The notes below the pieces were generated by a model that did not search any database, was not told where the DNA came from, and saw only the letters and a program-made list of their open reading frames with translations. Position numbers and translations under genes: made by a program. Below, piece after piece: positions 1 to 64,000 of a stretch of DNA of 64,000 nucleotides. The DNA is from Sphingobacteriaceae bacterium (GTDB lineage Bacteria; Bacteroidota; Bacteroidia; Sphingobacteriales; Sphingobacteriaceae): contig JACMJM010000057.1 of the NCBI GenBank assembly GCA_014380615.1, forward strand, positions 1 to 64,000, read 5' to 3'. Positions within the stretch are counted from its first letter, which is position 1; each line of letters starts with the position of its first letter.

Positions 1-77
1 ACCAGTTCTTCCAGGCTGGGTGGAAGCAATTGCAACTGATCGGAATCGTAGGGCTTAAAAACAGGCGTGGTTCCCAT
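1..77 (-). CDS. IS1182-family transposase, N-terminal fragment (runs off the window)
   Basis: Only the first 25 codons are present. The peptide starts MGTTPVFKPY and continues with a QLLPPSLEEL segment, which is how IS1182-type transposases of Bacteroidetes typically begin (a short leader, then LxPPSLEExI). The ATG is at 77-75 and no alternative start lies closer to the element end. The catalytic DDE region would be outside the window, so activity cannot be judged. Confidence 0.7.
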   Translation of the reverse strand, partial: MGTTPVFKPYDSDQLQLLPPSLEEL

Positions 78-112
78 GCCTTTAAAATACAAAAACCGCT
101 TGAAATAAAAAA

Positions 113-137
113 GAGGCTATCCTTTTGAGACAGCCTC
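113..137. terminator. Hairpin at the IS end, T-rich on both sides
   Basis: GAGGCT (113-118) pairs with AGCCTC (132-137) around a 13-nt loop. T tracts follow in both directions, so it could stop transcription entering or leaving the insertion sequence. The GAGACAGCCTC side is part of the IS terminal sequence. Confidence 0.55.
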
Positions 138-207
138 ATTTTTTTCTTGTTGTTTAACTGAGGGAAAAAGAACGGGTGTGTAATTTCTTAGGTAGATGAT
201 TTATATG

Positions 208-369
208 TTAAGCAACCTGTAAACCGTCGTCAGATGTAGGGCGCAGTGTTTTAATGAAATGATTTTTCGTAGATTTTAAGGCATCTAACTCCTTAGACAA
301 AATACTCAACAATTGCTTATCGAATCTTTCGCTTAATTTGATAATGGTGGGTTTGCTTTGCTTTTTCAT
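208..369 (-). CDS. Small conserved-looking protein, 53 aa, function unknown
   Basis: The frame runs from an ATG at 369 to a TAA at 208. The peptide starts MKKQSKPTII and is lysine-rich in its first 40 residues, with an amphipathic, helix-like middle (KLSERFDKQLLSILSKEL) and a more polar tail. It has no signal peptide, membrane segment or cysteine. It lies 21 bp downstream of the 64-aa frame on the same strand, so the two probably share a transcript. I do not recognise a family. Its codon use looks ordinary for this genome, which favours a real gene over chance. Confidence 0.5.
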   Translation of the reverse strand: MKKQSKPTIIKLSERFDKQLLSILSKELDALKSTKNHFIKTLRPTSDDGLQVA

Positions 370-390
370 ATTTGTGTTTTTAGGTTGTTA

Positions 391-585
391 CTATTTATCT
401 GTTTCGTTTATCTCTTCTTCAGCATCGCTCAGGTTGTTTTTACGGCGCTCTGCTTCATGTTTCTGACGAAGAAGTTGTTCAAGGTCTCTTTTATCTTCGG
501 CATTTTCGGGGTTCGAAGGGTTTTCCCAATCCTGCCCTTTTTCCGAAGACTCATTCGGGATTTTTATCTTATTAACTACCGTCAT
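391..585 (-). CDS. Small acidic, charged protein, 64 aa, function unknown
   Basis: The product is hydrophilic and starts MTVVNKIKIP. An Asn/Pro/Glu-rich stretch follows, then a highly charged segment (about residues 30-64) that looks helical or disordered. It has no signal peptide or transmembrane segment. It is the first gene of an apparent two-gene unit with the 53-aa protein 21 bp downstream. The opposite-strand frame over the same bases is hydrophobic and phenylalanine-rich and looks like a shadow. No family is recognised. Confidence 0.5.
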   Translation of the reverse strand: MTVVNKIKIPNESSEKGQDWENPSNPENAEDKRDLEQLLRQKHEAERRKNNLSDAEEEINETDK

Positions 586-898
586 GTTTTTTCGTTAATC
601 TGATTGGTTTTATCCCAATATCGTACCAAAATAAATTTAGCACTTGAAAATCCTGCTTTAAAGCGCATAGAGGCTGCTTTTCTTCTGAATTTATTTATGA
701 GAAGAAAGTTCAGAAGGTTATGCCCTGTAATGAAAGCAATACATCCTTACAAAAACCTTAAAAAAACAGCTGTTTATTGTACACAGTTTAGGACAAAGGT
801 TGAAATGTGAATATTTAGCATTTTAGCAACCTGCATAAAATTTTAGTTTTGTATATTACAATAGGCTCTGTCAAGTCATAGCCTTTGTTTTATTAAAA
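586..898. other. Intergenic region between the divergent small-gene pair and parE
   Basis: This gap of just over 300 bp is AT-rich and holds no convincing gene. A 68-codon plus-strand frame inside it (604-810) has an unnatural Arg/Lys-rich composition and is taken as chance. The region must contain the divergent promoters; the only element I can support is the -7 box for parE near 844. Confidence 0.5.
821..851 (+). promoter_or_regulatory. Putative parE promoter (Bacteroidetes type)
   Basis: TAGTTTTG at 844-851 matches the Bacteroidetes -7 consensus TAnnTTTG. TTTT at 821-824 lies 19 nt upstream, where TTTG is expected. The predicted transcript start is near 858, about 40 nt ahead of the parE ATG. 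Confidence 0.45.
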
Positions 899-2797
899 AT
901 GGCTGAAGATATTAATTACAGTGAAGACAGCATTCGTTCTTTAGATTGGAAGGAACATATACGTTTAAGGCCCGGTATGTATATCGGGAAGCTGGGCGAT
1001 GGTTCGGCCTATGATGACGGGATCTATGTTCTGCTAAAAGAGATTGTAGATAATTCGATTGATGAGTTTGTTATGGGAGCCGGAAGAAGTATCGAAATCA
1101 ATATTTCCGATCATAAAGTTGCCGTGCGGGATTATGGCCGCGGTATCCCTTTGGGAAAAGTAATTGATTGCGTTTCTAAAATTAATACCGGCGGCAAATA
1201 CGATTCAAAAGCTTTCCAGAAATCTGTAGGATTAAACGGGGTAGGAACAAAGGCGGTTAATGCTTTATCTGCTACTTTTATCGTGCAGTCGTACCGCGAT
1301 GGTAAAACTAAAATCGCCGAATTTGTAAGGGGCGAGTTAGTGCGGGAAGAAGCCGAAAAAGACACCACCCAGCGTAATGGTACCGCAATAAACTTTATTC
1401 CCGACGACTCCATTTTCAGGCATTACAGATATATTCCCGAGTTTATAGAAAGTATGATCTGGAATTATGTTTTCCTTAATTCTGGCCTTACCATAAGTTT
1501 TAACGGGCAAAAATATTTTTCGGAAAGAGGTTTACACGATCTGTTAGAAAAAAACACCAACGCCGATACCATTCGCTACCCCATTATTCACCTTAAAGGT
1601 GATGATATAGAAATTGCCATGACACATGGCCAGCAATACGGAGAAGAATATTATTCGTTTGTTAACGGACAGCATACTACACAGGGCGGTACACATCAGG
1701 CCGCTTTTCGCGAAGCCGTGGTAAAAACCATACGCGAGTTTTATAAGAAAGACTACGATGCCGCAGATATTCGCGCCTCTATTGTAGCGGCAATCGCGAT
1801 AAAAGTGCAGGAACCAGTTTTTGAATCGCAAACAAAAACCAAATTGGGTTCGCAGAATGTTGGCCCCGAAGGCCCTTCCGTGCGGGGATTTATCAACGAC
1901 TTTATTAAGAAAACGCTTGATAATTATCTGCATCAAAATCCCGCCACGAAAGATGCGCTCGAAAAACGGATCCTTCAGTCGGAGCGAGAGCGTAAAGATA
2001 TAGCCGGAATAAAAAAGCTTGCTAACGAAAGAGCCAAAAAAGCGTCGTTGCACAACAGGAAGTTGCGCGATTGCAAGCTTCATTTTGATGATACACACGA
2101 GCGCAAGCAGGATACAACTTTGTTTATTACCGAGGGAGATTCGGCTAGTGGATCCATAACCAAATCGCGCGATGTGATGACACAGGCTGTTTTTAGTCTG
2201 AAAGGAAAACCTTTAAATTGTTTTAGCCTTACTAAAAAGGTGGTTTACGAAAATGAAGAGTTTAATTTGCTGCAGCATGCCCTCAATATCGAAGACGGAT
2301 TAGAAGGCCTTCGTTATAATAATATTGTAATCGCAACCGATGCCGACGTTGACGGTATGCACATTCGTTTGCTTATGATGACTTTCTTTTTGCAGTTTTT
2401 TCCCGATTTGGTAAAGGCCGGGCATGTTTCAATCTTGCAAACGCCTTTATTTAGGGTGAGAAATAAAAAAGAAACTATTTATTGCTACAATAACGATGAA
2501 AAGCAGGCCGCCATCGACAAATTGGGAGGGAAACCTGAAATTACCCGCTTTAAAGGTTTGGGTGAAATTTCGCCCGATGAGTTTGGACTGTTTATCGGTA
2601 AAGATATCCGGCTTGAACCGGTGATTTTAAAAGACGCGAATATTCATGCCCTGCTGGAGTATTTTATGGGTAAAAACACTCCCGACAGGCAGCAGCACAT
2701 TGTGAAAAATCTACGGGTTGAAAAAGACGATTCGCAAACCGCCGCAAGCGAGGAAACCATTATCGAAGGGGTTGATGAGGATAACTTCGCGGCCTGA
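899..2797 (+). CDS. parE: DNA topoisomerase IV subunit B (type IIA topoisomerase ATPase subunit)
   Basis: The 632-aa product is the ATPase/TOPRIM subunit that pairs with ParC (encoded at 13704) to decatenate daughter chromosomes. The GHKL ATPase fold shows [10 protein letters not shown] (residues 48-57; Asn52 should bind Mg-ATP), DYGRGIP (78-84) and the glycine-rich [10 protein letters not shown] (111-120). The transducer domain follows, then TOPRIM with TEGDSA (about 410) and [10 protein letters not shown] (about 480). The length fits ParE; GyrB of this phylum is usually somewhat longer. The ATG at 899 gives the normal short N-terminus before RPGMYIG. The partner gene is 10.9 kb away, not adjacent. 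A GyrB paralogue elsewhere in the genome is expected. Confidence 0.93.
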
Positions 2798-2818
2798 CAG
2801 ATTGAATAATTTTTTTAA

Positions 2819-3643
2819 ATGCTAACAAATACCGATATGAAAAGATTAATTATTGTAACAGTATTAAGTGTGTTCAGCTTATCCGTGTTTTCACAGGAGT
2901 GGGTAGAGAAAAGATTAAAGAATTCACCACGCCACCAGGAATGGGTACAAACCACTGCGGGTAGCAAAACCCTGCATTCATTTATTACCTATCCCGAAGT
3001 AAGTAAGAAAGTTCCGGTTGTAATTGTGATCCATGAAAATAAAGGATTGAACGATTGGGCAAGAAGTATTACCGATCAACTTGCGGAAGCGGGATATATC
3101 GCTATAGCTCCCGATATGTTGTCGGGAATGGGCCCCGACGGCGGTAAAACATCCGACTTTAAAAGTCCCGACGAGGCTACTAAGGGGATTTATGCCTTAA
3201 AGCCCGAACAGGTTACCGCCGATTTGAACAGCGTTTTTAATTACGCGAAAAAAATTCCCGCCTCAAACGGAAAAGTAGTGGTTTTAGGTTTTTGCTGGGG
3301 AGGAGGGCTATCTTTCAGATATGCGGTAAATCAGCCAGATTTGGCGGCGGCACTGGTTTTCTACGGAAGCGGACCCTCGGATGCTGCTGAAATCTCAAAA
3401 ATAAAAGCACCTGTGTACGGTTTTTACGGTGGGAATGATCAAAGGGTAAATGCTACCATCCCTGATTCGGAAAAAGCGATGAAAGCGGCGAATAAAACCT
3501 ACGAGTATAAAATATACGAGGCCGCGGGCCATGGTTTCTATCGTGCGGGAGAAGATCCTGCCGCCTCAGAAGCGAATAAAAAAGCTCGGGATATGGCCTA
3601 TGAAAGAATTCTGGAGATCTTGAAAGGGATAAAAAGCTTATAA
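2819..3643 (+). CDS. Secreted dienelactone hydrolase-family enzyme
   Basis: This is an alpha/beta hydrolase of the dienelactone hydrolase family. The nucleophile motif GFCWGGG (about residues 156-162) carries the Cys typical of the family, with a likely catalytic Asp in GGNDQRV (about 205) and His in GHGFYRAG (about 236). A signal peptide is clear from the second methionine (MKRLIIVTVLSVF...FSQ), so translation may start at 2837 instead of 2819. The mature enzyme should act in the periplasm; its substrate is unknown. It sits 21 bp after parE and may be co-transcribed. Its 3' end overlaps the convergent NTF2-like gene by 6 bp. Confidence 0.85.
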   Translation: MLTNTDMKRLIIVTVLSVFSLSVFSQEWVEKRLKNSPRHQEWVQTTAGSKTLHSFITYPEVSKKVPVVIVIHENKGLNDWARSITDQLAEAGYIAIAPDMLSGMGPDGGKTSDFKSPDEATKGIYALKPEQVTADLNSVFNYAKKIPASNGKVVVLGFCWGGGLSFRYAVNQPDLAAALVFYGSGPSDAAEISKIKAPVYGFYGGNDQRVNATIPDSEKAMKAANKTYEYKIYEAAGHGFYRAGEDPAASEANKKARDMAYERILEILKGIKSL

Positions 3644-4063
3644 AAATACGCTTGAAACATTGGTGATTTTCCAGCCTTTGTTTGTTTGGGCCATCGTTAC
3701 ATAATTTATTCTCGAAAAAGCATCGTATTTCATAGTTACTTTAACAATAGCCTGGGTTGCGCTTTGTTCTACAATAGCATGTTCGGTTACGCAGTTCTGG
3801 CTGATGTTTTCAGAGCCTTTTAATGAAGCCACCATTTCCGATCTTGAGTAATTAACGATTTTTTCTCCTCTCGTTACGGTGAATTTTACATCATTATCCA
3901 GAATTTCCGCAAAACCTTTTACTTTACCTGATGCTATGGCATCGATGTAGGTTTTAAGGGCATAATCCATACTTAACTTTTGGGTTTTTGGTTCTTCGGT
4001 CGCAAAAGAGCTTAGAGAGAATACCAATAGAGTGGCTGCGAGTAATGTTTTAATTGTTTTCAT
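3638..4063 (-). CDS. Secreted NTF2-like (putative lumazine-binding type) protein
   Basis: This small exported protein of 141 aa has a signal peptide (MKTIKTLLAATLLVFSLSSFA, residues 1-21). It then carries an NTF2/SnoaL-like cone-fold domain: an N-terminal helix (YALKTYIDAIASG), a strand-rich middle with FTVTRGEKIVNYSR, and a C-terminal KGWKITNVSSVFL. Such domains bind small ligands or have lost activity, so no reaction can be assigned. A good match to an ECF sigma-factor promoter lies 32 bp upstream of the ATG. The gene converges on the dienelactone hydrolase gene and overlaps its stop. Confidence 0.75.
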   Translation of the reverse strand: MKTIKTLLAATLLVFSLSSFATEEPKTQKLSMDYALKTYIDAIASGKVKGFAEILDNDVKFTVTRGEKIVNYSRSEMVASLKGSENISQNCVTEHAIVEQSATQAIVKVTMKYDAFSRINYVTMAQTNKGWKITNVSSVFL

Positions 4064-4094
4064 TGTACTACGGGGTTGGGTTATTTTCTATTAT

Positions 4095-4119
4095 GACGCA
4101 GCCCGCCCGTATGCGTTAC
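4095..4119 (-). promoter_or_regulatory. Putative ECF sigma-factor promoter for the NTF2-like gene
   Basis: On the minus strand GTAAC (4119-4115) is followed after exactly 16 nt by CGTC (4098-4095) and then ATAAT. This is the classic ECF layout: an AAC-containing -35, a 16-17 nt spacer and a CGTC -10. The start site would fall about 20 nt before the ATG at 4063. Confidence 0.55.
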
Positions 4120-4204
4120 AGCCAGATCGAAAAAATATTCATTTTTAACAAATTTTAACGATAGAAGCGGGAAACCTTATGGGATGTAAAGGTTTATTAA
4201 ATAC

Positions 4205-4678
4205 TTATTGCACCATTTTATTGGCGCATGTAGAGCTTGCGAACGCTTCTGGTTTGGCTTTGAACACAAAACCCATACTCAATATATATCCCATTGCCTC
4301 ATGCAGGGCCTGGTTAGATTTAAACATGGGGTTAGTATTTATGTCTGCGTGTACTTCCAGGTCCACATCATAGAGGTCAAGTAAATCACATAATGCGTAG
4401 GCTGTTTCAATAGATTTTTGTACCTCAGTAAGCATCCGCTCTTTAATGCTCATCTTTTTACTGCTTTTTTCCTGATGTATAAACATAAAAGCACCCTTCT
4501 TTTCTCTTAAAAAAACGATGACGGTGGCAAAATCAGTGTAGTTGCCTTTAACCTGAGAATCTGTGCCGATGCAAACTTTTAATTTGTTTCCCAAATTGTA
4601 TTCTCGTTCAATAGCCTGCTCAACTTCTTGTAAAATCGGGATTTGGATAACTTCACCACTAAATTTTTTCCAGGTCAT
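4205..4678 (-). CDS. YkuK-family (DUF458) RNase H-fold protein
   Basis: The 157-aa protein matches the YkuK/DUF458 family, predicted RNase H-like nucleases of unknown substrate. Visible motifs are the first acidic strand CIGTDSQVKG (residues about 37-46), the AVT-like segment TDFATVIVFLREKKG, a central helix with a conserved Glu (MLTEVQKSIETAY), and VHADINTNP (about 112-120), which supplies a second acidic site. The length is normal for the family. It is transcribed away from the esterase gene at 4867 and has no operon partner. Function is inferred from fold only. Confidence 0.8.
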   Translation of the reverse strand: MTWKKFSGEVIQIPILQEVEQAIEREYNLGNKLKVCIGTDSQVKGNYTDFATVIVFLREKKGAFMFIHQEKSSKKMSIKERMLTEVQKSIETAYALCDLLDLYDVDLEVHADINTNPMFKSNQALHEAMGYILSMGFVFKAKPEAFASSTCANKMVQ

Positions 4679-4756
4679 AAATTTTCTAATTATTATTTAA
4701 ATGACCAGATAAGTCTTCAATACGTTGTTTATGTGGCCTACTAAAGATATACGTAA

Positions 4757-4783
4757 TTGAGTTAAATAGCTATTATACATTTG
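4757..4783 (+). promoter_or_regulatory. Putative promoter of the lipoprotein esterase gene
   Basis: TACATTTG at 4776-4783 is a perfect TAnnTTTG -7 element. TTG at 4757-4759 is a possible -33, but the 16-nt spacer is shorter than the usual 19-21. If the true start codon is at 4912, the leader would be about 120 nt long. Confidence 0.45.
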
Positions 4784-4866
4784 TTAACATATTAACAATC
4801 AATAGGTACGGCGAGTTTTTAATAATAAGGAATAACATTTTACCGCCCCGGGCCGTATAAGCCCTG

Positions 4867-5760
4867 ATGAAATTAAATTCTCTCGAATCTGTTATGGCTG
4901 ATTTTCGCAAAATGAAATTTAAAATCTTTACAGTTTTTGTGCTGTTGTTTGTTCTCACGATCAGCGCATGTAAAAAGGATTCTGGTAAAGAAGATCCTCT
5001 AAAAGCTGAAGATTTTCTTGATGTATCGTATGGTTCGCACGAACAAAACACCTTCGATGTTTACCTTCCCGAAAAAAGGGGAGACACTACACGGGTTATT
5101 ATTATGCTGCATGGAGGAACGTGGTTTGAGGGCGATAAGAAAGAACTGACCGAATATGCCTTGTATTATAGAAACAAGGGCTTTGTCGTAGTAAATATGA
5201 ACTACAGGCTTACAGGCACTGCCGAAACTATTCATCCTGCCCAGCAGAATGATATTACAGCGGCTATCACTTATATCGTTTCTAAATCTCACGCCTGGCA
5301 TATTCCCGCAAATAAATTCGGCTTGCTTGGTGTTAGTGCCGGAGGGCATCTGGCCTTGCTTTATACCTATGCTTATGATGTTAAAAATAAAATTCAAACA
5401 GTAGTTGCGTTATCTGCTCCAACCAACTTTACGGATATTGAAAATCTCAGTCTTCAGCAGGCTGTGGCTATTGAGGCTCTTGTGGGAAAAACATATGATC
5501 AGGATCCGTCGTTATATTTTAAGATTAGCCCGCTTGTCCAAGTGAATTCTTTATCTAAGGCAACCTTGCTTTTGCATGCCAAAAACGATGAAATAGTTCT
5601 GGTACAACAAGCCATGGCTTTGAAAAATAAATTAATTCAGTTTGGTGTAGCTCAGAGTAGTTTTTTAGAGTACGAAACCGGACATACGCTGGTTAACGAT
5701 ACTAACAAGAAAGAAATACTTGATAACATCGAGGCCTGGCTGCGGGGAAATATTCTTTAA
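4867..5760 (+). CDS. Alpha/beta hydrolase lipoprotein (BD-FAE-like esterase)
   Basis: This is a lipid-anchored serine hydrolase. The open frame gives 297 aa, but the likely start is the methionine at codon 16 (4912). That places a normal signal peptide (MKFKIFTVFVLLFVLTISAC) directly before the lipobox cysteine. The hydrolase domain shows the oxyanion motif LHGGTWFEG, the nucleophile elbow GVSAGGH, a likely Asp in HAKNDEIV and a His in TGHTLV. The HGG plus GxSxGG pattern fits the BD-FAE/esterase-lipase group. The substrate is probably an ester on a sugar or a small acyl ester; the sequence does not say which. Confidence 0.85.
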   Translation: MKLNSLESVMADFRKMKFKIFTVFVLLFVLTISACKKDSGKEDPLKAEDFLDVSYGSHEQNTFDVYLPEKRGDTTRVIIMLHGGTWFEGDKKELTEYALYYRNKGFVVVNMNYRLTGTAETIHPAQQNDITAAITYIVSKSHAWHIPANKFGLLGVSAGGHLALLYTYAYDVKNKIQTVVALSAPTNFTDIENLSLQQAVAIEALVGKTYDQDPSLYFKISPLVQVNSLSKATLLLHAKNDEIVLVQQAMALKNKLIQFGVAQSSFLEYETGHTLVNDTNKKEILDNIEAWLRGNIL

Positions 5761-6310
5761 CAAGAAAACAAATGGTTGCTACGAAGTCAAGGCTTCGTCA
5801 ACTATACAAATACCGTAACTGTATTGAATAAAAGCGCTTTATTTAGGCATACAGCAATCCGACGCCCCAGTACAATTTATCCTACGGAGGCTGTGCCCTC
5901 CCGTAACCCTGAGTACTTCGTTAAGTTCAATACAGGCTCTTGCGAAGGGTCCTGAGGTTGTGTTTCAATAACCCGCTTTATGTTTCGACAGGCTCAACAT
6001 GACGCTACTTTTGTGCTTTAAACAATATTTGTCCATCATTCCACGTCATCCCTCTTGCAGTGTTTTTAGAGATTACCTTCTACTATGGGGGTGGCGGCCC
6101 GTTACCCTGAGTACTTCGTCAGGCTCAGCACAGGCTCTGTCGAAGGGTTACGGCGGGCTTCAATAAACCCGCTTATGCTTCAACAGCCTTAATATGGTGC
6201 TTACTGGGTGGCGTGTTATATTTGCGGTGCGCTGGCCGTCACCCTGAGCTTGTCGAAGGGTAGTGTGCAGGACAATTAGGATGGGTACTTCTGCGATATA
6301 ACCTGCCTAT
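5761..6310. repeat. Gene-free mosaic of dispersed palindromic repeats, left part
   Basis: I see no gene here. The stretch carries copies of the common Bacteroidetes palindrome CCCTGAGC-x-GTCGAAGGG in both orientations, at about 5905-5950, 6101-6157 and 6238-6262. Single half-sites such as TTCGACAGGCTCA lie between them (5984-5996). About 5964-6080 is the left copy of an imperfect direct repeat of about 115 bp, whose right copy is at 6719-6832. A segment near 5772-5800 (GTTGCTACGAAGTCAA) also occurs inside the MITE-like element at 34213. Confidence 0.75.
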
Positions 6311-6604
6311 CTACCTTTGACTTTTAAGCTTTTTATAATCCACACTAAGCTCCGGCAACTTCTCCCATTCTCGGTTTATTAATGCTTCCTTTTTCGCTCT
6401 GCGCCATCCTTTTATTTGCTTCTCGAACTCAATAGCGTGCGATGCAGTCTGGAAATGCTCGACAAAAACCAACTCCACAGGTCGCTTTTTAAATGTGTAG
6501 CACTTGACATGGAGGCCTGATTGGTGTTCAAAGAGACGCCTGTCTATATCGTTTGTTACACCCGTATAAATTACCTTTGTGATTTGCGCTATGTGTGGCT
6601 GTAA
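6311..6604 (-). pseudogene. GIY-YIG endonuclease remnant, 5' end lost
   Basis: The minus-strand frame closed by TAG at 6313-6311 translates to the C-terminal three quarters of a small single-domain GIY-YIG nuclease (UPF0213-like). It shows KVIYTGVTNDIDRRLFEHQ, then KCYTFKKRPVELVF and KQIKGWRRAKKEALI, ending KLKSQR. The first strand (GIY-like, normally MxxYYVYI) is missing: an in-frame TAA lies at 6607-6605 and the frame has no ATG, GTG or TTG start. Intact homologues are about 80-100 aa. Repeats on both sides suggest rearrangement or decay. Confidence 0.75.
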
Positions 6605-6988
6605 TTATATGCTTTTTCTAAAGTGTGGTGGGTTCATCCAGTTCAATGCTTCGACAGGTTACCTGTGACGTGTGTGCCGGCTGGTCATCCTGAGCCCGTC
6701 GAAGGGGCGTGATGCGGGCTTCAAAAACCCACTCTATGTTTCGACAGGCTCAACATGACGCTACTTTTGTGTCTTAAAACACTATTTGTCCATCATTCCC
6801 CGTCATCCCTCTTGCAGTGTTTAGAGGTTGCCTCTGCCTATATGACGTGTCTGGCGACGGGTCACCCTGAGCCCGTCGAAGGGTCGTGAGGTAGGCTTCA
6901 ATAACCTGCTCTAATGCTTCGACAGGCATGAATGCGACCTTTTGCGCCATAAATGTTTCCGACTTTAGAATACAGCCTCTTCCTTGCT
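6605..6988. repeat. Gene-free mosaic of dispersed palindromic repeats, right part
   Basis: This continues the repeat mosaic. CCTGAGCCCGTCGAAGGG-type palindromes lie at about 6683-6707 and 6860-6886, with half-sites (TTCGACAGG) at about 6650, 6740 and 6917. The block at about 6719-6832 closely repeats 5964-6080. A 72-codon frame here (6774-6992, minus) is only a translation of the repeats and is not accepted as a gene. Confidence 0.7.
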
Positions 6989-8323
6989 TCACACCACCCC
7001 TCTGCTCGGATGAGGCTTCAAAGACGTAAGGCTTTTAATTTTTACCGGTTCTCCCTTGTCTATGCTTTGTCTTGCTGCTATGCCCACTAATATCGACATC
7101 GCGCCATCCCTGCTTCCGGCCCCTTGTTTATAAGGGTCCTCTCCCGGGTTAAAAAGTTGTTTTCTCAGGCGTTTATCACCTCCGCCATGTCCTTCCTCTG
7201 TGTTATCAATTCTGATATATTCTGTTTTCCCGAAGTTTTTTGTGACTTGAATCTCATCGTACTTTTCCATTTCCCAAGGTTGCTTCTCATGGATCCACGC
7301 GTCTAACTTCCCTTTTGTTCCGTTAAAAGATATTCTATAACCCTCGTATGGCGAATAGGCTGTTAGCGAATAACTTACCTGAACATTATTCGCGTATTTA
7401 ATTTGCACCGCCATTTTATCGAAAATGTCGATGTCTTCACGCCACACACAGCCATCTCTGTGATACCCGTCGTACTTCTCATTTTCAACATACAATTGCA
7501 TCAGGCGTTTATTTTTTGTGATATCGAAATAAAACTGGCATTTGTCTTTATGCGGACAGGGGCGGCAGTGCGTATGCCTGAACGAATTATTTTTACCGTA
7601 AAATTCTAAGGCTCCGTAGGCATGCACTTCTTCCGGGTCGGAGTTTAGCCACCAATTCAATAAATCAAAGTGGTGTGTTGATTTATGCACAAGCAGCGAG
7701 CCGCCAAACTCCCTTTTTCTATGCCATCTCCGAAAGTAATCCGCTCCGTGGGAGGTATCGAGATACCAATGGAAGTCTACCGAAGTTACTTTGCCGATAG
7801 CATCATTGTTAAGTAATTCATAGATCTTTTGCCTATGCGGCGAATAGCGATAGTTAAACGTTACGTATACTTTTTTTCCCGATTTTTTTTCGGCGTCAAG
7901 TATCATCTGACACTTTTTTTCATCAGTCGTCATTGGCTTTTCGGTGATGATGTCTGCTCCAAATTCAAGCCCTTTAACGATTTGCTCATGATGAGTACTA
8001 TCCATCGTGGTAACAATCAAAACTTCAGGCCTGGTTTCCTTCAGCATTTGATCGAGATTAACATACGTTGGGCAGTTCACATTCATGAGCTGTTTCGCAG
8101 TAGCTACCCGCCCTGGGTTTTTATCACAAAGGCCGACAAATTCTATGGTGTCGTTATATTCTTTAATAACATCTGTACCCCACATGCTGGTTCCGCGATG
8201 GCCGGTTCCAACCATGGCCACTCTTTTTTTATCAAGTTTTAAGGTTGATGCCAGTAAAGATTCTGATAATAGGGTGCCAGCTACAACCGCACCTGTGTGC
8301 TGTATAAATTTTCTGCGATGCAT
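6989..8323 (-). CDS. Tat-exported Gfo/Idh/MocA-family oxidoreductase
   Basis: This is a putative NAD(P)-dependent sugar or inositol-type dehydrogenase acting outside the cytoplasm. A twin-arginine signal (HRRKFIQHTG, then a hydrophobic stretch to LLAS) occupies residues 1-26. The Rossmann motif VAMVGTGHRG follows at about 35-44, and the family EKP motif at ITEKPMTT. The middle has the Cys-rich CRPCPHKDKC typical of one secreted subgroup. The 444-aa length is normal. The last residues (PHPSRGVV) run into repeat DNA and may have been altered when the repeats arrived. Nothing in the neighbourhood indicates the substrate. Confidence 0.85.
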   Translation of the reverse strand: MHRRKFIQHTGAVVAGTLLSESLLASTLKLDKKRVAMVGTGHRGTSMWGTDVIKEYNDTIEFVGLCDKNPGRVATAKQLMNVNCPTYVNLDQMLKETRPEVLIVTTMDSTHHEQIVKGLEFGADIITEKPMTTDEKKCQMILDAEKKSGKKVYVTFNYRYSPHRQKIYELLNNDAIGKVTSVDFHWYLDTSHGADYFRRWHRKREFGGSLLVHKSTHHFDLLNWWLNSDPEEVHAYGALEFYGKNNSFRHTHCRPCPHKDKCQFYFDITKNKRLMQLYVENEKYDGYHRDGCVWREDIDIFDKMAVQIKYANNVQVSYSLTAYSPYEGYRISFNGTKGKLDAWIHEKQPWEMEKYDEIQVTKNFGKTEYIRIDNTEEGHGGGDKRLRKQLFNPGEDPYKQGAGSRDGAMSILVGIAARQSIDKGEPVKIKSLTSLKPHPSRGVV

Positions 8324-8433
8324 ATAATTGGTTAAGTTTAAACGGACTCTAAAGTTCGTACTTGAAAGATAGGTATAAATAGGTCGAAAAGATGGGGGTC
8401 GCAGCTGTAAATAAAATGTTACAGGATAAAAAA

Positions 8434-8453
8434 AGCCGCTTTTTTAAGCGGCT
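8434..8453 (-). terminator. Rho-independent terminator of ettA
   Basis: On the minus strand AGCCGCTT and AAGCGGCT form an 8-bp stem with a 4-nt loop, followed by a run of T. It begins 6 nt beyond the ettA stop codon. Confidence 0.9.
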
Positions 8454-8458
8454 CGTAA

Positions 8459-10141
8459 TTAAAGAATCAACTTTTTGTATTTAATCCGCTTAGGAGCCAA
8501 ATCACCAAGTCGTTTCTTTTTATTCTCTTCGTAATCCGAATAATTTCCTTCAAAGAAGTACACTTGCGAATCACCTTCAAAAGCCAGGATATGGGTGCAA
8601 ATCCTGTCCAGGAACCATCTGTCGTGCGAAATAATTACAGCACAGCCGGCAAAATTCTCTAGGCCCTCTTCCAATGCTCGTAGCGTATTCACATCGATAT
8701 CATTAGTAGGCTCATCCAGTAATAACACATTCGAATCTTTTTTCAAAGTGATAGCAAGATGCGCCCTGTTGCGCTCTCCGCCCGAAAGTACATTAACTTT
8801 CTTTTGCTGATCCGCTCCGTTAAAGTTAAACTTCGATACATAGGCCCTTGAGTTTACAGGCTTATTCCCAAGCAAGATGGTTTCATTGCCGCCGGTAATA
8901 TTTTCCCAAACCGATTTCTCGGGATCTAAATCGTTATGCATTTGATCTACATAACCTAATGCTACCGTTTCACCCACTTTAAATGTTCCGGCATCGGGAT
9001 GCTCTTGCCCGGTAATTAATCTAAAAAGGGTGGTCTTACCGGCTCCGTTCGGCCCGATTATGCCCACAATTCCAGCGGGAGGTAAAGTAAAACTTAAATT
9101 GTCAAACAATACTTTATCGCCATAGGCCTTGCTTACATTATTCGCTTCGATTACAATGTTTCCTAAACGCGGCCCCGGAGGAATGAAAAGCTCCAGTTTC
9201 TCTTCCCTTTCCCTTCCGTCTTCCGACGCCATTTTTTCATAATTAGCTAAACGTGCTTTGGATTTTGCGTGGCGTGCCTTCGGAGCCATTCGAACCCATT
9301 CCAACTCGCGTTCCAATGTTTTCTGGCGTTTGCTTTCAGTTTTTTCTTCTTGTGCTAAGCGTTTTGATTTTTGGTCGAGCCATGAAGAGTAATTCCCTTT
9401 CCACGGAATACCTTCTCCGCGATCTAACTCCAGAATCCAGCCTGCCACGTTATCCAAAAAGTATCTATCGTGGGTAACGGCAATAACAGTTCCTTTATAG
9501 TGTTGAAGATATTGCTCCAGCCAGTCAATTGATTCAGCATCCAGGTGGTTGGTAGGCTCATCCAACAGTAATACATCTGGCTCTTTCAAAAGTAATCTGC
9601 ATAGAGCAACTCGTCTTCGTTCACCTCCTGACAATGTGGCAATTTTACTTTCCGGATCGGGAGTACGCAAAGCATCCATGGCCCGCTCTAATTTAGAGTC
9701 AAGTTCCCAGGCACCGCTCGCATCAATTTTATCCTGAAGTTCGCCCTGTCTTGCCATAAGTTTGTCCATCTCATCAGCATTTTCATATACTTCCGGAAGG
9801 CCGAACTTCTCATTTATTTCCTCATATTCTTTAAGTATAGCTGTGGTCTCCGCTACTCCTTCTTCTACAATTTCGCGGACTGTTTTACTCGGATCAAGCT
9901 CTGGCTCCTGCGCTAAATACCCAACGGTATAGCCCGGAGAAAAAACCACTTCACCTTGATAAGACTTATCAAGCCCGGCGATTATCTTTAATAGGGACGA
10001 TTTTCCCGAGCCATTTAGTCCGATAACACCAATTTTCGCCCCATAAAAAAAGGAGAGATATATGTTTTTAAGAACTTGTTTCTGAGGTGGGTAAACCTTA
10101 TTTACGCCCGCCATCGAGAATATAATTTTTTCGTCTGCCAT
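8459..10141 (-). CDS. ettA: Energy-dependent translational throttle protein EttA (ABC-F ATPase)
   Basis: EttA is a cytoplasmic ABC-F protein that binds the ribosomal E site and gates the first elongation step according to the ATP/ADP ratio. The 560-aa protein has two ATPase domains. The first has Walker A GLNGSGKS (41-48), signature LSGGERRRVA and Walker B LLLDEPTNHLD. The second has Walker A GPNGAGKT (about 358), LSGGERNRAH and LLLDEPTNDID. The charged linker between them (about 245-320, containing RMAPKARHAKSKAR) matches the P-site-tRNA-interacting motif region of EttA. Length and layout are full. It is transcribed divergently from clpC, with its own terminator. Confidence 0.92.
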   Translation of the reverse strand: MADEKIIFSMAGVNKVYPPQKQVLKNIYLSFFYGAKIGVIGLNGSGKSSLLKIIAGLDKSYQGEVVFSPGYTVGYLAQEPELDPSKTVREIVEEGVAETTAILKEYEEINEKFGLPEVYENADEMDKLMARQGELQDKIDASGAWELDSKLERAMDALRTPDPESKIATLSGGERRRVALCRLLLKEPDVLLLDEPTNHLDAESIDWLEQYLQHYKGTVIAVTHDRYFLDNVAGWILELDRGEGIPWKGNYSSWLDQKSKRLAQEEKTESKRQKTLERELEWVRMAPKARHAKSKARLANYEKMASEDGREREEKLELFIPPGPRLGNIVIEANNVSKAYGDKVLFDNLSFTLPPAGIVGIIGPNGAGKTTLFRLITGQEHPDAGTFKVGETVALGYVDQMHNDLDPEKSVWENITGGNETILLGNKPVNSRAYVSKFNFNGADQQKKVNVLSGGERNRAHLAITLKKDSNVLLLDEPTNDIDVNTLRALEEGLENFAGCAVIISHDRWFLDRICTHILAFEGDSQVYFFEGNYSDYEENKKKRLGDLAPKRIKYKKLIL

Positions 10142-10329
10142 ATTTGCTTAAAGTTGAGCGGCAAATATCGGGATTCTGAGGGATTCTCTTAAATTTTTGT
10201 TATATTGAGGCTTGGGAAACTATTTTACGTCAAATGGCGTAATTGTTGATAAAATATTACAAATAAGGACGAGTGATTTATGAAACAAATTTATAGATTA
10301 GGGCGTTCAAGACGTAGAAAGGTTATAAA

Positions 10330-12864
10330 ATGGAAGCTAAATTTTCACCACGTGTTAAAGACGTAATCTCTTACAGCAGAGAAGAGGCATTACGCTTGGG
10401 GCACGATTATATTGGCACCGAACATTTGTTGCTGGGGCTTATTCGCGAAGGCGATGGCATGGCGATCAAAATATTAAAGGCATTGGGTGTAGACACAGCG
10501 CGTTTGCGCCGTTCAATCGAGGATGCGGTTAAAGGTACCAGCAATACAACTGTAAATCTGGGAAACATTCCGCTTACTAAACAAGCTGAAAAGGTTCTGA
10601 AAATCACATACTTAGAAGCTAAAATATTTAAAAGTGATGTCATCGGGACTGAGCATTTGTTATTATCAATCCTTAGAGATGATGATAATATCGCTTCACA
10701 AATCTTATTACAGTATAACATAAATTACGACGTGTTTAAAGCAGAAGTAGAACAAAATAAAGACGGTTTCCGCGATGAACTTCCTGGTTCTGCAGCGGGT
10801 GATGACGATTTTCGTGAAGAAGAGTCATCATTTAGCCAGCCTAAAAAAGTGTCGGATATTAAATCAAAAACTCCTGTATTAGATAATTTCGGGCGTGACT
10901 TAACAAAGGCCGCCGAAGACGGAAAACTTGATCCGATAGTTGGAAGGGATAAAGAAATAGAACGTGTTTCACAAATTCTATCCCGCAGAAAAAAGAATAA
11001 TCCAATCCTTATCGGTGAACCCGGCGTTGGTAAATCTGCTATAGCTGAAGGTTTAGCACTAAGAATTGTACAGCGTAAGGTTTCACGTGTATTGTTTAAT
11101 AAACGGGTGGTTACGCTCGATCTTGCCTCTTTAGTGGCAGGTACAAAGTATCGCGGTCAGTTCGAAGAACGGATGAAAGCTGTGATGAATGAACTGGAAA
11201 AATCTCCGGATGTAATTCTATTCATCGACGAAATTCACACCATAGTTGGTGCTGGCGGGGCCTCAGGCTCGCTTGATGCTTCGAATATGTTTAAACCCGC
11301 ATTGGCCAGAGGTGAGATTCAGTGCATCGGCGCTACTACTCTTGATGAGTATCGCCAGTACATCGAGAAAGACGGTGCTTTAGATCGCCGTTTCCAAAAG
11401 GTGATGATCGAGCCTGCTACTCCGGACGAAACGGTGGAAATTCTTAACAGAATAAAAGAAAAGTACGAAGAGCATCATGCGGTAACGTATACACCCGAAG
11501 CAATTAATGCTTGTGTGTCTTTAACAGCACGATATATTACAGATCGCTTTTTACCGGATAAAGCTATCGATGCTTTGGACGAGTCGGGATCACGCGTTCA
11601 CTTAACCAATATTCATGTTCCTCAGGATATTATCGATATCGAACAAAAGATCGAGGAGATTAAGGTTGAAAAGAATAAAGTTGTACGCAGCCAGAAATAT
11701 GAAGAAGCCGCAAAGCTTCGTGATACAGAAAAGAATCTTTTAGAAGAACTTGACCGTGCAAAAACTTCATGGGAGGCTGAAACAAGAACTAAGCGTTATA
11801 CAGTAACGGAAGATAATGTTGCGGAAGTGGTTTCGATGATGACCGGTATTCCGGTGCAGCGTGTAGGCCAGACCGATAGTATGAAATTGCTCGCAATGCC
11901 CGAGTTAATTGCAGGTAAGATCATCGGTCAGGAAGAAGCGATTAAAAAGCTTACCAAAGCAATTCAACGTACACGCGCAGGATTAAAGGATCCTAAAAAG
12001 CCAATCGGTTCATTTATTTTCCTTGGTCCTACAGGTGTTGGTAAAACCGAATTGGCTAAAGAACTTGCACGTTTTATGTTCGACAGTGAGGATGCGCTGA
12101 TACAAATCGACATGAGCGAATACATGGAAAAATTCGCGGTATCACGTTTGGTTGGTGCGCCTCCGGGATATGTTGGCTATGAAGAAGGTGGTCAGCTAAC
12201 TGAGAAAGTTCGCCGTAAACCTTATGCCGTAGTGCTTTTAGATGAGATTGAAAAAGCTCACCCTGATGTATTTAATATCCTGTTGCAGGTATTGGATGAA
12301 GGCCAGCTTACTGATAGCTTAGGAAGAAAAGTTGATTTTCGGAACACTATCGTTATCATGACATCAAATATCGGAGCCCGTCAGTTGAAAGATTTCGGAC
12401 AGGGTGTTGGATTTACAACCTCAGCGAAAGCCTTGCAGGCCGAAACCCATTCGAGAGGGGTTATAGAAAATGCGCTTAAACGTGCTTTTGCTCCCGAGTT
12501 CCTGAATCGTGTTGATGATGTAATCGTGTTTAATTCGCTTTCTAAAGAAGATATCTTTAAGATTATTGATATCGAACTAAAAGCTTTATTTTCAAGAGTA
12601 ACCGCTCTTGGATATTCTGTAGCACTTACTGATGCCGCGAAAGATTATATCGCTGAGAACGGATATGACGCGAATTTTGGCGCACGCCCGTTGAAGAGAG
12701 CTATTCAGAAATTCCTTGAAGACCCTATCGCGGAAGAAATTCTGAAAGGTGAATTAGTGGAGGGAGATGTACTCGAAGTTGATTTCGATGCCGAGTTGAA
12801 GGAAATTAAAATTTCACGCAAGGCTCCGGGAAAGAAAAAGAAGGAAGAGAAAAAAGAGGAATAG
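10330..12864 (+). CDS. clpC: ATP-dependent Clp protease ATP-binding subunit ClpC
   Basis: ClpC is a ring-forming AAA+ unfoldase that feeds substrates to ClpP. The 844-aa protein has two Clp N-terminal repeats (residues 1-145, with GTEHLLLGLIREG and GTEHLLLSILRDD). AAA-1 follows with Walker A GEPGVGKS (229-236) and IDEIHTIVGAG. A middle domain carries the UVR-type motif EEAAKLRDTEKNL (about 455), and AAA-2 has GPTGVGKTE (about 566). The tail is Lys/Glu-rich. The start at 10330 matches MEAKFSPRVKDVI, the usual family start. No CtsR or McsAB genes are adjacent, as expected outside Firmicutes. Confidence 0.95.
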   Translation: MEAKFSPRVKDVISYSREEALRLGHDYIGTEHLLLGLIREGDGMAIKILKALGVDTARLRRSIEDAVKGTSNTTVNLGNIPLTKQAEKVLKITYLEAKIFKSDVIGTEHLLLSILRDDDNIASQILLQYNINYDVFKAEVEQNKDGFRDELPGSAAGDDDFREEESSFSQPKKVSDIKSKTPVLDNFGRDLTKAAEDGKLDPIVGRDKEIERVSQILSRRKKNNPILIGEPGVGKSAIAEGLALRIVQRKVSRVLFNKRVVTLDLASLVAGTKYRGQFEERMKAVMNELEKSPDVILFIDEIHTIVGAGGASGSLDASNMFKPALARGEIQCIGATTLDEYRQYIEKDGALDRRFQKVMIEPATPDETVEILNRIKEKYEEHHAVTYTPEAINACVSLTARYITDRFLPDKAIDALDESGSRVHLTNIHVPQDIIDIEQKIEEIKVEKNKVVRSQKYEEAAKLRDTEKNLLEELDRAKTSWEAETRTKRYTVTEDNVAEVVSMMTGIPVQRVGQTDSMKLLAMPELIAGKIIGQEEAIKKLTKAIQRTRAGLKDPKKPIGSFIFLGPTGVGKTELAKELARFMFDSEDALIQIDMSEYMEKFAVSRLVGAPPGYVGYEEGGQLTEKVRRKPYAVVLLDEIEKAHPDVFNILLQVLDEGQLTDSLGRKVDFRNTIVIMTSNIGARQLKDFGQGVGFTTSAKALQAETHSRGVIENALKRAFAPEFLNRVDDVIVFNSLSKEDIFKIIDIELKALFSRVTALGYSVALTDAAKDYIAENGYDANFGARPLKRAIQKFLEDPIAEEILKGELVEGDVLEVDFDAELKEIKISRKAPGKKKKEEKKEE

Positions 12865-12883
12865 CAAAAGCCTTAAAATACAA

Positions 12884-12909
12884 AACCCGGTTAATAGCCG
12901 GGTTTTTTT
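12884..12909 (+). terminator. Rho-independent terminator of clpC
   Basis: AACCCGG (12884-12890) pairs with CCGGGTT (12898-12904) around a 7-nt loop, and the strand continues as a T run. It starts 20 nt after the clpC stop codon. Confidence 0.92.
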
Positions 12910-12928
12910 GTGAAACAGGGGTAGGGTT

Positions 12929-13435
12929 TTAAAGTGTTTTTCCCATACAAACACTATCAGCCATTCCCACGTAAGGGCCAAAATTCGGGATGAGTGAAAA
13001 GCCGTATTTTTTATATAAACTGATGGATTCTTCCTGCTTTTTACCAGTCTCCAAAACTACAGTGGTATAGTTTAGTTCTCCGGCCCAATCAATCAGCTCG
13101 GTTAATATTGAAGTTGATACTCCCAGGCCCCGAAAATAGGGGTTAACAAACATCCGCTTAATTTCAACTATACTATCGTCAATTTCTTTAAAACATCCGC
13201 AGCCTACAGCATCATCGTTAATTAAGCCCAGAACCACGGTCTGTAAGTTATCAACGGTTATGTTTGCGTCAAACTTATAACTCAGATTGTTGTATCGGGC
13301 ACGTAGATCATTATTTAATTCTTTAATTAAATTATGAAAATTGACATCATTTGCTGTTGTTCTTCGCAGATTAACCATGCTTAAGATGTTTTTTTTAGAA
13401 CTATTGTGAAAATCGGCATTCTTTAGTGTGTTCAT
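12929..13435 (-). CDS. GNAT-family N-acetyltransferase
   Basis: This is a GCN5-related acetyltransferase. The core shows VEIKRMFVNPYFRGLGVSTSIL, in which RGLGVS is the acetyl-CoA pyrophosphate-binding loop (Q/RxxGxG/A). VVLETGKKQEESISLYKKYGF follows, the typical strand 5-helix end of the fold. The open frame gives 168 aa, but the domain fits a start at the methionine of MVNLRRTTANDV (about 13378), giving about 149 aa. The substrate (small molecule or protein N-terminus) cannot be read from the sequence. It converges on clpC and diverges from parC. Confidence 0.82.
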   Translation of the reverse strand: MNTLKNADFHNSSKKNILSMVNLRRTTANDVNFHNLIKELNNDLRARYNNLSYKFDANITVDNLQTVVLGLINDDAVGCGCFKEIDDSIVEIKRMFVNPYFRGLGVSTSILTELIDWAGELNYTTVVLETGKKQEESISLYKKYGFSLIPNFGPYVGMADSVCMGKTL

Positions 13436-13672
13436 TTTGTATTAAATATTAAAATGTGATAAAATTATTGGTTTTTTGCTTGAATTTTATGTTGTTTGAT
13501 CGTAAATATATAAAAAACATAACAAATATTATTATTTTATGGCATAAAAGTAAAATTATAGATAAATATATGTCGTATTGATAATTTTTTAGTGTATTTA
13601 TTGAAAAAATAGCAGGTTTTAAGTTTGGGTAATAATCTTCTAATATTGCGATTCAAAATTTCTTAAAACTGT

Positions 13673-13680
13673 TATATTTA
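13673..13680 (+). promoter_or_regulatory. Putative -7 element for parC
   Basis: TATATTTA matches TAnnTTTG at seven of eight positions and lies 23 nt before the parC ATG, giving a very short leader. I see no good TTTG at the right distance upstream. The surrounding 13436-13703 gap is strongly AT-rich and otherwise featureless. Confidence 0.35.
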
Positions 13681-13703
13681 CCCTTCAAGAGTTTTAGATA
13701 AGG

Positions 13704-16466
13704 ATGAGTGAAGAATCACCAGACACCAATTTTGACAATAACGAAAAACTGCATAATGTAACATCGCTAAACGGTTTATACGAAAACTGGTTCTTAGATT
13801 ATGCGTCTTATGTAATTCTTGATCGTGCTGTACCCCATATTAACGATGGATTAAAGCCGGTACAACGCCGTATCCTGCATTCGTTAAAAGAACTGGACGA
13901 CGGAAGATTCAATAAGGCCGCGAATGTTATTGGTAATACCATGAAGTATCACCCGCATGGCGATGCTTCAATCGGGGATGCTATGGTACAAATCGGGCAG
14001 AAGAATTTGCTGATTGATACCCAGGGTAACTGGGGTGATCCGATAACCGGCGACTCTGCCGCTGCCGCACGTTATATCGAGGCACGTTTATCGAAGTTTG
14101 CTAATGATGTGGTTTTTAACCCCGATACCACTGTATGGCAAAATAGCTACGATGGCCGGAATAAGGAGCCTATTACACTTCCTGTAAAATTTCCTTTATT
14201 GCTTGCCCAAGGTGCCGAAGGAATCGCGGTAGGATTGGCGACTAAAATACTTCCGCACAATTTTATCGAACTGATTGATGCTTCTATTGAAGTATTAAAG
14301 GGCACCCGGCCCAATTTGTTGCCCGATTTTCCGACAGGAGGAATGGCAGATTGCTCAAACTATAATGAGGGGCAGCGAGGCGGAAAGATAAGAATACGGG
14401 CAAAAATTATTGAAAAGGATAAAAAAACACTTACCATCACCGAAGTTCCGTTTTCTACAACCACCGGAAGTTTAATTGATAGCATCATATCTGCGAACGA
14501 TAAGGGGAAGATTAAAATCAGGAAGATTGAAGACAATACCGCCCAGAATGTCGAAATTGTAATTCATCTGGCCCCCGGAATTTCGCCTGACGTTACCATA
14601 GATGCCCTGTTTGCTTTTACCGATTGCGAGGTATCTATCTCACCCAATACCTGTGTAATCAGGGATGATAAGCCCCAGTTTTTAAGTGTAAATGATATCC
14701 TGATATCAAACACCGAATACACTAAAAACCTTTTAAAACAAGAACTGGAAATTAGGCTGGCCGAATTAAAGGAAAAAATATTCTTCAGTACATTACTTAA
14801 GATCTTTATCCAGGAAGGGATGTACAAGCATCCTGAATATGAAAACTCTGGTGCGTTTGAGGGGGTGGTTGAGGTCTTGAACCGCTTATTCGAACCCTTT
14901 TTTCCCCAGTTCTATCGTGAGATTATCCCGGAGGATTATAAAAGGCTTATTGATAAGCCGATGAGCAGCATCACCCGTTTTGATGTAAAAAAGGCGGATG
15001 AGCAAATGAATGCTTTGGAGAATGAAATAAAGGATCTTAAGAAACATTTAAAGCATCTTACCGACTATACAATTGCCTGGTTCGAAAGGATTAAAGAAAA
15101 ATATGGCAAGGACAGGGGCAGAAAAACCGAATTACGAACTTTTGATAGGGTAGAAGCATCCCAGGTTGCGTTAGCAAATGTCAAACTCTATGTAAATCGT
15201 ACCGATGGATTTATCGGGACTGGTTTACGTAAGGATGAATTTGTTTGTGATTGCTCTGATCTGGATGAAATTATAGTGTTCAGAGAAGACGGGCGTTTTG
15301 TAGTTACAAAAGTTCAGGATAAAATCTTTGTAGGGAAGGATATTCTACATGTCGGCGTCTTTAAAAAAGGCGATGAGCGAACGGTTTACAATATGATTTA
15401 TAAAGATGGCCAAACGGGTGCTTCTTTTGTAAAACGATTTGCAGTATTAGGCGTAACCCGCGATAAGGAGTACGATTTGACTAAGGGTTCTAAGGGTTCG
15501 AAAACCTTATATTTTACCCCTAATCCTAACGGAGAGGCCGAAGTAATCACTATTCAACTTAAACCACATTCAAAACTGCGAAAGCTTCAATTGGATCTCG
15601 ACTTTGCGGAAGTAGCGATTAAGGGAAGAAGCTCAATCGGCAATACGGTTAGTAAATATCCTATTAAAAAGATTGTACTAAAATCTAAAGGTGTTTCTAC
15701 ACTTGCGGGAAGAAAGATTTGGTATGATGATATTTTGAAGCGTTTGAACGCCGATGGAAGAGGGAAATATCTTGGTGAGTTTGATGGCCCGGATAAAATT
15801 CTGACGATTTTAGGCAATGGTTCTTATGAGCTTACTTCTTTTGATCTGAGCAATCATTTTGATGATAAAATGATCCTGATCGAGAAATATAATCCGGAAA
15901 AGATCTTCAGTGTGGTGCACTACGACGGTAAGTCGAAAATTTATTACGTAAAGAGATTTTTATTTGAAGATACGCCTATCGGCAAAATAACAAGCATTAT
16001 TAATGAAGAACCTGGCTCTAAGCTGGTAGTAATTTCAGGGGCGGCGCAGCCTGTGGTTCATGTAGAATCTCTTAAAGGGAAAAGCTTAACTCCCGAGTCG
16101 TCTGAGATCAATCTTGCGGATGCTATTGATGTAAAAGGGATGAAGGCTCAGGGAAATCGTTTGTCCCCGAATGAAATAAAAACTATCGAGCTGATTGCAG
16201 AACACGATGATCCGGAGGATGTTCCCGACCCGGTTGCCGAGGTTTCTTTAGAGGACGTTATACTGGAAGAAAAGCTGGATGATGAAGCCGAAAAGGAAGT
16301 TACCACGAAAGAAGTGATTGTGGCAGAACCTGAAAAAGTTGCGGCCAAGGAGGAGGAGAAGGAGGTTTTAGAGGAAGAAAAGCCAAAACCTAAAAAAGTT
16401 GATTTCGAGATAACGAATCCTGATGATATCGAAATTGATGATAAGGGGCAGTTGGGCTTATTTTAA
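13704..16466 (+). CDS. parC: DNA topoisomerase IV subunit A
   Basis: This is the DNA-cleaving subunit that partners ParE (899). It has the winged-helix/tower breakage-reunion core with RAVPHINDGLKPVQRRIL (residues 41-58), HPHGDASIG (83-91) and the catalytic tyrosine Tyr124 in AAARYIEARL. A coiled-coil region at about 430-470 (KKADEQMNALENEIKDLKKHLKHL) precedes a C-terminal beta-pinwheel-like domain that lacks an obvious GyrA box. The last 90 residues form a Glu/Lys/Val-rich acidic tail ending in GQLGLF. The 920-aa length is large for ParC because of this tail. The HEPN gene follows 20 bp downstream. Confidence 0.92.
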   Translation: MSEESPDTNFDNNEKLHNVTSLNGLYENWFLDYASYVILDRAVPHINDGLKPVQRRILHSLKELDDGRFNKAANVIGNTMKYHPHGDASIGDAMVQIGQKNLLIDTQGNWGDPITGDSAAAARYIEARLSKFANDVVFNPDTTVWQNSYDGRNKEPITLPVKFPLLLAQGAEGIAVGLATKILPHNFIELIDASIEVLKGTRPNLLPDFPTGGMADCSNYNEGQRGGKIRIRAKIIEKDKKTLTITEVPFSTTTGSLIDSIISANDKGKIKIRKIEDNTAQNVEIVIHLAPGISPDVTIDALFAFTDCEVSISPNTCVIRDDKPQFLSVNDILISNTEYTKNLLKQELEIRLAELKEKIFFSTLLKIFIQEGMYKHPEYENSGAFEGVVEVLNRLFEPFFPQFYREIIPEDYKRLIDKPMSSITRFDVKKADEQMNALENEIKDLKKHLKHLTDYTIAWFERIKEKYGKDRGRKTELRTFDRVEASQVALANVKLYVNRTDGFIGTGLRKDEFVCDCSDLDEIIVFREDGRFVVTKVQDKIFVGKDILHVGVFKKGDERTVYNMIYKDGQTGASFVKRFAVLGVTRDKEYDLTKGSKGSKTLYFTPNPNGEAEVITIQLKPHSKLRKLQLDLDFAEVAIKGRSSIGNTVSKYPIKKIVLKSKGVSTLAGRKIWYDDILKRLNADGRGKYLGEFDGPDKILTILGNGSYELTSFDLSNHFDDKMILIEKYNPEKIFSVVHYDGKSKIYYVKRFLFEDTPIGKITSIINEEPGSKLVVISGAAQPVVHVESLKGKSLTPESSEINLADAIDVKGMKAQGNRLSPNEIKTIELIAEHDDPEDVPDPVAEVSLEDVILEEKLDDEAEKEVTTKEVIVAEPEKVAAKEEEKEVLEEEKPKPKKVDFEITNPDDIEIDDKGQLGLF

Positions 16467-16486
16467 ATAGGTAATTTTGTTAAACT

Positions 16487-16906
16487 ATGGAAGATCAAGA
16501 CATACGTTGGGTACAGCGATTTTCAAATTACCAAAAAGCATTACTTCAACTCAAGAAATTTATCGATAAAGGGGAGTTAAATGAGCTTGAAGAACAGGGA
16601 ATTATTCAGTCATTCGAATATACCTACGAATTAGCATGGAATGTAATTAAAGATTATTATCATAATCAGGGTGTAATAAGTATTCAGGGGAGCAGAGATG
16701 CTTTCAGGCTGGCGTTTAATCGCGAACTTATTTCTGATGGAGAAATATGGATGAAAATGATAGACAGCAGAATAAAATCATCGCATACATATAATGAAGA
16801 AGTTGCTGCTGAAATTTCGGAGGCAATCTTTAATTATTACTACGATGCCTTTCTGGAATTAGAATTAAAGTTTAAAGAGTTAAAACGGTCTGCTGGGATG
16901 CTATGA
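16487..16906 (+). CDS. hepT: HEPN-domain toxin of a HepT/MntA-type module (HI0074-like)
   Basis: The 139-aa all-helical protein belongs to the nucleotidyltransferase substrate-binding/HEPN group. Residues 95-102 read RIKSSHTY, which is exactly the RX4HXY motif of HepT RNase toxins: Arg95 and His100 would be catalytic, and Tyr102 is the residue known to be AMPylated by the partner in studied systems. The last four bases overlap the MNT gene start (ATGA), which implies translational coupling. HEPN-first order matches known HepT-MntA pairs. A non-toxin role, as suggested for Haemophilus HI0073/HI0074, is possible. Confidence 0.85.
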   Translation: MEDQDIRWVQRFSNYQKALLQLKKFIDKGELNELEEQGIIQSFEYTYELAWNVIKDYYHNQGVISIQGSRDAFRLAFNRELISDGEIWMKMIDSRIKSSHTYNEEVAAEISEAIFNYYYDAFLELELKFKELKRSAGML

Positions 16907-17211
16907 AATTTGGCCTTAAAGAGGAAGTGATTGAAAAGATAAACGCTGTATTTAATCAATTTCCTCAAATTGAAAAAGTAATTTTATATGGTTCAAGGGC
17001 GAAGGGAAATTATCGGAACGGATCAGATATTGACTTAACGCTTATCGGGGAAGGCCTGAATCTTGATTTGCTAAACAAAGTCGATATAAAAATAGACGAT
17101 TTACTATTAGCCTATTCTTTCGATATCTCAATTTATAAACAAATAAGCAATCCGGATTTGGTTGCTCATATTGAACGAATAGGCCAGGTGTTTTATGAAA
17201 AAATCTCTTAA
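16903..17211 (+). CDS. mntA: MNT-domain nucleotidyltransferase antitoxin (MntA-like)
   Basis: This is a minimal nucleotidyltransferase of 102 aa. The fold's signature GSX10DXD is complete: Gly30-Ser31, ten residues, then Asp42 and Asp44 in GSDIDL. In studied HepT-MntA modules this enzyme adds AMP groups to the HEPN toxin's tyrosine and silences it. The gene overlaps the HEPN gene by 4 bp. Its 3' end overlaps the convergent msrA stop by 4 bp, which leaves no room for a terminator between them. Confidence 0.85.
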   Translation: MKFGLKEEVIEKINAVFNQFPQIEKVILYGSRAKGNYRNGSDIDLTLIGEGLNLDLLNKVDIKIDDLLLAYSFDISIYKQISNPDLVAHIERIGQVFYEKIS

Positions 17212-17753
17212 AGCAATTCAGGCTTAATCTTTTCTTTGAACGTTTTCGCGAATTTTGCCAGCTTGGGTTGGATAACAAAAGAACAATACGATTGGCCGGA
17301 GTTTTGATTAAAATAGTTTTGATGATAATCTTCTGCTCTGTAAAAATCAGATAGGGGGGAAACCTCAGTGACTATTGGATTGTCGAAAACAAGCTCTTTG
17401 GTTAAGTCATCAATCATTTTTTTTGCTTTTTCTTCCTGATCCGGATGATGGCAGAATATCACCGATCGATATTGGGTTCCGATATCGTTCCCCTGGCGGT
17501 TAAGCGTAGTTGGGTTATGTGTTTTGAAAAATACCAGCAATAGTTCTTCAAAAGAAATTACATCCGCGTCATACTCAATTTGAATCACCTCGGCATGGCC
17601 GGTATCACCGTTGCAAACATCTTCATACGAAGGATTTGGAACCAGACCGCCCATATAACCGGAAATAGCTTTTGAAACTCCTTTTAGCGATTGAAAAATC
17701 GCCTCAGTGCACCAAAAACACCCTCCGCCAAAAGTTGCTTGCTCTATTGCCAT
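17208..17753 (-). CDS. msrA: Peptide-methionine (S)-S-oxide reductase
   Basis: MsrA reduces methionine-S-sulfoxide in proteins and free form. The GCFWC motif sits at residues 11-15, with Cys12 as the catalytic residue. The glutamate in TEAIF, GYMGG, the NPTTLNRQGNDIGTQYRS segment and YHQNYF are all family hallmarks. A likely recycling cysteine lies near the C-terminus (QSYCSF). At 181 aa it is a typical single-domain MsrA with no MsrB fusion and no signal peptide, so it is cytoplasmic. It converges with the toxin-antitoxin pair. Confidence 0.95.
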   Translation of the reverse strand: MAIEQATFGGGCFWCTEAIFQSLKGVSKAISGYMGGLVPNPSYEDVCNGDTGHAEVIQIEYDADVISFEELLLVFFKTHNPTTLNRQGNDIGTQYRSVIFCHHPDQEEKAKKMIDDLTKELVFDNPIVTEVSPLSDFYRAEDYHQNYFNQNSGQSYCSFVIQPKLAKFAKTFKEKIKPELL

Positions 17754-17770
17754 ATAAGATATAGAAGATT

Positions 17771-17801
17771 AAGCTATGGGGTTTTCGAAACCTCATAGCT
17801 T
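17771..17801. terminator. Strong hairpin between the lipoprotein gene and msrA
   Basis: AAGCTATG (17771-17778) pairs with CATAGCTT (17794-17801), and GGTTT with AAACC inside it, around a TCG loop. The stem is nearly 14 bp with one weak pair. It lies 7 bp past the stop of the minus-strand lipoprotein gene, and only a modest T-rich tail follows on either side. It probably ends that gene's transcript. Confidence 0.55.
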
Positions 17802-17808
17802 TGGAAAA

Positions 17809-18867
17809 TTATTGATATTGTATATAAATCGGCTGTGGCTTTAACTTCATGAGTTCTTCAGGAGTCATCAATCTGTTAGGGGCCTTTTTTAAATCATTCT
17901 TATAAAAAATCTTAAACCCGGTAAACTGTACCGGCTCTTTCCGGATATGATTGCGGTAAGTGCCTGATTTTAGTTCTGGTTCGCCCCAACCATCCATGTG
18001 CATTACAAATTGTACTTCGGGATGCAGCTTGATGTTTTGATAATTAGTAAGCATTCCCTGAGTAAAACGATGTACCACAAATACTTTTGGAGGAAGATTG
18101 TTTTCTCTTACAATCTTAGCCAAATAGTTTGAAACGAAATTTAATTCCTCAGCATCGTAGGTTCCGATTTTTTTCCCAGGAGTAACTCCTTTTTTTCTCA
18201 TCGCGAATTCGGGGTCGATACCTAAATGCACATGCGGCATTTTTAAATATTTATCAAATCTGCCAATCTCTTTTTGAATGGTGCTTAGGCCCACTTGTAT
18301 GTCTATGAAAAGAATAGCGTTCTCCATTTTCGCAATTGCCAACGCAGAATCTATTTGTTTTTCCGGCATCCGGTTTACATAGGCTCCGTCTTTTCCGGGT
18401 AAACCCGCCGCAACTGTTGCAATGTAATGAATGCCTTTTTGGACAGGAGTATTAGGGTCAATCTTTTCCCATCTCTTAACTTCGGCGTTTAACCTTCTCC
18501 ACATCTCTTTAGGCGCATATTCGCCCAAAGCGCCCATTTTTTTAGAGTGCATATTGCCGTAATAAACCACAATCCTTTTAAAAGGTAAAATAGCACCTGG
18601 TAGGGGCGCAGGCTGATTTTTTACAGGCCATAAGCCTGTGGTGTCGCCATTTGAATTGTCGCGAACTTTTTGATAATACTTTGCGGTATCAATTGTACCA
18701 TTGGTATTACTGGTTGTAACGTCTGGTTCTTTCTCTTCAACCGCGGTGGTTGTGCTGTCTTTTCCTTTAGCGGTGGCATTGCTTCCCGATTTCCCTTCGG
18801 AGCAGCTATACAACCCGCATATCACTGCCATCCCTAAAACGATTTTATGCATTTTATTATTTATCAT
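17809..18867 (-). CDS. Lipoprotein of unknown function
   Basis: The 352-aa product is a lipoprotein: a hydrophobic signal ends in GLYSC, with Cys22 as the acylated residue. Translation may instead start at the second methionine (MHKIVLG). A Thr/Ser/Asn/Asp-rich spacer (about 23-80) leads to a domain with alternating strands and helices. Motifs include FKRIVVYYGNMHSKKMG, NAILFIDIQVGLSTI, HVHLGIDPEFAMRK, KVFVVHRFTQGM and VMHMDGWGEPE. The spacing of these strands suggests a TIM-barrel-like enzyme or binding protein with conserved Asp, His and Glu at strand ends. I do not recognise a characterised family. It stands alone between hairpin and methyltransferase. Confidence 0.75.
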   Translation of the reverse strand: MINNKMHKIVLGMAVICGLYSCSEGKSGSNATAKGKDSTTTAVEEKEPDVTTSNTNGTIDTAKYYQKVRDNSNGDTTGLWPVKNQPAPLPGAILPFKRIVVYYGNMHSKKMGALGEYAPKEMWRRLNAEVKRWEKIDPNTPVQKGIHYIATVAAGLPGKDGAYVNRMPEKQIDSALAIAKMENAILFIDIQVGLSTIQKEIGRFDKYLKMPHVHLGIDPEFAMRKKGVTPGKKIGTYDAEELNFVSNYLAKIVRENNLPPKVFVVHRFTQGMLTNYQNIKLHPEVQFVMHMDGWGEPELKSGTYRNHIRKEPVQFTGFKIFYKNDLKKAPNRLMTPEELMKLKPQPIYIQYQ

Positions 18868-18906
18868 GAATACTAATTTACTTGTAGAATGTTATTAAAA
18901 TGCTTG

Positions 18907-19794
18907 TTAGCTTTGAAATTTTCTCACTTTACCAAACACACCCAAAGGTAATTTATTGCCAGCTTTTGCCTGCAAATAAAGTTCACCAATTTCAAGGTTT
19001 TCTGTGGTAGATAAACTGCCTTTAATAAGGTTTTCTACAATTACCGACGAGAAACCAAGTGAATAACTGTTGAGTATAAGGAAATGTTCTTTTTCATCCA
19101 GCAGTTGGGCAACATCCTGCATCATTTCCAGAATATGATCTTCGAGTTTCCACTTTTCTCCGTTAGGGCCATGGCCATAAGCAGGTGGGTCAAGAATTAT
19201 CCCATTGTACTTTTTCCCCCTTTTTATCTCCCGCTTTACAAACTTCAAAGCATCTTCAACAACCCAACGAATATCTTTTATATTAGATAGCTCCTGATTC
19301 TCATTTGCCCATGTCACAACCTGTTTAATTGAATCAACATGTGTGGTATCGGCACCGGCAGCTTTAGCAATTACTGATGCACCTCCTGTATAAGCAAACA
19401 GATTAAGTACGCGGGGATTTGGTGTTTGAAATTTACTTATCGTATCGGAAATATAATCCCAATTTACCGCTTGCTCGGGGAATACGCCGACATGCTTAAA
19501 GGAGGTTAGCCCTAGACGGAGCTTTATTGAGACCTGATTATTGTTGTAGGAAATGTGCCAGCGTTCTGGCGTTTTGGGATTTTTTTTTACCCATTCACCT
19601 GATGTTGCAGAACGTCCTTTGAAGCGGATGTCGTGTAGCTTTTGCCATTCGGAAGCAGGCAATTGCTTTGCCCAAACTGCTTGTGGTTCAGGGCGTATCA
19701 GGGTAACACTTCCAAATCTTTCCAGCTTTTCGAAATCACCACAATCAATCAGTTCATAATCTGCCCAATGTTGTGGAGTAAGTAATTGAATCAT
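18907..19794 (-). CDS. RlmI-like class I SAM-dependent methyltransferase
   Basis: This is a predicted RNA methyltransferase of the RlmI/COG1092 group (23S rRNA m5C-type in the studied member). The Rossmann fold shows VLNLFAYTGGASVIAKAAGA (SAM-binding motif I), HVDSIKQVVTWANEN (motif II acidic site) and ILDPPAYGHGP, the catalytic DPPxF/Y-type motif IV. At 295 aa it is shorter than RlmI and lacks an obvious N-terminal PUA domain, so its target may differ. It is 39 bp upstream of the lipoprotein gene on the same strand. Confidence 0.82.
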   Translation of the reverse strand: MIQLLTPQHWADYELIDCGDFEKLERFGSVTLIRPEPQAVWAKQLPASEWQKLHDIRFKGRSATSGEWVKKNPKTPERWHISYNNNQVSIKLRLGLTSFKHVGVFPEQAVNWDYISDTISKFQTPNPRVLNLFAYTGGASVIAKAAGADTTHVDSIKQVVTWANENQELSNIKDIRWVVEDALKFVKREIKRGKKYNGIILDPPAYGHGPNGEKWKLEDHILEMMQDVAQLLDEKEHFLILNSYSLGFSSVIVENLIKGSLSTTENLEIGELYLQAKAGNKLPLGVFGKVRKFQS

Positions 19795-19822
19795 TAAATA
19801 GCTTTAATCCCTCAGGGGAAAT

Positions 19823-20575
19823 TTATAGTTTATCTCTTGCTGCCTGAGTGAATTTACTGGCAAATACAAAATCATTCAGGTTTTGATTATCGGTATGCGC
19901 AATATCTTTGTTGGTGCCTTCCCATTCTTTTTGTCCGTCGAAAAGGAAAATAATTCTTTCGCCGATCCCCATTACCGAATTCATATCGTGTGTAACCACA
20001 ACAGTAGTAATCTGGTATTCTTCGGTAATTTCATTAATCAGGTCGTCTATTACAATCGCGGTTTTCGGGTCGAGCCCCGAATTGGGTTCATCAACAAATA
20101 GATATTTAGGCTGCATGGATATTGCCCTGGCAATTCCTACCCGCTTTTTCATGCCTCCGGAAAGTTCTGCCGGATATAAATTGTTTTTTCCCTCAAGGTT
20201 AACCCTGTCAAGGCAAAAATTAACTCTTTTTAGTTTTTCCCTTCTGTTTTGATCGGTAAACATGTTTAGCGGAAACATTATATTTTCTTCAACCGTCATC
20301 GAATCGAACAGAGCCGATCCCTGAAAAAGCATTCCGATTTCTTTTCTGATTTCAATCCGTTCTTTGAAATTAAGGCGTGTGAAATCGCGGCCGTCATACA
20401 AAACGGCGCCCTGGTCTGGCTCGTGAAGGCCTACCATACACTTCAAAAGCGTGGTTTTGCCCGAACCCGAACCACCAATTATCAAACTATTATCTCCCGC
20501 TTCAAATGTTGCTGAAATTCCTTTTAATACGGAGTGGTCGCCGAAAGTTTTATGTATGTCTTTAATCTCAATCAT
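19823..20575 (-). CDS. mlaF: ABC transporter ATPase, MlaF-like (phospholipid/Mce-type transport)
   Basis: This is the cytoplasmic ATPase of an MCE-type lipid transporter. It has Walker A GGSGSGKTT (about residues 34-42), a Q-loop in GMLFQGSALFDS, the ABC signature LSGGMKKRVGIARAI and Walker B YLFVDEPNSGLDP. The FQGSALFDSMTVEENI and GGMKKRVG patterns are those of MlaF/MkI-type ATPases rather than generic importers. The 250-aa length fits. It overlaps the permease gene by 4 bp, so they are co-translated. No MCE-domain substrate-binding gene (MlaD) is adjacent. Confidence 0.85.
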   Translation of the reverse strand: MIEIKDIHKTFGDHSVLKGISATFEAGDNSLIIGGSGSGKTTLLKCMVGLHEPDQGAVLYDGRDFTRLNFKERIEIRKEIGMLFQGSALFDSMTVEENIMFPLNMFTDQNRREKLKRVNFCLDRVNLEGKNNLYPAELSGGMKKRVGIARAISMQPKYLFVDEPNSGLDPKTAIVIDDLINEITEEYQITTVVVTHDMNSVMGIGERIIFLFDGQKEWEGTNKDIAHTDNQNLNDFVFASKFTQAARDKL

Positions 20576-21306
20576 AGAAGTAATTGTGCAACAAGATAAT
20601 CGGCGAATAAAATAGAAATGCAGCTAACCACAACGGCCCTGGTACTCGAAATACCTACCTCTAACGCTCCTCCTGATGTGTAAAATCCCTGATAAGCGGA
20701 AACACTGGTAATTATAAAAGCAAACAAAACAGATTTTACCATACAAACAGTTACCGTGAAAGGTATAAATCCGTTAGTAAGTCCCATAATAAAATCGTTA
20801 GAGGTAACCGCTCCCGATAAAGTTCCGGCGATATATCCGCCTAAAATACTGAGCGCGATTGATACGATAACCAGCAACGGAATCATGATTACCGCACCGA
20901 TAATCTTCGGTAAAATTAAATAACCCGGAGAATTTATGCCCATAATTTCCAGAGCGTCAATTTGTTCGGTTACACGCATAGTGCCTATTTGGGAGGAGAT
21001 GCTGGAACCGACTTTTCCTGCCAAAACAATAGCCGAAATTGTAGGGCTAAGCTCTAGTATGGTAGAATCGCGCACAATAGAGCCAATGATTGATTTCGGG
21101 ATAAGATCGCTCACCAATTGGAACGCCGTTTGAACGGTAGTTACCATTCCAAGAAAAATGGATATAATTGCAATGATTCCAACAGAGCCTACGCCTATGG
21201 AGTCCATTTCATGAAATATTTCTTTACGGTAAATATTCCACTTTTCGGGCCTGCGGAAAACCGCTTTTAGCAGCAGGATATATTTACCAAGAGGATAAAA
21301 AATCAT
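20572..21306 (-). CDS. mlaE: ABC transporter permease, MlaE-like
   Basis: This membrane permease of the MlaE family has 244 aa and five or six hydrophobic segments. Family-type blocks include VGIIAIISIFLGMVTTVQ, VLAGKVGSSISSQIGTMRVTEQIDALEIMG (the conserved cytoplasmic coupling loop contacting the ATPase) and SVSAYQGFYTSGGALEVG. It comes first in a two-gene operon with the MlaF-like ATPase. Together they should move phospholipids between the inner membrane and the periplasm; direction and substrate cannot be inferred here. Confidence 0.88.
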   Translation of the reverse strand: MIFYPLGKYILLLKAVFRRPEKWNIYRKEIFHEMDSIGVGSVGIIAIISIFLGMVTTVQTAFQLVSDLIPKSIIGSIVRDSTILELSPTISAIVLAGKVGSSISSQIGTMRVTEQIDALEIMGINSPGYLILPKIIGAVIMIPLLVIVSIALSILGGYIAGTLSGAVTSNDFIMGLTNGFIPFTVTVCMVKSVLFAFIITSVSAYQGFYTSGGALEVGISSTRAVVVSCISILFADYLVAQLLL

Positions 21307-21365
21307 AAATTATTTTGCGACTAAAATAAGTCTTTTTGACCTAATACTTTAAATTTACTTTACGC

Positions 21366-22067
21366 ATGAACGCAGTTATTACCGGAGCAACAAAAGGAAT
21401 GGGTAAAGCCATTGCGATTAAACTGGCAGCAGCCGGATATAACCTGGCTATTTGTTCCAGAAATCAGTCGGAACTTGATTCCTTCTGCCAGAAATTAATG
21501 TCGGATAACCCTTCTGTTCGGGTAGTCGGGTTGAATACCGATTGTGCCGAGCCCTTACAGGTTACTGCATTCGCAAGTTTTGTACAACAACACTTTGATC
21601 AAGTGGATGTTTTGATAAATAATGCGGGTGTGTTTTATCCAGGCTCAGTGCTTGATGAGGATGAATCTAATTTAGATCAACAGTTAGAGATAAATTTTCG
21701 GGCGGCATATAAACTGTGTCGCATATTTGGTAAGCAGATGCGCAACCGGAAAGCCGGATACATTATAAATATATGTTCTATCGCGGCCATTAACCCTGTT
21801 CCCGAAGCGGGATCATATACTGTAACAAAGTTTGCCTTGTATGGTCTAACCAAAGTACTTCGGTTAGAATTAATGAAACACAACGTAAAAGTAACGGCAA
21901 TCCTTCCAGGCTCAACATTAACCAGTTCCTGGGAAGGAACAACTATCCCGAAAGAGCAATTTATCGCTCCCGAAGATGTGGCTTCAGCTGTGTTATATTG
22001 TCTTTCCGGCAGTGCCGGGTCAAATCCCGATGAAATAATTATCAGCCCTTTATCAGGACAGATCTAA
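21366..22067 (+). CDS. Short-chain dehydrogenase/reductase
   Basis: This is a classical SDR of 233 aa. The cofactor loop TGATKGMG is at residues 7-14, followed by NNAG within VDVLINNAGVF, a catalytic Ser in INICSIAAI and the YTVTK active-site pair (YxxxK). The sequence around the first turn (CSRNQSEL) suits NADPH. The sequence resembles 3-ketoacyl-ACP reductase-like SDRs, but the substrate is unknown. It diverges from the mlaE gene and is 12 bp from the PspC-domain gene, so the three plus-strand genes may form an operon. Confidence 0.85.
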   Translation: MNAVITGATKGMGKAIAIKLAAAGYNLAICSRNQSELDSFCQKLMSDNPSVRVVGLNTDCAEPLQVTAFASFVQQHFDQVDVLINNAGVFYPGSVLDEDESNLDQQLEINFRAAYKLCRIFGKQMRNRKAGYIINICSIAAINPVPEAGSYTVTKFALYGLTKVLRLELMKHNVKVTAILPGSTLTSSWEGTTIPKEQFIAPEDVASAVLYCLSGSAGSNPDEIIISPLSGQI

Positions 22068-22079
22068 AAAACTAAAATA

Positions 22080-22640
22080 ATGGATAAGAAATTAGAACGT
22101 AACCAGCATGATAAAATGATTGCCGGAGTTGCCTCGGGATTGGCGGAATACTTTGAAATGGATGTTACCTTAGTAAGAGTGTTATTTATACTGGCCGTTG
22201 TATTTGGATTCTCGGGCATCCTGGTGTATCTAATAATGTGGATAGTTGTGCCTGAAAAACCTTTTTTTCAAAATTTTGAAGCCAACTATAAGCAACAGTC
22301 AGCATCATTCACTTCAGAAAAAACAAATAACGCAACATACAGTGCCTTTGATGAAACCATTCAGCCGCCCCTGGTGGTAAAAAAGAAAGGTGATTCTGGC
22401 CGAACCATAGCCGGATTATTTCTAATCGCCATTGGTGCTTATTTTATCCTTGCCGAATTTGAGGTGCTGCCCGAATGGTTCTCAATTTTCAAATTATGGC
22501 CCGTAATATTGATTGCTCTCGGTTTGATGATAATCTTCAAATCAGATAAAAAAACAGTGCGGAAACCACCATTTATGAACTGGGATACTAAACCCGAGCA
22601 GGAAACGAATACTAAAACAAACGAACAACCTTTATCCTGA
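22080..22640 (+). CDS. PspC-domain inner-membrane protein
   Basis: The 186-aa protein has an N-terminal PspC domain (residues 3-60, KMIAGVASGLAEYF then a transmembrane helix ending in IMWIVVPEKP). A polar linker of about 50 residues follows, then a C-terminal two-helix membrane module (AGLFLIAIGAYFILAEF and KLWPVILIALGLMIIF) of the DUF5668/LiaI-like type. PspC proteins sense membrane stress; the fused second module is common in Bacteroidetes. It is 3 bp upstream of the LiaF-like gene, which carries the same C-terminal-type module at its N-terminus. Confidence 0.85.
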   Translation: MDKKLERNQHDKMIAGVASGLAEYFEMDVTLVRVLFILAVVFGFSGILVYLIMWIVVPEKPFFQNFEANYKQQSASFTSEKTNNATYSAFDETIQPPLVVKKKGDSGRTIAGLFLIAIGAYFILAEFEVLPEWFSIFKLWPVILIALGLMIIFKSDKKTVRKPPFMNWDTKPEQETNTKTNEQPLS

Positions 22641-22643
22641 AAT

Positions 22644-23588
22644 ATGAAAACAGAAAAAATTATTTGGGGATTAGTCCTTGTATTTATAGGCGGTATTTTA
22701 TTGCTGCAGAATTTGGAGGTAGTTGATTTTAACTGGCACGTGGTGTTCAGGTTCTGGCCCGTTGTGTTGATTTTGATAGGAGCCAACCTGCTTTTTTCCA
22801 GGGATGACTCGGCAACAGGTTCTGTGTTGTCGCTGGTATTAACTTTATTAGTTCTTGGCTTCATCGCATATCAGGGTATTACCACGCGCAATTCACAGGA
22901 ATCTTTTTGGTCTGACGGTGATTATGATCCTGACGACGAAAACGGCCCGAACGATTCGGAAATGAGTACTAGTTTATTTACAGAAGAGTATAGAGACAGC
23001 GCGGCGAGAGCAATTTTAAATATTTCTGGTGGGGCTACTCAATATATTTTAAAGGATACTACGGCCGATCTGTTTCAGGCAAATGTGAGTAAGAGTTTCG
23101 CGAATTATTCATTAGTAAGTACTACTAATGACAGTACGGCGGTACTAAACTTTAAAATGAAGGGAAAGTCTAAATGGAAGTTAAACGATGAAAAGGGCAA
23201 TAAAGCCGTTTTAAAATTGAATACAAATCCTATTTGGGATATTAACATAGAGATGGGAGCGGGAACAACCCGCTTCGATTTAAGTCCGTTTAAAGTTAAG
23301 TCAGTTCATATAGAAGGTGGTGCTGCATCGTTCGAAATTAAATTGGGTTCGCCACTGCAAACTACTACTGTTTCTGTTGAAACCGGAGTTTCAGAAATCG
23401 AAATTGCCATCCCTTCTTCAGCAGCTTGTAAAATAAATGTCGATTCGGGTTTATCATCCAATGATTTTCCTGATTTTATTAAACAGGAAGACGGTTCATT
23501 TATTACCAGAAACTATAAAGAAGGCGTTAAGGCCATCATCTTAAATTTGGAAGGGGGCCTTTCGAAATTTGAGGTTACACGATATTGA
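22644..23588 (+). CDS. LiaF/toast-rack-domain membrane protein
   Basis: The 314-aa protein starts with a DUF5668-like pair of membrane helices (WGLVLVFIGGILLLQNLEVV and RFWPVVLILIGANLLF) and a third helix to about residue 75. An acidic linker (DGDYDPDDENGPND) leads to a beta-solenoid-like domain (about 110-314) with regularly spaced strand turns (SGGATQY, GAGTTRFDL, GGAASFEI, TGVSEIEI, GGLSKFEV), the toast-rack pattern of LiaF-type proteins. It forms a pair with the PspC protein. Together they are likely part of an envelope-stress response; no two-component genes are adjacent. Confidence 0.8.
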   Translation: MKTEKIIWGLVLVFIGGILLLQNLEVVDFNWHVVFRFWPVVLILIGANLLFSRDDSATGSVLSLVLTLLVLGFIAYQGITTRNSQESFWSDGDYDPDDENGPNDSEMSTSLFTEEYRDSAARAILNISGGATQYILKDTTADLFQANVSKSFANYSLVSTTNDSTAVLNFKMKGKSKWKLNDEKGNKAVLKLNTNPIWDINIEMGAGTTRFDLSPFKVKSVHIEGGAASFEIKLGSPLQTTTVSVETGVSEIEIAIPSSAACKINVDSGLSSNDFPDFIKQEDGSFITRNYKEGVKAIILNLEGGLSKFEVTRY

Positions 23589-23638
23589 GAGGATTAAAAG
23601 CTTGCGCTTAAAAGACTCGAAACAGGCTGTTTTTTCTT

Positions 23639-23646
23639 ATTTTTGG
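23639..23646 (+). promoter_or_regulatory. Putative -7 element for ispG
   Basis: TATTTTTG is a perfect TAnnTTTG match 16 nt before the ispG ATG, but no TTTG or TTG lies at the expected distance upstream. It suggests ispG has its own promoter, with a leader of roughly 10 nt. Confidence 0.35.
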
Positions 23647-23662
23647 GGCTATAAAATTAAGA

Positions 23663-25669
23663 ATGGCTCAAAAAACGTCACCTGTGCTGAAAGGTAGATA
23701 TTGTAATTCCCTTACAGAATATTCACGCTTTATAACCCGCGAAGTAGCCATAGGAAATATCCCCGTAGGCGGAAATAATCCTATTCGTATCCAGAGTATG
23801 ACTACTACTGATACCATGGATACCATTGGTACCGTAGAACAAACAATCAGGATGGTTGACGCCGGATGTGAATACGTTCGTATCACCGCTCCAAGCATTA
23901 AAGAAGCACAAAATCTTGCGGAAATTAAAAAAGAGTTACGCTATCGCGGATACGATGTCCCTTTAATAGCCGATATTCATTTCACACCCAATGCCGCCGA
24001 AGTAGCCGCCCGGATTGTTGAGAAAGTACGTGTAAATCCAGGAAATTACGCGGATAAAAAGCGATTCGATGAGTTAGATTATACTCCTGCAGAATATCAG
24101 GCTGAGCTGGAGCGTATCTATCAGAAATTTGCGCCCTTGGTTAAAATCTGCAAGGAATACGGAACCGCCATGCGTATCGGTACTAATCATGGCTCATTAT
24201 CCGACCGGATAATGAGTTATTACGGCGATACTCCCCGGGGAATGGTTGAATCGGCTATGGAGTTTATGCGGATTTGTGAGGATTTGGATTATCATAACAT
24301 GGTGATATCTATGAAATCCAGTAATCCGCAGGTAATGGTACAAGCTTACCGGTTATTGGTAGAAACTATGCAAAAGGAGGGGATGAGTTATCCCTTGCAT
24401 CTGGGTGTAACCGAGGCCGGCGACGGAGAAGATGGCAGGATTAAATCTGCGGTTGGAATCGGAACTCTTTTAGAAGATGGATTGGGCGATACCATCCGGG
24501 TTTCTTTAACAGAGGAACCTGAATTTGAAGCTCCTGTGGCCATTGCTCTCGCAAATCGTTATAAATACAGATCAGAAAGTACATCTAAGCTTAAATCAGA
24601 AATCGCTTATGGCGGGACGGGGCATAATCCTTATGAATATAAAAAGCGCGCTTCAGCCGAGTTAAATACCTTTATTGGCGGGCATCAGGTTCCCAGGGTT
24701 GTTTTAGATATATCCGGCAGAAATTTGAAAGATCCGGCAGTGTTATCCGACGCAGGCTACCTTTATTCGGCTTTGCTGGATAAATATAACATGGGCGATC
24801 AATCTGTCGATTTTGTTTTTCTGGGCGATCAATTGCCCTCATTTTCCATGCCCGGTAATTTAAAACAGATCTATAATCATCAAACCTGGAAAAACCTTAG
24901 CGATAAGCGTAATTGCCATCCGGTTTACAGCCTTGCTGAATACCTCGATGCTGAAGCAAAAGATGCTGTTTTAAACCTGGTGAAAATTTCAAATAATGAT
25001 CTGCAGGGCGAACCATTCAATTCCTTACAAGTAGATAAAACGCTGGTTTTTATTCTGGAAACCAGCGAAGTGCATGGCATGGCCGATCAGCGCCAGTTTT
25101 TCTTTTTTCTGGATGAAGCCGGAATTGATGTGCCTGTAATTGTTAAGAGAACTTATTTTACCAATGAGGGAACCGTAGAGAAAGATACTAAGCTCGAATC
25201 TCAATTTCAGTTATATGCGGCTACGGATGTAGGAGCCCTATTGGTTGATGGCTTCGGAGACGGGATTTGGTTGGACGCAGATTTAATCGAATCTAAAACT
25301 ATTGTAAGCACATCCTTCGGGATACTCCAGGCTACGCGGTCGCGAATCTCTAAAACTGAATATATTTCATGCCCCAGCTGTGGGCGCACTCTGTTTGATC
25401 TGCAGGAGACGACACAATTAATCCGAAGCCGAACCAGTCACTTAAAGGGTGTTAAGATTGCGATAATGGGCTGTATTGTAAACGGGCCCGGCGAAATGGC
25501 CGACGCTGATTACGGCTATGTAGGTACCGGCCCCGGGAAGATTACCCTCTACAGGGGCAAAGAAGTAGTAAAGAAAAGTGTCAATACAGAGTATGCCCTG
25601 GATGAATTAATTAACATTATCCGTGAAGATGGAATCTGGATAGATGCCGTACTGGAGCAAGATCTGTAA
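23663..25669 (+). CDS. ispG: 4-hydroxy-3-methylbut-2-enyl diphosphate synthase, long form
   Basis: IspG (GcpE) is a [4Fe-4S] enzyme of the MEP isoprenoid pathway that makes HMBPP from MEcPP. The N-terminal TIM barrel has VPVGGNNPIRIQSMTTTD-type and RVNPGNYADKK segments. The C-terminal cluster domain has SCPSCGRTLFDLQE (two of the cluster cysteines) and GCIVNGPGEMADADYGYVG (the third cysteine and the glutamate). At 668 aa it is the long, plant-like form with an extra domain between barrel and cluster domain, usual in Bacteroidetes and Chlamydiae. Its product pathway feeds UppS (52211) and the prenyltransferase (43833). Confidence 0.95.
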   Translation: MAQKTSPVLKGRYCNSLTEYSRFITREVAIGNIPVGGNNPIRIQSMTTTDTMDTIGTVEQTIRMVDAGCEYVRITAPSIKEAQNLAEIKKELRYRGYDVPLIADIHFTPNAAEVAARIVEKVRVNPGNYADKKRFDELDYTPAEYQAELERIYQKFAPLVKICKEYGTAMRIGTNHGSLSDRIMSYYGDTPRGMVESAMEFMRICEDLDYHNMVISMKSSNPQVMVQAYRLLVETMQKEGMSYPLHLGVTEAGDGEDGRIKSAVGIGTLLEDGLGDTIRVSLTEEPEFEAPVAIALANRYKYRSESTSKLKSEIAYGGTGHNPYEYKKRASAELNTFIGGHQVPRVVLDISGRNLKDPAVLSDAGYLYSALLDKYNMGDQSVDFVFLGDQLPSFSMPGNLKQIYNHQTWKNLSDKRNCHPVYSLAEYLDAEAKDAVLNLVKISNNDLQGEPFNSLQVDKTLVFILETSEVHGMADQRQFFFFLDEAGIDVPVIVKRTYFTNEGTVEKDTKLESQFQLYAATDVGALLVDGFGDGIWLDADLIESKTIVSTSFGILQATRSRISKTEYISCPSCGRTLFDLQETTQLIRSRTSHLKGVKIAIMGCIVNGPGEMADADYGYVGTGPGKITLYRGKEVVKKSVNTEYALDELINIIREDGIWIDAVLEQDL

Positions 25670-25729
25670 GGTTTTAAAAATTATTCCTTTATAAAGTCTT
25701 TCCTACCAAATTCCATTAAAGCGTAATAC

Positions 25730-25749
25730 CCCTCTCCATCAGGAGAGGG
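25730..25749. repeat. Perfect 8-bp palindrome between convergent ispG and transketolase genes
   Basis: CCCTCTCC and GGAGAGGG are separated by ATCA. It looks like a member of the CCCTCTCC...GGAGAGGG repeats scattered through Bacteroidetes genomes, and it lies between two convergent stops, so it may also end transcription. T-rich sequence follows on the plus strand after about 13 nt. Confidence 0.6.
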
Positions 25750-25766
25750 ATTAAGGCTGAGGTTTT

Positions 25767-26774
25767 TTATTTCTTCCTTGCGATCACCTTCTGCACCGCC
25801 TGAATAATATTTTCACTATCCAAACCGTATTTTTTCATCAGGTCGGCAGGTTTGCCGCTTTCGCCGAAAGAGTCGTCTACAGCAATATATTCCTGCGGTA
25901 AAGGATCATTTTTAACCAGCACCTGGGCCACACTGTCGCCCAAACCACCCAGGCGGTTATGCTCTTCGCAAGTTACCACACATCGGGTTTTAGCCACCGA
26001 TTTTAGTATCGCTGCTTCATCCAGAGGCTTAATGGTGTGAATGTTAATAATCTCGGCATCAATGCCCATTTCCGCTAACTTCTCACCTGCAAGTATGGCT
26101 TCCCAAACCAAATGTCCGGTAGCAAAAATACTCACGTCTTTCCCCTCGTTAACCATCCAGGCTTTACCAATCTCAAACTTCTGGTCAGGATCAGTAAAAA
26201 TAGGCACCACCGGACGGCCGAAACGCAGGTAAACCGGCCCATGATAGTCGGCGATGGCGATGGTTGCCGCTTTAGTCTGGTTGTAATCACAAGGATTAAT
26301 AACGGTCATACCCGGAAGCATTTTCATTAAACCGATGTCCTCCAGAATCTGATGCGTTGCCCCGTCTTCACCCAGTGTTAAACCGGCGTGTGAAGCACAG
26401 ATCTTTACGTTTTTATCCGAATACGCAATGGATTGGCGAATCTGATCGTAAACACGGCCCGTAGAGAAGTTGGCGAACGTGCCTGTAAAAGGAATTTTGC
26501 CGCCGATGGTCATACCGGCTGCGATGCCCATCATGTTAGCCTCGGCGATACCAATCTGGAAAAAACGTTCCGGAAACTCTTTAATAAAAGCTTCCATTTT
26601 TAGTGAGCCCACTAAGTCGGCACATAAAGCCACCACGTTTTCATTCTTCTTACCGGCTTCCAGTAAACCGGCTCCGAAACCTGAACGGGTATCTTTCTTT
26701 TCTGTAAAAGGGTATTTTTTCATTATATATCTTACACTAACGGCCTCTTTAAGAAACCTTGTTTTTTGCGTCAT
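25767..26774 (-). CDS. Transketolase, C-terminal subunit
   Basis: This is the second half of a split transketolase (pyrimidine-binding plus C-terminal domains). It shows GFGAGLLEAGKKN, AEANMMGIAAGMTIGGKIPF (containing the catalytic Glu that activates ThDP), HAGLTLGEDGATHQ and CEEHNRLGGLGDSVAQVL. The open frame starts at 26774 inside a tandem repeat, but the true start is probably the methionine at 26723 (MKKYPFTEKK), giving 318 aa. It works with the N-terminal subunit (26871) in the pentose phosphate pathway. A gap of nearly 150 bp, mostly repeats, separates the two, although they still look like one operon. Confidence 0.92.
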   Translation of the reverse strand: MTQKTRFLKEAVSVRYIMKKYPFTEKKDTRSGFGAGLLEAGKKNENVVALCADLVGSLKMEAFIKEFPERFFQIGIAEANMMGIAAGMTIGGKIPFTGTFANFSTGRVYDQIRQSIAYSDKNVKICASHAGLTLGEDGATHQILEDIGLMKMLPGMTVINPCDYNQTKAATIAIADYHGPVYLRFGRPVVPIFTDPDQKFEIGKAWMVNEGKDVSIFATGHLVWEAILAGEKLAEMGIDAEIINIHTIKPLDEAAILKSVAKTRCVVTCEEHNRLGGLGDSVAQVLVKNDPLPQEYIAVDDSFGESGKPADLMKKYGLDSENIIQAVQKVIARKK

Positions 26775-26870
26775 CTATTCCCCTTTAGGGGATAGGGGTT
26801 TTTGCGTCATCTTTTCCCCTTCAGGGGATAGGGGTTTTTGCGTCATCTTTTCCCCTTCAGGGGATAGGGG
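26763..26870. repeat. Three tandem 36-bp repeats between the transketolase halves
   Basis: The unit occurs at 26763-26798, 26799-26834 and 26835-26870. The landmark GCGTCAT recurs exactly every 36 bp (26768, 26804, 26840). Each unit has a CCCC-TTCA-GGGG hairpin followed by ATAGGGG. The last unit ends at the base before the stop codon of the upstream gene. Units two and three are identical and the first differs at a few bases. Confidence 0.92.
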
Positions 26871-27716
26871 TTAATAATCTTCCATATCGCACTCTAGCTG
26901 ATCCAGTGCCAGCTGCAATTGCTCGTCGTTAGGAGCTACCCCGTGCCATTTGTGCGAACCCATCATAAAATCAACCCCATGTCCCATATTGGTTTGCATT
27001 AAGATCATAATTGGCTTGCCTTTGAAGGCTTTAGATTTAGCGAGCTCCAGTCCGCGGATCACATCCTCCAGGTCGTTTCCGTTCATTTCCATCACATCCC
27101 AGCCGAATGCTTCCCATTTAGCTTTCAGATTTCCCAGCGAAAGAACTTTCTCGGTGGGGCCGTCAATTTGCTGACCGTTGTAATCGATGGTGGAGATGAG
27201 GTTATCAACTTTGTTATGAGGAGCAAACATAGCCGCTTCCCAGATCTGGCCCTCCTGCAGCTCACCATCCCCGTGAAGGGTAAAAACGAGCGAAGAATCG
27301 CCCTTCAACTTTTTAGTTAAAGCGGCACCAATAGCAACCGACAGGCCCTGGCCCAAAGAACCAGAAGCGATACGTACACCGGGAAGGCCTTCGTGTGTGG
27401 TTGGATGTCCCTGTAGCCTGGAATTCAGTTTACGGAAAGTAGCCAGTTCACTTACATCGAAGTATCCTGAACGGGCCAGCACGCTGTAAAAAACAGGAGA
27501 GATATGTCCGTTGGATAAAAAGAAAAGGTCTTCGCCATCGCCGTCCATATTAAAATCAGTTTTATGATTCATAATATGGAAGTAAAGGGCAACCAGGTAA
27601 TCGGTGCATCCCAAAGAACCTCCGGGGTGGCCCGACTGGCATTGGTGTACCATTCGTACAATGTCGCGCCGTACTTGTTTAGCTATGCTATTTAATTTAT
27701 TCAGATCAGCATTCAT
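26871..27716 (-). CDS. Transketolase, N-terminal subunit
   Basis: This is the ThDP diphosphate-binding half of a split transketolase, 281 aa. It shows the substrate-site HPGGSLGCTDYLVALY, GHISPVFYSVLA, GSLGQGLSVAIGAAL and the ThDP motif GDGELQEGQIWEA...IDYNGQQ (GDG to N). It is followed by the C-terminal subunit gene. Split transketolases are common in Bacteroidetes and archaea. The start at 27716 gives a normal N-terminus (NKLNSIAKQVRRDIV). Confidence 0.93.
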   Translation of the reverse strand: MNADLNKLNSIAKQVRRDIVRMVHQCQSGHPGGSLGCTDYLVALYFHIMNHKTDFNMDGDGEDLFFLSNGHISPVFYSVLARSGYFDVSELATFRKLNSRLQGHPTTHEGLPGVRIASGSLGQGLSVAIGAALTKKLKGDSSLVFTLHGDGELQEGQIWEAAMFAPHNKVDNLISTIDYNGQQIDGPTEKVLSLGNLKAKWEAFGWDVMEMNGNDLEDVIRGLELAKSKAFKGKPIMILMQTNMGHGVDFMMGSHKWHGVAPNDEQLQLALDQLECDMEDY

Positions 27717-27732
27717 AATTGTATATAATCGG

Positions 27733-27740
27733 CAAAAGTA
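27733..27740 (-). promoter_or_regulatory. Putative -7 element for the transketolase operon
   Basis: On the minus strand TACTTTTG matches TAnnTTTG and lies 16 nt ahead of the ATG at 27716. A matching -33 element is not evident. Confidence 0.4.
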
Positions 27741-27898
27741 ATTATTAATGTTAAATGCTCGGGAGATAGAAATTTAATTTATTAACAATTAATGTTGATA
27801 AGTGCAACCTTATTTTCCCAGTGTTCGTAGAAGTGCTTGTTTTGCATCCTTGAAAATGCTTAACTAAACAGAAAAATAGTATTAACGCATCATTAAAA

Positions 27899-29974
27899 AT
27901 GAACCACATGGGAATATCTCTACCCAATCTATCTTACCGCCAATTTGGTAAACAGATAATCAGATTCTCTTTCGCTTTGGCGTTTGGATTAACACTCTCT
28001 CTGGCTGCATTAGCACAGAGCGGATCTGTTGGTATCGGAACAGCTGACCCGAAACCGCTGTCTATTCTGGATATTACATCCACAGAAAAAGGATTGTTAA
28101 TACCCCGACTCACGAAAGCAGAACGCGATGTGCTTACAGCTAAATTAACGCCCGAATATAACGGGATGCTGATTTATGTTACTGATGATGACGTGAAAGC
28201 TTTAAATGTTTGGAAAGATACCGATTGGCTTTTAATAGGTGCCTCTGGTTCGGGGACTTCTGCCGGTGATTTAATGATACCGAGCCTTACCATGGCTGAT
28301 AGAGACGCTCTTTTAGAACCAGGTGCTGCAAATCCCGACGCTATAGGTACAATTATATATTGCACTGATGATGAAAATTTGTATATCTGGAAGGGAGATG
28401 ATTGGAGTACGGTAGGGAATTCGGGTGGCGGAGGCGGCGGAGCAAGCTCAAAAATACTATACCTTTCAATGGATGAGAGAGACGAGTTGCTAGAACCGGA
28501 TGTAGCTAATTATGATGAAGTAGGAACAATAATCTATTGTACCGACGATCAGAACCTGTATATCTGGAAAGGTGAGAACTGGGATTTGGTAGTAAAATCC
28601 GACGGTGGCTCGGGAGGTAGCGATGAAGAGCCAATTTTGCCTAATTATACCATAGAAGAGCGGGATGAATACCTGCCTCCGGGAGTAGCTAGTTTTGATG
28701 AGATAGGAAAGATTATTTATTGTACTGATGATGAAAAAATTTATATATGGAATGGTAACGACTGGGATGTAGTTGGGGGCGGTAGTCCGGGTCCCAATGG
28801 TTTAAGCGTGGCTTCTGCTGCGGTGAATGGTGCCGGTCAATTAGAATTAACTCTTAGCGACGGTGTTACAGTTATTACTGCGGCCGGGACAGTAAAGGGA
28901 GATAAAGGAGATACTGGTGTGACCTGGTTTAGCGGAACTGCAAATCTTACTACAAGCCCCGCATCCGCTCCGTTGGGAACCAGAGAAGGTGATTTATATC
29001 TAAATACTTCAACCGGAGAAGTGTATAAAAAGACACTGGCTAGTTGGGGTGTTATTGCTAATTTAACTACAGGAATAGCCGGTCCTCAGGGAGCTCAGGG
29101 GCCTACAGGTCCTGCCGGTCCACAAGGTTCAACCGGAGCAACCGGCCCAGCTGGGCCGGTTGGTCCTGCTGGTCCACAAGGTGCTACAGGTGCAATTGGC
29201 CCACAAGGTGCTACAGGTGCAATTGGCCCACAAGGTGCTACAGGTGCAATTGGCCCACAAGGCCCGGCTGGTGCAATCGGTCCACAAGGTACTGCTGGTG
29301 CCGTTGGTGCCCAAGGTCCGGCAGGTGCGATTGGTCCCGCTGGAGCTACAGGCGCAACTGGCCCACAAGGTGCTGCGGGTGCAGCCGGTGCTCAGGGCCC
29401 CACTGGTGCTGCGGGTGCTATTGGCCCGCAAGGTCCTACTGGTCCGCAAGGCCCAGCCGGAGCCGACGGTTCCTTAAACGCATGGGCTTTGGCCGGAACT
29501 AGTAACCCCCCTGTCGGCTCGTTTATAGGAACAATTACTTCCAATGATTTGCTTATAAAAACAGATAATGCGACGAGAATTACCGTTAAGGGAGTTAGCG
29601 GAAATGTTGGAATTGGAGTAAATGATCCGGAGGCTGCATTGCATGTTGACAATATTAATATCGGGCCTGTTAAATCAAACATATCTCAGGTAATTAGGAG
29701 TGAAAGTGTGTCGGTTTCAACTGCGACCCCTGCCACTATTAATACCACCGCTCCAGCTGCTGGTAGAATTAATCTAATTGTAGTAGGAGCGTCAACCACT
29801 GGTGCTGTAATAGTGTCGCCGGTTTCTGCGCTTCCTTCAGGATTGATTATATCTTATGCTAAGGTTTCAGCAACTAACACTATTGAAATTGGCCTATACA
29901 ATCTAACTGGTTCAAATTATGCGGTGCCTACAGGTGCTGCCGGATTGAAATTTAATATCACAGTTGTTCAATAG
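27899..29974 (+). CDS. Secreted collagen-like repeat protein
   Basis: The 691-aa protein has a long N-terminal signal (cleavage probably after LSLAALA, residue 39). [17 protein letters not shown] motif follows, the start of tail-fibre-head-like domains in Bacteroidetes. Four degenerate modules then run to about residue 300, each with an (x)ERD-like turn, an IIYCTDD-like strand and an IWKGDDW-like strand. GDKGDTG precedes the collagen-like region proper: about 43 Gly-X-Y triplets at residues 395-524, mostly GPQ, GAT, GAI and GPA. The C-terminal domain repeats [15 protein letters not shown] and ends in strands, without a recognisable T9SS sorting domain. It is first in a four-gene cassette; the next gene starts 5 bp later. 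Confidence 0.85.
29171..29278 (+). repeat. 27-bp tandem repeat in the collagen region
   Basis: Four units start at 29171, 29198, 29225 and 29252. Each encodes a nine-residue GPQGATGAI-like block. The second and third are identical, the first differs by one base, and the fourth is diverged. The repeat stays in frame. Confidence 0.9.
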
Positions 29975-29979
29975 ATCGT

Positions 29980-31221
29980 ATGAAACTCTCGGTAATATCG
30001 ATTCTAGTTTTTGCCAGCATTAGCGGCTATGCCCAATCATTGGTAAACGATGGTGGCGGCATATTCCTTGGCGAAAAAAGCCTCCTCTATGTATCTGGCG
30101 ATTTTGTAAATAAGAAAGGCTCCGTTTTAAACAACGGTAACCTTGAGATTAAAGGAAATTTCAAAAATGAAGATCTTTCGTCTATTGTTTTTGAGAGCCC
30201 CTCAACATCCAAAGGTGTGGTTTCGCTATCGGGTGCCGAGCAGACGATCAGTAGCCCCGGAGTTATAGTCTTTCCAAGTCTATCCCTTTCGGGAAGCGGT
30301 GATAAAACTCTTGAGAGGAATATAGAGATAGAGGGCGTATTGTCATTAGGCGATAAACACCTTAAGGTCGAGTCTTTTTCGGTTTATCTCAAAAATCCAA
30401 ATGCGGAAGCACTTAAAAGAGGCGATGAGGGGAGTACTTCGGGTAGCGGTTTTATAAGCACAACAGGCGGCGGAACTTTATTAAGGAAAACCACCAGTGA
30501 TGAGATTTATCTCTTCCCGCTGGGAAGTTTAACAGGAGCAAGCATACTGTACAGGCCAATTTCTATACAACCTTCCAATTCCTTAGAGAATACATTTTCA
30601 GCTTCGCTAATTAATAGCGATCCTTCTGCCCAGGGCTATGATATAAAAAAGAAGAGATATGACGTGAAAACCGTTTCTGATAAGTATTACTATATACTTG
30701 GACAAAAGCAAGGTACTTCAAAATTTGATATTACTTTTACACAAAATTCGGCAACGGACAACAACTATACTCAGCTTGTAAGCTGGGGAACTTATTTGCA
30801 GTGGGAAAAAGCAGCTCCTTCAAGTGTTGCGCCAATGACTCCAGAAGATGATTTAAACGGAGGAACTTTAAATACAAGTATAAAATTCAGCTCCATTGAC
30901 CCTTTTCAAAGCACAGCTTTTACATTTAGTTCTGAAATGGGGGGCGTAAATCCATTTACCTTCTTTAACGCTTTTTCGCCCGACGGAGATAATAAAAATG
31001 ATACCTGGAAAATTAACAATATAGAGCTATATCCCGATAATAAACTCTCTATCTATAACCGTTGGGGAGATGAGGTTTTCAACGCAAAATCTTATACTAA
31101 CAATAAAGCCTGGGATGGCGGTAATTTACAACCCGGCACGTATTACTATGTTTTAACAGCAATAATCGAAAATCAGCCCCGTGTTTTTAAGGGGTTTATT
31201 ACGATGATAAAAAAGAATTAA
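29980..31221 (+). CDS. Secreted protein with C-terminal CHU_C (T9SS type B) sorting domain
   Basis: The 413-aa protein has a signal peptide (MKLSVISILVFASISGYAQ). A beta-rich N-terminal part follows with filamentous-adhesin-like short strands (GGGIFLGEKSLLYVSGDF, NNGNLEIKGNFKN). The CHU_C domain covers about residues 320-413 and shows FNAFSPDGDNKNDTWKI, LSIYNRWGDEVF, WDGGNLQPGTYYYVLTA and a final KGFITMIKK. This domain directs export by the T9SS and often needs a PorP/SprF partner, which is encoded next. It lies 5 bp after the collagen-like gene and 1 bp before porP/sprF, so co-transcription is very likely. Confidence 0.9.
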   Translation: MKLSVISILVFASISGYAQSLVNDGGGIFLGEKSLLYVSGDFVNKKGSVLNNGNLEIKGNFKNEDLSSIVFESPSTSKGVVSLSGAEQTISSPGVIVFPSLSLSGSGDKTLERNIEIEGVLSLGDKHLKVESFSVYLKNPNAEALKRGDEGSTSGSGFISTTGGGTLLRKTTSDEIYLFPLGSLTGASILYRPISIQPSNSLENTFSASLINSDPSAQGYDIKKKRYDVKTVSDKYYYILGQKQGTSKFDITFTQNSATDNNYTQLVSWGTYLQWEKAAPSSVAPMTPEDDLNGGTLNTSIKFSSIDPFQSTAFTFSSEMGGVNPFTFFNAFSPDGDNKNDTWKINNIELYPDNKLSIYNRWGDEVFNAKSYTNNKAWDGGNLQPGTYYYVLTAIIENQPRVFKGFITMIKKN

Positions 31222-31222
31222 T

Positions 31223-32194
31223 ATGAAATCAACTCTAACGCTCATCTTTCTATTAATACTATTTAAATCCGCATCTTCTCAGCAGGATCCGCAATACAGC
31301 CAGTATATGTTTAATTCTTTGGTAATAAATCCTGCGTATGCCGGTTACCGTGAAACTAACAATATGAGCTTGCTGCACCGCGATCAATGGACAGGATTTG
31401 ACGGGGCGCCTAAAACTCAGACCCTAATTGCCGACGGTGCTTTTGGCGCCGATAAAAAAATCGGGTTAGGGATTTCAATTATCAGTGATAAAGCAGGTTT
31501 AAATACTAAAAACTCGGCACATGCCAATTATGCCTATCGCCTGCCGGTAGGGGAGGATGCAAGGCTTGCCTTCGGGATCTCATTTGGTTTAGGGCAGTTT
31601 TCATTAAATTCTCCGAATGCTAATATACAGGAGGAGGATGATCCAAACTTCGGGAATAAGCAAACATACTTTGTTCCCGACGCAAGGTTCGGAATACATT
31701 ATAGTGACGCGAAATTTTATGCGGGTTTATCAGCTACCAATCTTATATCCAATTCTATCGATTATCAGCAGGTAGGTAAAAATACAATAGCAAGGCAGGG
31801 AAGACATTATTTTTTAACCGCGGGATATTTATTTGATCTTAATCCCAGCTTCAAGTTAAAGCCATCTATACTGTTGCGGGAGGATACTAAAGGGCCTACT
31901 AGTCTGGATGTTAACTCCTTTGTGTTGGTTAAAGAGACTGTCTGGATCGGAGCTTCGTATCGTACCGGTGTTAACTTGTGGAAAAAAACAAGTTGGAATA
32001 GTGGCGCTTTTAGTCAAAATTCGTTGGTAGGTGTAGTAGAAACATTTTTTCTTAAAAATCTTCGCGTAGGATATTCTTATGATTACTCTCTTGCAGATCT
32101 GGGGAGTTATACAAACGGAACTCATGAAATATCTTTAGGCGTAGTGCTAAATCCGGCTAAGAAAAGTGCGCTTCTAACACCACGCTACTTTTAA
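31223..32194 (+). CDS. PorP/SprF-family type IX secretion outer-membrane protein
   Basis: The 323-aa beta-barrel protein has a signal peptide ending in SSQQ, then the family hallmark QDPQYSQYMFNSLVINPAYAGYR (residues about 21-43) and HRDQWTGFDGAPKTQ. Alternating strands follow to a C-terminal barrel (EISLGVVLNPAKK). PorP/SprF proteins help carry CHU_C-type cargo such as SprB to the cell surface. Its position between the CHU_C protein and the OmpA-type protein supports a dedicated export role. Many Bacteroidetes have several paralogues, so I do not assign it to PorP or SprF itself. Confidence 0.9.
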   Translation: MKSTLTLIFLLILFKSASSQQDPQYSQYMFNSLVINPAYAGYRETNNMSLLHRDQWTGFDGAPKTQTLIADGAFGADKKIGLGISIISDKAGLNTKNSAHANYAYRLPVGEDARLAFGISFGLGQFSLNSPNANIQEEDDPNFGNKQTYFVPDARFGIHYSDAKFYAGLSATNLISNSIDYQQVGKNTIARQGRHYFLTAGYLFDLNPSFKLKPSILLREDTKGPTSLDVNSFVLVKETVWIGASYRTGVNLWKKTSWNSGAFSQNSLVGVVETFFLKNLRVGYSYDYSLADLGSYTNGTHEISLGVVLNPAKKSALLTPRYF

Positions 32195-32209
32195 TCCTGC
32201 GCTCCGAAA

Positions 32210-34213
32210 ATGAAATACAGAAAGATTTTACTTGCATCTTTAATTTGTTCGATTCTTTATTTCTCTCCAAGGAATATATTTTCGGATAATATCAAACAGG
32301 CTAATAAGTTTTATGAAACGTACGATTACAAGCTCGCGCTTGATATCTATCAAAAAATAATGCAGAAAAAGCCCAGCCTGGAGGTAGCCCAAAAAATCGC
32401 TAATTGTTACAGGTTTATTAACGACAGTAAAGGGGCAGAGGTAGCATACGCCAAAGTACTCACATTTCCGGGTGCCGACGCCATTAATTATAAGTACTAT
32501 GCCGACGCCCTTAAACAAAACGGAAAATTTGAGGAAGCGAAACAAAGTTATACCCTTTACGGTCAAAAACTTCCTTCGAAACTAGAAGAAGCTACCCGTT
32601 TGGCTAATACTACCGAAGTGGGCAGAATGTGGGCCGAAAATCCCGATCCGAATGTACGCATCGAAAATGTCAAGACATTAAATAGTGAAAATTCGGAGTT
32701 TTCTCCCGTGAAATATAAAAACGATATCGTTTTTACTTCCGACAGATGGTTCGTTCAAAGTTCGGACGATAAGAAAAAAGCCCCTGTATATGGCTGGACA
32801 GGCAATCCTTATTTAAAGATGTACCACGCCACTAAACAAGGCGAATCGTTTAAAGTAGCGTTAATGCCGACTTTAAATCAGGAATATCATACAGGGCCCG
32901 CAGCTTTTACCGCTACCGGCGATACGGTTTATTTTACGCTTACAGAAACACCTAAGGGAAAAAAGAAAAAAGCACCTTTTTTAACTAAGAAAATTTATAG
33001 TTCATCCGTTGCTGGCAGCACATGGTCGTCGCCAAAACCAATCGCTTTAAATAGTGACGGGTATTCCATCCAGCACCCTGCTTTATCTCCAAACGGGGCG
33101 ATACTCTATTTCGCATCCGATATGCCGGGAGGTTTGGGCGGAATGGATATTTACGCGTCGCAAAGACAGTCTGACGGTTCATGGGGCAGCCCGGTAAATT
33201 GCGGGTCGAACGTTAACACTACAGAAGACGATGTTTTCCCTGTTGTCCGTCAGGACGGAAGATTATATTTTTCATCAAAAGGACATGTGGGAATGGGCGG
33301 ACTTGATATTTTTACTTCGAAAGGAGCATACAACGAGTTCGAGCTGGCCGAAAATTTGAAGGCCCCTGTCAATTCTTCTAACGATGATTTCGGGATAAAT
33401 TTTACTGATGATTTAAACGGTTATTTATCGTCAAACCGTGCCGGCGGCCTTGGTTTAGATGATATTTATTCTTTCAAAATTGTGCCGCAGCAAAAACAGG
33501 GGCCTAACGCATCAAACGCTGCGTTGTTTTTCGCGGTCGATGGTGAAGTTTCAGACAAATCTACCGGGACGGTTTTAAGCAATGTGGAAGTTATTCTCTT
33601 AAATAAAAGTACTAATCAGCAGCAAAGCACCTTTTCCGATGTTCAGGGTAAATTCCATTTCGATCTTGCGCCAGAAACTGAATATGTAATTACCGGCAAT
33701 CAGGCTCAATATTATTCAAAACAGGAAGGAAGTATTACTACCATCGGGTTGAAAGAATCTACGGTGTTTAATGTAAAATTTGAGCTGGAACGGTCAAAGG
33801 ATACTTACATGGTTAAACTTCAGAATATTTATTACAACTTCGATAAATGGAGCATTCGCCCTGATGCGGCGGTTGAGTTGAATAAAGTAGCTTCGTTTAT
33901 GAGCAATATGCCGAATATTACCGTTGAGTTGCGTTCGCACACCGATTCGAGAGGTAAAGAAGTTTACAATAAATGGCTTTCACAAAAAAGAGCGCAATCT
34001 GCCGTTAATTATCTGGTTAAACAAGGCGTTGCTACGGCAAGGCTAACAGCCGTAGGTTTGGGAGAAACTGAGTTGCTTAATCGCTGCAGTAATGGTGTTA
34101 AATGTTCTCTTAAAGATCATCAGATGAACAGGCGGACGGAGTTTAAAGTAGTTAAGGTTAACCCTGTTGCCAGTATCACAACCTCATCCTCACCTTTAAG
34201 AAAGAAACAATAG
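32210..34213 (+). CDS. TPR/PD40/OmpA-domain outer-membrane protein (PorE-like)
   Basis: The 667-aa protein combines an N-terminal signal, TPR-like helices (about 25-125, LALDIYQKIMQKKPSLEVAQKIANCY) and WD40-like PD40 repeats (about 155-420, SPNGAILYFASDMPGGLGGMDIY and DGRLYFSSKGHVGMGGLDIF). A CarboxypepD_reg-like strand domain (about 440-530) follows, then an OmpA peptidoglycan-binding domain (about 540-650, NFDKWSIRPDAAVELNKV ... LRSHTDSRGKEVYNKWLSQKRA). The domain order matches PorE-type T9SS peptidoglycan anchors. It lies 15 bp after porP/sprF. The stop codon sits at the very edge of a MITE-like repeat. Confidence 0.88.
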   Translation: MKYRKILLASLICSILYFSPRNIFSDNIKQANKFYETYDYKLALDIYQKIMQKKPSLEVAQKIANCYRFINDSKGAEVAYAKVLTFPGADAINYKYYADALKQNGKFEEAKQSYTLYGQKLPSKLEEATRLANTTEVGRMWAENPDPNVRIENVKTLNSENSEFSPVKYKNDIVFTSDRWFVQSSDDKKKAPVYGWTGNPYLKMYHATKQGESFKVALMPTLNQEYHTGPAAFTATGDTVYFTLTETPKGKKKKAPFLTKKIYSSSVAGSTWSSPKPIALNSDGYSIQHPALSPNGAILYFASDMPGGLGGMDIYASQRQSDGSWGSPVNCGSNVNTTEDDVFPVVRQDGRLYFSSKGHVGMGGLDIFTSKGAYNEFELAENLKAPVNSSNDDFGINFTDDLNGYLSSNRAGGLGLDDIYSFKIVPQQKQGPNASNAALFFAVDGEVSDKSTGTVLSNVEVILLNKSTNQQQSTFSDVQGKFHFDLAPETEYVITGNQAQYYSKQEGSITTIGLKESTVFNVKFELERSKDTYMVKLQNIYYNFDKWSIRPDAAVELNKVASFMSNMPNITVELRSHTDSRGKEVYNKWLSQKRAQSAVNYLVKQGVATARLTAVGLGETELLNRCSNGVKCSLKDHQMNRRTEFKVVKVNPVASITTSSSPLRKKQ

Positions 34214-34339
34214 GCTGTCTCAAAAGTCGCTGTGGTCATCTTGAGCCTGTCGAAAGATTGTTGCTACGAAGTCAAAAGGCTTCGACAAGCTCAGCCTGAC
34301 GCCATGAATCTAAATGTTGACGACTTTTGAGACATCCTC
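34213..34339. mobile_element. MITE-like element with 17-bp inverted ends
   Basis: The left end GGCTGTCTCAAAAGTCG (34213-34229) and the right end CGACTTTTGAGACATCC (34321-34337) are inverted copies with one mismatch, enclosing about 90 bp with no coding potential. The right end extended to GAGG at 34339 matches the IS1182-type end at 137 (GAGGCTGTCTCAAAAG) at nearly every base. The interior holds half-sites of the genome's TCGAAG/CTTCGA palindromes. It fills the gap between the convergent ompA-type gene and bcp and probably also blocks read-through. Confidence 0.8.
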
Positions 34340-34348
34340 TTATAAATT

Positions 34349-34813
34349 TTATTTATTCAATAGGTCTATAACCTGTTGTGATGAAGCTGAAGTATCTACT
34401 TTCTCAATTATCTTCTTAATAACTCCCCCTTTCTCAATAATGAAGGTTTTTCGAGCTGTTCCCATATACTTTTTACCATACATGTTCTTCTCTATCCAAA
34501 CTCCATAAGCTTCAACAATACTTTTTTCAGTGTCGGAAATTAATGTAAAAGGGAGTTGGTATTTGTTTACGAACTTTTGATGCGATTTCTCATCGTCGGT
34601 ACTTACACCTATCACTGTAAAGCCTTGTTGTTGAAGTGATTGGTAATTGTCTCTGAAATCGCAGGCTTCGGCGGTGCAGCCCGGAGTATCATCTTTCGGG
34701 TAAAAATATAAGATTACATCTTTTCCGGTAAAGTCATCTAAAGCTACAGTATTACCGTTTTGATCTTTTGCTGTGAATTTTGGAGCAGCATCGCCCTCTT
34801 TTAGTTCTGACAT
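34349..34813 (-). CDS. bcp: Thioredoxin-dependent thiol peroxidase (Bcp/PrxQ)
   Basis: This peroxiredoxin of the Bcp family, 154 aa, has the two-cysteine active site in DDTPGCTAEACDFRD: peroxidatic Cys at about 46 and resolving Cys at about 51, on the same helix. The fold shows FTAKDQNGNTVALDDFTGKDVILYFYPKD at the start and GTARKTFIIEKGGVI near the end. It reduces hydroperoxides using thioredoxin in the cytoplasm. It is 3 bp downstream of the M23 peptidase gene and is likely the last gene of a minus-strand operon. Confidence 0.95.
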   Translation of the reverse strand: MSELKEGDAAPKFTAKDQNGNTVALDDFTGKDVILYFYPKDDTPGCTAEACDFRDNYQSLQQQGFTVIGVSTDDEKSHQKFVNKYQLPFTLISDTEKSIVEAYGVWIEKNMYGKKYMGTARKTFIIEKGGVIKKIIEKVDTSASSQQVIDLLNK

Positions 34814-34816
34814 AGT

Positions 34817-36553
34817 TTATCTGTAAAAAATTGCGTTGTAAGTCCTGGTATTCAATTTCATATCGGTTGCTGTAAACTGAAGCATATGCTTCCCCGGTTG
34901 CAGACTATCTTCAAAGGTATGCCATAATGTAGAAGTTTTCAAATCATACTCAAAAAGTACCCATTGCCCGTTTATTGTACCTCTAAAAGTGCGGATTCCG
35001 GATAAATTGTCGGAAAGTTTTAGTGTGATTCTTGAGATTCCGGTCATAGATTTTCCATCTGAAATATTAATAGGGCGGATAATTGGTGCAATAGTGTCTA
35101 CACGTATAAAAAAACTATCGAAAGTTTTTGGAGCAGCTTTAATAAAGCCATTGTCATAAACGCCTCCGTGATAGCCGCCGCGTGTATCAACCACAGCCGC
35201 TTTTTCTTTTAAATCGTCGCGCAAAGTAATATCAGGCTTAATCCACAAGTAGTAATTTTTGTGAATAGGAATTAAACGGGTATGAATATTATGAATAGCA
35301 GAATACGCGTTTGCCGGGCGATTACCCGTAGAATATTTCAAGTCTATATCACTATACAAAACCCCTCTTGGGATGCTAAGTTGGATAGTGCCTGTGCTAA
35401 AGGTCGTTGAATCGCTATATTTAAAAAGTTTTACACCCTGACTTTTGGGTGCTGTGATAACAGACTGCGGGTTCTTTTTTATTTTAAAGTTAAACGTGCT
35501 TGTATTTCCCCTGACATCCTTTATGATATACTTTACCTGATGGATTGAGTCATCCGAGAGTGTTATTAGGCCGCTATTTTGTGCTTTATAAATTTGAAGA
35601 GGATTTCCCGGCTCAACAAAACTCTTTTGAATAGTTCTTCCGGAAGAGATTAATGCCGGATAATCAATATGTGAATTAATGGCCCGGCTATGGTCAAATG
35701 CAAATTTTTCCAACACTGAAGAATAGATGCTTCTTCCGTCTAAAAATAATTCAATTGAATACACCCCGTTTTTGTTTCCTCCCGGGAATTGCTGATCGGA
35801 TGTAACAATGCCAAAACCCACTTCGCTGTTAAAGTTTATTACCGGTGATTGATTTAAAATAAAGTTCCCGTTCGATCCGGCTACCTGAAAATATTGAGCG
35901 GGAGTGGTTTCAGCAAAGGGAGATCCGTTAAATCGGTACATGTACAGGCCAGAAATTACAGGCTTTACATTGTCGGGAATGTTGATTCCAAAAAGTTGCG
36001 GATTAATGGTTTCTTCGGTTTTGGTATCGCGTATTTCGAAATGCAGGTGCGGCCCTCCAGAACTGCCTGTATTGCCTGACCAGGCTATGATGTCGCCTTT
36101 TTTGACTGGCATTTCTATAGAAACCAGAGGGAAGTCAACGTCGAACGATTCGCGTCTGTATTGAAGGTCTTTTATGGTTTGGGATATACGTGTGTTAAAG
36201 CGTTGTAAATGCGCATAAACAGAGGTGTATCCGTTGGCGTGAGTAATATATGCTGCGTTTCCAAATCCGCCAACCTGCACTCTTAAGCGCGAAATAAATC
36301 CATCAGCTACAGCATATACCGGATATCCTTCACGCTGATTGGTTTTGTAATCCAGGCCCGAGTGGAAGTGGTTACTTCTGATTTCGCCAAACGAACCCGC
36401 AAGAACGGGTTGCAGGTCTAAGGGCGGGCGGAAATCTTGCGGGTATTCCTTAGACTTAATCAGGGTCTGTGAAGAAACGTTAAGTGATATAAAAAGGCTT
36501 ATGTAAAATAGTATATGCTGTTTATTTAATCTCAAAGTCGAGTAGTTTTTCAT
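34817..36553 (-). CDS. Secreted M23-family metallopeptidase
   Basis: This is a predicted murein endopeptidase or LytM-like factor, 578 aa, with a signal peptide (HILFYISLFISLNVSS). The N-terminal third holds the LytM domain: HFHSGLDYKTNQREGYPVYA (HxxxD zinc ligands, residues about 62-82), GNAAYITHANGYTSVYAHL and SGGPHLHFEIRD, which has the HxH pair. All four zinc-site residues appear present, so it is probably an active enzyme. The long C-terminal part is beta-rich with Ig-like character. The start overlaps the FAH-family gene by 32 bp. Confidence 0.88.
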   Translation of the reverse strand: MKNYSTLRLNKQHILFYISLFISLNVSSQTLIKSKEYPQDFRPPLDLQPVLAGSFGEIRSNHFHSGLDYKTNQREGYPVYAVADGFISRLRVQVGGFGNAAYITHANGYTSVYAHLQRFNTRISQTIKDLQYRRESFDVDFPLVSIEMPVKKGDIIAWSGNTGSSGGPHLHFEIRDTKTEETINPQLFGINIPDNVKPVISGLYMYRFNGSPFAETTPAQYFQVAGSNGNFILNQSPVINFNSEVGFGIVTSDQQFPGGNKNGVYSIELFLDGRSIYSSVLEKFAFDHSRAINSHIDYPALISSGRTIQKSFVEPGNPLQIYKAQNSGLITLSDDSIHQVKYIIKDVRGNTSTFNFKIKKNPQSVITAPKSQGVKLFKYSDSTTFSTGTIQLSIPRGVLYSDIDLKYSTGNRPANAYSAIHNIHTRLIPIHKNYYLWIKPDITLRDDLKEKAAVVDTRGGYHGGVYDNGFIKAAPKTFDSFFIRVDTIAPIIRPINISDGKSMTGISRITLKLSDNLSGIRTFRGTINGQWVLFEYDLKTSTLWHTFEDSLQPGKHMLQFTATDMKLNTRTYNAIFYR

Positions 36554-37133
36554 TTTCTAAATATCCGGTAAGCTTATCACCAATTGCTACTTTACCAACT
36601 CCGGCGGGTGTGCCGGTAAAAATTAAATCTCCTTTTTTTAAGGTAATGTATTGAGAGATGAACGCAATTAATTGTTCAAACGAAAAAATCATGTCTTTTG
36701 TGTTGCCGGCCTGTTTGGTTTTGCCATTTATATCTAGCCTGAACTGGATTTGATACAGGTCGATAAAGTCGCTTTTTTTAACAAAACGGCTAATGGGGGC
36801 CGAATGGTCGAATGCTTTGGCCAGTTCCCAGGGTAAACCTTTCTCTTTGTGCTTTTGTTGGATATCGCGGGCGGTAAAATCTATTCCTAGTCCAATTTCT
36901 TCATAGTAATTAAGGGCGAATTTGGGCGAGATGTGCTTCCCTTCTTTCGAGATTTTAATAACAATCTCAATTTCGTGATGAATCTCCTCCGAAAAGTCGG
37001 GGAGATAAAAGGGTTTGTTATCTTTCAGAACCGCAGTATCAGGCTTTAGGAAAATAACAGGACTATCCGGAACAGAATTATTTAATTCTTTGGCGTGATC
37101 TGCATAATTACGCCCCACAGCAATAATTTTCAT
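36522..37133 (-). CDS. Fumarylacetoacetate hydrolase-family protein
   Basis: This short FAH-family enzyme of 203 aa is similar in size to acylpyruvases and oxaloacetate decarboxylases such as FAHD1. The metal-binding EIHHEIEIVI motif (HxE...E) is at about residues 50-59. GIDFTARDIQQKHKEKGLPWELAKAFDHSAPI follows, then GDLIFTGTPAGVG. These match FAHD1-like acylpyruvate hydrolases. It is cytoplasmic. It precedes the M23 peptidase gene, overlapping it by 32 bp, so translational coupling is likely, though the two have no clear functional link. Confidence 0.88.
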   Translation of the reverse strand: MKIIAVGRNYADHAKELNNSVPDSPVIFLKPDTAVLKDNKPFYLPDFSEEIHHEIEIVIKISKEGKHISPKFALNYYEEIGLGIDFTARDIQQKHKEKGLPWELAKAFDHSAPISRFVKKSDFIDLYQIQFRLDINGKTKQAGNTKDMIFSFEQLIAFISQYITLKKGDLIFTGTPAGVGKVAIGDKLTGYLENEKLLDFEIK

Positions 37134-37167
37134 GCTGCGAAGATATTATTAAAAATGTTGGGGCCTG

Positions 37168-37719
37168 TTACAGAACAGAAATTCTCTTGGTGATTATTTC
37201 ATTACCAACTATAAGGCGGATAAAGTAATAACCGCTGTTTAAGCTGGAGGCAATATGGAAGGAGTTAATTTGTTCGCCGGCAGGTAAGCGCTGAGATAAT
37301 AAGGTGCTTATTTCATTGCCTAAAACATCCATAATTTTAATAGTAACGTTTGAATCTTTATTTACGAAATAAGAAAGGTTCAAATTATTTTCTACCGGAT
37401 TCGGGTAAATCTTAACGTTGCTCAGAACCTTCGCGTCTGCGGAGGCCGGAATGTTTTTTGCGGTTTGAGCCGAGCTGCCAGCCGGAATAGTTTTAATAGA
37501 GGGCTTAAAAGGAATAATATTTATTTTAACCGATTTAATTGCCGAAGGTTTATTGGGTCTGGTGTCTGTTATTTTGGATATAGTTCTTTGAGGGGCCTTT
37601 TTCGCCGTGTCAATAATTTCATCAACCCGCATTAAGAAAGCACCCCTATTAATCAATGCCGCATGGGCAGTCATTAATAAGAAGCTAAATAAAATGACAA
37701 GTGAGTAAATTTTTTTCAT
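37168..37719 (-). CDS. Small secreted protein with C-terminal T9SS type A (Por) sorting domain
   Basis: The 183-aa protein has a signal peptide (MKKIYSLVILFSFLLMTAHA). A Lys/Pro/Thr/Ser-rich segment of about 80 residues follows, with no recognisable domain. The C-terminal Por sorting domain covers about residues 100-183: VKIYPNPVENNLNLSYF, VTIKIMDVLGNEI, LPAGEQINSFHIASSLNSGYYFIRL and a final ITKRISVL. The sorting domain marks it for export by the T9SS and surface anchoring. With so little else in the mature chain, the cargo may be a linker or surface peptide. It leads a possible four-gene minus-strand operon down to bcp. Confidence 0.85.
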   Translation of the reverse strand: MKKIYSLVILFSFLLMTAHAALINRGAFLMRVDEIIDTAKKAPQRTISKITDTRPNKPSAIKSVKINIIPFKPSIKTIPAGSSAQTAKNIPASADAKVLSNVKIYPNPVENNLNLSYFVNKDSNVTIKIMDVLGNEISTLLSQRLPAGEQINSFHIASSLNSGYYFIRLIVGNEIITKRISVL

Positions 37720-38218
37720 CCAATAACCTAATCCACAAATCTAAAGATAAAATATTTATAAAGCCTAAAAAAGGCTTCGATAAAAAATATTTTTAACACT
37801 TTTTAACATCAAAGAATATACCAGCTGTACTAAAAATACTGCTGAAACCATCATGAGCATACCGCTCTTTCCGAAGGAACCCCTATGCGGCAAACCGAGA
37901 TGAACTTAGCGGAGCGTTCTCTTGAACATCGTTACCGTTAATACTAAAAAGAATTGAATATATGCTCATCCGGCAGCTGGCGGATAACCATTAAAAACTT
38001 AGCGAAGCGATCTCATTGAGGCCGCTTAAAGCAAATAAAAAACTTCAATAAACCATTATATTCTAATGAAACCATCATGAGCATGCCGCTCACAAACCGA
38101 GATGAATATGCTCATGATAGCTTCATAACCATTAAAAAGCAATTATATTCTAATGAAAATCAGCTTTGTTTATTCTTGCTCTTAATGTACATTTGTCCAC
38201 ATTTCAGAAAACAGATAA
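37720..38218. repeat. Repeat-rich intergenic region ahead of kup (copies A and B of a dispersed repeat)
   Basis: No gene is seen. Copy B (38063-38137) runs from GAAACCATCATGAGCAT to ATAACCATTAAAAA and has perfect 11-bp inverted arms ATCATGAGCAT and ATGCTCATGAT. Copy A (37841-37997) contains the same blocks in the same order, spread apart by extra segments, including a CCGGCAGCTGGCGG-like palindrome near 37970. A third, diverged copy is at 55624-55697. All of this lies upstream of the kup promoter, so it is not part of that transcript's leader. Confidence 0.7.
38165..38195 (+). promoter_or_regulatory. kup promoter (Bacteroidetes -33/-7 type)
   Basis: TTTG (38165-38168) and TACATTTG (38188-38195) are separated by exactly 19 nt, which is the full Bacteroidetes consensus. 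The transcript should start near 38202, leaving a leader of under 20 nt before the GTG start of kup. Confidence 0.75.
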
Positions 38219-40156
38219 GTGGCGAATCATAAGGACCTACATAAGCTCTCGGCGGCGGGATTACTGGTGAGCTTAGGCATCATATACGGAGATATTGGTA
38301 CTTCACCATTATACGTTTTCTCCGTGATAATCGGCGACAGAGTAATAACATCAGATTTAATATTAGGATCTCTATCCTGCATATTTTGGACTTTAACTTT
38401 ACAGACTACAATCAAATATGTTATTATCACTCTAAGGGCAGATAATAAAGGTGAGGGAGGGATCTTTTCACTTTATTCGCTTGTAAAGAGAAGAGCCCGT
38501 TGGTTAATTATTCCGGCGATGATAGGCGGGTGTGCGCTTTTAGCCGATGGTATAATTACACCGCCAATTACGATATCTTCTGCAATTGAAGGGCTTGCCT
38601 TAAAATACCCGGGCTTACCTACCGTTCATATCGTTATTGTTATAATATCGGCTCTGTTTTTTATACAACAATTTGGAACTTCGTTTATTGGGAAGGCTTT
38701 TGGACCATTAATGTTTATTTGGTTTACGATGATGGCTGTTTTGGGCTTGAATTATATTATACCTTCTGTCGATATATTTCTATCATTTAATCCGTATTAT
38801 GCCTATAAGTTATTATCTAGTAATCCAGATGCATTTTTAATTCTGGGCGGCGTATTTTTATGTACCACTGGAGCCGAAGCATTATATTCTGATTTAGGAC
38901 ATTGCGGACGTTCAAACATTCGAATTAGTTGGATTTACGTTAAAGTATGCCTTTTACTGAATTATCTGGGCCAGGGGGTTTGGTTATTACAGAATCAGGG
39001 AGCTAAACTCGGCCCGGCCAAACCGTTCTATGAATTAATGCCCCAATGGTTTCTTATATACGGAATCGCCATAGCTACGGTAGCAGCTATAATTGCCAGT
39101 CAGGCACTTATTTCCGGTTCTTTTACTCTTATTGCCGAGGCAGTTCGCTTAAATTTATGGCCTAAGGTAAAGATTAACTATCCTACTATAACTAAGGGTC
39201 AGCTTTATGTGCCTTCTGTTAACTGGCTGTTATGGGTAGGTTGTCTTGTTGTAGTGTTTATTTTTCAGGAGTCAATAAAAATGGAAGCCGCATACGGCTT
39301 ATCTATTACGGTAGCGATGTTAATGACCACAATCCTGGTTGCGATGTATCTCAAAAGAAGAAAATTTCCTACCTATATTATCGCAGTTTTCATCATTGTT
39401 TACGCAATAATTGAGCTTACCTTTTTAGCCGGAAATCTTACGAAGATTTTCCATGGGGGTTGGTTTACAATTTTACTTGGAACGATATTGTTTACAGTGA
39501 TGTATGCATGGTCTGCAGCCAGGAAAATCAAAAATCGGTATGTGAAATTTGTTGAGATTGAAGACTATTACCCACTCTTGCAAGAGTTAAGTGAAGATTC
39601 ATCAGTCCCTAAATATGCGTCTCAGCTTGTTTATCTAACCAGTGCTAATTTTAGTTCGGAGTTGGAGTCTAAGATTATTTACTCAATTCTGCAAAAGCAG
39701 CCCAAAAGAGCTGATGTTTACTGGCTGGTACACGTAGATGTTACTGATGAACCTCATACACTGGAATATAAAGTTAACTTTCTTGTTCCGGGTAAGCTGA
39801 TTCGGATTGATTTCAGACTTGGTTTCAGAATTGAACAACGGATAAATATTCTTTTCAGAATGGTTGTGGAAGAATTGGTAAAAAAAGGTGAAGTAGATAT
39901 TACCAGCAGGTACGATTCGTTAAATAAACGTCAGATAGTGGGTGATTTTAGGTTTGTAGTGTTAGAAAAGGTATTATCAAAAGCGAATCGTCTAACGTTT
40001 AAAGAACGGTTGATAATGGATTACTACTTTATATTGAAACATCTTGCTCTTTCAGAAGAACGTGGTTTTGGCCTCGATCTAAGTTTTGTTACAGTCGAAA
40101 AGGTTCCTTTAGTAGTATCGTACAACGAAAATATTCAGTTAAAGAGACTTAATTAG
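38219..40156 (+). CDS. kup: Potassium uptake protein, KUP/HAK family
   Basis: This is an inner-membrane K+/H+ symporter of 645 aa. The N-terminal signature GIIYGDIGTSPLYV (about residues 20-33) is the hallmark of the family. About twelve membrane helices follow to residue 430, with LRADNKGEGGIFSLY, GALYSDLGHCGRSNIR-type and SQALISGSFTLIAEA segments, then a cytoplasmic C-terminal domain. The start codon is GTG at 38219; a promoter 24 bp upstream supports it, and no ATG is available earlier. The stop codon lies in a strong hairpin. Confidence 0.93.
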   Translation: MANHKDLHKLSAAGLLVSLGIIYGDIGTSPLYVFSVIIGDRVITSDLILGSLSCIFWTLTLQTTIKYVIITLRADNKGEGGIFSLYSLVKRRARWLIIPAMIGGCALLADGIITPPITISSAIEGLALKYPGLPTVHIVIVIISALFFIQQFGTSFIGKAFGPLMFIWFTMMAVLGLNYIIPSVDIFLSFNPYYAYKLLSSNPDAFLILGGVFLCTTGAEALYSDLGHCGRSNIRISWIYVKVCLLLNYLGQGVWLLQNQGAKLGPAKPFYELMPQWFLIYGIAIATVAAIIASQALISGSFTLIAEAVRLNLWPKVKINYPTITKGQLYVPSVNWLLWVGCLVVVFIFQESIKMEAAYGLSITVAMLMTTILVAMYLKRRKFPTYIIAVFIIVYAIIELTFLAGNLTKIFHGGWFTILLGTILFTVMYAWSAARKIKNRYVKFVEIEDYYPLLQELSEDSSVPKYASQLVYLTSANFSSELESKIIYSILQKQPKRADVYWLVHVDVTDEPHTLEYKVNFLVPGKLIRIDFRLGFRIEQRINILFRMVVEELVKKGEVDITSRYDSLNKRQIVGDFRFVVLEKVLSKANRLTFKERLIMDYYFILKHLALSEERGFGLDLSFVTVEKVPLVVSYNENIQLKRLN

Positions 40157-40185
40157 AGTAGCGTGTAAATAGCACGCTACTCTAA
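40153..40185. terminator. Bidirectional terminator between kup and the permease gene
   Basis: A perfect 13-bp stem, TTAGAGTAGCGTG with CACGCTACTCTAA, encloses a 7-nt loop. It overlaps the kup stop codon and ends just before the stop of the convergent amino-acid permease gene, so it can serve both genes. T-rich tails are weak. Confidence 0.8.
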
Positions 40186-40186
40186 T

Positions 40187-41908
40187 TTATCCTTCCCTCT
40201 TATTCAACCGGCTGTTTTTATAACTGTAGCTAAAATAGATTACTAATCCTACAGCAAGCCAGATCAGAAAGCGTTCCCAATTTTTATAGCCAAGTTCGGT
40301 CATCAAATAAAGGCAACTTAGCAATCCCATAACCGGAATAAGCGACAGATTTTTGGTGAAACTTAATACAGCGATTATCACCGCTACGATCATGAACAAA
40401 AAGTATGGGAGTGTATCTTTATAGTCGTGCCAATCACCTTTCAACTCAAATAAACTCATTATCGGAGTCCAAAAGGTAATTAAAGCCCCCAGGAGTAATG
40501 CGGGAATGATGTATTTTGAATTGATATAAGGAATTCTGAATTTTCCGGGTTGCATATCCTGGTCTTTTTCGAGTACCAGCACCCCCCCGCAAACCAGAAC
40601 AAACGCAAACAGTGTACCTATGCTGGTTAAATCCGTCACCTCCGTTAAATTCATAAACAGTGCAGGTATAGCCACAACAAAGCCCGTTACAATGGTAGAA
40701 AAGCTGGGAGTTTGGTATTTAGGATGAATTCGGGAAAATGCTTTAGGCAATAATCCGTCGCGACTCATACTCATCCATATTCTTGGCTGCCCCATTTGGA
40801 AGATCAATAATACACTGGCTGTAGCGATAACGGCACTAACCGATATAATATAACTTATCTCATCTAATCCCACCCGCTTAAAAACAAATGCCAATGGGTC
40901 GGCTACCTGTAATTCGCTATAGTTCACCATTCCGGTTAAAACTAAAGCAATCAAAATATAGAGTACAGTGCAAATGATGAGCGAGTAGATCATTCCTTTG
41001 GGCAAATCCCTTTGGGGGTCGCGACATTCTTCGGCTGTGGTAGAGATGGCGTCGAATCCGATGTATGCGAAGAAAACACCCGAAACGCCCTTCATTACTC
41101 CCGAGAATTCGTTGGGCAGAAAGGGACTCCAGTTTGAGGGCGTTACGTAAAAGAAGCCAACTACAATAACACCCAGTACCACCGCTATTTTCAAAATCAC
41201 CATGGCGTTTGTGGCCCTTTTGGTTTCCCTGATTCCGATATACACCAGGTAAGTAATAAAGAATACTATAGCAAGGGCTGGAAGATCGGCGATAAGCTTT
41301 AAGCTGCCAAACCCGGGCGCAGTGTTCCAGGCCAAAGCCTGATACTTCAAATTGTCTGTTATTTCGGCTATATTTCCTGATGCGGTTAACAGTTGTACTT
41401 TTTCATTCGCCCGCATGGCGGATAAATAGTCCATGGTAAGATTGGCCGGCATATGAATGTTAAAACCTTCCAATAGATTGGTGAAGTATTCACTCCATGA
41501 AATAGCTACAGCAATGTTCCCGATGGCGTATTCCATTAATAAATCCCAACCTATAATCCAGGCTATTAATTCGCCGAATGATGCGTAGGCATAGGTATAG
41601 GCACTTCCTGAAACTGGAATTCGGGAGGCGAACTCGGCATAACACAGTGCTGAAAATCCGCAGGTAATAGCGGTTAAAATGAATAGCAGAGTTACACCCG
41701 GGCCTCCGTCGAAGGCGGCTTGCCCTATCGTTGAAAAGATTCCCGCACCTATAACGGCGGCTATCCCCATAAACGTAAGATCTCTTACGCCTAAAACTTT
41801 TCTTAAATGTGTAATTCCCGACTCAGAGTTTTCAGTGTCGGTAAAACCTTGCTGAATATCTGTTAGGATAGTTGAAATTGGTTTTTTACGAAAGTAGTTT
41901 TTTGCCAT
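40187..41908 (-). CDS. APC-family amino-acid permease (cationic amino-acid transporter-like)
   Basis: This inner-membrane transporter of 573 aa has about 13 hydrophobic helices. The first helix shows GIAAVIGAGIFSTIGQAA, the substrate-binding GxGIF loop of APC transporters. Further family blocks are FSALCYAEFASRIPVSGSAYTYAYASFGELIAWIIGWDL and FFAYIGFDAISTTAEECRDPQRDLP. These match the CAT/YfnA subgroup. A longer extracytoplasmic loop (about residues 150-195) is present, as in many Bacteroidetes members. The transported amino acid cannot be told. Confidence 0.9.
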   Translation of the reverse strand: MAKNYFRKKPISTILTDIQQGFTDTENSESGITHLRKVLGVRDLTFMGIAAVIGAGIFSTIGQAAFDGGPGVTLLFILTAITCGFSALCYAEFASRIPVSGSAYTYAYASFGELIAWIIGWDLLMEYAIGNIAVAISWSEYFTNLLEGFNIHMPANLTMDYLSAMRANEKVQLLTASGNIAEITDNLKYQALAWNTAPGFGSLKLIADLPALAIVFFITYLVYIGIRETKRATNAMVILKIAVVLGVIVVGFFYVTPSNWSPFLPNEFSGVMKGVSGVFFAYIGFDAISTTAEECRDPQRDLPKGMIYSLIICTVLYILIALVLTGMVNYSELQVADPLAFVFKRVGLDEISYIISVSAVIATASVLLIFQMGQPRIWMSMSRDGLLPKAFSRIHPKYQTPSFSTIVTGFVVAIPALFMNLTEVTDLTSIGTLFAFVLVCGGVLVLEKDQDMQPGKFRIPYINSKYIIPALLLGALITFWTPIMSLFELKGDWHDYKDTLPYFLFMIVAVIIAVLSFTKNLSLIPVMGLLSCLYLMTELGYKNWERFLIWLAVGLVIYFSYSYKNSRLNKREG

Positions 41909-42045
41909 CAGCTTTATATATCTATCAACTCTACCAAACTTAAAAATAATTTAATAGTTAAAAGCATCGGATAAGATAAAGCGTTTCGGTCTTCAGCGAA
42001 CAGAGAATATACCTTTTAAAGATGTCTCAGCGGGCAGGAATATTT

Positions 42046-43749
42046 CTAATCTATTTTATCCAGCTCTGCTTGTATAAACCTGGCCAGTTGATGTACATAA
42101 TCGGAACTAAAGTTAAATTCGATACCGGCGGTTTTATAAATTTCTTTTATGGTTTTGGTATAACCCAGTTTTAATGCCGCCAGATAGTTTTCTAATGCTT
42201 TTTCTGGGTTTTCTTTATAGTTTTTCCAAACCGCTATAGCTCCCAGTTGAGCAATGCCGTATTCGATATAATAAAACGGAACTTCGAAAATATGGAGTTG
42301 CTTTTGCCACAAATTCTCCAAAGCTTCTTCGTAACCTGTCCAATCGGTAAAATTGTTTCCGAAGGGCTCGATAATTTCTTTCCAGGCGGTTCTTCTTTGT
42401 TCGGTGGTATGTTCGGGGTTGGTATAGATCCAATGTTGGAACTGATCTACTACGGCCACCCAGGGCAGGGTCTTTAATACATCTCGCAGCTGATCTCTTT
42501 TTGCACGTTTAAGGTCTTCCTCGCTATCGAAAAATACTTCCCATTTGTCCATGGAAATTAACTCCATACTCATCGACGCGAGTTCGGCAACTTCAGATGG
42601 AAGGTGTTTGAAATCGTTTAATTCCAGATCGGCACTGATGAACGTGTGAACGGCGTGGCCCCCTTCGTGAACCATAGTGGTTAGATCGCGAAACGTATTT
42701 GCCGAATTCATAAATATAAACGGCGCACCGGTTTCGGCCAGAGGATAATTATATCCGCCCGGAGCTTTCCCTTTTCGGCTTTCTACATCAAACAGATTGT
42801 TGGCTTTCATTATTTCGAGCCGTTCGCCGATGTAGGGGTTTAATTCTTTAAAGCATTGAATTGACTTATCTATAAGTTCCTGCCCGTTGTTGAAAGGCTT
42901 TAGTGCCGGTTTTCCCGAAATGTCGACATCCATATCCCAAGGCTTTAGCTCATGCAAGCCAAGCGCGATACGTCGTTTTTCGGCCTGTTTGTGTAGTATC
43001 GGAACAATTTCCCGTTCAATTGACGCGTGAAACTTATAACAATCGTGCTGGTTATAATCGAACCGGCCAAGGGCTTGAAACATGTAATCGCGGAAGTTCT
43101 CAAAACCCGCGTTTAAAGCAACCTTATGCCGGAGTTTAAGTAATTCGTTAAATAATTCATCCAGTTTGTCTTTGTCCTGTAGCCGACGGGCAGTGATAAC
43201 TTCCCATGCTTGTTGCCTGACGCTTCTGTTTGGATCTTTCAAAAAGACCGATGCTTGCTCGAGTGTAAATTCTTTCCCGTCGAGGGTTACGCTCATAGCA
43301 CCTGTAATAGATTGGTAAGTTTGCTGCTTAACCTGAATCTCGGTTAATAAGGGGATGTTATCTTCTCTGAAAAGCTGCAAGGCTTTCTTTACACTTCTGA
43401 TAAAGACATAATATTTTTCTTTGTCGAGTTCTTTTGTGAAGGGACTGTCAATCAGCTTTTTATTCAGGTCGTTAGAAAGCGGAGCGATTTTAGGCTCTAT
43501 TTCCGTAGCGAAAAATTGAAAGTTTTTTAAGAGTTCTTCACTTGCGGTATCGCAGGTCATGCGGATATATCGCCAGGCAAAATCCTCTTCCAGCGCGGCT
43601 TCAAGTTCACTTTTATTTTTAAGCCATTGCTCCAGATCCTCGAGCGAATTAATATCCCGGTTTTTTAATTCCAGAAATAGCGGTTCAAGGTTCTCCCAAT
43701 TAATTTCAAGGTTCTCCGGAACAAATACTCTTGGTTTTTTGGTAATCAT
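42046..43749 (-). CDS. M3-family oligoendopeptidase
   Basis: This is a zinc metallopeptidase of the thimet/PepF group, 567 aa, without a signal peptide and so cytoplasmic. The zinc motif HEGGHAVH is at about residue 360 (HExxH), with the third ligand expected in the following ELASMSMELIS helix. The C-terminal segment VPFYYIEYGIAQLGAIAVW is typical of the PepF-like M3B branch. It degrades short peptides. It stands between the permease gene and ubiA with gaps on both sides, so it is probably transcribed alone. Confidence 0.92.
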   Translation of the reverse strand: MITKKPRVFVPENLEINWENLEPLFLELKNRDINSLEDLEQWLKNKSELEAALEEDFAWRYIRMTCDTASEELLKNFQFFATEIEPKIAPLSNDLNKKLIDSPFTKELDKEKYYVFIRSVKKALQLFREDNIPLLTEIQVKQQTYQSITGAMSVTLDGKEFTLEQASVFLKDPNRSVRQQAWEVITARRLQDKDKLDELFNELLKLRHKVALNAGFENFRDYMFQALGRFDYNQHDCYKFHASIEREIVPILHKQAEKRRIALGLHELKPWDMDVDISGKPALKPFNNGQELIDKSIQCFKELNPYIGERLEIMKANNLFDVESRKGKAPGGYNYPLAETGAPFIFMNSANTFRDLTTMVHEGGHAVHTFISADLELNDFKHLPSEVAELASMSMELISMDKWEVFFDSEEDLKRAKRDQLRDVLKTLPWVAVVDQFQHWIYTNPEHTTEQRRTAWKEIIEPFGNNFTDWTGYEEALENLWQKQLHIFEVPFYYIEYGIAQLGAIAVWKNYKENPEKALENYLAALKLGYTKTIKEIYKTAGIEFNFSSDYVHQLARFIQAELDKID

Positions 43750-43832
43750 GATCTTTGTATTTTATCCTGCTAAGTTAAAATCTGCAAGAGTTGTTTTTAG
43801 AATTTTAATGAGAAAATGAGCGAGGTTAATTT

Positions 43833-44690
43833 CTATCTGAAATAAACATCAAGTAAAAAGAAAGTGGCGAAAACCACCGACGCAATTCCGTTTGTTGTTC
43901 CGAAGGCAAGTGTCACTTTGCTCAAATCATCGGGTTTTACCAAACGATGCTGGTAAATTAACAAGCCGATAAAGAAAATAATGCCGGTAATGTATAACCA
44001 ACCCAAGCCCGAGTTGCCGAAGAATAGCGGTAAGGCTACAAAGATAACACACAGAACATGCAATAAGGAGGAGATTAGTAAAGCATTTTTCCGCCCCAGG
44101 GCAGAGGGGATAGAGTATAAATTAGCGTTCCGGTCAAATTCATCATCCTGCAAAGCATAGATAATGTCAAATCCGCTTACCCAGCAAAGTACGGCCAAAG
44201 AAAAAAAGATGGGGAGCAAGGCAAATTCACCAGTTACAACCAGATATGCACCTATCGGCGCGAGGCCAAGCCCCAACCCTAAAATAAGATGGCAAAGTGG
44301 TGTAAACCGTTTTGTAAAACTATAGCCTAATACTACCGCCAATGCTACCGGCGAGAGATAAAAACATATCGTATTTATAAAGTAAGTTGTGAAGATAAAA
44401 AGAGCGCAATTTGTGATAGTGAAAATCAATGCGTTTTTTGCCGGAATGCGTCCGGCCGGAATATCCCGAACCTTTGTTCTGGGGTTTTTAGCATCGAAAT
44501 CCCTGTCGAGATAGCGGTTAAAAGCCATAGCCGAATTTCGGGCGAATACCATACACAGCACCATAAACAGCAGTTTCGTCCAACTAAAAGTATTGTTGGT
44601 GGTGGTAAGCGCAAGAAAAAAGCCGATAAACGCGAAAGGCATGGCGAATATGGTATGCGCAAAAAGTACAAGTGAGAGATATTTCTTCAT
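43833..44690 (-). CDS. UbiA-family prenyltransferase (menaquinone biosynthesis)
   Basis: This integral membrane prenyltransferase of 285 aa has eight or nine helices. The first Asp-rich motif NRYLDRDFDAKNPRTKVRDIPAGRI is at about residues 57-81 and the second is DIIYALQDDEFD at about 173; both bind Mg-diphosphate. It is annotated widely as 4-hydroxybenzoate polyprenyltransferase, but in Bacteroidetes, which make menaquinone, a MqnP or MenA-like role is more likely. The nearby ubiE gene (45906) supports a quinone role. It sits 21 bp downstream of engB on the same strand. Confidence 0.88.
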   Translation of the reverse strand: MKKYLSLVLFAHTIFAMPFAFIGFFLALTTTNNTFSWTKLLFMVLCMVFARNSAMAFNRYLDRDFDAKNPRTKVRDIPAGRIPAKNALIFTITNCALFIFTTYFINTICFYLSPVALAVVLGYSFTKRFTPLCHLILGLGLGLAPIGAYLVVTGEFALLPIFFSLAVLCWVSGFDIIYALQDDEFDRNANLYSIPSALGRKNALLISSLLHVLCVIFVALPLFFGNSGLGWLYITGIIFFIGLLIYQHRLVKPDDLSKVTLAFGTTNGIASVVFATFFLLDVYFR

Positions 44691-44711
44691 CTTAAAAAGA
44701 TTTGATATCCA

Positions 44712-45326
44712 TTACTCAATAACAGGAGCGATAAAAGCCTTATTTATATCGCTGATAAGGGTCAATATTTCTTCCCGTCCCTCTTGAGTTTCTGAGGAGG
44801 TGATAAACTGCTGCGGCACTTCTTCAAATGAAACCAGAAGTTCTTTATTAAAAGCTGCTGCTGTTTGTAGTGTTTTATGCTTCGATTGTTTATCCGCCTT
44901 TGTAAAAACCAACAAAAAAGGAATTCCATGCTCGCCAAGCCAGAAGCAAAACTCTAAATCTACTTTTTGGGGTGGCACCCTGCTATCGATTAATACGAAA
45001 ACGCATTGCAGGCTTTCGCGATTTTTGAGATAGTATTTTATAAAACGTTCCCATTCGCCGCGACTGCTTTTTGAGGCCCTTGCGAAACCGTAACCCGGAA
45101 GATCGACGATATACCATTTGTCGTTAATCAAAAAATGATTAATAAGCTGAGTTTTTCCCGGAGTTTGCGAAGTTTTAGCTAAGCCTTTTTTTTGGGTAAG
45201 CATATTTATCAGAGATGATTTTCCGACATTTGAACGTCCGATAAAAGCATACTCCGGTAAAACCGGAGTAGGTAATTTATCGGTACGTGTATTGCTGCAT
45301 TTAAATTCCGCCGTATGTATAAGCAT
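44712..45326 (-). CDS. engB: Ribosome biogenesis GTP-binding protein YsxC/EngB
   Basis: EngB is a small GTPase needed for 50S subunit assembly. At 204 aa it has the normal size. It shows the P-loop GRSNVGKSSL (about residues 31-40), a G3 motif VDLPGYGFA, G4 TKAD and G5 TSSETQEG. The start gives MLIHTAEFKCS. It is divergent from the VOC gene and upstream of ubiA. The engB, ubiE and porT neighbourhood recurs in Bacteroidetes. Confidence 0.95.
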   Translation of the reverse strand: MLIHTAEFKCSNTRTDKLPTPVLPEYAFIGRSNVGKSSLINMLTQKKGLAKTSQTPGKTQLINHFLINDKWYIVDLPGYGFARASKSSRGEWERFIKYYLKNRESLQCVFVLIDSRVPPQKVDLEFCFWLGEHGIPFLLVFTKADKQSKHKTLQTAAAFNKELLVSFEEVPQQFITSSETQEGREEILTLISDINKAFIAPVIE

Positions 45327-45367
45327 TGCGGCAAAGGTACAATTTTATAAAACGATAAGTCGAAAAG

Positions 45368-45862
45368 ATGAATACATATACCGTTCCGGGCGCAACACGC
45401 ATAGGGCATGTACATTTAAAAGTTACCGACATAGAACGTTCACTTGCTTTCTATCAGGAAATTCTGGGTTTCGAAATAACCCAGCGTTACGGCGAAGGAG
45501 CTGTTTTTTTATCCGCCGGGGGATATCATCATCATATCGGCTTAAATACCTGGCAAAGTAAGGGTGCCGAGCGAGGGCCGGTGCGAGCCCCGGGCTTGTA
45601 TCATGTAGCTATATTGTACGCCGAGCGAAAAGAACTGGCGGATGCAGTGAAGCGTTTACTTGATAATGAATATCCTTTAAGCGGGGCGGCAGATCACGGT
45701 GTTTCCGAAGCGATATATCTGGATGATCCGGACGGTAACGGCGTTGAACTTTATTGGGACAGGCCGAAAGAAGACTGGCCCCTTGACCCTGAGGGAAATC
45801 TTCAGATGGTTACCGAGCCATTACATATTCAGGGCCTGCTGGCATTACTGAAAGAAAATTAA
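45368..45862 (+). CDS. VOC-family metalloenzyme (glyoxalase/extradiol dioxygenase-like)
   Basis: The 164-aa protein has two paired beta-alpha-beta-beta-beta modules. The metal-site positions are visible as His in GHVHLKVTD and in GLYHVAIL, Glu in NGVELYWDRP, and a His-rich turn GGYHHHIGLNTW. The pattern resembles CatE-like members (catechol dioxygenase and glyoxalase relatives), but the substrate is unknown. It is cytoplasmic. It precedes ubiE by 43 bp on the same strand. Confidence 0.85.
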   Translation: MNTYTVPGATRIGHVHLKVTDIERSLAFYQEILGFEITQRYGEGAVFLSAGGYHHHIGLNTWQSKGAERGPVRAPGLYHVAILYAERKELADAVKRLLDNEYPLSGAADHGVSEAIYLDDPDGNGVELYWDRPKEDWPLDPEGNLQMVTEPLHIQGLLALLKEN

Positions 45863-45905
45863 GCCTTACAGATATCAGGATAAATAATTTACTCATCTTT
45901 GCGAT

Positions 45906-46637
45906 ATGCCAGAGCAGGTTACTCCCTATAAAAATGAAAATGCCACCAAAAAAGAACAGGTGGCAACAATGTTTAACAATATATCCAAAACCTACGATTT
46001 CCTTAACCACTTTTTATCTCTCGGAATTGATATTATTTGGAGAAAGAAAGCCATCGGGGAATTGAAGAATGATAATCCACAGCTTATTTTGGATGTAGCT
46101 ACCGGTACCGGCGACTTTGCTTTCGAATCATTAAAAATTCTTAACCCCAAAAAAATCGTTGGTGTAGATATTTCGCAGGGAATGCTTGATATAGCTGCTG
46201 AAAAAATTGAAAAGCGAAATCTTAAAGATAAATTTGAAGTACGGCTTGGCGATTCTGAAAAGCTGCTTTTTGAGGATAATGAGTTCGATGCGGTTACCGT
46301 TGCGTATGGTGTAAGGAATTTCGAGAATCTTGAAAAAGGGCTTTCTGATATGCTGCGTGTGTTAAAGCCAGGAGGGAAGGTTGTGATTTTGGAGTTTTCA
46401 AAACCGAAGGGATTCCCGATAAAACAGCTGTATAGCGTTTATTTTCACTACATAACACCCTCTATAGGTAAAATTTTTTCGAAAGATAATAGTGCCTATA
46501 AGTACCTGCCGGAATCAGTAGAGGCATTTCCTGACGGGAAAGATTTTCTTTCGCTAATGGAAAGAGTTGGATACCGGAATACCAAAAACCGCCCGCTTGC
46601 GTTTGGTATTTGTTCTATATATACCGGTATTAAATGA
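45906..46637 (+). CDS. ubiE: Demethylmenaquinone methyltransferase UbiE/MenG
   Basis: This is a SAM-dependent methyltransferase of 243 aa that methylates demethylmenaquinone, the last step of menaquinone synthesis. It shows motif I DVATGTGDFAFE (about residues 60-71), the conserved FNNISKTYDFLNHFLSLGIDIIWR start, FEDNEFDAVTVAYGVRNFENLEKGL and VVILEFSKP. Its final ATGA overlaps the porT start, so the two are translationally coupled. The product supplies the quinone used by the complex I encoded at 57004-63196. Confidence 0.95.
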   Translation: MPEQVTPYKNENATKKEQVATMFNNISKTYDFLNHFLSLGIDIIWRKKAIGELKNDNPQLILDVATGTGDFAFESLKILNPKKIVGVDISQGMLDIAAEKIEKRNLKDKFEVRLGDSEKLLFEDNEFDAVTVAYGVRNFENLEKGLSDMLRVLKPGGKVVILEFSKPKGFPIKQLYSVYFHYITPSIGKIFSKDNSAYKYLPESVEAFPDGKDFLSLMERVGYRNTKNRPLAFGICSIYTGIK

Positions 46638-47377
46638 AAAAACGGTTCCAACTGTTTATTTTATTTCTTTCATTAAGCGGATGTACCTATGCGCAAGTTG
46701 GCCAGGGTGGTAACTGGGGTGGCGGTGCCGATGAGCAGATTTTTTCTCCTGGGTTCGTATTCCAATATATTTCTTCCGAATACAAGATTTTTAAAAAGGC
46801 AAGCTGGCAGGACCCGTACGCTAATCCCGATGCCCCCGGAGACCTGGCAGGCCCCCTTAAAAGTATCAGTTCATCCTCCAGTCCGGGCTTTGGATTAGGA
46901 TTTGTTTCAGGTTTCAGATTAGGAGACCACACCGATTTGCGAATTACACCAACCCTGATGTTTTTAGATAGAAATCTGAAATATGAGTATGAGGACCCGA
47001 CGAAAAATAAACTGCAAACAGTGCCTACTACAACCGTTGAGTTTCCGGTTGGCTTTAAATTAAAATCCGATCGCAGGCTTAATTTCAGATCATATATTTT
47101 GGCAGGAGGTAAGTATTCGATGGATATTATTTCTAAAAAGAAGACAGATGATTCTGGAAAAGCTCTTACTGAAAAGCTGTTGAAGAATAAGAAAAGCTTT
47201 TTTTCTTACGAGGTAGCTATTGGATTCGATTTTTATTTTGAGTGGTTTAAATTATCTCCCGAATTTAAGCTCTCAAACTCAATCGGGAATGTACTTAAAA
47301 AGGAAGATCACCCGTATGCCCGGCCGCTTGAAAAATTATATACCCGTAATTTTCAGTTCAGTTTATATTTCGAGTAA
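46634..47377 (+). CDS. porT: PorT-family T9SS outer-membrane beta-barrel protein
   Basis: This outer-membrane beta-barrel of 247 aa has a signal peptide (LFILFLSLSGCTYA) and about eight strands, such as LGFVSGFRLGDHTDLRITPTLMF, TTVEFPVGFKLKSDRRLNF and NFQFSLYFE at the C-terminus. A GPLKSISSSSSPGFG loop precedes the first strands. Its position directly behind ubiE, overlapping by 4 bp, is the recurring position of porT (sprT) in Bacteroidetes. PorT is needed for T9SS assembly and gliding. The barrel is divergent, so the gene call leans on context as well as composition. Confidence 0.82.
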   Translation: MKKRFQLFILFLSLSGCTYAQVGQGGNWGGGADEQIFSPGFVFQYISSEYKIFKKASWQDPYANPDAPGDLAGPLKSISSSSSPGFGLGFVSGFRLGDHTDLRITPTLMFLDRNLKYEYEDPTKNKLQTVPTTTVEFPVGFKLKSDRRLNFRSYILAGGKYSMDIISKKKTDDSGKALTEKLLKNKKSFFSYEVAIGFDFYFEWFKLSPEFKLSNSIGNVLKKEDHPYARPLEKLYTRNFQFSLYFE

Positions 47378-47441
47378 TTAAAATACGTGTGTTGTAGCAA
47401 ATGCTTTAAGCATTTATAGTATTTTCGCTCTCTCAAAGTTT

Positions 47442-48212
47442 ATGGCAAAAATCGCGCTTATAACAGGAGCTACCGCAGGAATAGGAGAGGCTTGTGCTCA
47501 ATTATTTGCTAAACAGGGTTATAACTTAATCATAACTGGCAGGCGTACAGAACGATTGCGGAAAATTCATCGCGAACTAACGAATACTTATTCCATTAAA
47601 GCGCAGATCTTAAACATGGATGTGCGAAACAAAACCGAGGTTAAAACACAACTCGAATCTCTCGATCCTGAATGGAAAGCGGTTGATGTATTAATCAATA
47701 ATGCGGGCCTTAGCGTCGGCCTCGAACCGATACATGAAGGAAATACTGACGATTGGGATACCATGATCGACACAAATGTTAAAGGATTACTTTATGTTAG
47801 CAAAATTGTTTCTAACTGGATGGTAGAACGCAAACAAGGGCACATCATAAACCTTGGGTCTATCGCAGGTAAAGAAACTTACGCAAACGGAAATGTATAT
47901 TGCGCCACAAAGCATGCAGTAGATTCGCTAAATAAAGCAATGCGAATAGATTTGCTGCCTTACGGGATAAAAGTAACGGGCATACATCCTGGGGCTGTTG
48001 AAACGGAGTTTTCGGAAGTGCGGTTTAAGGGCGATACCGAAAGGGCGAAAAAAGTTTATGAAGGTTATGAGGCCCTGAGTGCCTTAGATATCGCCGAAAC
48101 TATTTGGTTTGCGGTATCGAGACCAGCGAATGTTAATATTAATGATTTAGTAATTATGCCTACAGCACAGGCGAATACGAGCCATTTGGTTAGGGGAAGA
48201 GGGAAGGAATGA
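47442..48212 (+). CDS. SDR-family oxidoreductase (YdfG-like)
   Basis: This classical short-chain dehydrogenase of 256 aa has TGATAGIGEA (residues 8-17), TGRRTERL (NADP-preferring Arg after strand 2), NNAGLS, the catalytic Ser in NLGSIAGK and YCATK. The GSIAGKETYANGNVYCATKHAV block is typical of YdfG-like 3-hydroxy acid or L-allo-threonine dehydrogenases. The last codons and the TGA stop fall inside an 8-bp microsatellite, so the final residues (RGRGKE) are set by the start of the repeat. Confidence 0.88.
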   Translation: MAKIALITGATAGIGEACAQLFAKQGYNLIITGRRTERLRKIHRELTNTYSIKAQILNMDVRNKTEVKTQLESLDPEWKAVDVLINNAGLSVGLEPIHEGNTDDWDTMIDTNVKGLLYVSKIVSNWMVERKQGHIINLGSIAGKETYANGNVYCATKHAVDSLNKAMRIDLLPYGIKVTGIHPGAVETEFSEVRFKGDTERAKKVYEGYEALSALDIAETIWFAVSRPANVNINDLVIMPTAQANTSHLVRGRGKE

Positions 48213-48290
48213 AGGAATGAAGGAATGAAGGAATGAAGGAATGAAGGAATGAAGGAATGAAGGAATGAAGGAATGAAGGAATGAAGGAAT
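48203..48290 (+). repeat. Microsatellite, 11 copies of GAAGGAAT
   Basis: Eleven perfect 8-bp units begin inside the last codons of the SDR gene (its TGA is at 48210-48212) and continue into the gap. After a GAATAGTTT break, 48303-48341 carries the complementary pattern (CTCATTC, ATTCACTCATTC, CTCCTTC), so the RNA could fold back on itself. The unit length is not a multiple of three. Confidence 0.95.
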
Positions 48291-48358
48291 GAATAGTTTA
48301 TTCTCTCATTCAAAATTCTATCATTCACTCATTCTCTCCTTCTTTAATTATTACAGAT

Positions 48359-48811
48359 ATGCTTGAACAGGAAATAAATACAGAGATTAAAGCAGCGATG
48401 CTAGCAAAACAAGAGGCCCGTTTACGAGGCTTACGTGCAATAAAAGCAGCTCTTTTACTTGCTAAAACCGAAAAAGGCGCATCTGATATACTTACCGAAG
48501 ATGCGGAGATTAAAGTTTTACAAAAGCTGGCCAAACAGCGCAGGGAATCTGCTGAGATCTATCAAACTCAAAACAGGGATGATTTATATACCATTGAAGT
48601 TGAGGAGTTAGAAGTTATCGAAGGCTTTCTTCCTAAACAATTAAGCCAGCAAGAGGTTGAAGCTGAAATTAAAGCGATAATTGAAAGTAGCGGTGCCGCT
48701 TCCATCAAAGATATGGGCAAAGTAATGGGCCTGGCTAATAAACAACTCGCCGGAAGGGCCGATGGTAAAATGATTTCTGAAATAGTTAAGCAATTGCTTT
48801 CACAGTCATAA
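48359..48811 (+). CDS. GatB/YqeY-domain protein
   Basis: The 150-aa protein is a free-standing YqeY domain, the helical domain related to the tail of the GatB amidotransferase subunit. Typical blocks are the start LEQEINTEIKAAMLAKQEARLRGLRAIKAAL, then EDAEIKVLQKLAKQRRESAEIY, VEELEVIEGFLPKQLS and the C-terminal MGKVMGLANKQLAGRADGKMISEIVKQLL. The biochemical role of the free form is unknown; a tRNA-related function is assumed from the domain. The 8-bp microsatellite lies 68 bp upstream, in its likely promoter region. Confidence 0.92.
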   Translation: MLEQEINTEIKAAMLAKQEARLRGLRAIKAALLLAKTEKGASDILTEDAEIKVLQKLAKQRRESAEIYQTQNRDDLYTIEVEELEVIEGFLPKQLSQQEVEAEIKAIIESSGAASIKDMGKVMGLANKQLAGRADGKMISEIVKQLLSQS

Positions 48812-48905
48812 TTTTAGGTGTTGTTTGTTATCTTCGTAAAAGCTTATTTTTATTACATATTAATTAACCCGGTAAAAAATCTACTAAACAGCTGTTTAGA
48901 TTTAT

Positions 48906-49670
48906 ATGAGTCTTGAAATAAAAGAAGAAAACGGATTTAAATATATTGAAGAAGGCGAAGGTGATGTGCTTTTGTTGCTGCATGGCCTTTTTGGGGCTCT
49001 GAGTAATTGGGAAGACGTTACCGATACTTTTAAATCGCAGTATAAAGTTATTATTCCGCTGCTCCCTATTTACGAGCTTCCGCTTCTAACTACGGGAGTA
49101 ACCAGCCTTTCTAAGTTTCTTTACAAATTTGTAAAGTTCAAAAAGCTTAAAAATATCACATTGCTGGGTAATTCACTTGGCGGCCATGTCGGTTTAATTT
49201 TTACTATCAGCCATCCGGAATATGTAAGAGCATTGGTTTTAACAGGCAGCTCGGGCTTATATGAAAATTCATTCGGCGGAACCTTTCCACGCAGAGAGAG
49301 CTACGACTTTATAAAAGAAAAAGTAGCCATTACTTTTTACGATCCCGCTTTCGCCACAAAAGAATTAGTTGATGAAGTATTTACCACCGTGAACGATCGC
49401 GGCCGGGTTATACGGATCCTCGCCATGGCGAAATCAGCTATCCGGCATAATATGTCGAAGGATTTATACAAAATCACTATCCCTGTTTGTTTAATCTGGG
49501 GAAAGAACGATACCGTAACTCCGCCTGATGTCGCGAAAGAATTTCACAACATTTTGCCGAATTCGGAGTTAAATTGGATAGATAAATGCGGACATGCTCC
49601 GATGATGGAGCAACCTGAAGAATTTAATGCGTATCTTAAAAAGTTCTTAGACCGTGTTTTGCTAAAATAA
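48906..49670 (+). CDS. Alpha/beta hydrolase
   Basis: This is a cytoplasmic alpha/beta hydrolase of 254 aa. It shows the oxyanion segment LLLHGLFGALSNWEDV, the nucleophile elbow LGNSLGGHVG (Ser as GxSxGG), a likely Asp in WGKNDTVTPP and His in DKCGHAPMMEQP. The core has the MhpC/lipase-like pattern. The substrate is unknown. It lies 4 bp upstream of the CBS-domain gene, followed by nadK 9 bp later, so a three-gene operon with nadK is likely. No signal peptide. Confidence 0.88.
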   Translation: MSLEIKEENGFKYIEEGEGDVLLLLHGLFGALSNWEDVTDTFKSQYKVIIPLLPIYELPLLTTGVTSLSKFLYKFVKFKKLKNITLLGNSLGGHVGLIFTISHPEYVRALVLTGSSGLYENSFGGTFPRRESYDFIKEKVAITFYDPAFATKELVDEVFTTVNDRGRVIRILAMAKSAIRHNMSKDLYKITIPVCLIWGKNDTVTPPDVAKEFHNILPNSELNWIDKCGHAPMMEQPEEFNAYLKKFLDRVLLK

Positions 49671-49674
49671 TATT

Positions 49675-50337
49675 ATGGTTGCACAACAACTCATATCAGA
49701 CGTCATTCTCCCGGTAAAAACTTCTGATTCGATTCAGAAAGTTTTAGACAGGATGGCCGAGTTCCGTGTTAACCATTTGCCTATTGTAAATGAACAGCAG
49801 CTTTTAGGGCTCATTTCGGATGAAGATTTAATCGAGATTCAGGATCATGAAGCAGCGGTTGGCAGCATTACCCTTTCAGCAACCAATGCCTCTGTCAGCA
49901 AAGAACAACATGTTTATGATGTGATCAGGGTGTTTGCCGAAAAACGCCTTACCCTGGTTCCGGTGGTGGATGAAAATAAAAATTATCTGGGTGCGATCTC
50001 TGTTAATTCTATGGTTGAGTATGTGGCTAATTTAACGTCGGTTAAAGAACCCGGCGGAATTATAGTTATTGAAATCAACAACCGCGACAATTCGCTCGCT
50101 CATATTTCACAGATTGTAGAATCTAACAGCGCGCAGATCCTTAGTTCTTATATAACTTCTTTTCCCGAATCAACCCGTCTGGAAGTTACCCTGAAGGTAA
50201 ACCGTACCGATATGTCGGCTATTGTAGCATCATTTTTAAGGTATGATTATACTGTTGTAGCAACTTACAACGATATAAAAGCTGATTCCGGTTCATCCGA
50301 CAGGTACGATCAGTTAATGAACTATCTTAGTTTCTAA
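49675..50337 (+). CDS. CBS-domain protein
   Basis: The 220-aa protein has two CBS domains: residues about 5-60 (ILPVKTSDSIQKVLDRMAEFRVNHLPIVNEQQLLGLISDEDL) and about 75-125 (EQHVYDVIRVFAEKRLTLVPVVDENKNYLGAISV). A C-terminal ACT-like module (about 138-205, GGIIVIEINNRDNSLAHISQIVE) follows. CBS pairs usually bind adenosine nucleotides, and the ACT-like part suggests a second ligand, as in AcuB-like proteins. It is encoded directly ahead of nadK and may sense the adenylate or NAD state, but no target is known. Confidence 0.88.
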   Translation: MVAQQLISDVILPVKTSDSIQKVLDRMAEFRVNHLPIVNEQQLLGLISDEDLIEIQDHEAAVGSITLSATNASVSKEQHVYDVIRVFAEKRLTLVPVVDENKNYLGAISVNSMVEYVANLTSVKEPGGIIVIEINNRDNSLAHISQIVESNSAQILSSYITSFPESTRLEVTLKVNRTDMSAIVASFLRYDYTVVATYNDIKADSGSSDRYDQLMNYLSF

Positions 50338-50346
50338 AAGCTAACA

Positions 50347-51228
50347 ATGAAGATAGCAATTTACGGAAGAGAATTTAGTAATACGGCTCTTCCTTATGTA
50401 CAGCAAGTGTTCGATTGCCTGATGAAATTCGGAATTGAACCCTACCTATTTGATAAATTCAGCCAGTTTATTTCCGGTAAAATATATTTCCCGAAAAAGC
50501 TTCAGATTTACCGAAATCACAATGATATTAAGGGCCAGGTTGATGTATTGGTTAGCCTTGGCGGCGATGGCACCATTCTCGATACCGTAACTCTGGTTAG
50601 AGATTCCGGTATCCCGGTAATCGGCATAAACCTTGGGCGCCTGGGATTTTTGGCCAGTATTAACAAAGATGAGATTAGCTCTGCTATCGAGCGGCTGGTT
50701 AATAAACAGTATACTATTGATGCGCGCGATCTTCTGATTACAGACTCGGCGCAGAATATTTTCGGCGATGAGAATTTTGCTTTAAACGATGTTATTATTC
50801 ATAGAAGAGATAACGCGGCGATGATGCTTATCCATGCTTATCTAAACGGCGAATTTTTAAACTCTTATTGGGCCGACGGCTTAGTTGTAGCTACGCCCAC
50901 CGGTTCAACTGCTTATTCGTTAAGTTGCGGAGGGCCTATCGTTTTTCCGGGTTCCGGAAATTTTTTAATAACGCCGGTATCTCCGCATAATTTGAATGTT
51001 CGTCCGGTAGTAATTTCCGATGCGCACACCCTCTCGTTTGAACTCGAAGGCAGAAGTACAAAGTACCTGCTTACCTGCGATTCGAGGACAGAAGTTGTTG
51101 ACTGCTCCATGCGCTTTAACGTCCGAAAAGCCGATTTTCAATTTAATCTGATTCGCCTGAATAATGAAAGCTATTTATCTACGTTAAGAAATAAGTTGCT
51201 TTGGGGTATTGATACGAGGAATTATTAA
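50347..51228 (+). CDS. nadK: NAD kinase
   Basis: NadK phosphorylates NAD to NADP in the cytoplasm. The 293-aa protein shows the family GGDG motif in VSLGGDGTILDTV (about residues 70-82), INLGRLGFLAS, the NE/D-type NDVIIHR and PTGSTAYSLSCGGPIVFP. Length and motifs are complete. The gene follows the CBS-domain protein, and its stop overlaps the longest frame of the next gene by 20 bp. Confidence 0.95.
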   Translation: MKIAIYGREFSNTALPYVQQVFDCLMKFGIEPYLFDKFSQFISGKIYFPKKLQIYRNHNDIKGQVDVLVSLGGDGTILDTVTLVRDSGIPVIGINLGRLGFLASINKDEISSAIERLVNKQYTIDARDLLITDSAQNIFGDENFALNDVIIHRRDNAAMMLIHAYLNGEFLNSYWADGLVVATPTGSTAYSLSCGGPIVFPGSGNFLITPVSPHNLNVRPVVISDAHTLSFELEGRSTKYLLTCDSRTEVVDCSMRFNVRKADFQFNLIRLNNESYLSTLRNKLLWGIDTRNY

Positions 51229-52096
51229 AGCAATAGTAAAAGATAAATTTCTGGTTATATCTAAAAGCAAGCGTCAAAACAACGTGAAATTGAAGTTTTC
51301 GGGATTTCTTCTAATTATTTTTCTGTTCTTTTCAACTATTTCTTTTGGACAAACCTGGGAATTCGGTGGTTTTGTAGGCACTGCGGGATATATGGGCGAT
51401 TTGAACCCCATCAATCCCGTAAAAGTTAATAACCTTGCATTTGGCGCTCAAATAAAGCGAAACTTTGATGGCTACTGGTCGCTTAAACTTAATGCCGCGC
51501 ATGGCAAAGTAGAAGCGGCTGATTCAAAATCTGATAATAAACAATTCAGGAACCGGAATTTAAGCTTCTTTTCTCCGGTAACGGAACTGAGCCTGCAAAC
51601 AGAATTTAATTTCTTCAGGTACATCCCTTCTATAAGCAAAAAAATTTATTCACCTTATTTATTTATCGGGGTTGGAGTAGTGTCTTTCAATCCTCAAACT
51701 ACTTTCGAAGGGAATGTTTATCAGTTAACTGATTATCCAACGGAAGGGCAGAAGTATAATACTTTGGCATTATCCATGCCTTTGGGTGCCGGGGTTAAGT
51801 ATAATTTTAGCGGAAAGTGGACTCTGGGCGCAGAAATCGGCTACCGAACCGCATATACGGATTATATTGATGATGTAAGCACTGTTTATCTGGCCGAAAG
51901 GCTGGATAACCCCGATAAACCAAATGACTCCGCAATGGCACGCCTCCTTTCCGACAGATCTTTTCAGGTCGGAGAACCAGAGCATCGTTCTGGCACGCAG
52001 CGCGGCGATTATCGTAAAAACGATACCTATTTATTCCTGGGCTTTACAATTTCATACACCCTGTTCAATATTAAATGCCCCGTTGTAGACGATTAA
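51209..52096 (+). CDS. DUF6089-like outer-membrane beta-barrel protein
   Basis: This exported beta-barrel protein shows TWEFGGFVGTAGYMGDLNP, SPYLFIGVGVVSFNP and WTLGAEIGYRTAYTDYIDDV, a pattern of the DUF6089 family. That family commonly sits between nadK and uppS in Bacteroidetes. The longest frame (295 aa) begins inside nadK with a non-signal-like leader. A GTG at 51284 in the same frame would start a normal signal peptide (VKLKFSGFLLIIFLFFSTIS then FGQ), so I favour 51284 and a product of 270 aa. Function is unknown; the barrel resembles PorT/OmpW-type small barrels. Confidence 0.82.
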   Translation: MIRGIIKAIVKDKFLVISKSKRQNNVKLKFSGFLLIIFLFFSTISFGQTWEFGGFVGTAGYMGDLNPINPVKVNNLAFGAQIKRNFDGYWSLKLNAAHGKVEAADSKSDNKQFRNRNLSFFSPVTELSLQTEFNFFRYIPSISKKIYSPYLFIGVGVVSFNPQTTFEGNVYQLTDYPTEGQKYNTLALSMPLGAGVKYNFSGKWTLGAEIGYRTAYTDYIDDVSTVYLAERLDNPDKPNDSAMARLLSDRSFQVGEPEHRSGTQRGDYRKNDTYLFLGFTISYTLFNIKCPVVDD

Positions 52097-52143
52097 GCCA
52101 TATTTTACCCTTTTTTTATCACTTGTGAGTTTGCCATATATCA

Positions 52144-52175
52144 TTGAAACAAATACGCTTATTTTCTTACCTTTG
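52144..52175 (+). promoter_or_regulatory. Putative uppS promoter
   Basis: TTG (52144-52146) and TACCTTTG (52168-52175) are 21 nt apart, within the Bacteroidetes range. The start site would be near 52182, about 30 nt before the uppS ATG. This suggests that uppS-bamA begins a separate transcript from nadK. Confidence 0.6.
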
Positions 52176-52210
52176 AGCCCCAATGTCAGGCCTTTGCGGT
52201 TAATAAAAAG

Positions 52211-52954
52211 ATGAGTTTACTAGAGCAAATAGATAAAGACAGGCTACCACAACATATAGCGGTTATTATGGATGGTAACGGCCGTTGGGCTAAAGAGCAG
52301 GGAAAACTCAGAGTATTTGGCCATCAAAACGGAGTTAGAGCTGTACGCGATACGGTGGAAGGAGCAGTTGAGGCGGGAATCAGTTTTCTTACCCTTTATG
52401 CCTTTTCTACAGAAAACTGGAACAGGCCAAAATTTGAAGTTACCGCATTAATGGAGTTATTGGTTTCTACCATAAATAAGGAAACAAAAACACTAATGGA
52501 TAACGAAGTGCGTTTAAACGCTATCGGTAATCTGAGCGCCCTGCCTGCAAAGTGTTATCAGCAATTACAGGAAGCTATTAAAAAAACCTCCGGGAATAGA
52601 AAATGCACCCTTACGCTGGCTTTAAGTTATAGTTCGCGTTGGGAAATAGTTGAAGCGGCACGTAAACTCGGAGAGCAGATTAAGCTTGGTATTTTAGATC
52701 CGAAGGACATTAGTGAAGAGATGTTCTCTACGCAGCTTACCACCGGAGGAATGCCTGATCCCGAATTAATGATCCGCACGAGCGGCGAACACAGGATAAG
52801 CAATTATCTTTTATATCAACTGGCCTATTCGGAGTTGTACTTTACTCAAAAACTTTGGCCTGATTTCCGGCGAGAAGATTTATTTGAAGCGATTATTGAT
52901 TATCAAAAAAGGGAACGCCGTTTTGGGATGACAAGCGAGCAAGTTAAAAATTAA
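52211..52954 (+). CDS. uppS: Isoprenyl transferase (undecaprenyl diphosphate synthase)
   Basis: This cis-prenyltransferase of 247 aa builds undecaprenyl diphosphate, the lipid carrier for peptidoglycan and surface polysaccharides. The P-loop-like IMDGNGRWAKE has the catalytic Asp21. The sequence continues with FGHQNGVRAVRDTVEG, LYAFSTENWNRP, PDPELMIRTSGEHRISNYLLYQLAYSELYFT and WPDFRREDL. All substrate-binding motifs are present. It lies 57 bp upstream of bamA, the usual order in Bacteroidetes. Confidence 0.95.
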   Translation: MSLLEQIDKDRLPQHIAVIMDGNGRWAKEQGKLRVFGHQNGVRAVRDTVEGAVEAGISFLTLYAFSTENWNRPKFEVTALMELLVSTINKETKTLMDNEVRLNAIGNLSALPAKCYQQLQEAIKKTSGNRKCTLTLALSYSSRWEIVEAARKLGEQIKLGILDPKDISEEMFSTQLTTGGMPDPELMIRTSGEHRISNYLLYQLAYSELYFTQKLWPDFRREDLFEAIIDYQKRERRFGMTSEQVKN

Positions 52955-53011
52955 CCTTTAACAAAAATTAACAACTGATTAAGCTAATTTAGCATCGATA
53001 TTTTGAACTAA

Positions 53012-55555
53012 ATGAACAAGTTTTTTATAACATTATATTTTATTGTTTGCGGAACAGCGGCCATGGCCCAGATTGGCCGTCCGATAGCACCTACTCAGCG
53101 CAGGCCGGTTCCCAAAGCCGATGAGGTAAGCTATTTAAATCCTAAAGAATATGTTATCGGGGGTACAACGGTCTCTGGTACAGAGACTCTCGATAAAGAT
53201 ATCCTCGTTCAGATATCCAAGTTAACCAAAGGAGAGCGGATTGAAGTGCCCGGAGAGGCAACAGCTAATGCTGTTAAATTTTTATGGGCGCAGGGTTTGT
53301 TTGACAATGTTGAACTAAGTATTACCAATACAAAGGAAGACACGATCTTTTTTAATATCGCCGTAACAGAGCGTCCCCGTTTAGCACGGATTGATCTTAA
53401 AGGGATGCGCAAAGGTGAAACGGATGATATCAGAGAAAAGTTGAATGACCGAAAGGGGAAAATTGTAAACGAAGGGCTTTTAAGTACAACTACCGCGATT
53501 ATTAAAAAATACTTTAACGAGAAAGGGTATTTATATACCGAAGTAACCTATACCCAGAAGAAGGATGAAAGTCAAACTTCCAGCGTTATTCTTGAGGTAA
53601 CGGTAGATAAAAAGGATAAGACTAAGATCAACGATATAAGTTTTGCCGGGAATACTAAGTTTAAAGACAAAGAGTTAAAAAAACTCCTTAAAAAAACCAA
53701 GGAAAAATCTACCCTTAATATTTTCCGATCGGCTAAATTTCTTCAGGATAAATACGAAGAAGATAAACGTAACATGATCGCTAAAATGCACGCGAAGGGC
53801 TATAGAGATGCGGAGATTGTTACCGATACACTAATTTTAAATAAAGACAACACCGTTAACCTCGAACTGAAGGTTTACGAAGGGCCAAAATATTATTTCG
53901 GAAATTTAACCTTTGCCGGTAATGCTATTTACTCTACCGAGGATCTGAATAAGCTTCTTGCGATTAACAAAGGCGATGTATTCAGCGAAGAAAAGCTTCA
54001 AAAGAAAATAAGCGGCAGTGCTAACGGCGATGATATTTCATCACTTTATCTAAATAACGGATACCTTACTTTTAATGCTGATCCGGTACAAACACGTGTA
54101 CACGGCGACACTATTGATGTGGAGGTAAGAATCTATGAAGGGCCGCTTTATACTATCAATAAAATAACCTTAAAGGGTAACGAAATTACGAACGACAAAG
54201 TAGTAATGCGTGAAATTCGTACCAAACCCGGCGATAAATTCAATAAAGATCTTGTTGTTCGTACTACTCGCGAAATTGCCGCCCTGGGCAATTTTGACGA
54301 GCAAAAAACAGACGTAAGGCCAATCCCGAATCCGGCAGACGGTACAGTGGATATCGAATACAGTGTTACCGAAAAGCCTTCCGATCAGATTGAACTTTCG
54401 GGTGGTTTTGGCGGCGGACGAATAATCGGTACGCTTGGTTTAACGTTTAATAACTTTTCGGCACGCAACCTCTTTAATTTTAAGGAGTGGAAACCGCTTC
54501 CGAAAGGAGATGGCCAAAAGCTTAGCATCAGGGGCCAAACGAACGGTAAAGCTTACCAATCGTATAATTTCTCATTTTCTGAGCCTTGGTTGGGAGGTAA
54601 AAAGCCTATTTATTTCGGTGTAAGTGCATTCACTTCATTACAGTCGAATCAATATTTTAAGGGTATTGCCGATGAGGAGATTCAAAGCATCAGGTTAAAC
54701 GGCTTGACCTTTAGTTTGGGCCAGCGCCTAAAATGGCCCGATGACTGGTTCAGGATTAATCATTCCGTAAATCTTCAGCAATATAAGCTTAAACAGTATC
54801 CGGGGTTTTTATTTGAAACCGGTACTTCATACAATTTTAACTTAACACAGGAAATAAGCCGTAATTCTATCGACGCGCCAATCTATCCTACATCAGGGTC
54901 GCATTTGCGATTAACAATCCAGGCTACTCCTCCATATTCCTTATTCAATAATACCAATTACCGTACAGCCGTAGATGCCGAGCGGTATAAATTTACCGAG
55001 TATCACAAATGGAAGTTTGAGGCACAATGGTATCAGCGTATTTATGGTAAGCTGGTTCTTAAAACACAGGCGCAGTTCGGATTTTTGGGACAGTACAACT
55101 CGGCTGCGGGCCAGTCGGCTTTCGAGCGGTTTAAATTGGGTGGCGATGGTATGCAGGGTTTTGACTTTCTGCAAGGATCGGAAGTTATCGCTATGCGCGG
55201 ATATGAAAATAATAGCGTGATACCTGAGGGCGCGAACCCGAATCTTGCAAGAAGCTCTGGTAGTCCGATCTTTAATAAATATATCGTCGAGTTCAGGTAT
55301 CCTGTTATGAATAGTGCCCAGGCCAACTTGTTTTTGTTAACTTTCGCCGAGGGTGGTAATACCTGGAACAATTTCAAAGACTTTAGTCCGTTTAATGTAA
55401 GACGTTCGGCTGGTGTTGGTGCGAGAATCTTCCTGCCAATATTCGGATTGTTGGGGATAGATTACGGATGGGGCTTCGACCCGATCCCGGGAATACAGTC
55501 GAGCAAGGGGCAGTTCCACTTTAGTATTGCACAACAACTTAACGGTGGATTTTAA
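53012..55555 (+). CDS. bamA: Outer-membrane protein assembly factor BamA
   Basis: BamA inserts beta-barrel proteins into the outer membrane. The 847-aa protein has a signal peptide (LYFIVCGTAAMAQ) and a proline-rich linker. Five POTRA domains lie at about residues 45-450, with repeated KINDISFAGNTKFKDKELKKLL-type and TINKITLKGNEITNDKVVMREIRTKPGD-type segments. A 16-strand barrel follows, with the VRGF-equivalent in GDGMQGFDFLQGSE. The C-terminus ends in FSIAQQLNGGF, with a final Phe as needed for barrel recognition. The two ompH chaperone genes downstream fit the pathway. Confidence 0.95.
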   Translation: MNKFFITLYFIVCGTAAMAQIGRPIAPTQRRPVPKADEVSYLNPKEYVIGGTTVSGTETLDKDILVQISKLTKGERIEVPGEATANAVKFLWAQGLFDNVELSITNTKEDTIFFNIAVTERPRLARIDLKGMRKGETDDIREKLNDRKGKIVNEGLLSTTTAIIKKYFNEKGYLYTEVTYTQKKDESQTSSVILEVTVDKKDKTKINDISFAGNTKFKDKELKKLLKKTKEKSTLNIFRSAKFLQDKYEEDKRNMIAKMHAKGYRDAEIVTDTLILNKDNTVNLELKVYEGPKYYFGNLTFAGNAIYSTEDLNKLLAINKGDVFSEEKLQKKISGSANGDDISSLYLNNGYLTFNADPVQTRVHGDTIDVEVRIYEGPLYTINKITLKGNEITNDKVVMREIRTKPGDKFNKDLVVRTTREIAALGNFDEQKTDVRPIPNPADGTVDIEYSVTEKPSDQIELSGGFGGGRIIGTLGLTFNNFSARNLFNFKEWKPLPKGDGQKLSIRGQTNGKAYQSYNFSFSEPWLGGKKPIYFGVSAFTSLQSNQYFKGIADEEIQSIRLNGLTFSLGQRLKWPDDWFRINHSVNLQQYKLKQYPGFLFETGTSYNFNLTQEISRNSIDAPIYPTSGSHLRLTIQATPPYSLFNNTNYRTAVDAERYKFTEYHKWKFEAQWYQRIYGKLVLKTQAQFGFLGQYNSAAGQSAFERFKLGGDGMQGFDFLQGSEVIAMRGYENNSVIPEGANPNLARSSGSPIFNKYIVEFRYPVMNSAQANLFLLTFAEGGNTWNNFKDFSPFNVRRSAGVGARIFLPIFGLLGIDYGWGFDPIPGIQSSKGQFHFSIAQQLNGGF

Positions 55556-55623
55556 TATTTAATAAGAATTTTGAGGCAAGTCACGGATAATAATGCAAAA
55601 TCTTAGTACCATTAAAAAATATA

Positions 55624-55697
55624 CTAATGAAACCTGCATACTTGCCGCTCGAACACACAATTAGAAAGCTCATGCAAGCTTCATAACCATTTAAAAA
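55624..55697. repeat. Dispersed repeat, copy C (bamA-ompH gap)
   Basis: CTAATGAAACCTGCATACTT ... TTGCCGCTC ... AGCTTCATAACCATT shares both ends and overall length with copy B at 38063-38137, while the arms in between differ. It fills most of the gap between bamA and the first ompH gene. Confidence 0.65.
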
Positions 55698-55709
55698 AAA
55701 TATTCTCGC

Positions 55710-56240
55710 ATGAAAAAGTTGCTTTTAGTATTTTGTTTCCTATTTTTCGGGGGAATTACAGCTTTCGCACAGCGTTGGGCATACGTAGATTCGGAGTATA
55801 TTTTGAAACATATACCAGAATATACATCGTCGCAAAAGCAATTAGACGCGCTTTCGCAGCAATGGCAAAAAGAAGTGGATAATCGCTTAGGTGAAATTGA
55901 CAGGTTGTATAAAGCGTATCAGGCAGATCAGGTGTTATTAACCGATGACATGCGTAAGCGACGCGAAAATGAAATTATAGAAAAGGAAAAAGCCGCTAAA
56001 GAATATCAGCGCATAAAGTTCGGTTTTGAAGGGGAGCTTTATCAGCAACGTATAAAATTAATTAAACCTATACAAGATAGGGTGGCTAAAGCAGTAGAAG
56101 CAGTAGCCGAGGCGGGCCAGCTTGATATGATTTTTGATAAAAGCGGCGATGTTATACTCTTGTACGCAAGTTTGCGTTTAGATAAAAGTAATGATGTAAT
56201 AACCCGTTTAGGATATAAACCGGGTACACTGGCAAAATAG
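55710..56240 (+). CDS. OmpH/Skp-family periplasmic chaperone (first copy)
   Basis: The 176-aa protein has a signal peptide (KKLLLVFCFLFFGGITAFA), then RWAYVDSEYILKHIPEY. A long coiled-coil region (about 40-125, LDALSQQWQKEVDNRLGEIDRLYKAYQADQ) and a C-terminal strand segment (LDMIFDKSGDVILLYASLRLDKSNDVITRLGY) follow. This is the Skp/OmpH jellyfish fold, which guards unfolded outer-membrane proteins on their way to BamA. It is downstream of bamA, with a paralogue 29 bp further on. Confidence 0.9.
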   Translation: MKKLLLVFCFLFFGGITAFAQRWAYVDSEYILKHIPEYTSSQKQLDALSQQWQKEVDNRLGEIDRLYKAYQADQVLLTDDMRKRRENEIIEKEKAAKEYQRIKFGFEGELYQQRIKLIKPIQDRVAKAVEAVAEAGQLDMIFDKSGDVILLYASLRLDKSNDVITRLGYKPGTLAK

Positions 56241-56269
56241 AAAAGGACAATCAACAATTAAAAATTAAA

Positions 56270-56833
56270 ATGAAAACATTCGTTAAAGTAGCGGTAGTAG
56301 CAGTAGGATTATTTTTTACAGGTAGTGCTGTTAATGCGCAGCAAAAATTTGCTCATATTAATTCAGCGGCTTTACTAGAAGTAATGCCCGATGTTAAACA
56401 AGCAGACGCAAAGTTCCAGACTTTCCAAAAAGCAAAACAAGGTGAAATTGAATTGATGCAAGCTGAGTATCAGAAGAAGTTAACAGTGGCTCAGGAAAAA
56501 GAAAAAACTCTAAGTGAAGCCAATAAAGTAGTTGTTGGAAAAGAGCTTGAAGCAATGGGAAAAGAACTTCAGGATCTTGGCAAAAGAATAAGCGATACCG
56601 GCGAGAAAGCAAAACAAGAGCTTGCTCAAAAGCAAGATGAGTTGTATCAGCCAATTTTCAAGAAAGCAGGCGATGCGGTAAATGCTGTTGCTAAAGAAAA
56701 AGGCTATGCTTATGTGTTTGATGTTTCACAGCCCGGAGTGGTATTTTTTGAAGGTGGTGATGATATCCTTGCTTTAGTTAAAACTAAATTAGGAATTACT
56801 GCTACTGCGGCACCTGCCACAGCAAAAAAGTAG
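56270..56833 (+). CDS. OmpH/Skp-family periplasmic chaperone (second copy)
   Basis: This 187-aa paralogue of the preceding gene has a signal peptide (VAVVAVGLFFTGSAVNA), then QKFAHINSAALLEVMPDVKQADAKF. It has a longer, Lys/Glu/Gln-rich coiled coil (about 45-140) and a C-terminal YAYVFDVSQPGVVFFEGGDDILALVKTKLGI segment with an Ala/Pro/Lys tail. It is likely to form trimers like Skp. A clear terminator follows, closing the uppS-bamA-ompH-ompH transcript. Confidence 0.9.
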   Translation: MKTFVKVAVVAVGLFFTGSAVNAQQKFAHINSAALLEVMPDVKQADAKFQTFQKAKQGEIELMQAEYQKKLTVAQEKEKTLSEANKVVVGKELEAMGKELQDLGKRISDTGEKAKQELAQKQDELYQPIFKKAGDAVNAVAKEKGYAYVFDVSQPGVVFFEGGDDILALVKTKLGITATAAPATAKK

Positions 56834-56855
56834 TATAAATCTAAAGGATATTTCT

Positions 56856-56884
56856 AAGCGAGGCATTTATGTCTCGCTTTTTTT
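56856..56884 (+). terminator. Rho-independent terminator after the second ompH gene
   Basis: AAGCGAG (56856-56862) pairs with CTCGCTT (56873-56879) and runs directly into a T tract. It begins 22 nt beyond the ompH stop and separates this unit from the nuo genes. Confidence 0.92.
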
Positions 56885-56978
56885 GCTTTAGACGAGTTTC
56901 ATCATTAGCGAATCCGAGCCTTCTGCTTATAATTGAGGTTAAGCCATAATAGGAATCAAAAATATCCATCCTATTGTT

Positions 56979-56986
56979 TAAGTTTG
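56979..56986 (+). promoter_or_regulatory. Putative -7 element for the nuoH-M operon
   Basis: TAAGTTTG is a perfect TAnnTTTG match 17 nt before the TTG start of nuoH. No clear TTTG lies at the right distance upstream. The terminator at 56856 makes a new promoter here necessary. Confidence 0.5.
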
Positions 56987-57003
56987 CGGCAGCATTTTAA
57001 ACA

Positions 57004-58074
57004 TTGGATTTCTACATCACATATATCTTAGTTGCGGTCGTTTTATTTTCTTTTGTAGCGGTTTTCGCCCTTTTTGCGGTATATGCCGAACGTAAAGTCT
57101 CCGCATTCATTCAAGATCGCTTGGGGCCAATGGAAGTGGGTAAGTACGGCTCATTGCAAACCATTGCCGATATCCTTAAAATGCTTCAGAAAGAATTTAT
57201 TATTCCCGCCGCAGCGGATAAAATTCTGTTTGCCGCTGCTCCCGTAATTATTTTTCTTTCGGTTTACATGGGCTTCGCAACATTGCCCTGGGGGCCAGAT
57301 TTGGTGCCGACGGCATTAAATCTGGGGGTATTTTATGTATTTGCCATTGTTTCGATAGAAGCGGTGGGTATCTTGATGGCGGGCTGGGGCTCGAACAATA
57401 AATATTCATTACTCGGGGCACTGCGCTCTGTGGCACAGGTGGTTTCGTATGAAATACCAGCGGGTGTGGCCATTATTTCGGCTGTAATGATTTCACAAAC
57501 TCTCGATTTGCAGGAGATTACCATGAAGCAGGGGGTGTTATCGGCGGTTAGTATGAAGTTTCTGGGATTTTGGGATGTTAGTGAAATAGGCGGCTTTTTC
57601 GCATGGAATATCTTTCAGGCTCCCCACTTAATTATCGCTTACGTTATATACTTTATAGCATCCTTAGCCGAGTGCAACCGGGCTCCTTTTGATATTCCTG
57701 AGGCTGAATCGGAACTCGTGTCGGGCTTTCATACCGAATATTCGGGAATGCGTTTCGCCTTTATTTTTTTAGGGGAATATTCTATGATGTTTCTTACAGG
57801 GATGTTCGGAGTTGTTTTATTTCTCGGCGGCTGGAACACTTTCTTGCCAAATGTCGGTTCTTTGCGTTTGGCCGACTGGACTACAGGGCCATTCTGGGGC
57901 GTTTTCTGGATTGTATCAAAAGTATTTATAATAGTTGGGACCCAAATGTGGCTGCGCTGGACTTTGCCCCGTTTAAGAGTTGACCAATTGATGAATTTGT
58001 GCTGGAAAGTATTAACACCCTTGGCATTTTTTTGTATGCTTATTTCGGGAATCTGGCAATTACTGGTGATGTAA
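57004..58074 (+). CDS. nuoH: NADH-quinone oxidoreductase subunit H
   Basis: NuoH is the membrane subunit of complex I that forms much of the quinone chamber. The 356-aa protein has about eight helices and the family segments [48 protein letters not shown] and [31 protein letters not shown]. The start codon is TTG at 57004, with a -7 box just upstream and no ATG that preserves the first helix. It is the first gene of the run; nuoA-G are not upstream. Confidence 0.95.
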
Positions 58075-58086
58075 TTAATTATAAGA

Positions 58087-58680
58087 TTGATACTTAAAAC
58101 TACTATATCCGCAATTAAAACTACCTGGAAGGGAATGGCTCTTACCATGAGGCATTTTTTTGCGGCTGTTAGAAAGCGAAAGTCCATCGATATAAAAAAC
58201 AGTAATTATTTTGCTCAAACCGATGGGGTGGTAACGGTACAGTATCCTCACGAAAAAATGCCCATCCCGGAAGTGGGCCGGTATCAGTTAGATGTAGAAA
58301 TTGATGACTGTATCGTTTGCGATTTGTGCGCAAAAATTTGTCCGGTGGATTGTATCGAGATTGAAAGTATCAAGTCAACTGGTCCGATTGGCCAAACTTC
58401 CGATGGTACAACTAAGCGATTGTATGCCGCGAAGTTTGATATTGATATGGCTAAATGCCTTTATTGCGGACTTTGTACGGTGGTGTGTCCAACCGAATGT
58501 ATCATTATGACAGATCAGTACGACCGAACCGTAACTCATATTTCTCAATTAAATTACCAATTCTCCGACATGTCGCCTCAGGAAGCAGAGGAGAAACGCG
58601 AGGAGTTGGCTAAACAAATGGCAGAGCGGCAGGCGGCCAAAGAAGCAGCCCTTAAAGCAGCACAAAACAAAAAAGAATGA
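58087..58680 (+). CDS. nuoI: NADH-quinone oxidoreductase subunit I
   Basis: NuoI is the ferredoxin-like subunit that carries clusters N6a and N6b to the quinone site. The two 4Fe-4S motifs are CIVCDLCAKICPVDC (about residues 76-90) and CLYCGLCTVVCPTEC (about 123-137), each CxxCxxCxxxC. A hydrophobic, basic N-terminal helix precedes them and a Glu/Lys/Ala-rich tail ends the protein (197 aa). The longest frame starts with TTG at 58087; ATG codons at 58135 or 58147 are alternatives. It is 12 bp after nuoH and overlaps nuoJ by 4 bp. Confidence 0.92.
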   Translation: MILKTTISAIKTTWKGMALTMRHFFAAVRKRKSIDIKNSNYFAQTDGVVTVQYPHEKMPIPEVGRYQLDVEIDDCIVCDLCAKICPVDCIEIESIKSTGPIGQTSDGTTKRLYAAKFDIDMAKCLYCGLCTVVCPTECIIMTDQYDRTVTHISQLNYQFSDMSPQEAEEKREELAKQMAERQAAKEAALKAAQNKKE

Positions 58681-59219
58681 CGGTAGAGCAGATTCTATTT
58701 TATGTTATGAGCGCAATAGCTTTACTCTCGGCACTTTTGGTGGTAAGCCAGAAGAACTTTGTACGCTCCATTTTTCTGTTTTTTTTAACCTTGTTTTCCA
58801 TGGCTGGCCTGTTTGTATTTGCACTGGCCGATTTTGTAGCGATAACCCAACTGGTTATTTATGTGGGAGGAGTATTGGTATTGATGATATTCGCCTTCCT
58901 TTTATCAAACCGGGAACTTTTAAATAATCCGGATTCATCAAAGCAGCAATCATCATTTTTGCATTATCTCCCCGGAATATTAGTTTCTATGCTGTTCTTC
59001 GGTGTTCTGTTGTTTGTATTTTCAGACTTACATCCCGAAAGTTTTCAGTGGATCGCACAGTCGGAATTGAATACATTAAAGCCTCAGGACAACACCATTC
59101 ATTATTTAGGGATTAATATTATGACCCGTTACCTGCTTCCGTTTGAAGTAGTGTCGGTACTATTATTAATGGCATTAATCGGCGCGGCGCATATAGCCAG
59201 AAAGGAGCGCGACCGATGA
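58677..59219 (+). CDS. nuoJ: NADH-quinone oxidoreductase subunit J
   Basis: This is a small complex I membrane subunit of 180 aa with five helices. It has the conserved LADFVAITQLVIYVGGVLVLMIFAFLLSNRE block and a final helix VVSVLLLMALIGAAHIARKE. Its start overlaps the nuoI stop by 4 bp and its stop overlaps the nuoK start by 4 bp, so translation is tightly coupled across the three genes. Confidence 0.93.
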   Translation: MTVEQILFYVMSAIALLSALLVVSQKNFVRSIFLFFLTLFSMAGLFVFALADFVAITQLVIYVGGVLVLMIFAFLLSNRELLNNPDSSKQQSSFLHYLPGILVSMLFFGVLLFVFSDLHPESFQWIAQSELNTLKPQDNTIHYLGINIMTRYLLPFEVVSVLLLMALIGAAHIARKERDR

Positions 59220-59521
59220 TTCCTTTATCACATTTCATGATGATAAGCGCGGCCTTATTTTGCATTGGTTTGTTTGCCGTGCTCTCTAAAAAAAATGCGA
59301 TTCTGATTTTAATCGGAATTGAATTTATGCTTAATGCCGCTATTCTTAATTTTGTGGCATTTAGCAAGCACGATAAACTGGCTTCTGGCGGACAGGTATT
59401 TGCCGTTTTCGCAATAGTGTTGGCCGCGGCAACAGTAGCGGTTACACTTGCCATCGTTCTTAACGTTTATAAATATTACAAAACAATTGACCCAACTAAA
59501 ATAGATCAACTAAGAGATTAA
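59216..59521 (+). CDS. nuoK: NADH-quinone oxidoreductase subunit K
   Basis: This is a three-helix, MrpC-like subunit of 101 aa, the normal size. It shows HFMMISAALFCIGLFAVLSKKNAILILIGIEFMLNAAILNFVAFS, with the conserved Glu of helix 2 (GIEFMLNA), and a third helix with FAVFAIVLAAATVAVTLAI. The second Glu that many NuoK proteins carry in helix 3 is not obvious. It overlaps nuoJ by 4 bp. Confidence 0.95.
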   Translation: MIPLSHFMMISAALFCIGLFAVLSKKNAILILIGIEFMLNAAILNFVAFSKHDKLASGGQVFAVFAIVLAAATVAVTLAIVLNVYKYYKTIDPTKIDQLRD

Positions 59522-59522
59522 T

Positions 59523-61601
59523 TTGGATACATTAACCCAAGGGAACCTTAGCTTATTAGCCGTTATAGCAGCAATATTGCCGCTTTTTACCTTTCTCTGG
59601 ATAGTACTGGTTCCCGGAAAGGAGGGGCGTGGTGCGTCATTCGCTATTTTTAATATTTCGTTAAGTCTTCTTATCTCCGCTTTTCTTTTCATCAAAGTTT
59701 GGAATACCGAAACTATTCATGAGCAGATTCCATGGTTCAGCATAGGGAGTACGGTTTTTAAGGCCGGGATTCTTCTCAATAATTTGTCTGTTTTAATGTT
59801 ATTGCTGGTATCTGCAATCTCACTACTCGTGCATATTTATTCCACCCGTTATATGCAAGGCGATCCTTATCTGCACAGATATTGGGCATATCTCGGGTTG
59901 TTTTGCTTTTCAATGCTTGGATTGGTTATCACGGATAATCTTTTGCTGTTATATATGTTTTGGGAGCTTGTGGGGTTCTCATCTTACTTACTTATCGGCT
60001 TCTGGTTTACAAAAGATACCGCCACACAAGCCAGTAAGAAAGCTTTTATTATGAACCGGCTTGGCGATTTAGGTTTCCTTACCGGAATTATGATTCTGTT
60101 TTCACAATTCGGAACGCTGGATATTCATGCGCTTTTCGCGCAGGGTGGTTTAGTGTTCGAATCAATTATAGAGGGCGGGCTCTGGAAATCTTCCGGTAAT
60201 GTAATGCCCGAATACTGGTTAACTATCGCCGGCCTGGCATTTTTCTTTGGTGCGACAGCTAAGTCCGCACAATTTCCGCTGCATACCTGGTTGCCTGATG
60301 CGATGGAAGGGCCGACTTCGGTCTCCTCTCTTATTCATGCTGCTACCATGGTAGCAGCGGGCGTATTTCTTTTGGCCAGAATTTATCCTGTGTTTGACGC
60401 CACGGTACTTACCGTTATCGCTTCGGTGGGAGCTTTTACAGCCTTTATGGCCGCAACCATTGCACTTACTCAAAACGATATAAAAAGAATTCTGGCGTTT
60501 TCCACGGTTTCTCAGTTAGGGTTTATGATGATTGCGATGGGAGTAGGAGCCTATGCGCCCGGTATTTTTCATTTGGTTACACATGCGTTTTTTAAATGCC
60601 TTTTGTTTCTGGCGGCGGGTGCGGTGATTCATGAGATGGCTCACTTGAAAGAGAAAACCGCTGTTGATTTTGATCATCAGGATATTCAAAATATGGGAGG
60701 TTTGCGCAAATCAATGCCGCTTACTTTTTTCACAATGTTGATAGCCTCCCTCGCACTTTCGGGTATTCCGTTTACATCGGGATTCCTATCAAAAGATGCT
60801 ATTCTGATCCAGTCTTTTGAGTGGGCGCATGACAAAAGCGGATTGGCTAAGCTAATTCCTTATGCCGCCTTATTCACTTCGTTACTCACCGCATTCTATA
60901 TTTCCCGTTTGATTTTTAAGGTATTTTTTGGGGAATTCAAATTATCAAGCCTTTTAAAAGCTGAGTTTAAAGTGCATGAAGCACCAGCGGCTATGAAATA
61001 TGTATTGCTTGTGCTGGCTGTTTTCTGTTTGTTCTTCGCATTTTCATCTAACCCGTTCAATTATGAAAGCTCATGGATCGTTAAGGGCTTAGTTATCACA
61101 TCAGATTCTCCACTTTCCGGCATAGCTACAGCAAGTAGTCATATCAGTCATGTTCTCATTCCGGTAGTGATAAACATATTATCCCTATTCGTTATAGTAC
61201 TTGCCTATGCCTGGTATGTACGGTCTAAGCAGGCACCCGATTTTTCCAAAAACTTCTTATTTCGGTTTTCACAAAAGCAATGGTATTTCAATGAAGTATA
61301 TCAGAAGGGGCCTGTAAACAGCATAACAAACGCATCCAGGTTTACTTATATATTCGACAAAGCCATTATAGACGGATTTGTTAATTCGCTAGGGAAGGTA
61401 GGGATTCTATTATCTTCGATTATCCATTGGATAGACCGTTATATCGTTGATGGACTTGTAAACGGCATTGCCTCGATGGCTAAAACAATTGGTAACTTCG
61501 CCAGACATTTTCAAACCGGAAGGCTGCAACATTATATGATTACCATGGTACTGGTAGTGTTAACATTTTTCATAATTAAAATATTTTTTCAGGCGATATG
61601 A
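59523..61601 (+). CDS. nuoL: NADH-quinone oxidoreductase subunit L
   Basis: This is an antiporter-like proton-pumping subunit, 692 aa. The N-terminal half shows the family segment LLLYMFWELVGFSSYLLIGFW (with the conserved Glu). KSAQFPLHTWLPDAMEGPTSVSSLIHAATMVAAGVFLL and the channel lysines and histidine in KRILAFSTVSQLGFMM follow. The C-terminal 150 residues include the lateral helix and the final helix (about 565-692). The start is TTG at 59523, 1 bp after the nuoK stop. It overlaps nuoM by 4 bp. Confidence 0.95.
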   Translation: MDTLTQGNLSLLAVIAAILPLFTFLWIVLVPGKEGRGASFAIFNISLSLLISAFLFIKVWNTETIHEQIPWFSIGSTVFKAGILLNNLSVLMLLLVSAISLLVHIYSTRYMQGDPYLHRYWAYLGLFCFSMLGLVITDNLLLLYMFWELVGFSSYLLIGFWFTKDTATQASKKAFIMNRLGDLGFLTGIMILFSQFGTLDIHALFAQGGLVFESIIEGGLWKSSGNVMPEYWLTIAGLAFFFGATAKSAQFPLHTWLPDAMEGPTSVSSLIHAATMVAAGVFLLARIYPVFDATVLTVIASVGAFTAFMAATIALTQNDIKRILAFSTVSQLGFMMIAMGVGAYAPGIFHLVTHAFFKCLLFLAAGAVIHEMAHLKEKTAVDFDHQDIQNMGGLRKSMPLTFFTMLIASLALSGIPFTSGFLSKDAILIQSFEWAHDKSGLAKLIPYAALFTSLLTAFYISRLIFKVFFGEFKLSSLLKAEFKVHEAPAAMKYVLLVLAVFCLFFAFSSNPFNYESSWIVKGLVITSDSPLSGIATASSHISHVLIPVVINILSLFVIVLAYAWYVRSKQAPDFSKNFLFRFSQKQWYFNEVYQKGPVNSITNASRFTYIFDKAIIDGFVNSLGKVGILLSSIIHWIDRYIVDGLVNGIASMAKTIGNFARHFQTGRLQHYMITMVLVVLTFFIIKIFFQAI

Positions 61602-63196
61602 GTTTGCTTTCACTCTTGATATTTTTACCACTTGCGGCAGGCTTAATTATCACGGTGCTTCCATCTGCATGGCAACAACGATATAAGTACATCTCGCTAG
61701 CGGCTGTTATTATCCAAATAGTTATTAGTGCCTTTATTTATTTGAATTTTAATGGCGCCGAAGCTTCGGGCATCGATAACCCAAATAAGTATTTTTTAGT
61801 AGAGCAGCTTAGCTGGATCCATTTAAATCTCGGCAAGTTGGGCTATTTGCAAATAGATTATTTTCTCGGGATAGATGGCCTTTCTATGCCATTCCTGGTA
61901 CTTAGCTCGGTGGTAATGCTGATCGCGGTTATATCGTCCTGGGAGATAAAAACTAACTTAAAAGGGTATTTCTCTTTATTGATGCTTTTAAATACGGCGG
62001 TTCTGGGTGTGTTTTGCGCGTTAGATTTCTTTTTGTTCTACATATTTTATGAGTTGATGTTGCTACCCCTTTATTTCCTTATCGGGATGTGGGGTGGCGT
62101 AAGGCGGGAATATGCTGCTATAAAATTCTTTCTATACACACTTTTCGGATCTGTATTTATGCTCCTTGTAATTATAGGCTTGTATTTTTCGGTTAAGGAT
62201 CCGGTTACGGGAAGTCATACCTTTAATATGCTTCACATGATGAACCCTGCCAATTATATCGAGGGTTCCATTTTTTCTGTGGCTGCCAATCAGCAGCTTT
62301 TTGGAATCTCTGCCCGATTACTGGCATTTATAGTTTTATTTATTGCATTTGCCATCAAAGTTCCAATTGTGCCGCTCCATACATGGTTACCCGATGCGCA
62401 CGTAGAAGCACCGACGCCGGTTTCTATTATCCTTGCCGGAATTCTTTTGAAAATAGGCGGATATGGAATTTTGAGAATTTGTATAAGCATCTTTCCCGAC
62501 GCGGCGATTGATTCTGCCTGGTGGTTGGGATTGATAGGCGTTATTTCTATCATTTACGGCGCATTAAACGCCTTGGCCCAAAAAGATTTAAAACGGCTGA
62601 TAGCCTATTCATCTGTATCACACATGGGTTTTGTACTCCTCGGCATTGCGTCTGTAACTGCAGAAGGTATTAGCGGGGCTATGCTTCAGATGATTAGCCA
62701 TGGTTTTTTATCTACTATGTTATTCTTCTTGGTGGGAGTAATCTATAACAGGGTTCAAAGCCGTGAGATACAAGATTTTCGCGGACTGGCATTGATAATG
62801 CCAAAATATACCACCTTTATTATGATTGCCTTTTTTGCTTCCCTGGGCTTGCCGGGCTTTTCGGCATTTATTGCGGAAGCCTTTAGTCTCATCGGGGCAT
62901 TTACGTCTGAAAGTGTAAACGGATTATTGCCTCGCTGGATGGCTATCGGCGGTTCGATAGGGATTCTTTTAAGTGCCGCATATTTGCTGTGGACCTTGCA
63001 AAGAATGTTTTTTGGGCAAACACGGTTAAGAGGCGGCGACGATTGGAAGCTAAAACTTACCGACGTAAACAGGAGGGAAGCTTTTGCACTCACAACATTA
63101 TCTCTTTTCGCTTTGCTGCTGGGTATTTTACCATCTCTGGCATTCGATAAAATGAATGCGTCTGTGTTGGCCTTGATTCACCTAATCACCTCATAA
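61598..63196 (+). CDS. nuoM: NADH-quinone oxidoreductase subunit M
   Basis: This is a second antiporter-like subunit, 532 aa with about 14 helices. It shows DGLSMPFLVLSSVVMLIAV, FYIFYELMLLPLYFLIGMWGG (conserved Glu), AIKVPIVPLHTWLPDAHVEAPTPVSIILAGILLKIGGYG and KDLKRLIAYSSVSHMGFVLLG. The start ATG overlaps the nuoL stop by 4 bp. Normally nuoN follows; here the next start codon, 2 bp downstream, belongs to a DUF4139 protein. Confidence 0.95.
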   Translation: MSLLSLLIFLPLAAGLIITVLPSAWQQRYKYISLAAVIIQIVISAFIYLNFNGAEASGIDNPNKYFLVEQLSWIHLNLGKLGYLQIDYFLGIDGLSMPFLVLSSVVMLIAVISSWEIKTNLKGYFSLLMLLNTAVLGVFCALDFFLFYIFYELMLLPLYFLIGMWGGVRREYAAIKFFLYTLFGSVFMLLVIIGLYFSVKDPVTGSHTFNMLHMMNPANYIEGSIFSVAANQQLFGISARLLAFIVLFIAFAIKVPIVPLHTWLPDAHVEAPTPVSIILAGILLKIGGYGILRICISIFPDAAIDSAWWLGLIGVISIIYGALNALAQKDLKRLIAYSSVSHMGFVLLGIASVTAEGISGAMLQMISHGFLSTMLFFLVGVIYNRVQSREIQDFRGLALIMPKYTTFIMIAFFASLGLPGFSAFIAEAFSLIGAFTSESVNGLLPRWMAIGGSIGILLSAAYLLWTLQRMFFGQTRLRGGDDWKLKLTDVNRREAFALTTLSLFALLLGILPSLAFDKMNASVLALIHLITS

Positions 63197-63198
63197 TT

Positions 63199-64000
63199 AT
63201 GAAAGCTATTATCTCTTCCATTTTTGCTTGCTGCCTATGCTTTTCCGCTTTATCGCAAGAAAGGCAGATTAAAGCAGAGTCAAAAATAGTATCGGTTACA
63301 GTGTTTATCAATGGAGCCGAAATAAGAAGAGTTTCCTCGGTTGATATTCCCGCAGGTATCAGTCAGATCGTTTTTTCTGGTCTTTCACCTGAGATAGAAC
63401 CTCAAAGTATTCAGGCAAAAGGAGAGGGTAACTTTACTATTCTTTCTCTAAATCGGCAGAATAACTTTTTGGAGGAACAGAAATACACTCAGGAAGTACT
63501 TGATTTAAATACAAAAATAGAGTCGATACAAGACGTAATCGCCCAGCAGCAAAATCAGATTGCTGTTTTAAAATCAGAAGAAGAAATGCTTATAAAGAAC
63601 CAGGTAGTGAGTGGTAATACTACTGGTTTGGATCTTGCTAAATTAAAAGCCGCGCTCGATTTTCATAGGTTGCGATTGGCCGAAGCTAAAAACCAACAGT
63701 TAGTAATTCAGCAAAGAATAACTAAAAATCAAGAGTCTTTAAATAGTCTTCGCAAACAATTAAATGAGCTACGTTCAAAATCAAGAAATACCACCAGCGA
63801 TATCGTAGTGAAAGTTTCATCAAAAGTAGCGTTAAGGAGTGGGTTTACTTTAAGTTACCTGGTAAAAAACGCCAATTGGTATCCAACTTACGATTTGAGG
63901 GCTAAAGATATTTCGAGTCCGATAGATTTAGTGTATAAGGCAAATGTAAGTCAGCGTACAGGAGAAGACTGGAAAGATGTGAAACTTATATTATCCTCAG
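63199..64000 (+). CDS. DUF4139-domain (MuiA-like) secreted protein, 5' part
   Basis: The first 267 codons are present and the gene runs off the window. A signal peptide (IISSIFACCLCFSALSQ) leads to an N-terminal strand domain (KIVSVTVFINGAEIRRVSSVDIPAG) of the DUF4140 type. A coiled coil (about 95-185, rich in Gln, Glu and Lys) follows, then the start of the DUF4139 beta domain (SYLVKNANWYPTYDLRAKD, YKANVSQRTGEDWKDVKL). The family includes the 'mucoidy inhibitor A' relatives, whose function is not established. Its ATG is 2 bp after the nuoM stop. Confidence 0.88.
   Translation, partial: MKAIISSIFACCLCFSALSQERQIKAESKIVSVTVFINGAEIRRVSSVDIPAGISQIVFSGLSPEIEPQSIQAKGEGNFTILSLNRQNNFLEEQKYTQEVLDLNTKIESIQDVIAQQQNQIAVLKSEEEMLIKNQVVSGNTTGLDLAKLKAALDFHRLRLAEAKNQQLVIQQRITKNQESLNSLRKQLNELRSKSRNTTSDIVVKVSSKVALRSGFTLSYLVKNANWYPTYDLRAKDISSPIDLVYKANVSQRTGEDWKDVKLILSS

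Follow-up and report, generated by a model that had tools for sequence, protein, structure and literature searches.

A MITE with IS1182-type ends between convergent genes of a Sphingobacteriaceae bacterium probably belongs to a stem-loop-replacing group of mobile elements

The staphylococcal insertion sequence IS1272, of the IS1182 family, moves by inverted-repeat- or stem-loop-replacing transposition without target duplication (PMC5678879), and TnSha1/IS1272 targets hairpins, several of which are transcriptional terminators by RNA-seq, with partial deletion of the hairpin (PMC4923244); stem-loop replacement as such is therefore not new. Compared with the available sections of the first report, the elements described here appear to share with IS1272 the transposase family, the absence of target duplication, the replacement of a hairpin target and a lack of primary-sequence specificity, and differ in that they occur in Bacteroidota rather than staphylococci, include MITEs and have inward terminator-like hairpins built into their ends. 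Hairpin targets are also common to TnSha1/IS1272, although TnSha1, as presented in the available text, is a gene-carrying transposon and not a MITE (PMC4923244). In the main text of these papers, as far as available, the terms MITE and terminator (PMC5678879) and the terms MITE, non-autonomous, restor and read-through (PMC4923244) are absent. Among bacterial MITEs, RUP, NEMIS and ERIC resemble the present element in being short, non-coding, strongly folding and located near genes and in carrying IS terminal repeats, but unlike them, judged by the sections available, it has no target duplication and appears to replace a hairpin rather than being added to a site (PMC3733652). The same source, in its available part, places CGTC-tagged REP palindromes in Bacteroidetes among other phyla (PMC3733652); the interior units of our MITE resemble this class, an assignment made by eye, and, unlike lone CGTC-tagged REPs, they form a pair flanked on both sides by IS1182 ends, together with which the pair recurs.

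The window, i.e. the whole 64,000-bp stretch of DNA analysed, holds both this MITE and, at its edge, one end of an IS1182-type insertion sequence (Table 1). The MITE lies between two convergent genes, one of the OmpA family, which we take to be the last gene of a T9SS cassette, and the other presumably peroxiredoxin-like, as named from its sequence. Inverted ends of 17 bp had been proposed from the letters and are real, with one mismatch and 91 bases between them. Aligned with its siblings, the element extends slightly beyond these ends, and all three bases of the OmpA-type TAG therefore fall within its positions 1 to 3, in agreement with the overlap of stop codon and element edge put forward by the sequence-only reading. 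The outer sequence GAGGxTGTCTCAAAAG, which that reading took to be common to MITE and IS, does match the IS end (122-137), but the left edge of the window copy is TAGG rather than GAGG; element position 1 is T here and mostly G in the sibling consensus. The MITE is non-coding and 16 of its terminal bases are common to the left end of the IS, and the 14-mer GGCTGTCTCAAAAG has five matches in the window at up to two mismatches versus 0.41 expected from shuffles.

Table 1. Coordinates of the features discussed, counted from the first base of the window
Feature	Position	Strand	Remark
Left end of IS1182-type insertion sequence and transposase gene start	1..137	-	from sequence
IS end read inward: 10-pair stem from terminal repeat, then TTTTTT	113..137	-	terminator-like against transcription from outside
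OmpA-family gene (PD40, carboxypeptidase-regulatory and OmpA domains)	32210..34213	+	TAG stop (34211-34213) in element edge
MITE	34211..34339	.	129 bp; bounds from sibling alignment; base 1 is the T of TAG, not G
Left terminal inverted repeat GGCTGTCTCAAAAGTCG	34213..34229	+	sequence comparison
Interior REP-like palindromes, two units in facing orientation	34236..34300	.	from sequence
REP-like core TGAGCCTGTCGAA	34242..34254	+	
REP-like core TGAGCTTGTCGAA	34281..34293	-	
Right terminal inverted repeat GGATGTCTCAAAAGTCG, read 34337-34321	34321..34337	-	sequence comparison
Convergent gene, peroxiredoxin-like	34349..34813	-	stop 9 bases from element

The window element is predicted to fold strongly as RNA (-47.7 kcal/mol on the plus strand and -53.8 kcal/mol on the minus strand, z -4.7 and -6.4), and its hairpin is followed by TTATAAATTTT, only moderately T-rich, on the plus strand and by TTGTTTCTTTC on the minus strand; a search of the window against Rfam returned no family. 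The interior REP-like doublet also stands alone, without IS-type ends, in other genera, where two candidates were scored per genome and counts are lower bounds. Palindromes of the same class form a cluster elsewhere in the window (5882-6913), which accounts for six of the eight matches to TGAGCYTGTCGAA found in the window at up to one mismatch (0.09 expected).

The IS1182-type label of the neighbouring element was borne out: GAGGCTGTCTCAAAAG, on the minus strand at 137-122, is the IS end, and an intact relative, the G112 transposase, passes the NCBIfam IS1182 model (NF033551; 469.9 bits against a cut-off of 270) and contains PF05598, PF13751 and PF01609, i.e. DUF772 together with DDE domains. 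The full IS carries matching ends (GAGGCTGTCTCAAAAG left and GAGGCCGTCTCATAAG right, 14 of 16 bases identical), and thus terminal repeats that are not different. A complete-length relative with both ends and a transposase, its reading frame interrupted, is present in G025 (Hufsiella ginkgonis), where the N-terminal transposase piece scores 253.4 bits, below the whole-protein cut-off of 270, the protein being truncated. A 41-residue peptide used as a probe for the IS proved to be an antisense frame of the transposase start and still located G025, with the transposase on the other strand; two DUF772 transposases of the own genome (contigs C44 and C67) were set aside, as no GRCTGTCTCAAAAG match lies near either. 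The own assembly contains 11 left IS ends and 13 right ends (the 13 contig ends with GAGGCCGTCTCATAAG), all at contig edges that hold just the first transposase codons, and the middle of the IS was not found in it. Over the part present the 11 left ends are 100% identical, which indicates that the IS insertions are young and, since MITE copies are only 81 to 94% identical to the window copy, that the MITE is older than the present IS burst. That the MITE is a non-autonomous element with IS ends is upheld by the shared ends and by the presence in the genome of the ends of an autonomous partner, whereas movement of the window copy by the present IS itself we can only infer.

Searched at the DNA level, the own genome (4.05 Mb in 68 contigs) yielded the further copies expected of a mobile element by the sequence-only reading: nine full or near-full copies on nine contigs, with 81 to 100% identity to the window copy (C7, the window, 100%; C57 94%; C44 91%; C22 86%; C26 85%; C60 84%; C59 82%; C66 and C46 81%), and shorter pieces. 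None of the nine has a direct repeat of at least 3 bases at its edges, and at eight of them a gene aimed at the element stops no more than 41 bases away. One of the nine, on C57 (L002), sits between divergent genes where no terminator is visible; in its left flank we recognised by eye an apparent TPP riboswitch leader, upstream of which the MITE lies. At the C22 copy (L004, 1460-1520) the upstream gene reads into the MITE and stops within its terminal repeat; with its final residues (RLS) and its stop codon thus provided by the MITE, the protein has apparently had its C-terminus rewritten by this insertion. In eight own copies (L004, L005, L006, L007, L008, L009, L012 and L014) one interior REP unit is swapped for a different hairpin module, TCCGCC-loop-GGCGGA with a variable loop and some decay and then the common TCAGCCTGACG, which we read as an exchange of modules within the MITE. 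At the site orthologous to L007 the related genome G011 (C1:1328876-1328939) has a shorter MITE-like relic, so that this insertion is probably older than the divergence of the two species; G011 also holds, among the matches listed, a MITE-like copy at 71% identity.

Empty sites in relatives were looked for in G011. Among the matches listed in the relatives search this genome alone belongs to the same genus, and no transposase related to the query was found in it at E ≤ 1e-10. Six left and right IS flank pairs map adjacent to each other in G011, including the copy at the window edge (C7 with C11), and at all six insertion points G011 has a hairpin resembling an intrinsic terminator. At the same six sites of the own genome the A-tract and T-tract are kept and the stem-loop is gone, for example TTACAACAAA-AAGGGGCTTATGCCCCTT-TTTCTGTTTAGG in G011 versus tttacaacaaa-IS-tttgtgtttagg. 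Stems were scored at ten sites, these six and four of the nine own MITE sites, against 60 shuffles each that keep base content only; the G011 stem exceeded the best shuffle at eight sites, tied with it at one (L004) and was within range at one (C26/C68), whereas the joined flanks of the own genome exceeded it at none of the ten. The remaining MITE sites were left out of the scoring for having a G011 match on the right side only (L006 and L008), no match (L009), a longer unrelated stretch in G011 (L002) or the MITE relic (L007). The own IS has 24 outward flanks, of which 22 have T as their first base and all 24 have T as their second. The two at the C4 and C60 ends (L033 and L134) agree outward over 16 bases (TTCTCGTATATGTAAA), further than any other own IS flanks do, and this agreement may be read as the residual stem of the target. 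Own MITE flanks appear to keep little of their targets because the own MITEs are old.

Beyond the own genome we collected 80 loci related to the IS, nearly all from Bacteroidota with two labelled otherwise, of which 67 have both ends and 55 usable flanks (13 without a recognisable end and 12 with too short a flank were dropped), and the GAGGCTGTCTCAAAAG end is conserved among them. Direct repeats of at least 4 bases occur at none of the 55, while the outward flanks match their own partner over a mean of 3.75 bases versus 1.92 (sd 0.17) when re-paired, a value reached in none of 2000 re-pairings, and T predominates at their start (88 of 110 flanks at position 1, 92 at position 2). In the 48 of 55 loci with ORFs of at least 70 aa on both sides, the IS lies between convergent genes in 25, tandem genes in 22 and divergent genes in one, with an inward-pointing stop codon within 30 bases in 30; neighbouring gene pairs with gaps of at least 30 in the same flanks are convergent in 15, tandem in 88 and divergent in 31 of 134 (Fisher p 3e-8 for convergent and 6e-4 for divergent). 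A hairpin at the IS end followed inward by a T-run is present at 50 of 55 left and 51 of 55 right ends versus 6.0 and 6.6 in shuffled sequence that keeps base content only. As nearly every end has this arrangement, the IS seems to be equipped with terminators that would stop transcription coming in from each side.

MITEs with these ends are not confined to the own genus. Two exact 12-base ends 60 to 120 apart were found in 8 of 399 family genomes, own included (15 places per strand in G104, nine in G112, two in G096 and one each in G018, G026, G323, G355 and own), and a reversed control pattern gave none among the matches listed for the 399. The 14 MITE loci studied in other genera fold as long hairpins and none has a target duplication of at least 3 bases; 13 of them have an inward-pointing stop within 35 bases, a count in which L287 and L291 are probably the same site in two species and the ORFs neighbouring L294 are doubtful. 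Interiors vary between genera while the ends stay constant: TGAGCYTGTCGAA units in own, G026 and G323, TGAGCGGAGTCGAA units in G112, G096 and G018, another palindrome class in G104 and none recognised in G355. An IS1182 transposase accompanies the MITEs intact in G112, as pieces in G018 and as weak matches in G096 and G026, and none related to the query was found at E ≤ 1e-10 in G104, G323 and G355, three of the seven other MITE genomes. In the left flank of one locus (L290) lies a repeat of roughly 110 bp, of which genomes of genus g18 contain dozens of diverged copies. Two G112 copies have an empty site kept in a relative. At L295 the swap is clean, with AATAAAAAAA-GGGCTTAAGCCC-TTTTTTTATTTC in G083 versus AATAAAAAAA-MITE-TTGTTTTATGTC in G112, and G018 and G096 have another hairpin at this site; at L293 a terminator-like hairpin in G083 corresponds to a G112 MITE lying inside an 11-base residual palindrome. 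We regard these pairs as the most direct evidence for MITE movement by stem-loop replacement.

We think it likely, and hold with some confidence, that the MITE is mobilised in trans by a stem-loop-replacing IS1182-family transposase and replaces its hairpin target without duplication. The transposase would recognise a hairpin-forming site, usually an intrinsic terminator behind a gene, remove the stem-loop and insert the element between the A-tract and T-tract left behind. The MITE would itself be one long hairpin, its terminal repeats closing over two mutually pairing REP-like palindromes, and a new hairpin would thus precede the old T-tract, where it would probably end transcription of one or both convergent genes. 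Conventional insertion into A/T-rich sequence or a terminator loop, with later decay of the redundant old stem, would give the T-rich outward flanks, and the divergence of the own MITEs leaves room for slow loss of a stem; yet the IS is young and the hairpin is nevertheless gone at six of six sites with both tracts intact, and a random A/T-rich target does not predict the match between partner flanks, so that we consider this account improbable. Still less credible is that the repeats are not mobile in this sense and form a terminator or REP-type family spread by RAYT transposition, the end repeats being a common terminator stem. Such a family would fit the REP-like doublet of the interior, found alone elsewhere, and the short terminators with GAGACAGCC stems in the own genome (C18 and C44), but whole 125-bp units recur with both ends, these ends have 16 bases in common with a multi-copy IS and are lacking from lone REP units, and interiors differ between genera while the ends stay.

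Returning to the window MITE and its probable origin by stem-loop replacement, the G011 counterpart of the gap has a strong hairpin of 13 pairs, which lies some 10 bases away from the stop of the peroxiredoxin-like gene, much as the MITE ends 9 bases from that stop in the window. On the OmpA side G011 has some 54 further unrelated bases and the pair is not a clean one, so that the site fits hairpin replacement but falls short of proof by itself. Recruitment of the element as a transcript end, proposed in the sequence-only reading, is plausible and gains a specific basis because elements of this group appear to replace terminator hairpins and not merely to land near genes. Transcripts would then end at the element, to judge by the T-runs more efficiently for the minus-strand gene (TTGTTTCTTTC) than on the OmpA side (TTATAAATTTT). 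A MITE of this group with no termination role at this site, transcript ends being set by processing or Rho, is the less probable case and an appreciable one: the plus-strand tail is moderate in T and a simple terminator scan (loops 3-8) lists none at the element, against which the element fills nearly the whole gap between the two convergent stops and is the only strong hairpin there.

Our literature searches, which covered few subscription papers and are a weak negative, had among the matches listed none on MITEs using this mechanism, on its occurrence in Bacteroidota or on restored termination; a search for IS1182 and MITE gave, among the titles listed, none on such MITEs, no passage among those listed from PMC3852290 connects IS1182 with a MITE, and searches with the REP sequences had no match. 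As far as these searches show, the use of the mechanism by MITEs, its breadth in Bacteroidota and the replacement of hairpin for hairpin, after which a terminator would still be in place, are new. On a wider proposal we are evenly divided, namely that the IS1182-type elements of Bacteroidota are mobile terminators, which swap hairpin for hairpin and hand termination back, the IS through terminators in both ends and the MITE via its own hairpin before the T-tract of the target. Insertions behind genes would therefore be nearly harmless and able to become the real 3' end, or even to supply a stop codon, and an insertion may repair the damage it causes. Because the enzyme would recognise hairpins, any REP-like palindrome pair gaining the 16-base ends would become mobile, which would explain the recurrence of MITEs with unrelated REP interiors in several genera.

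An unusual mode of transposition, known from a single IS of staphylococci, is extended by these observations to non-autonomous elements and to a large group within a second phylum. They suggest a route by which mobile DNA may rewrite the 3' ends of transcripts with the host unharmed, for which natural before-and-after pairs of terminator exchange are available, and which would also account for IS-end-like terminator hairpins in Bacteroidota genomes.
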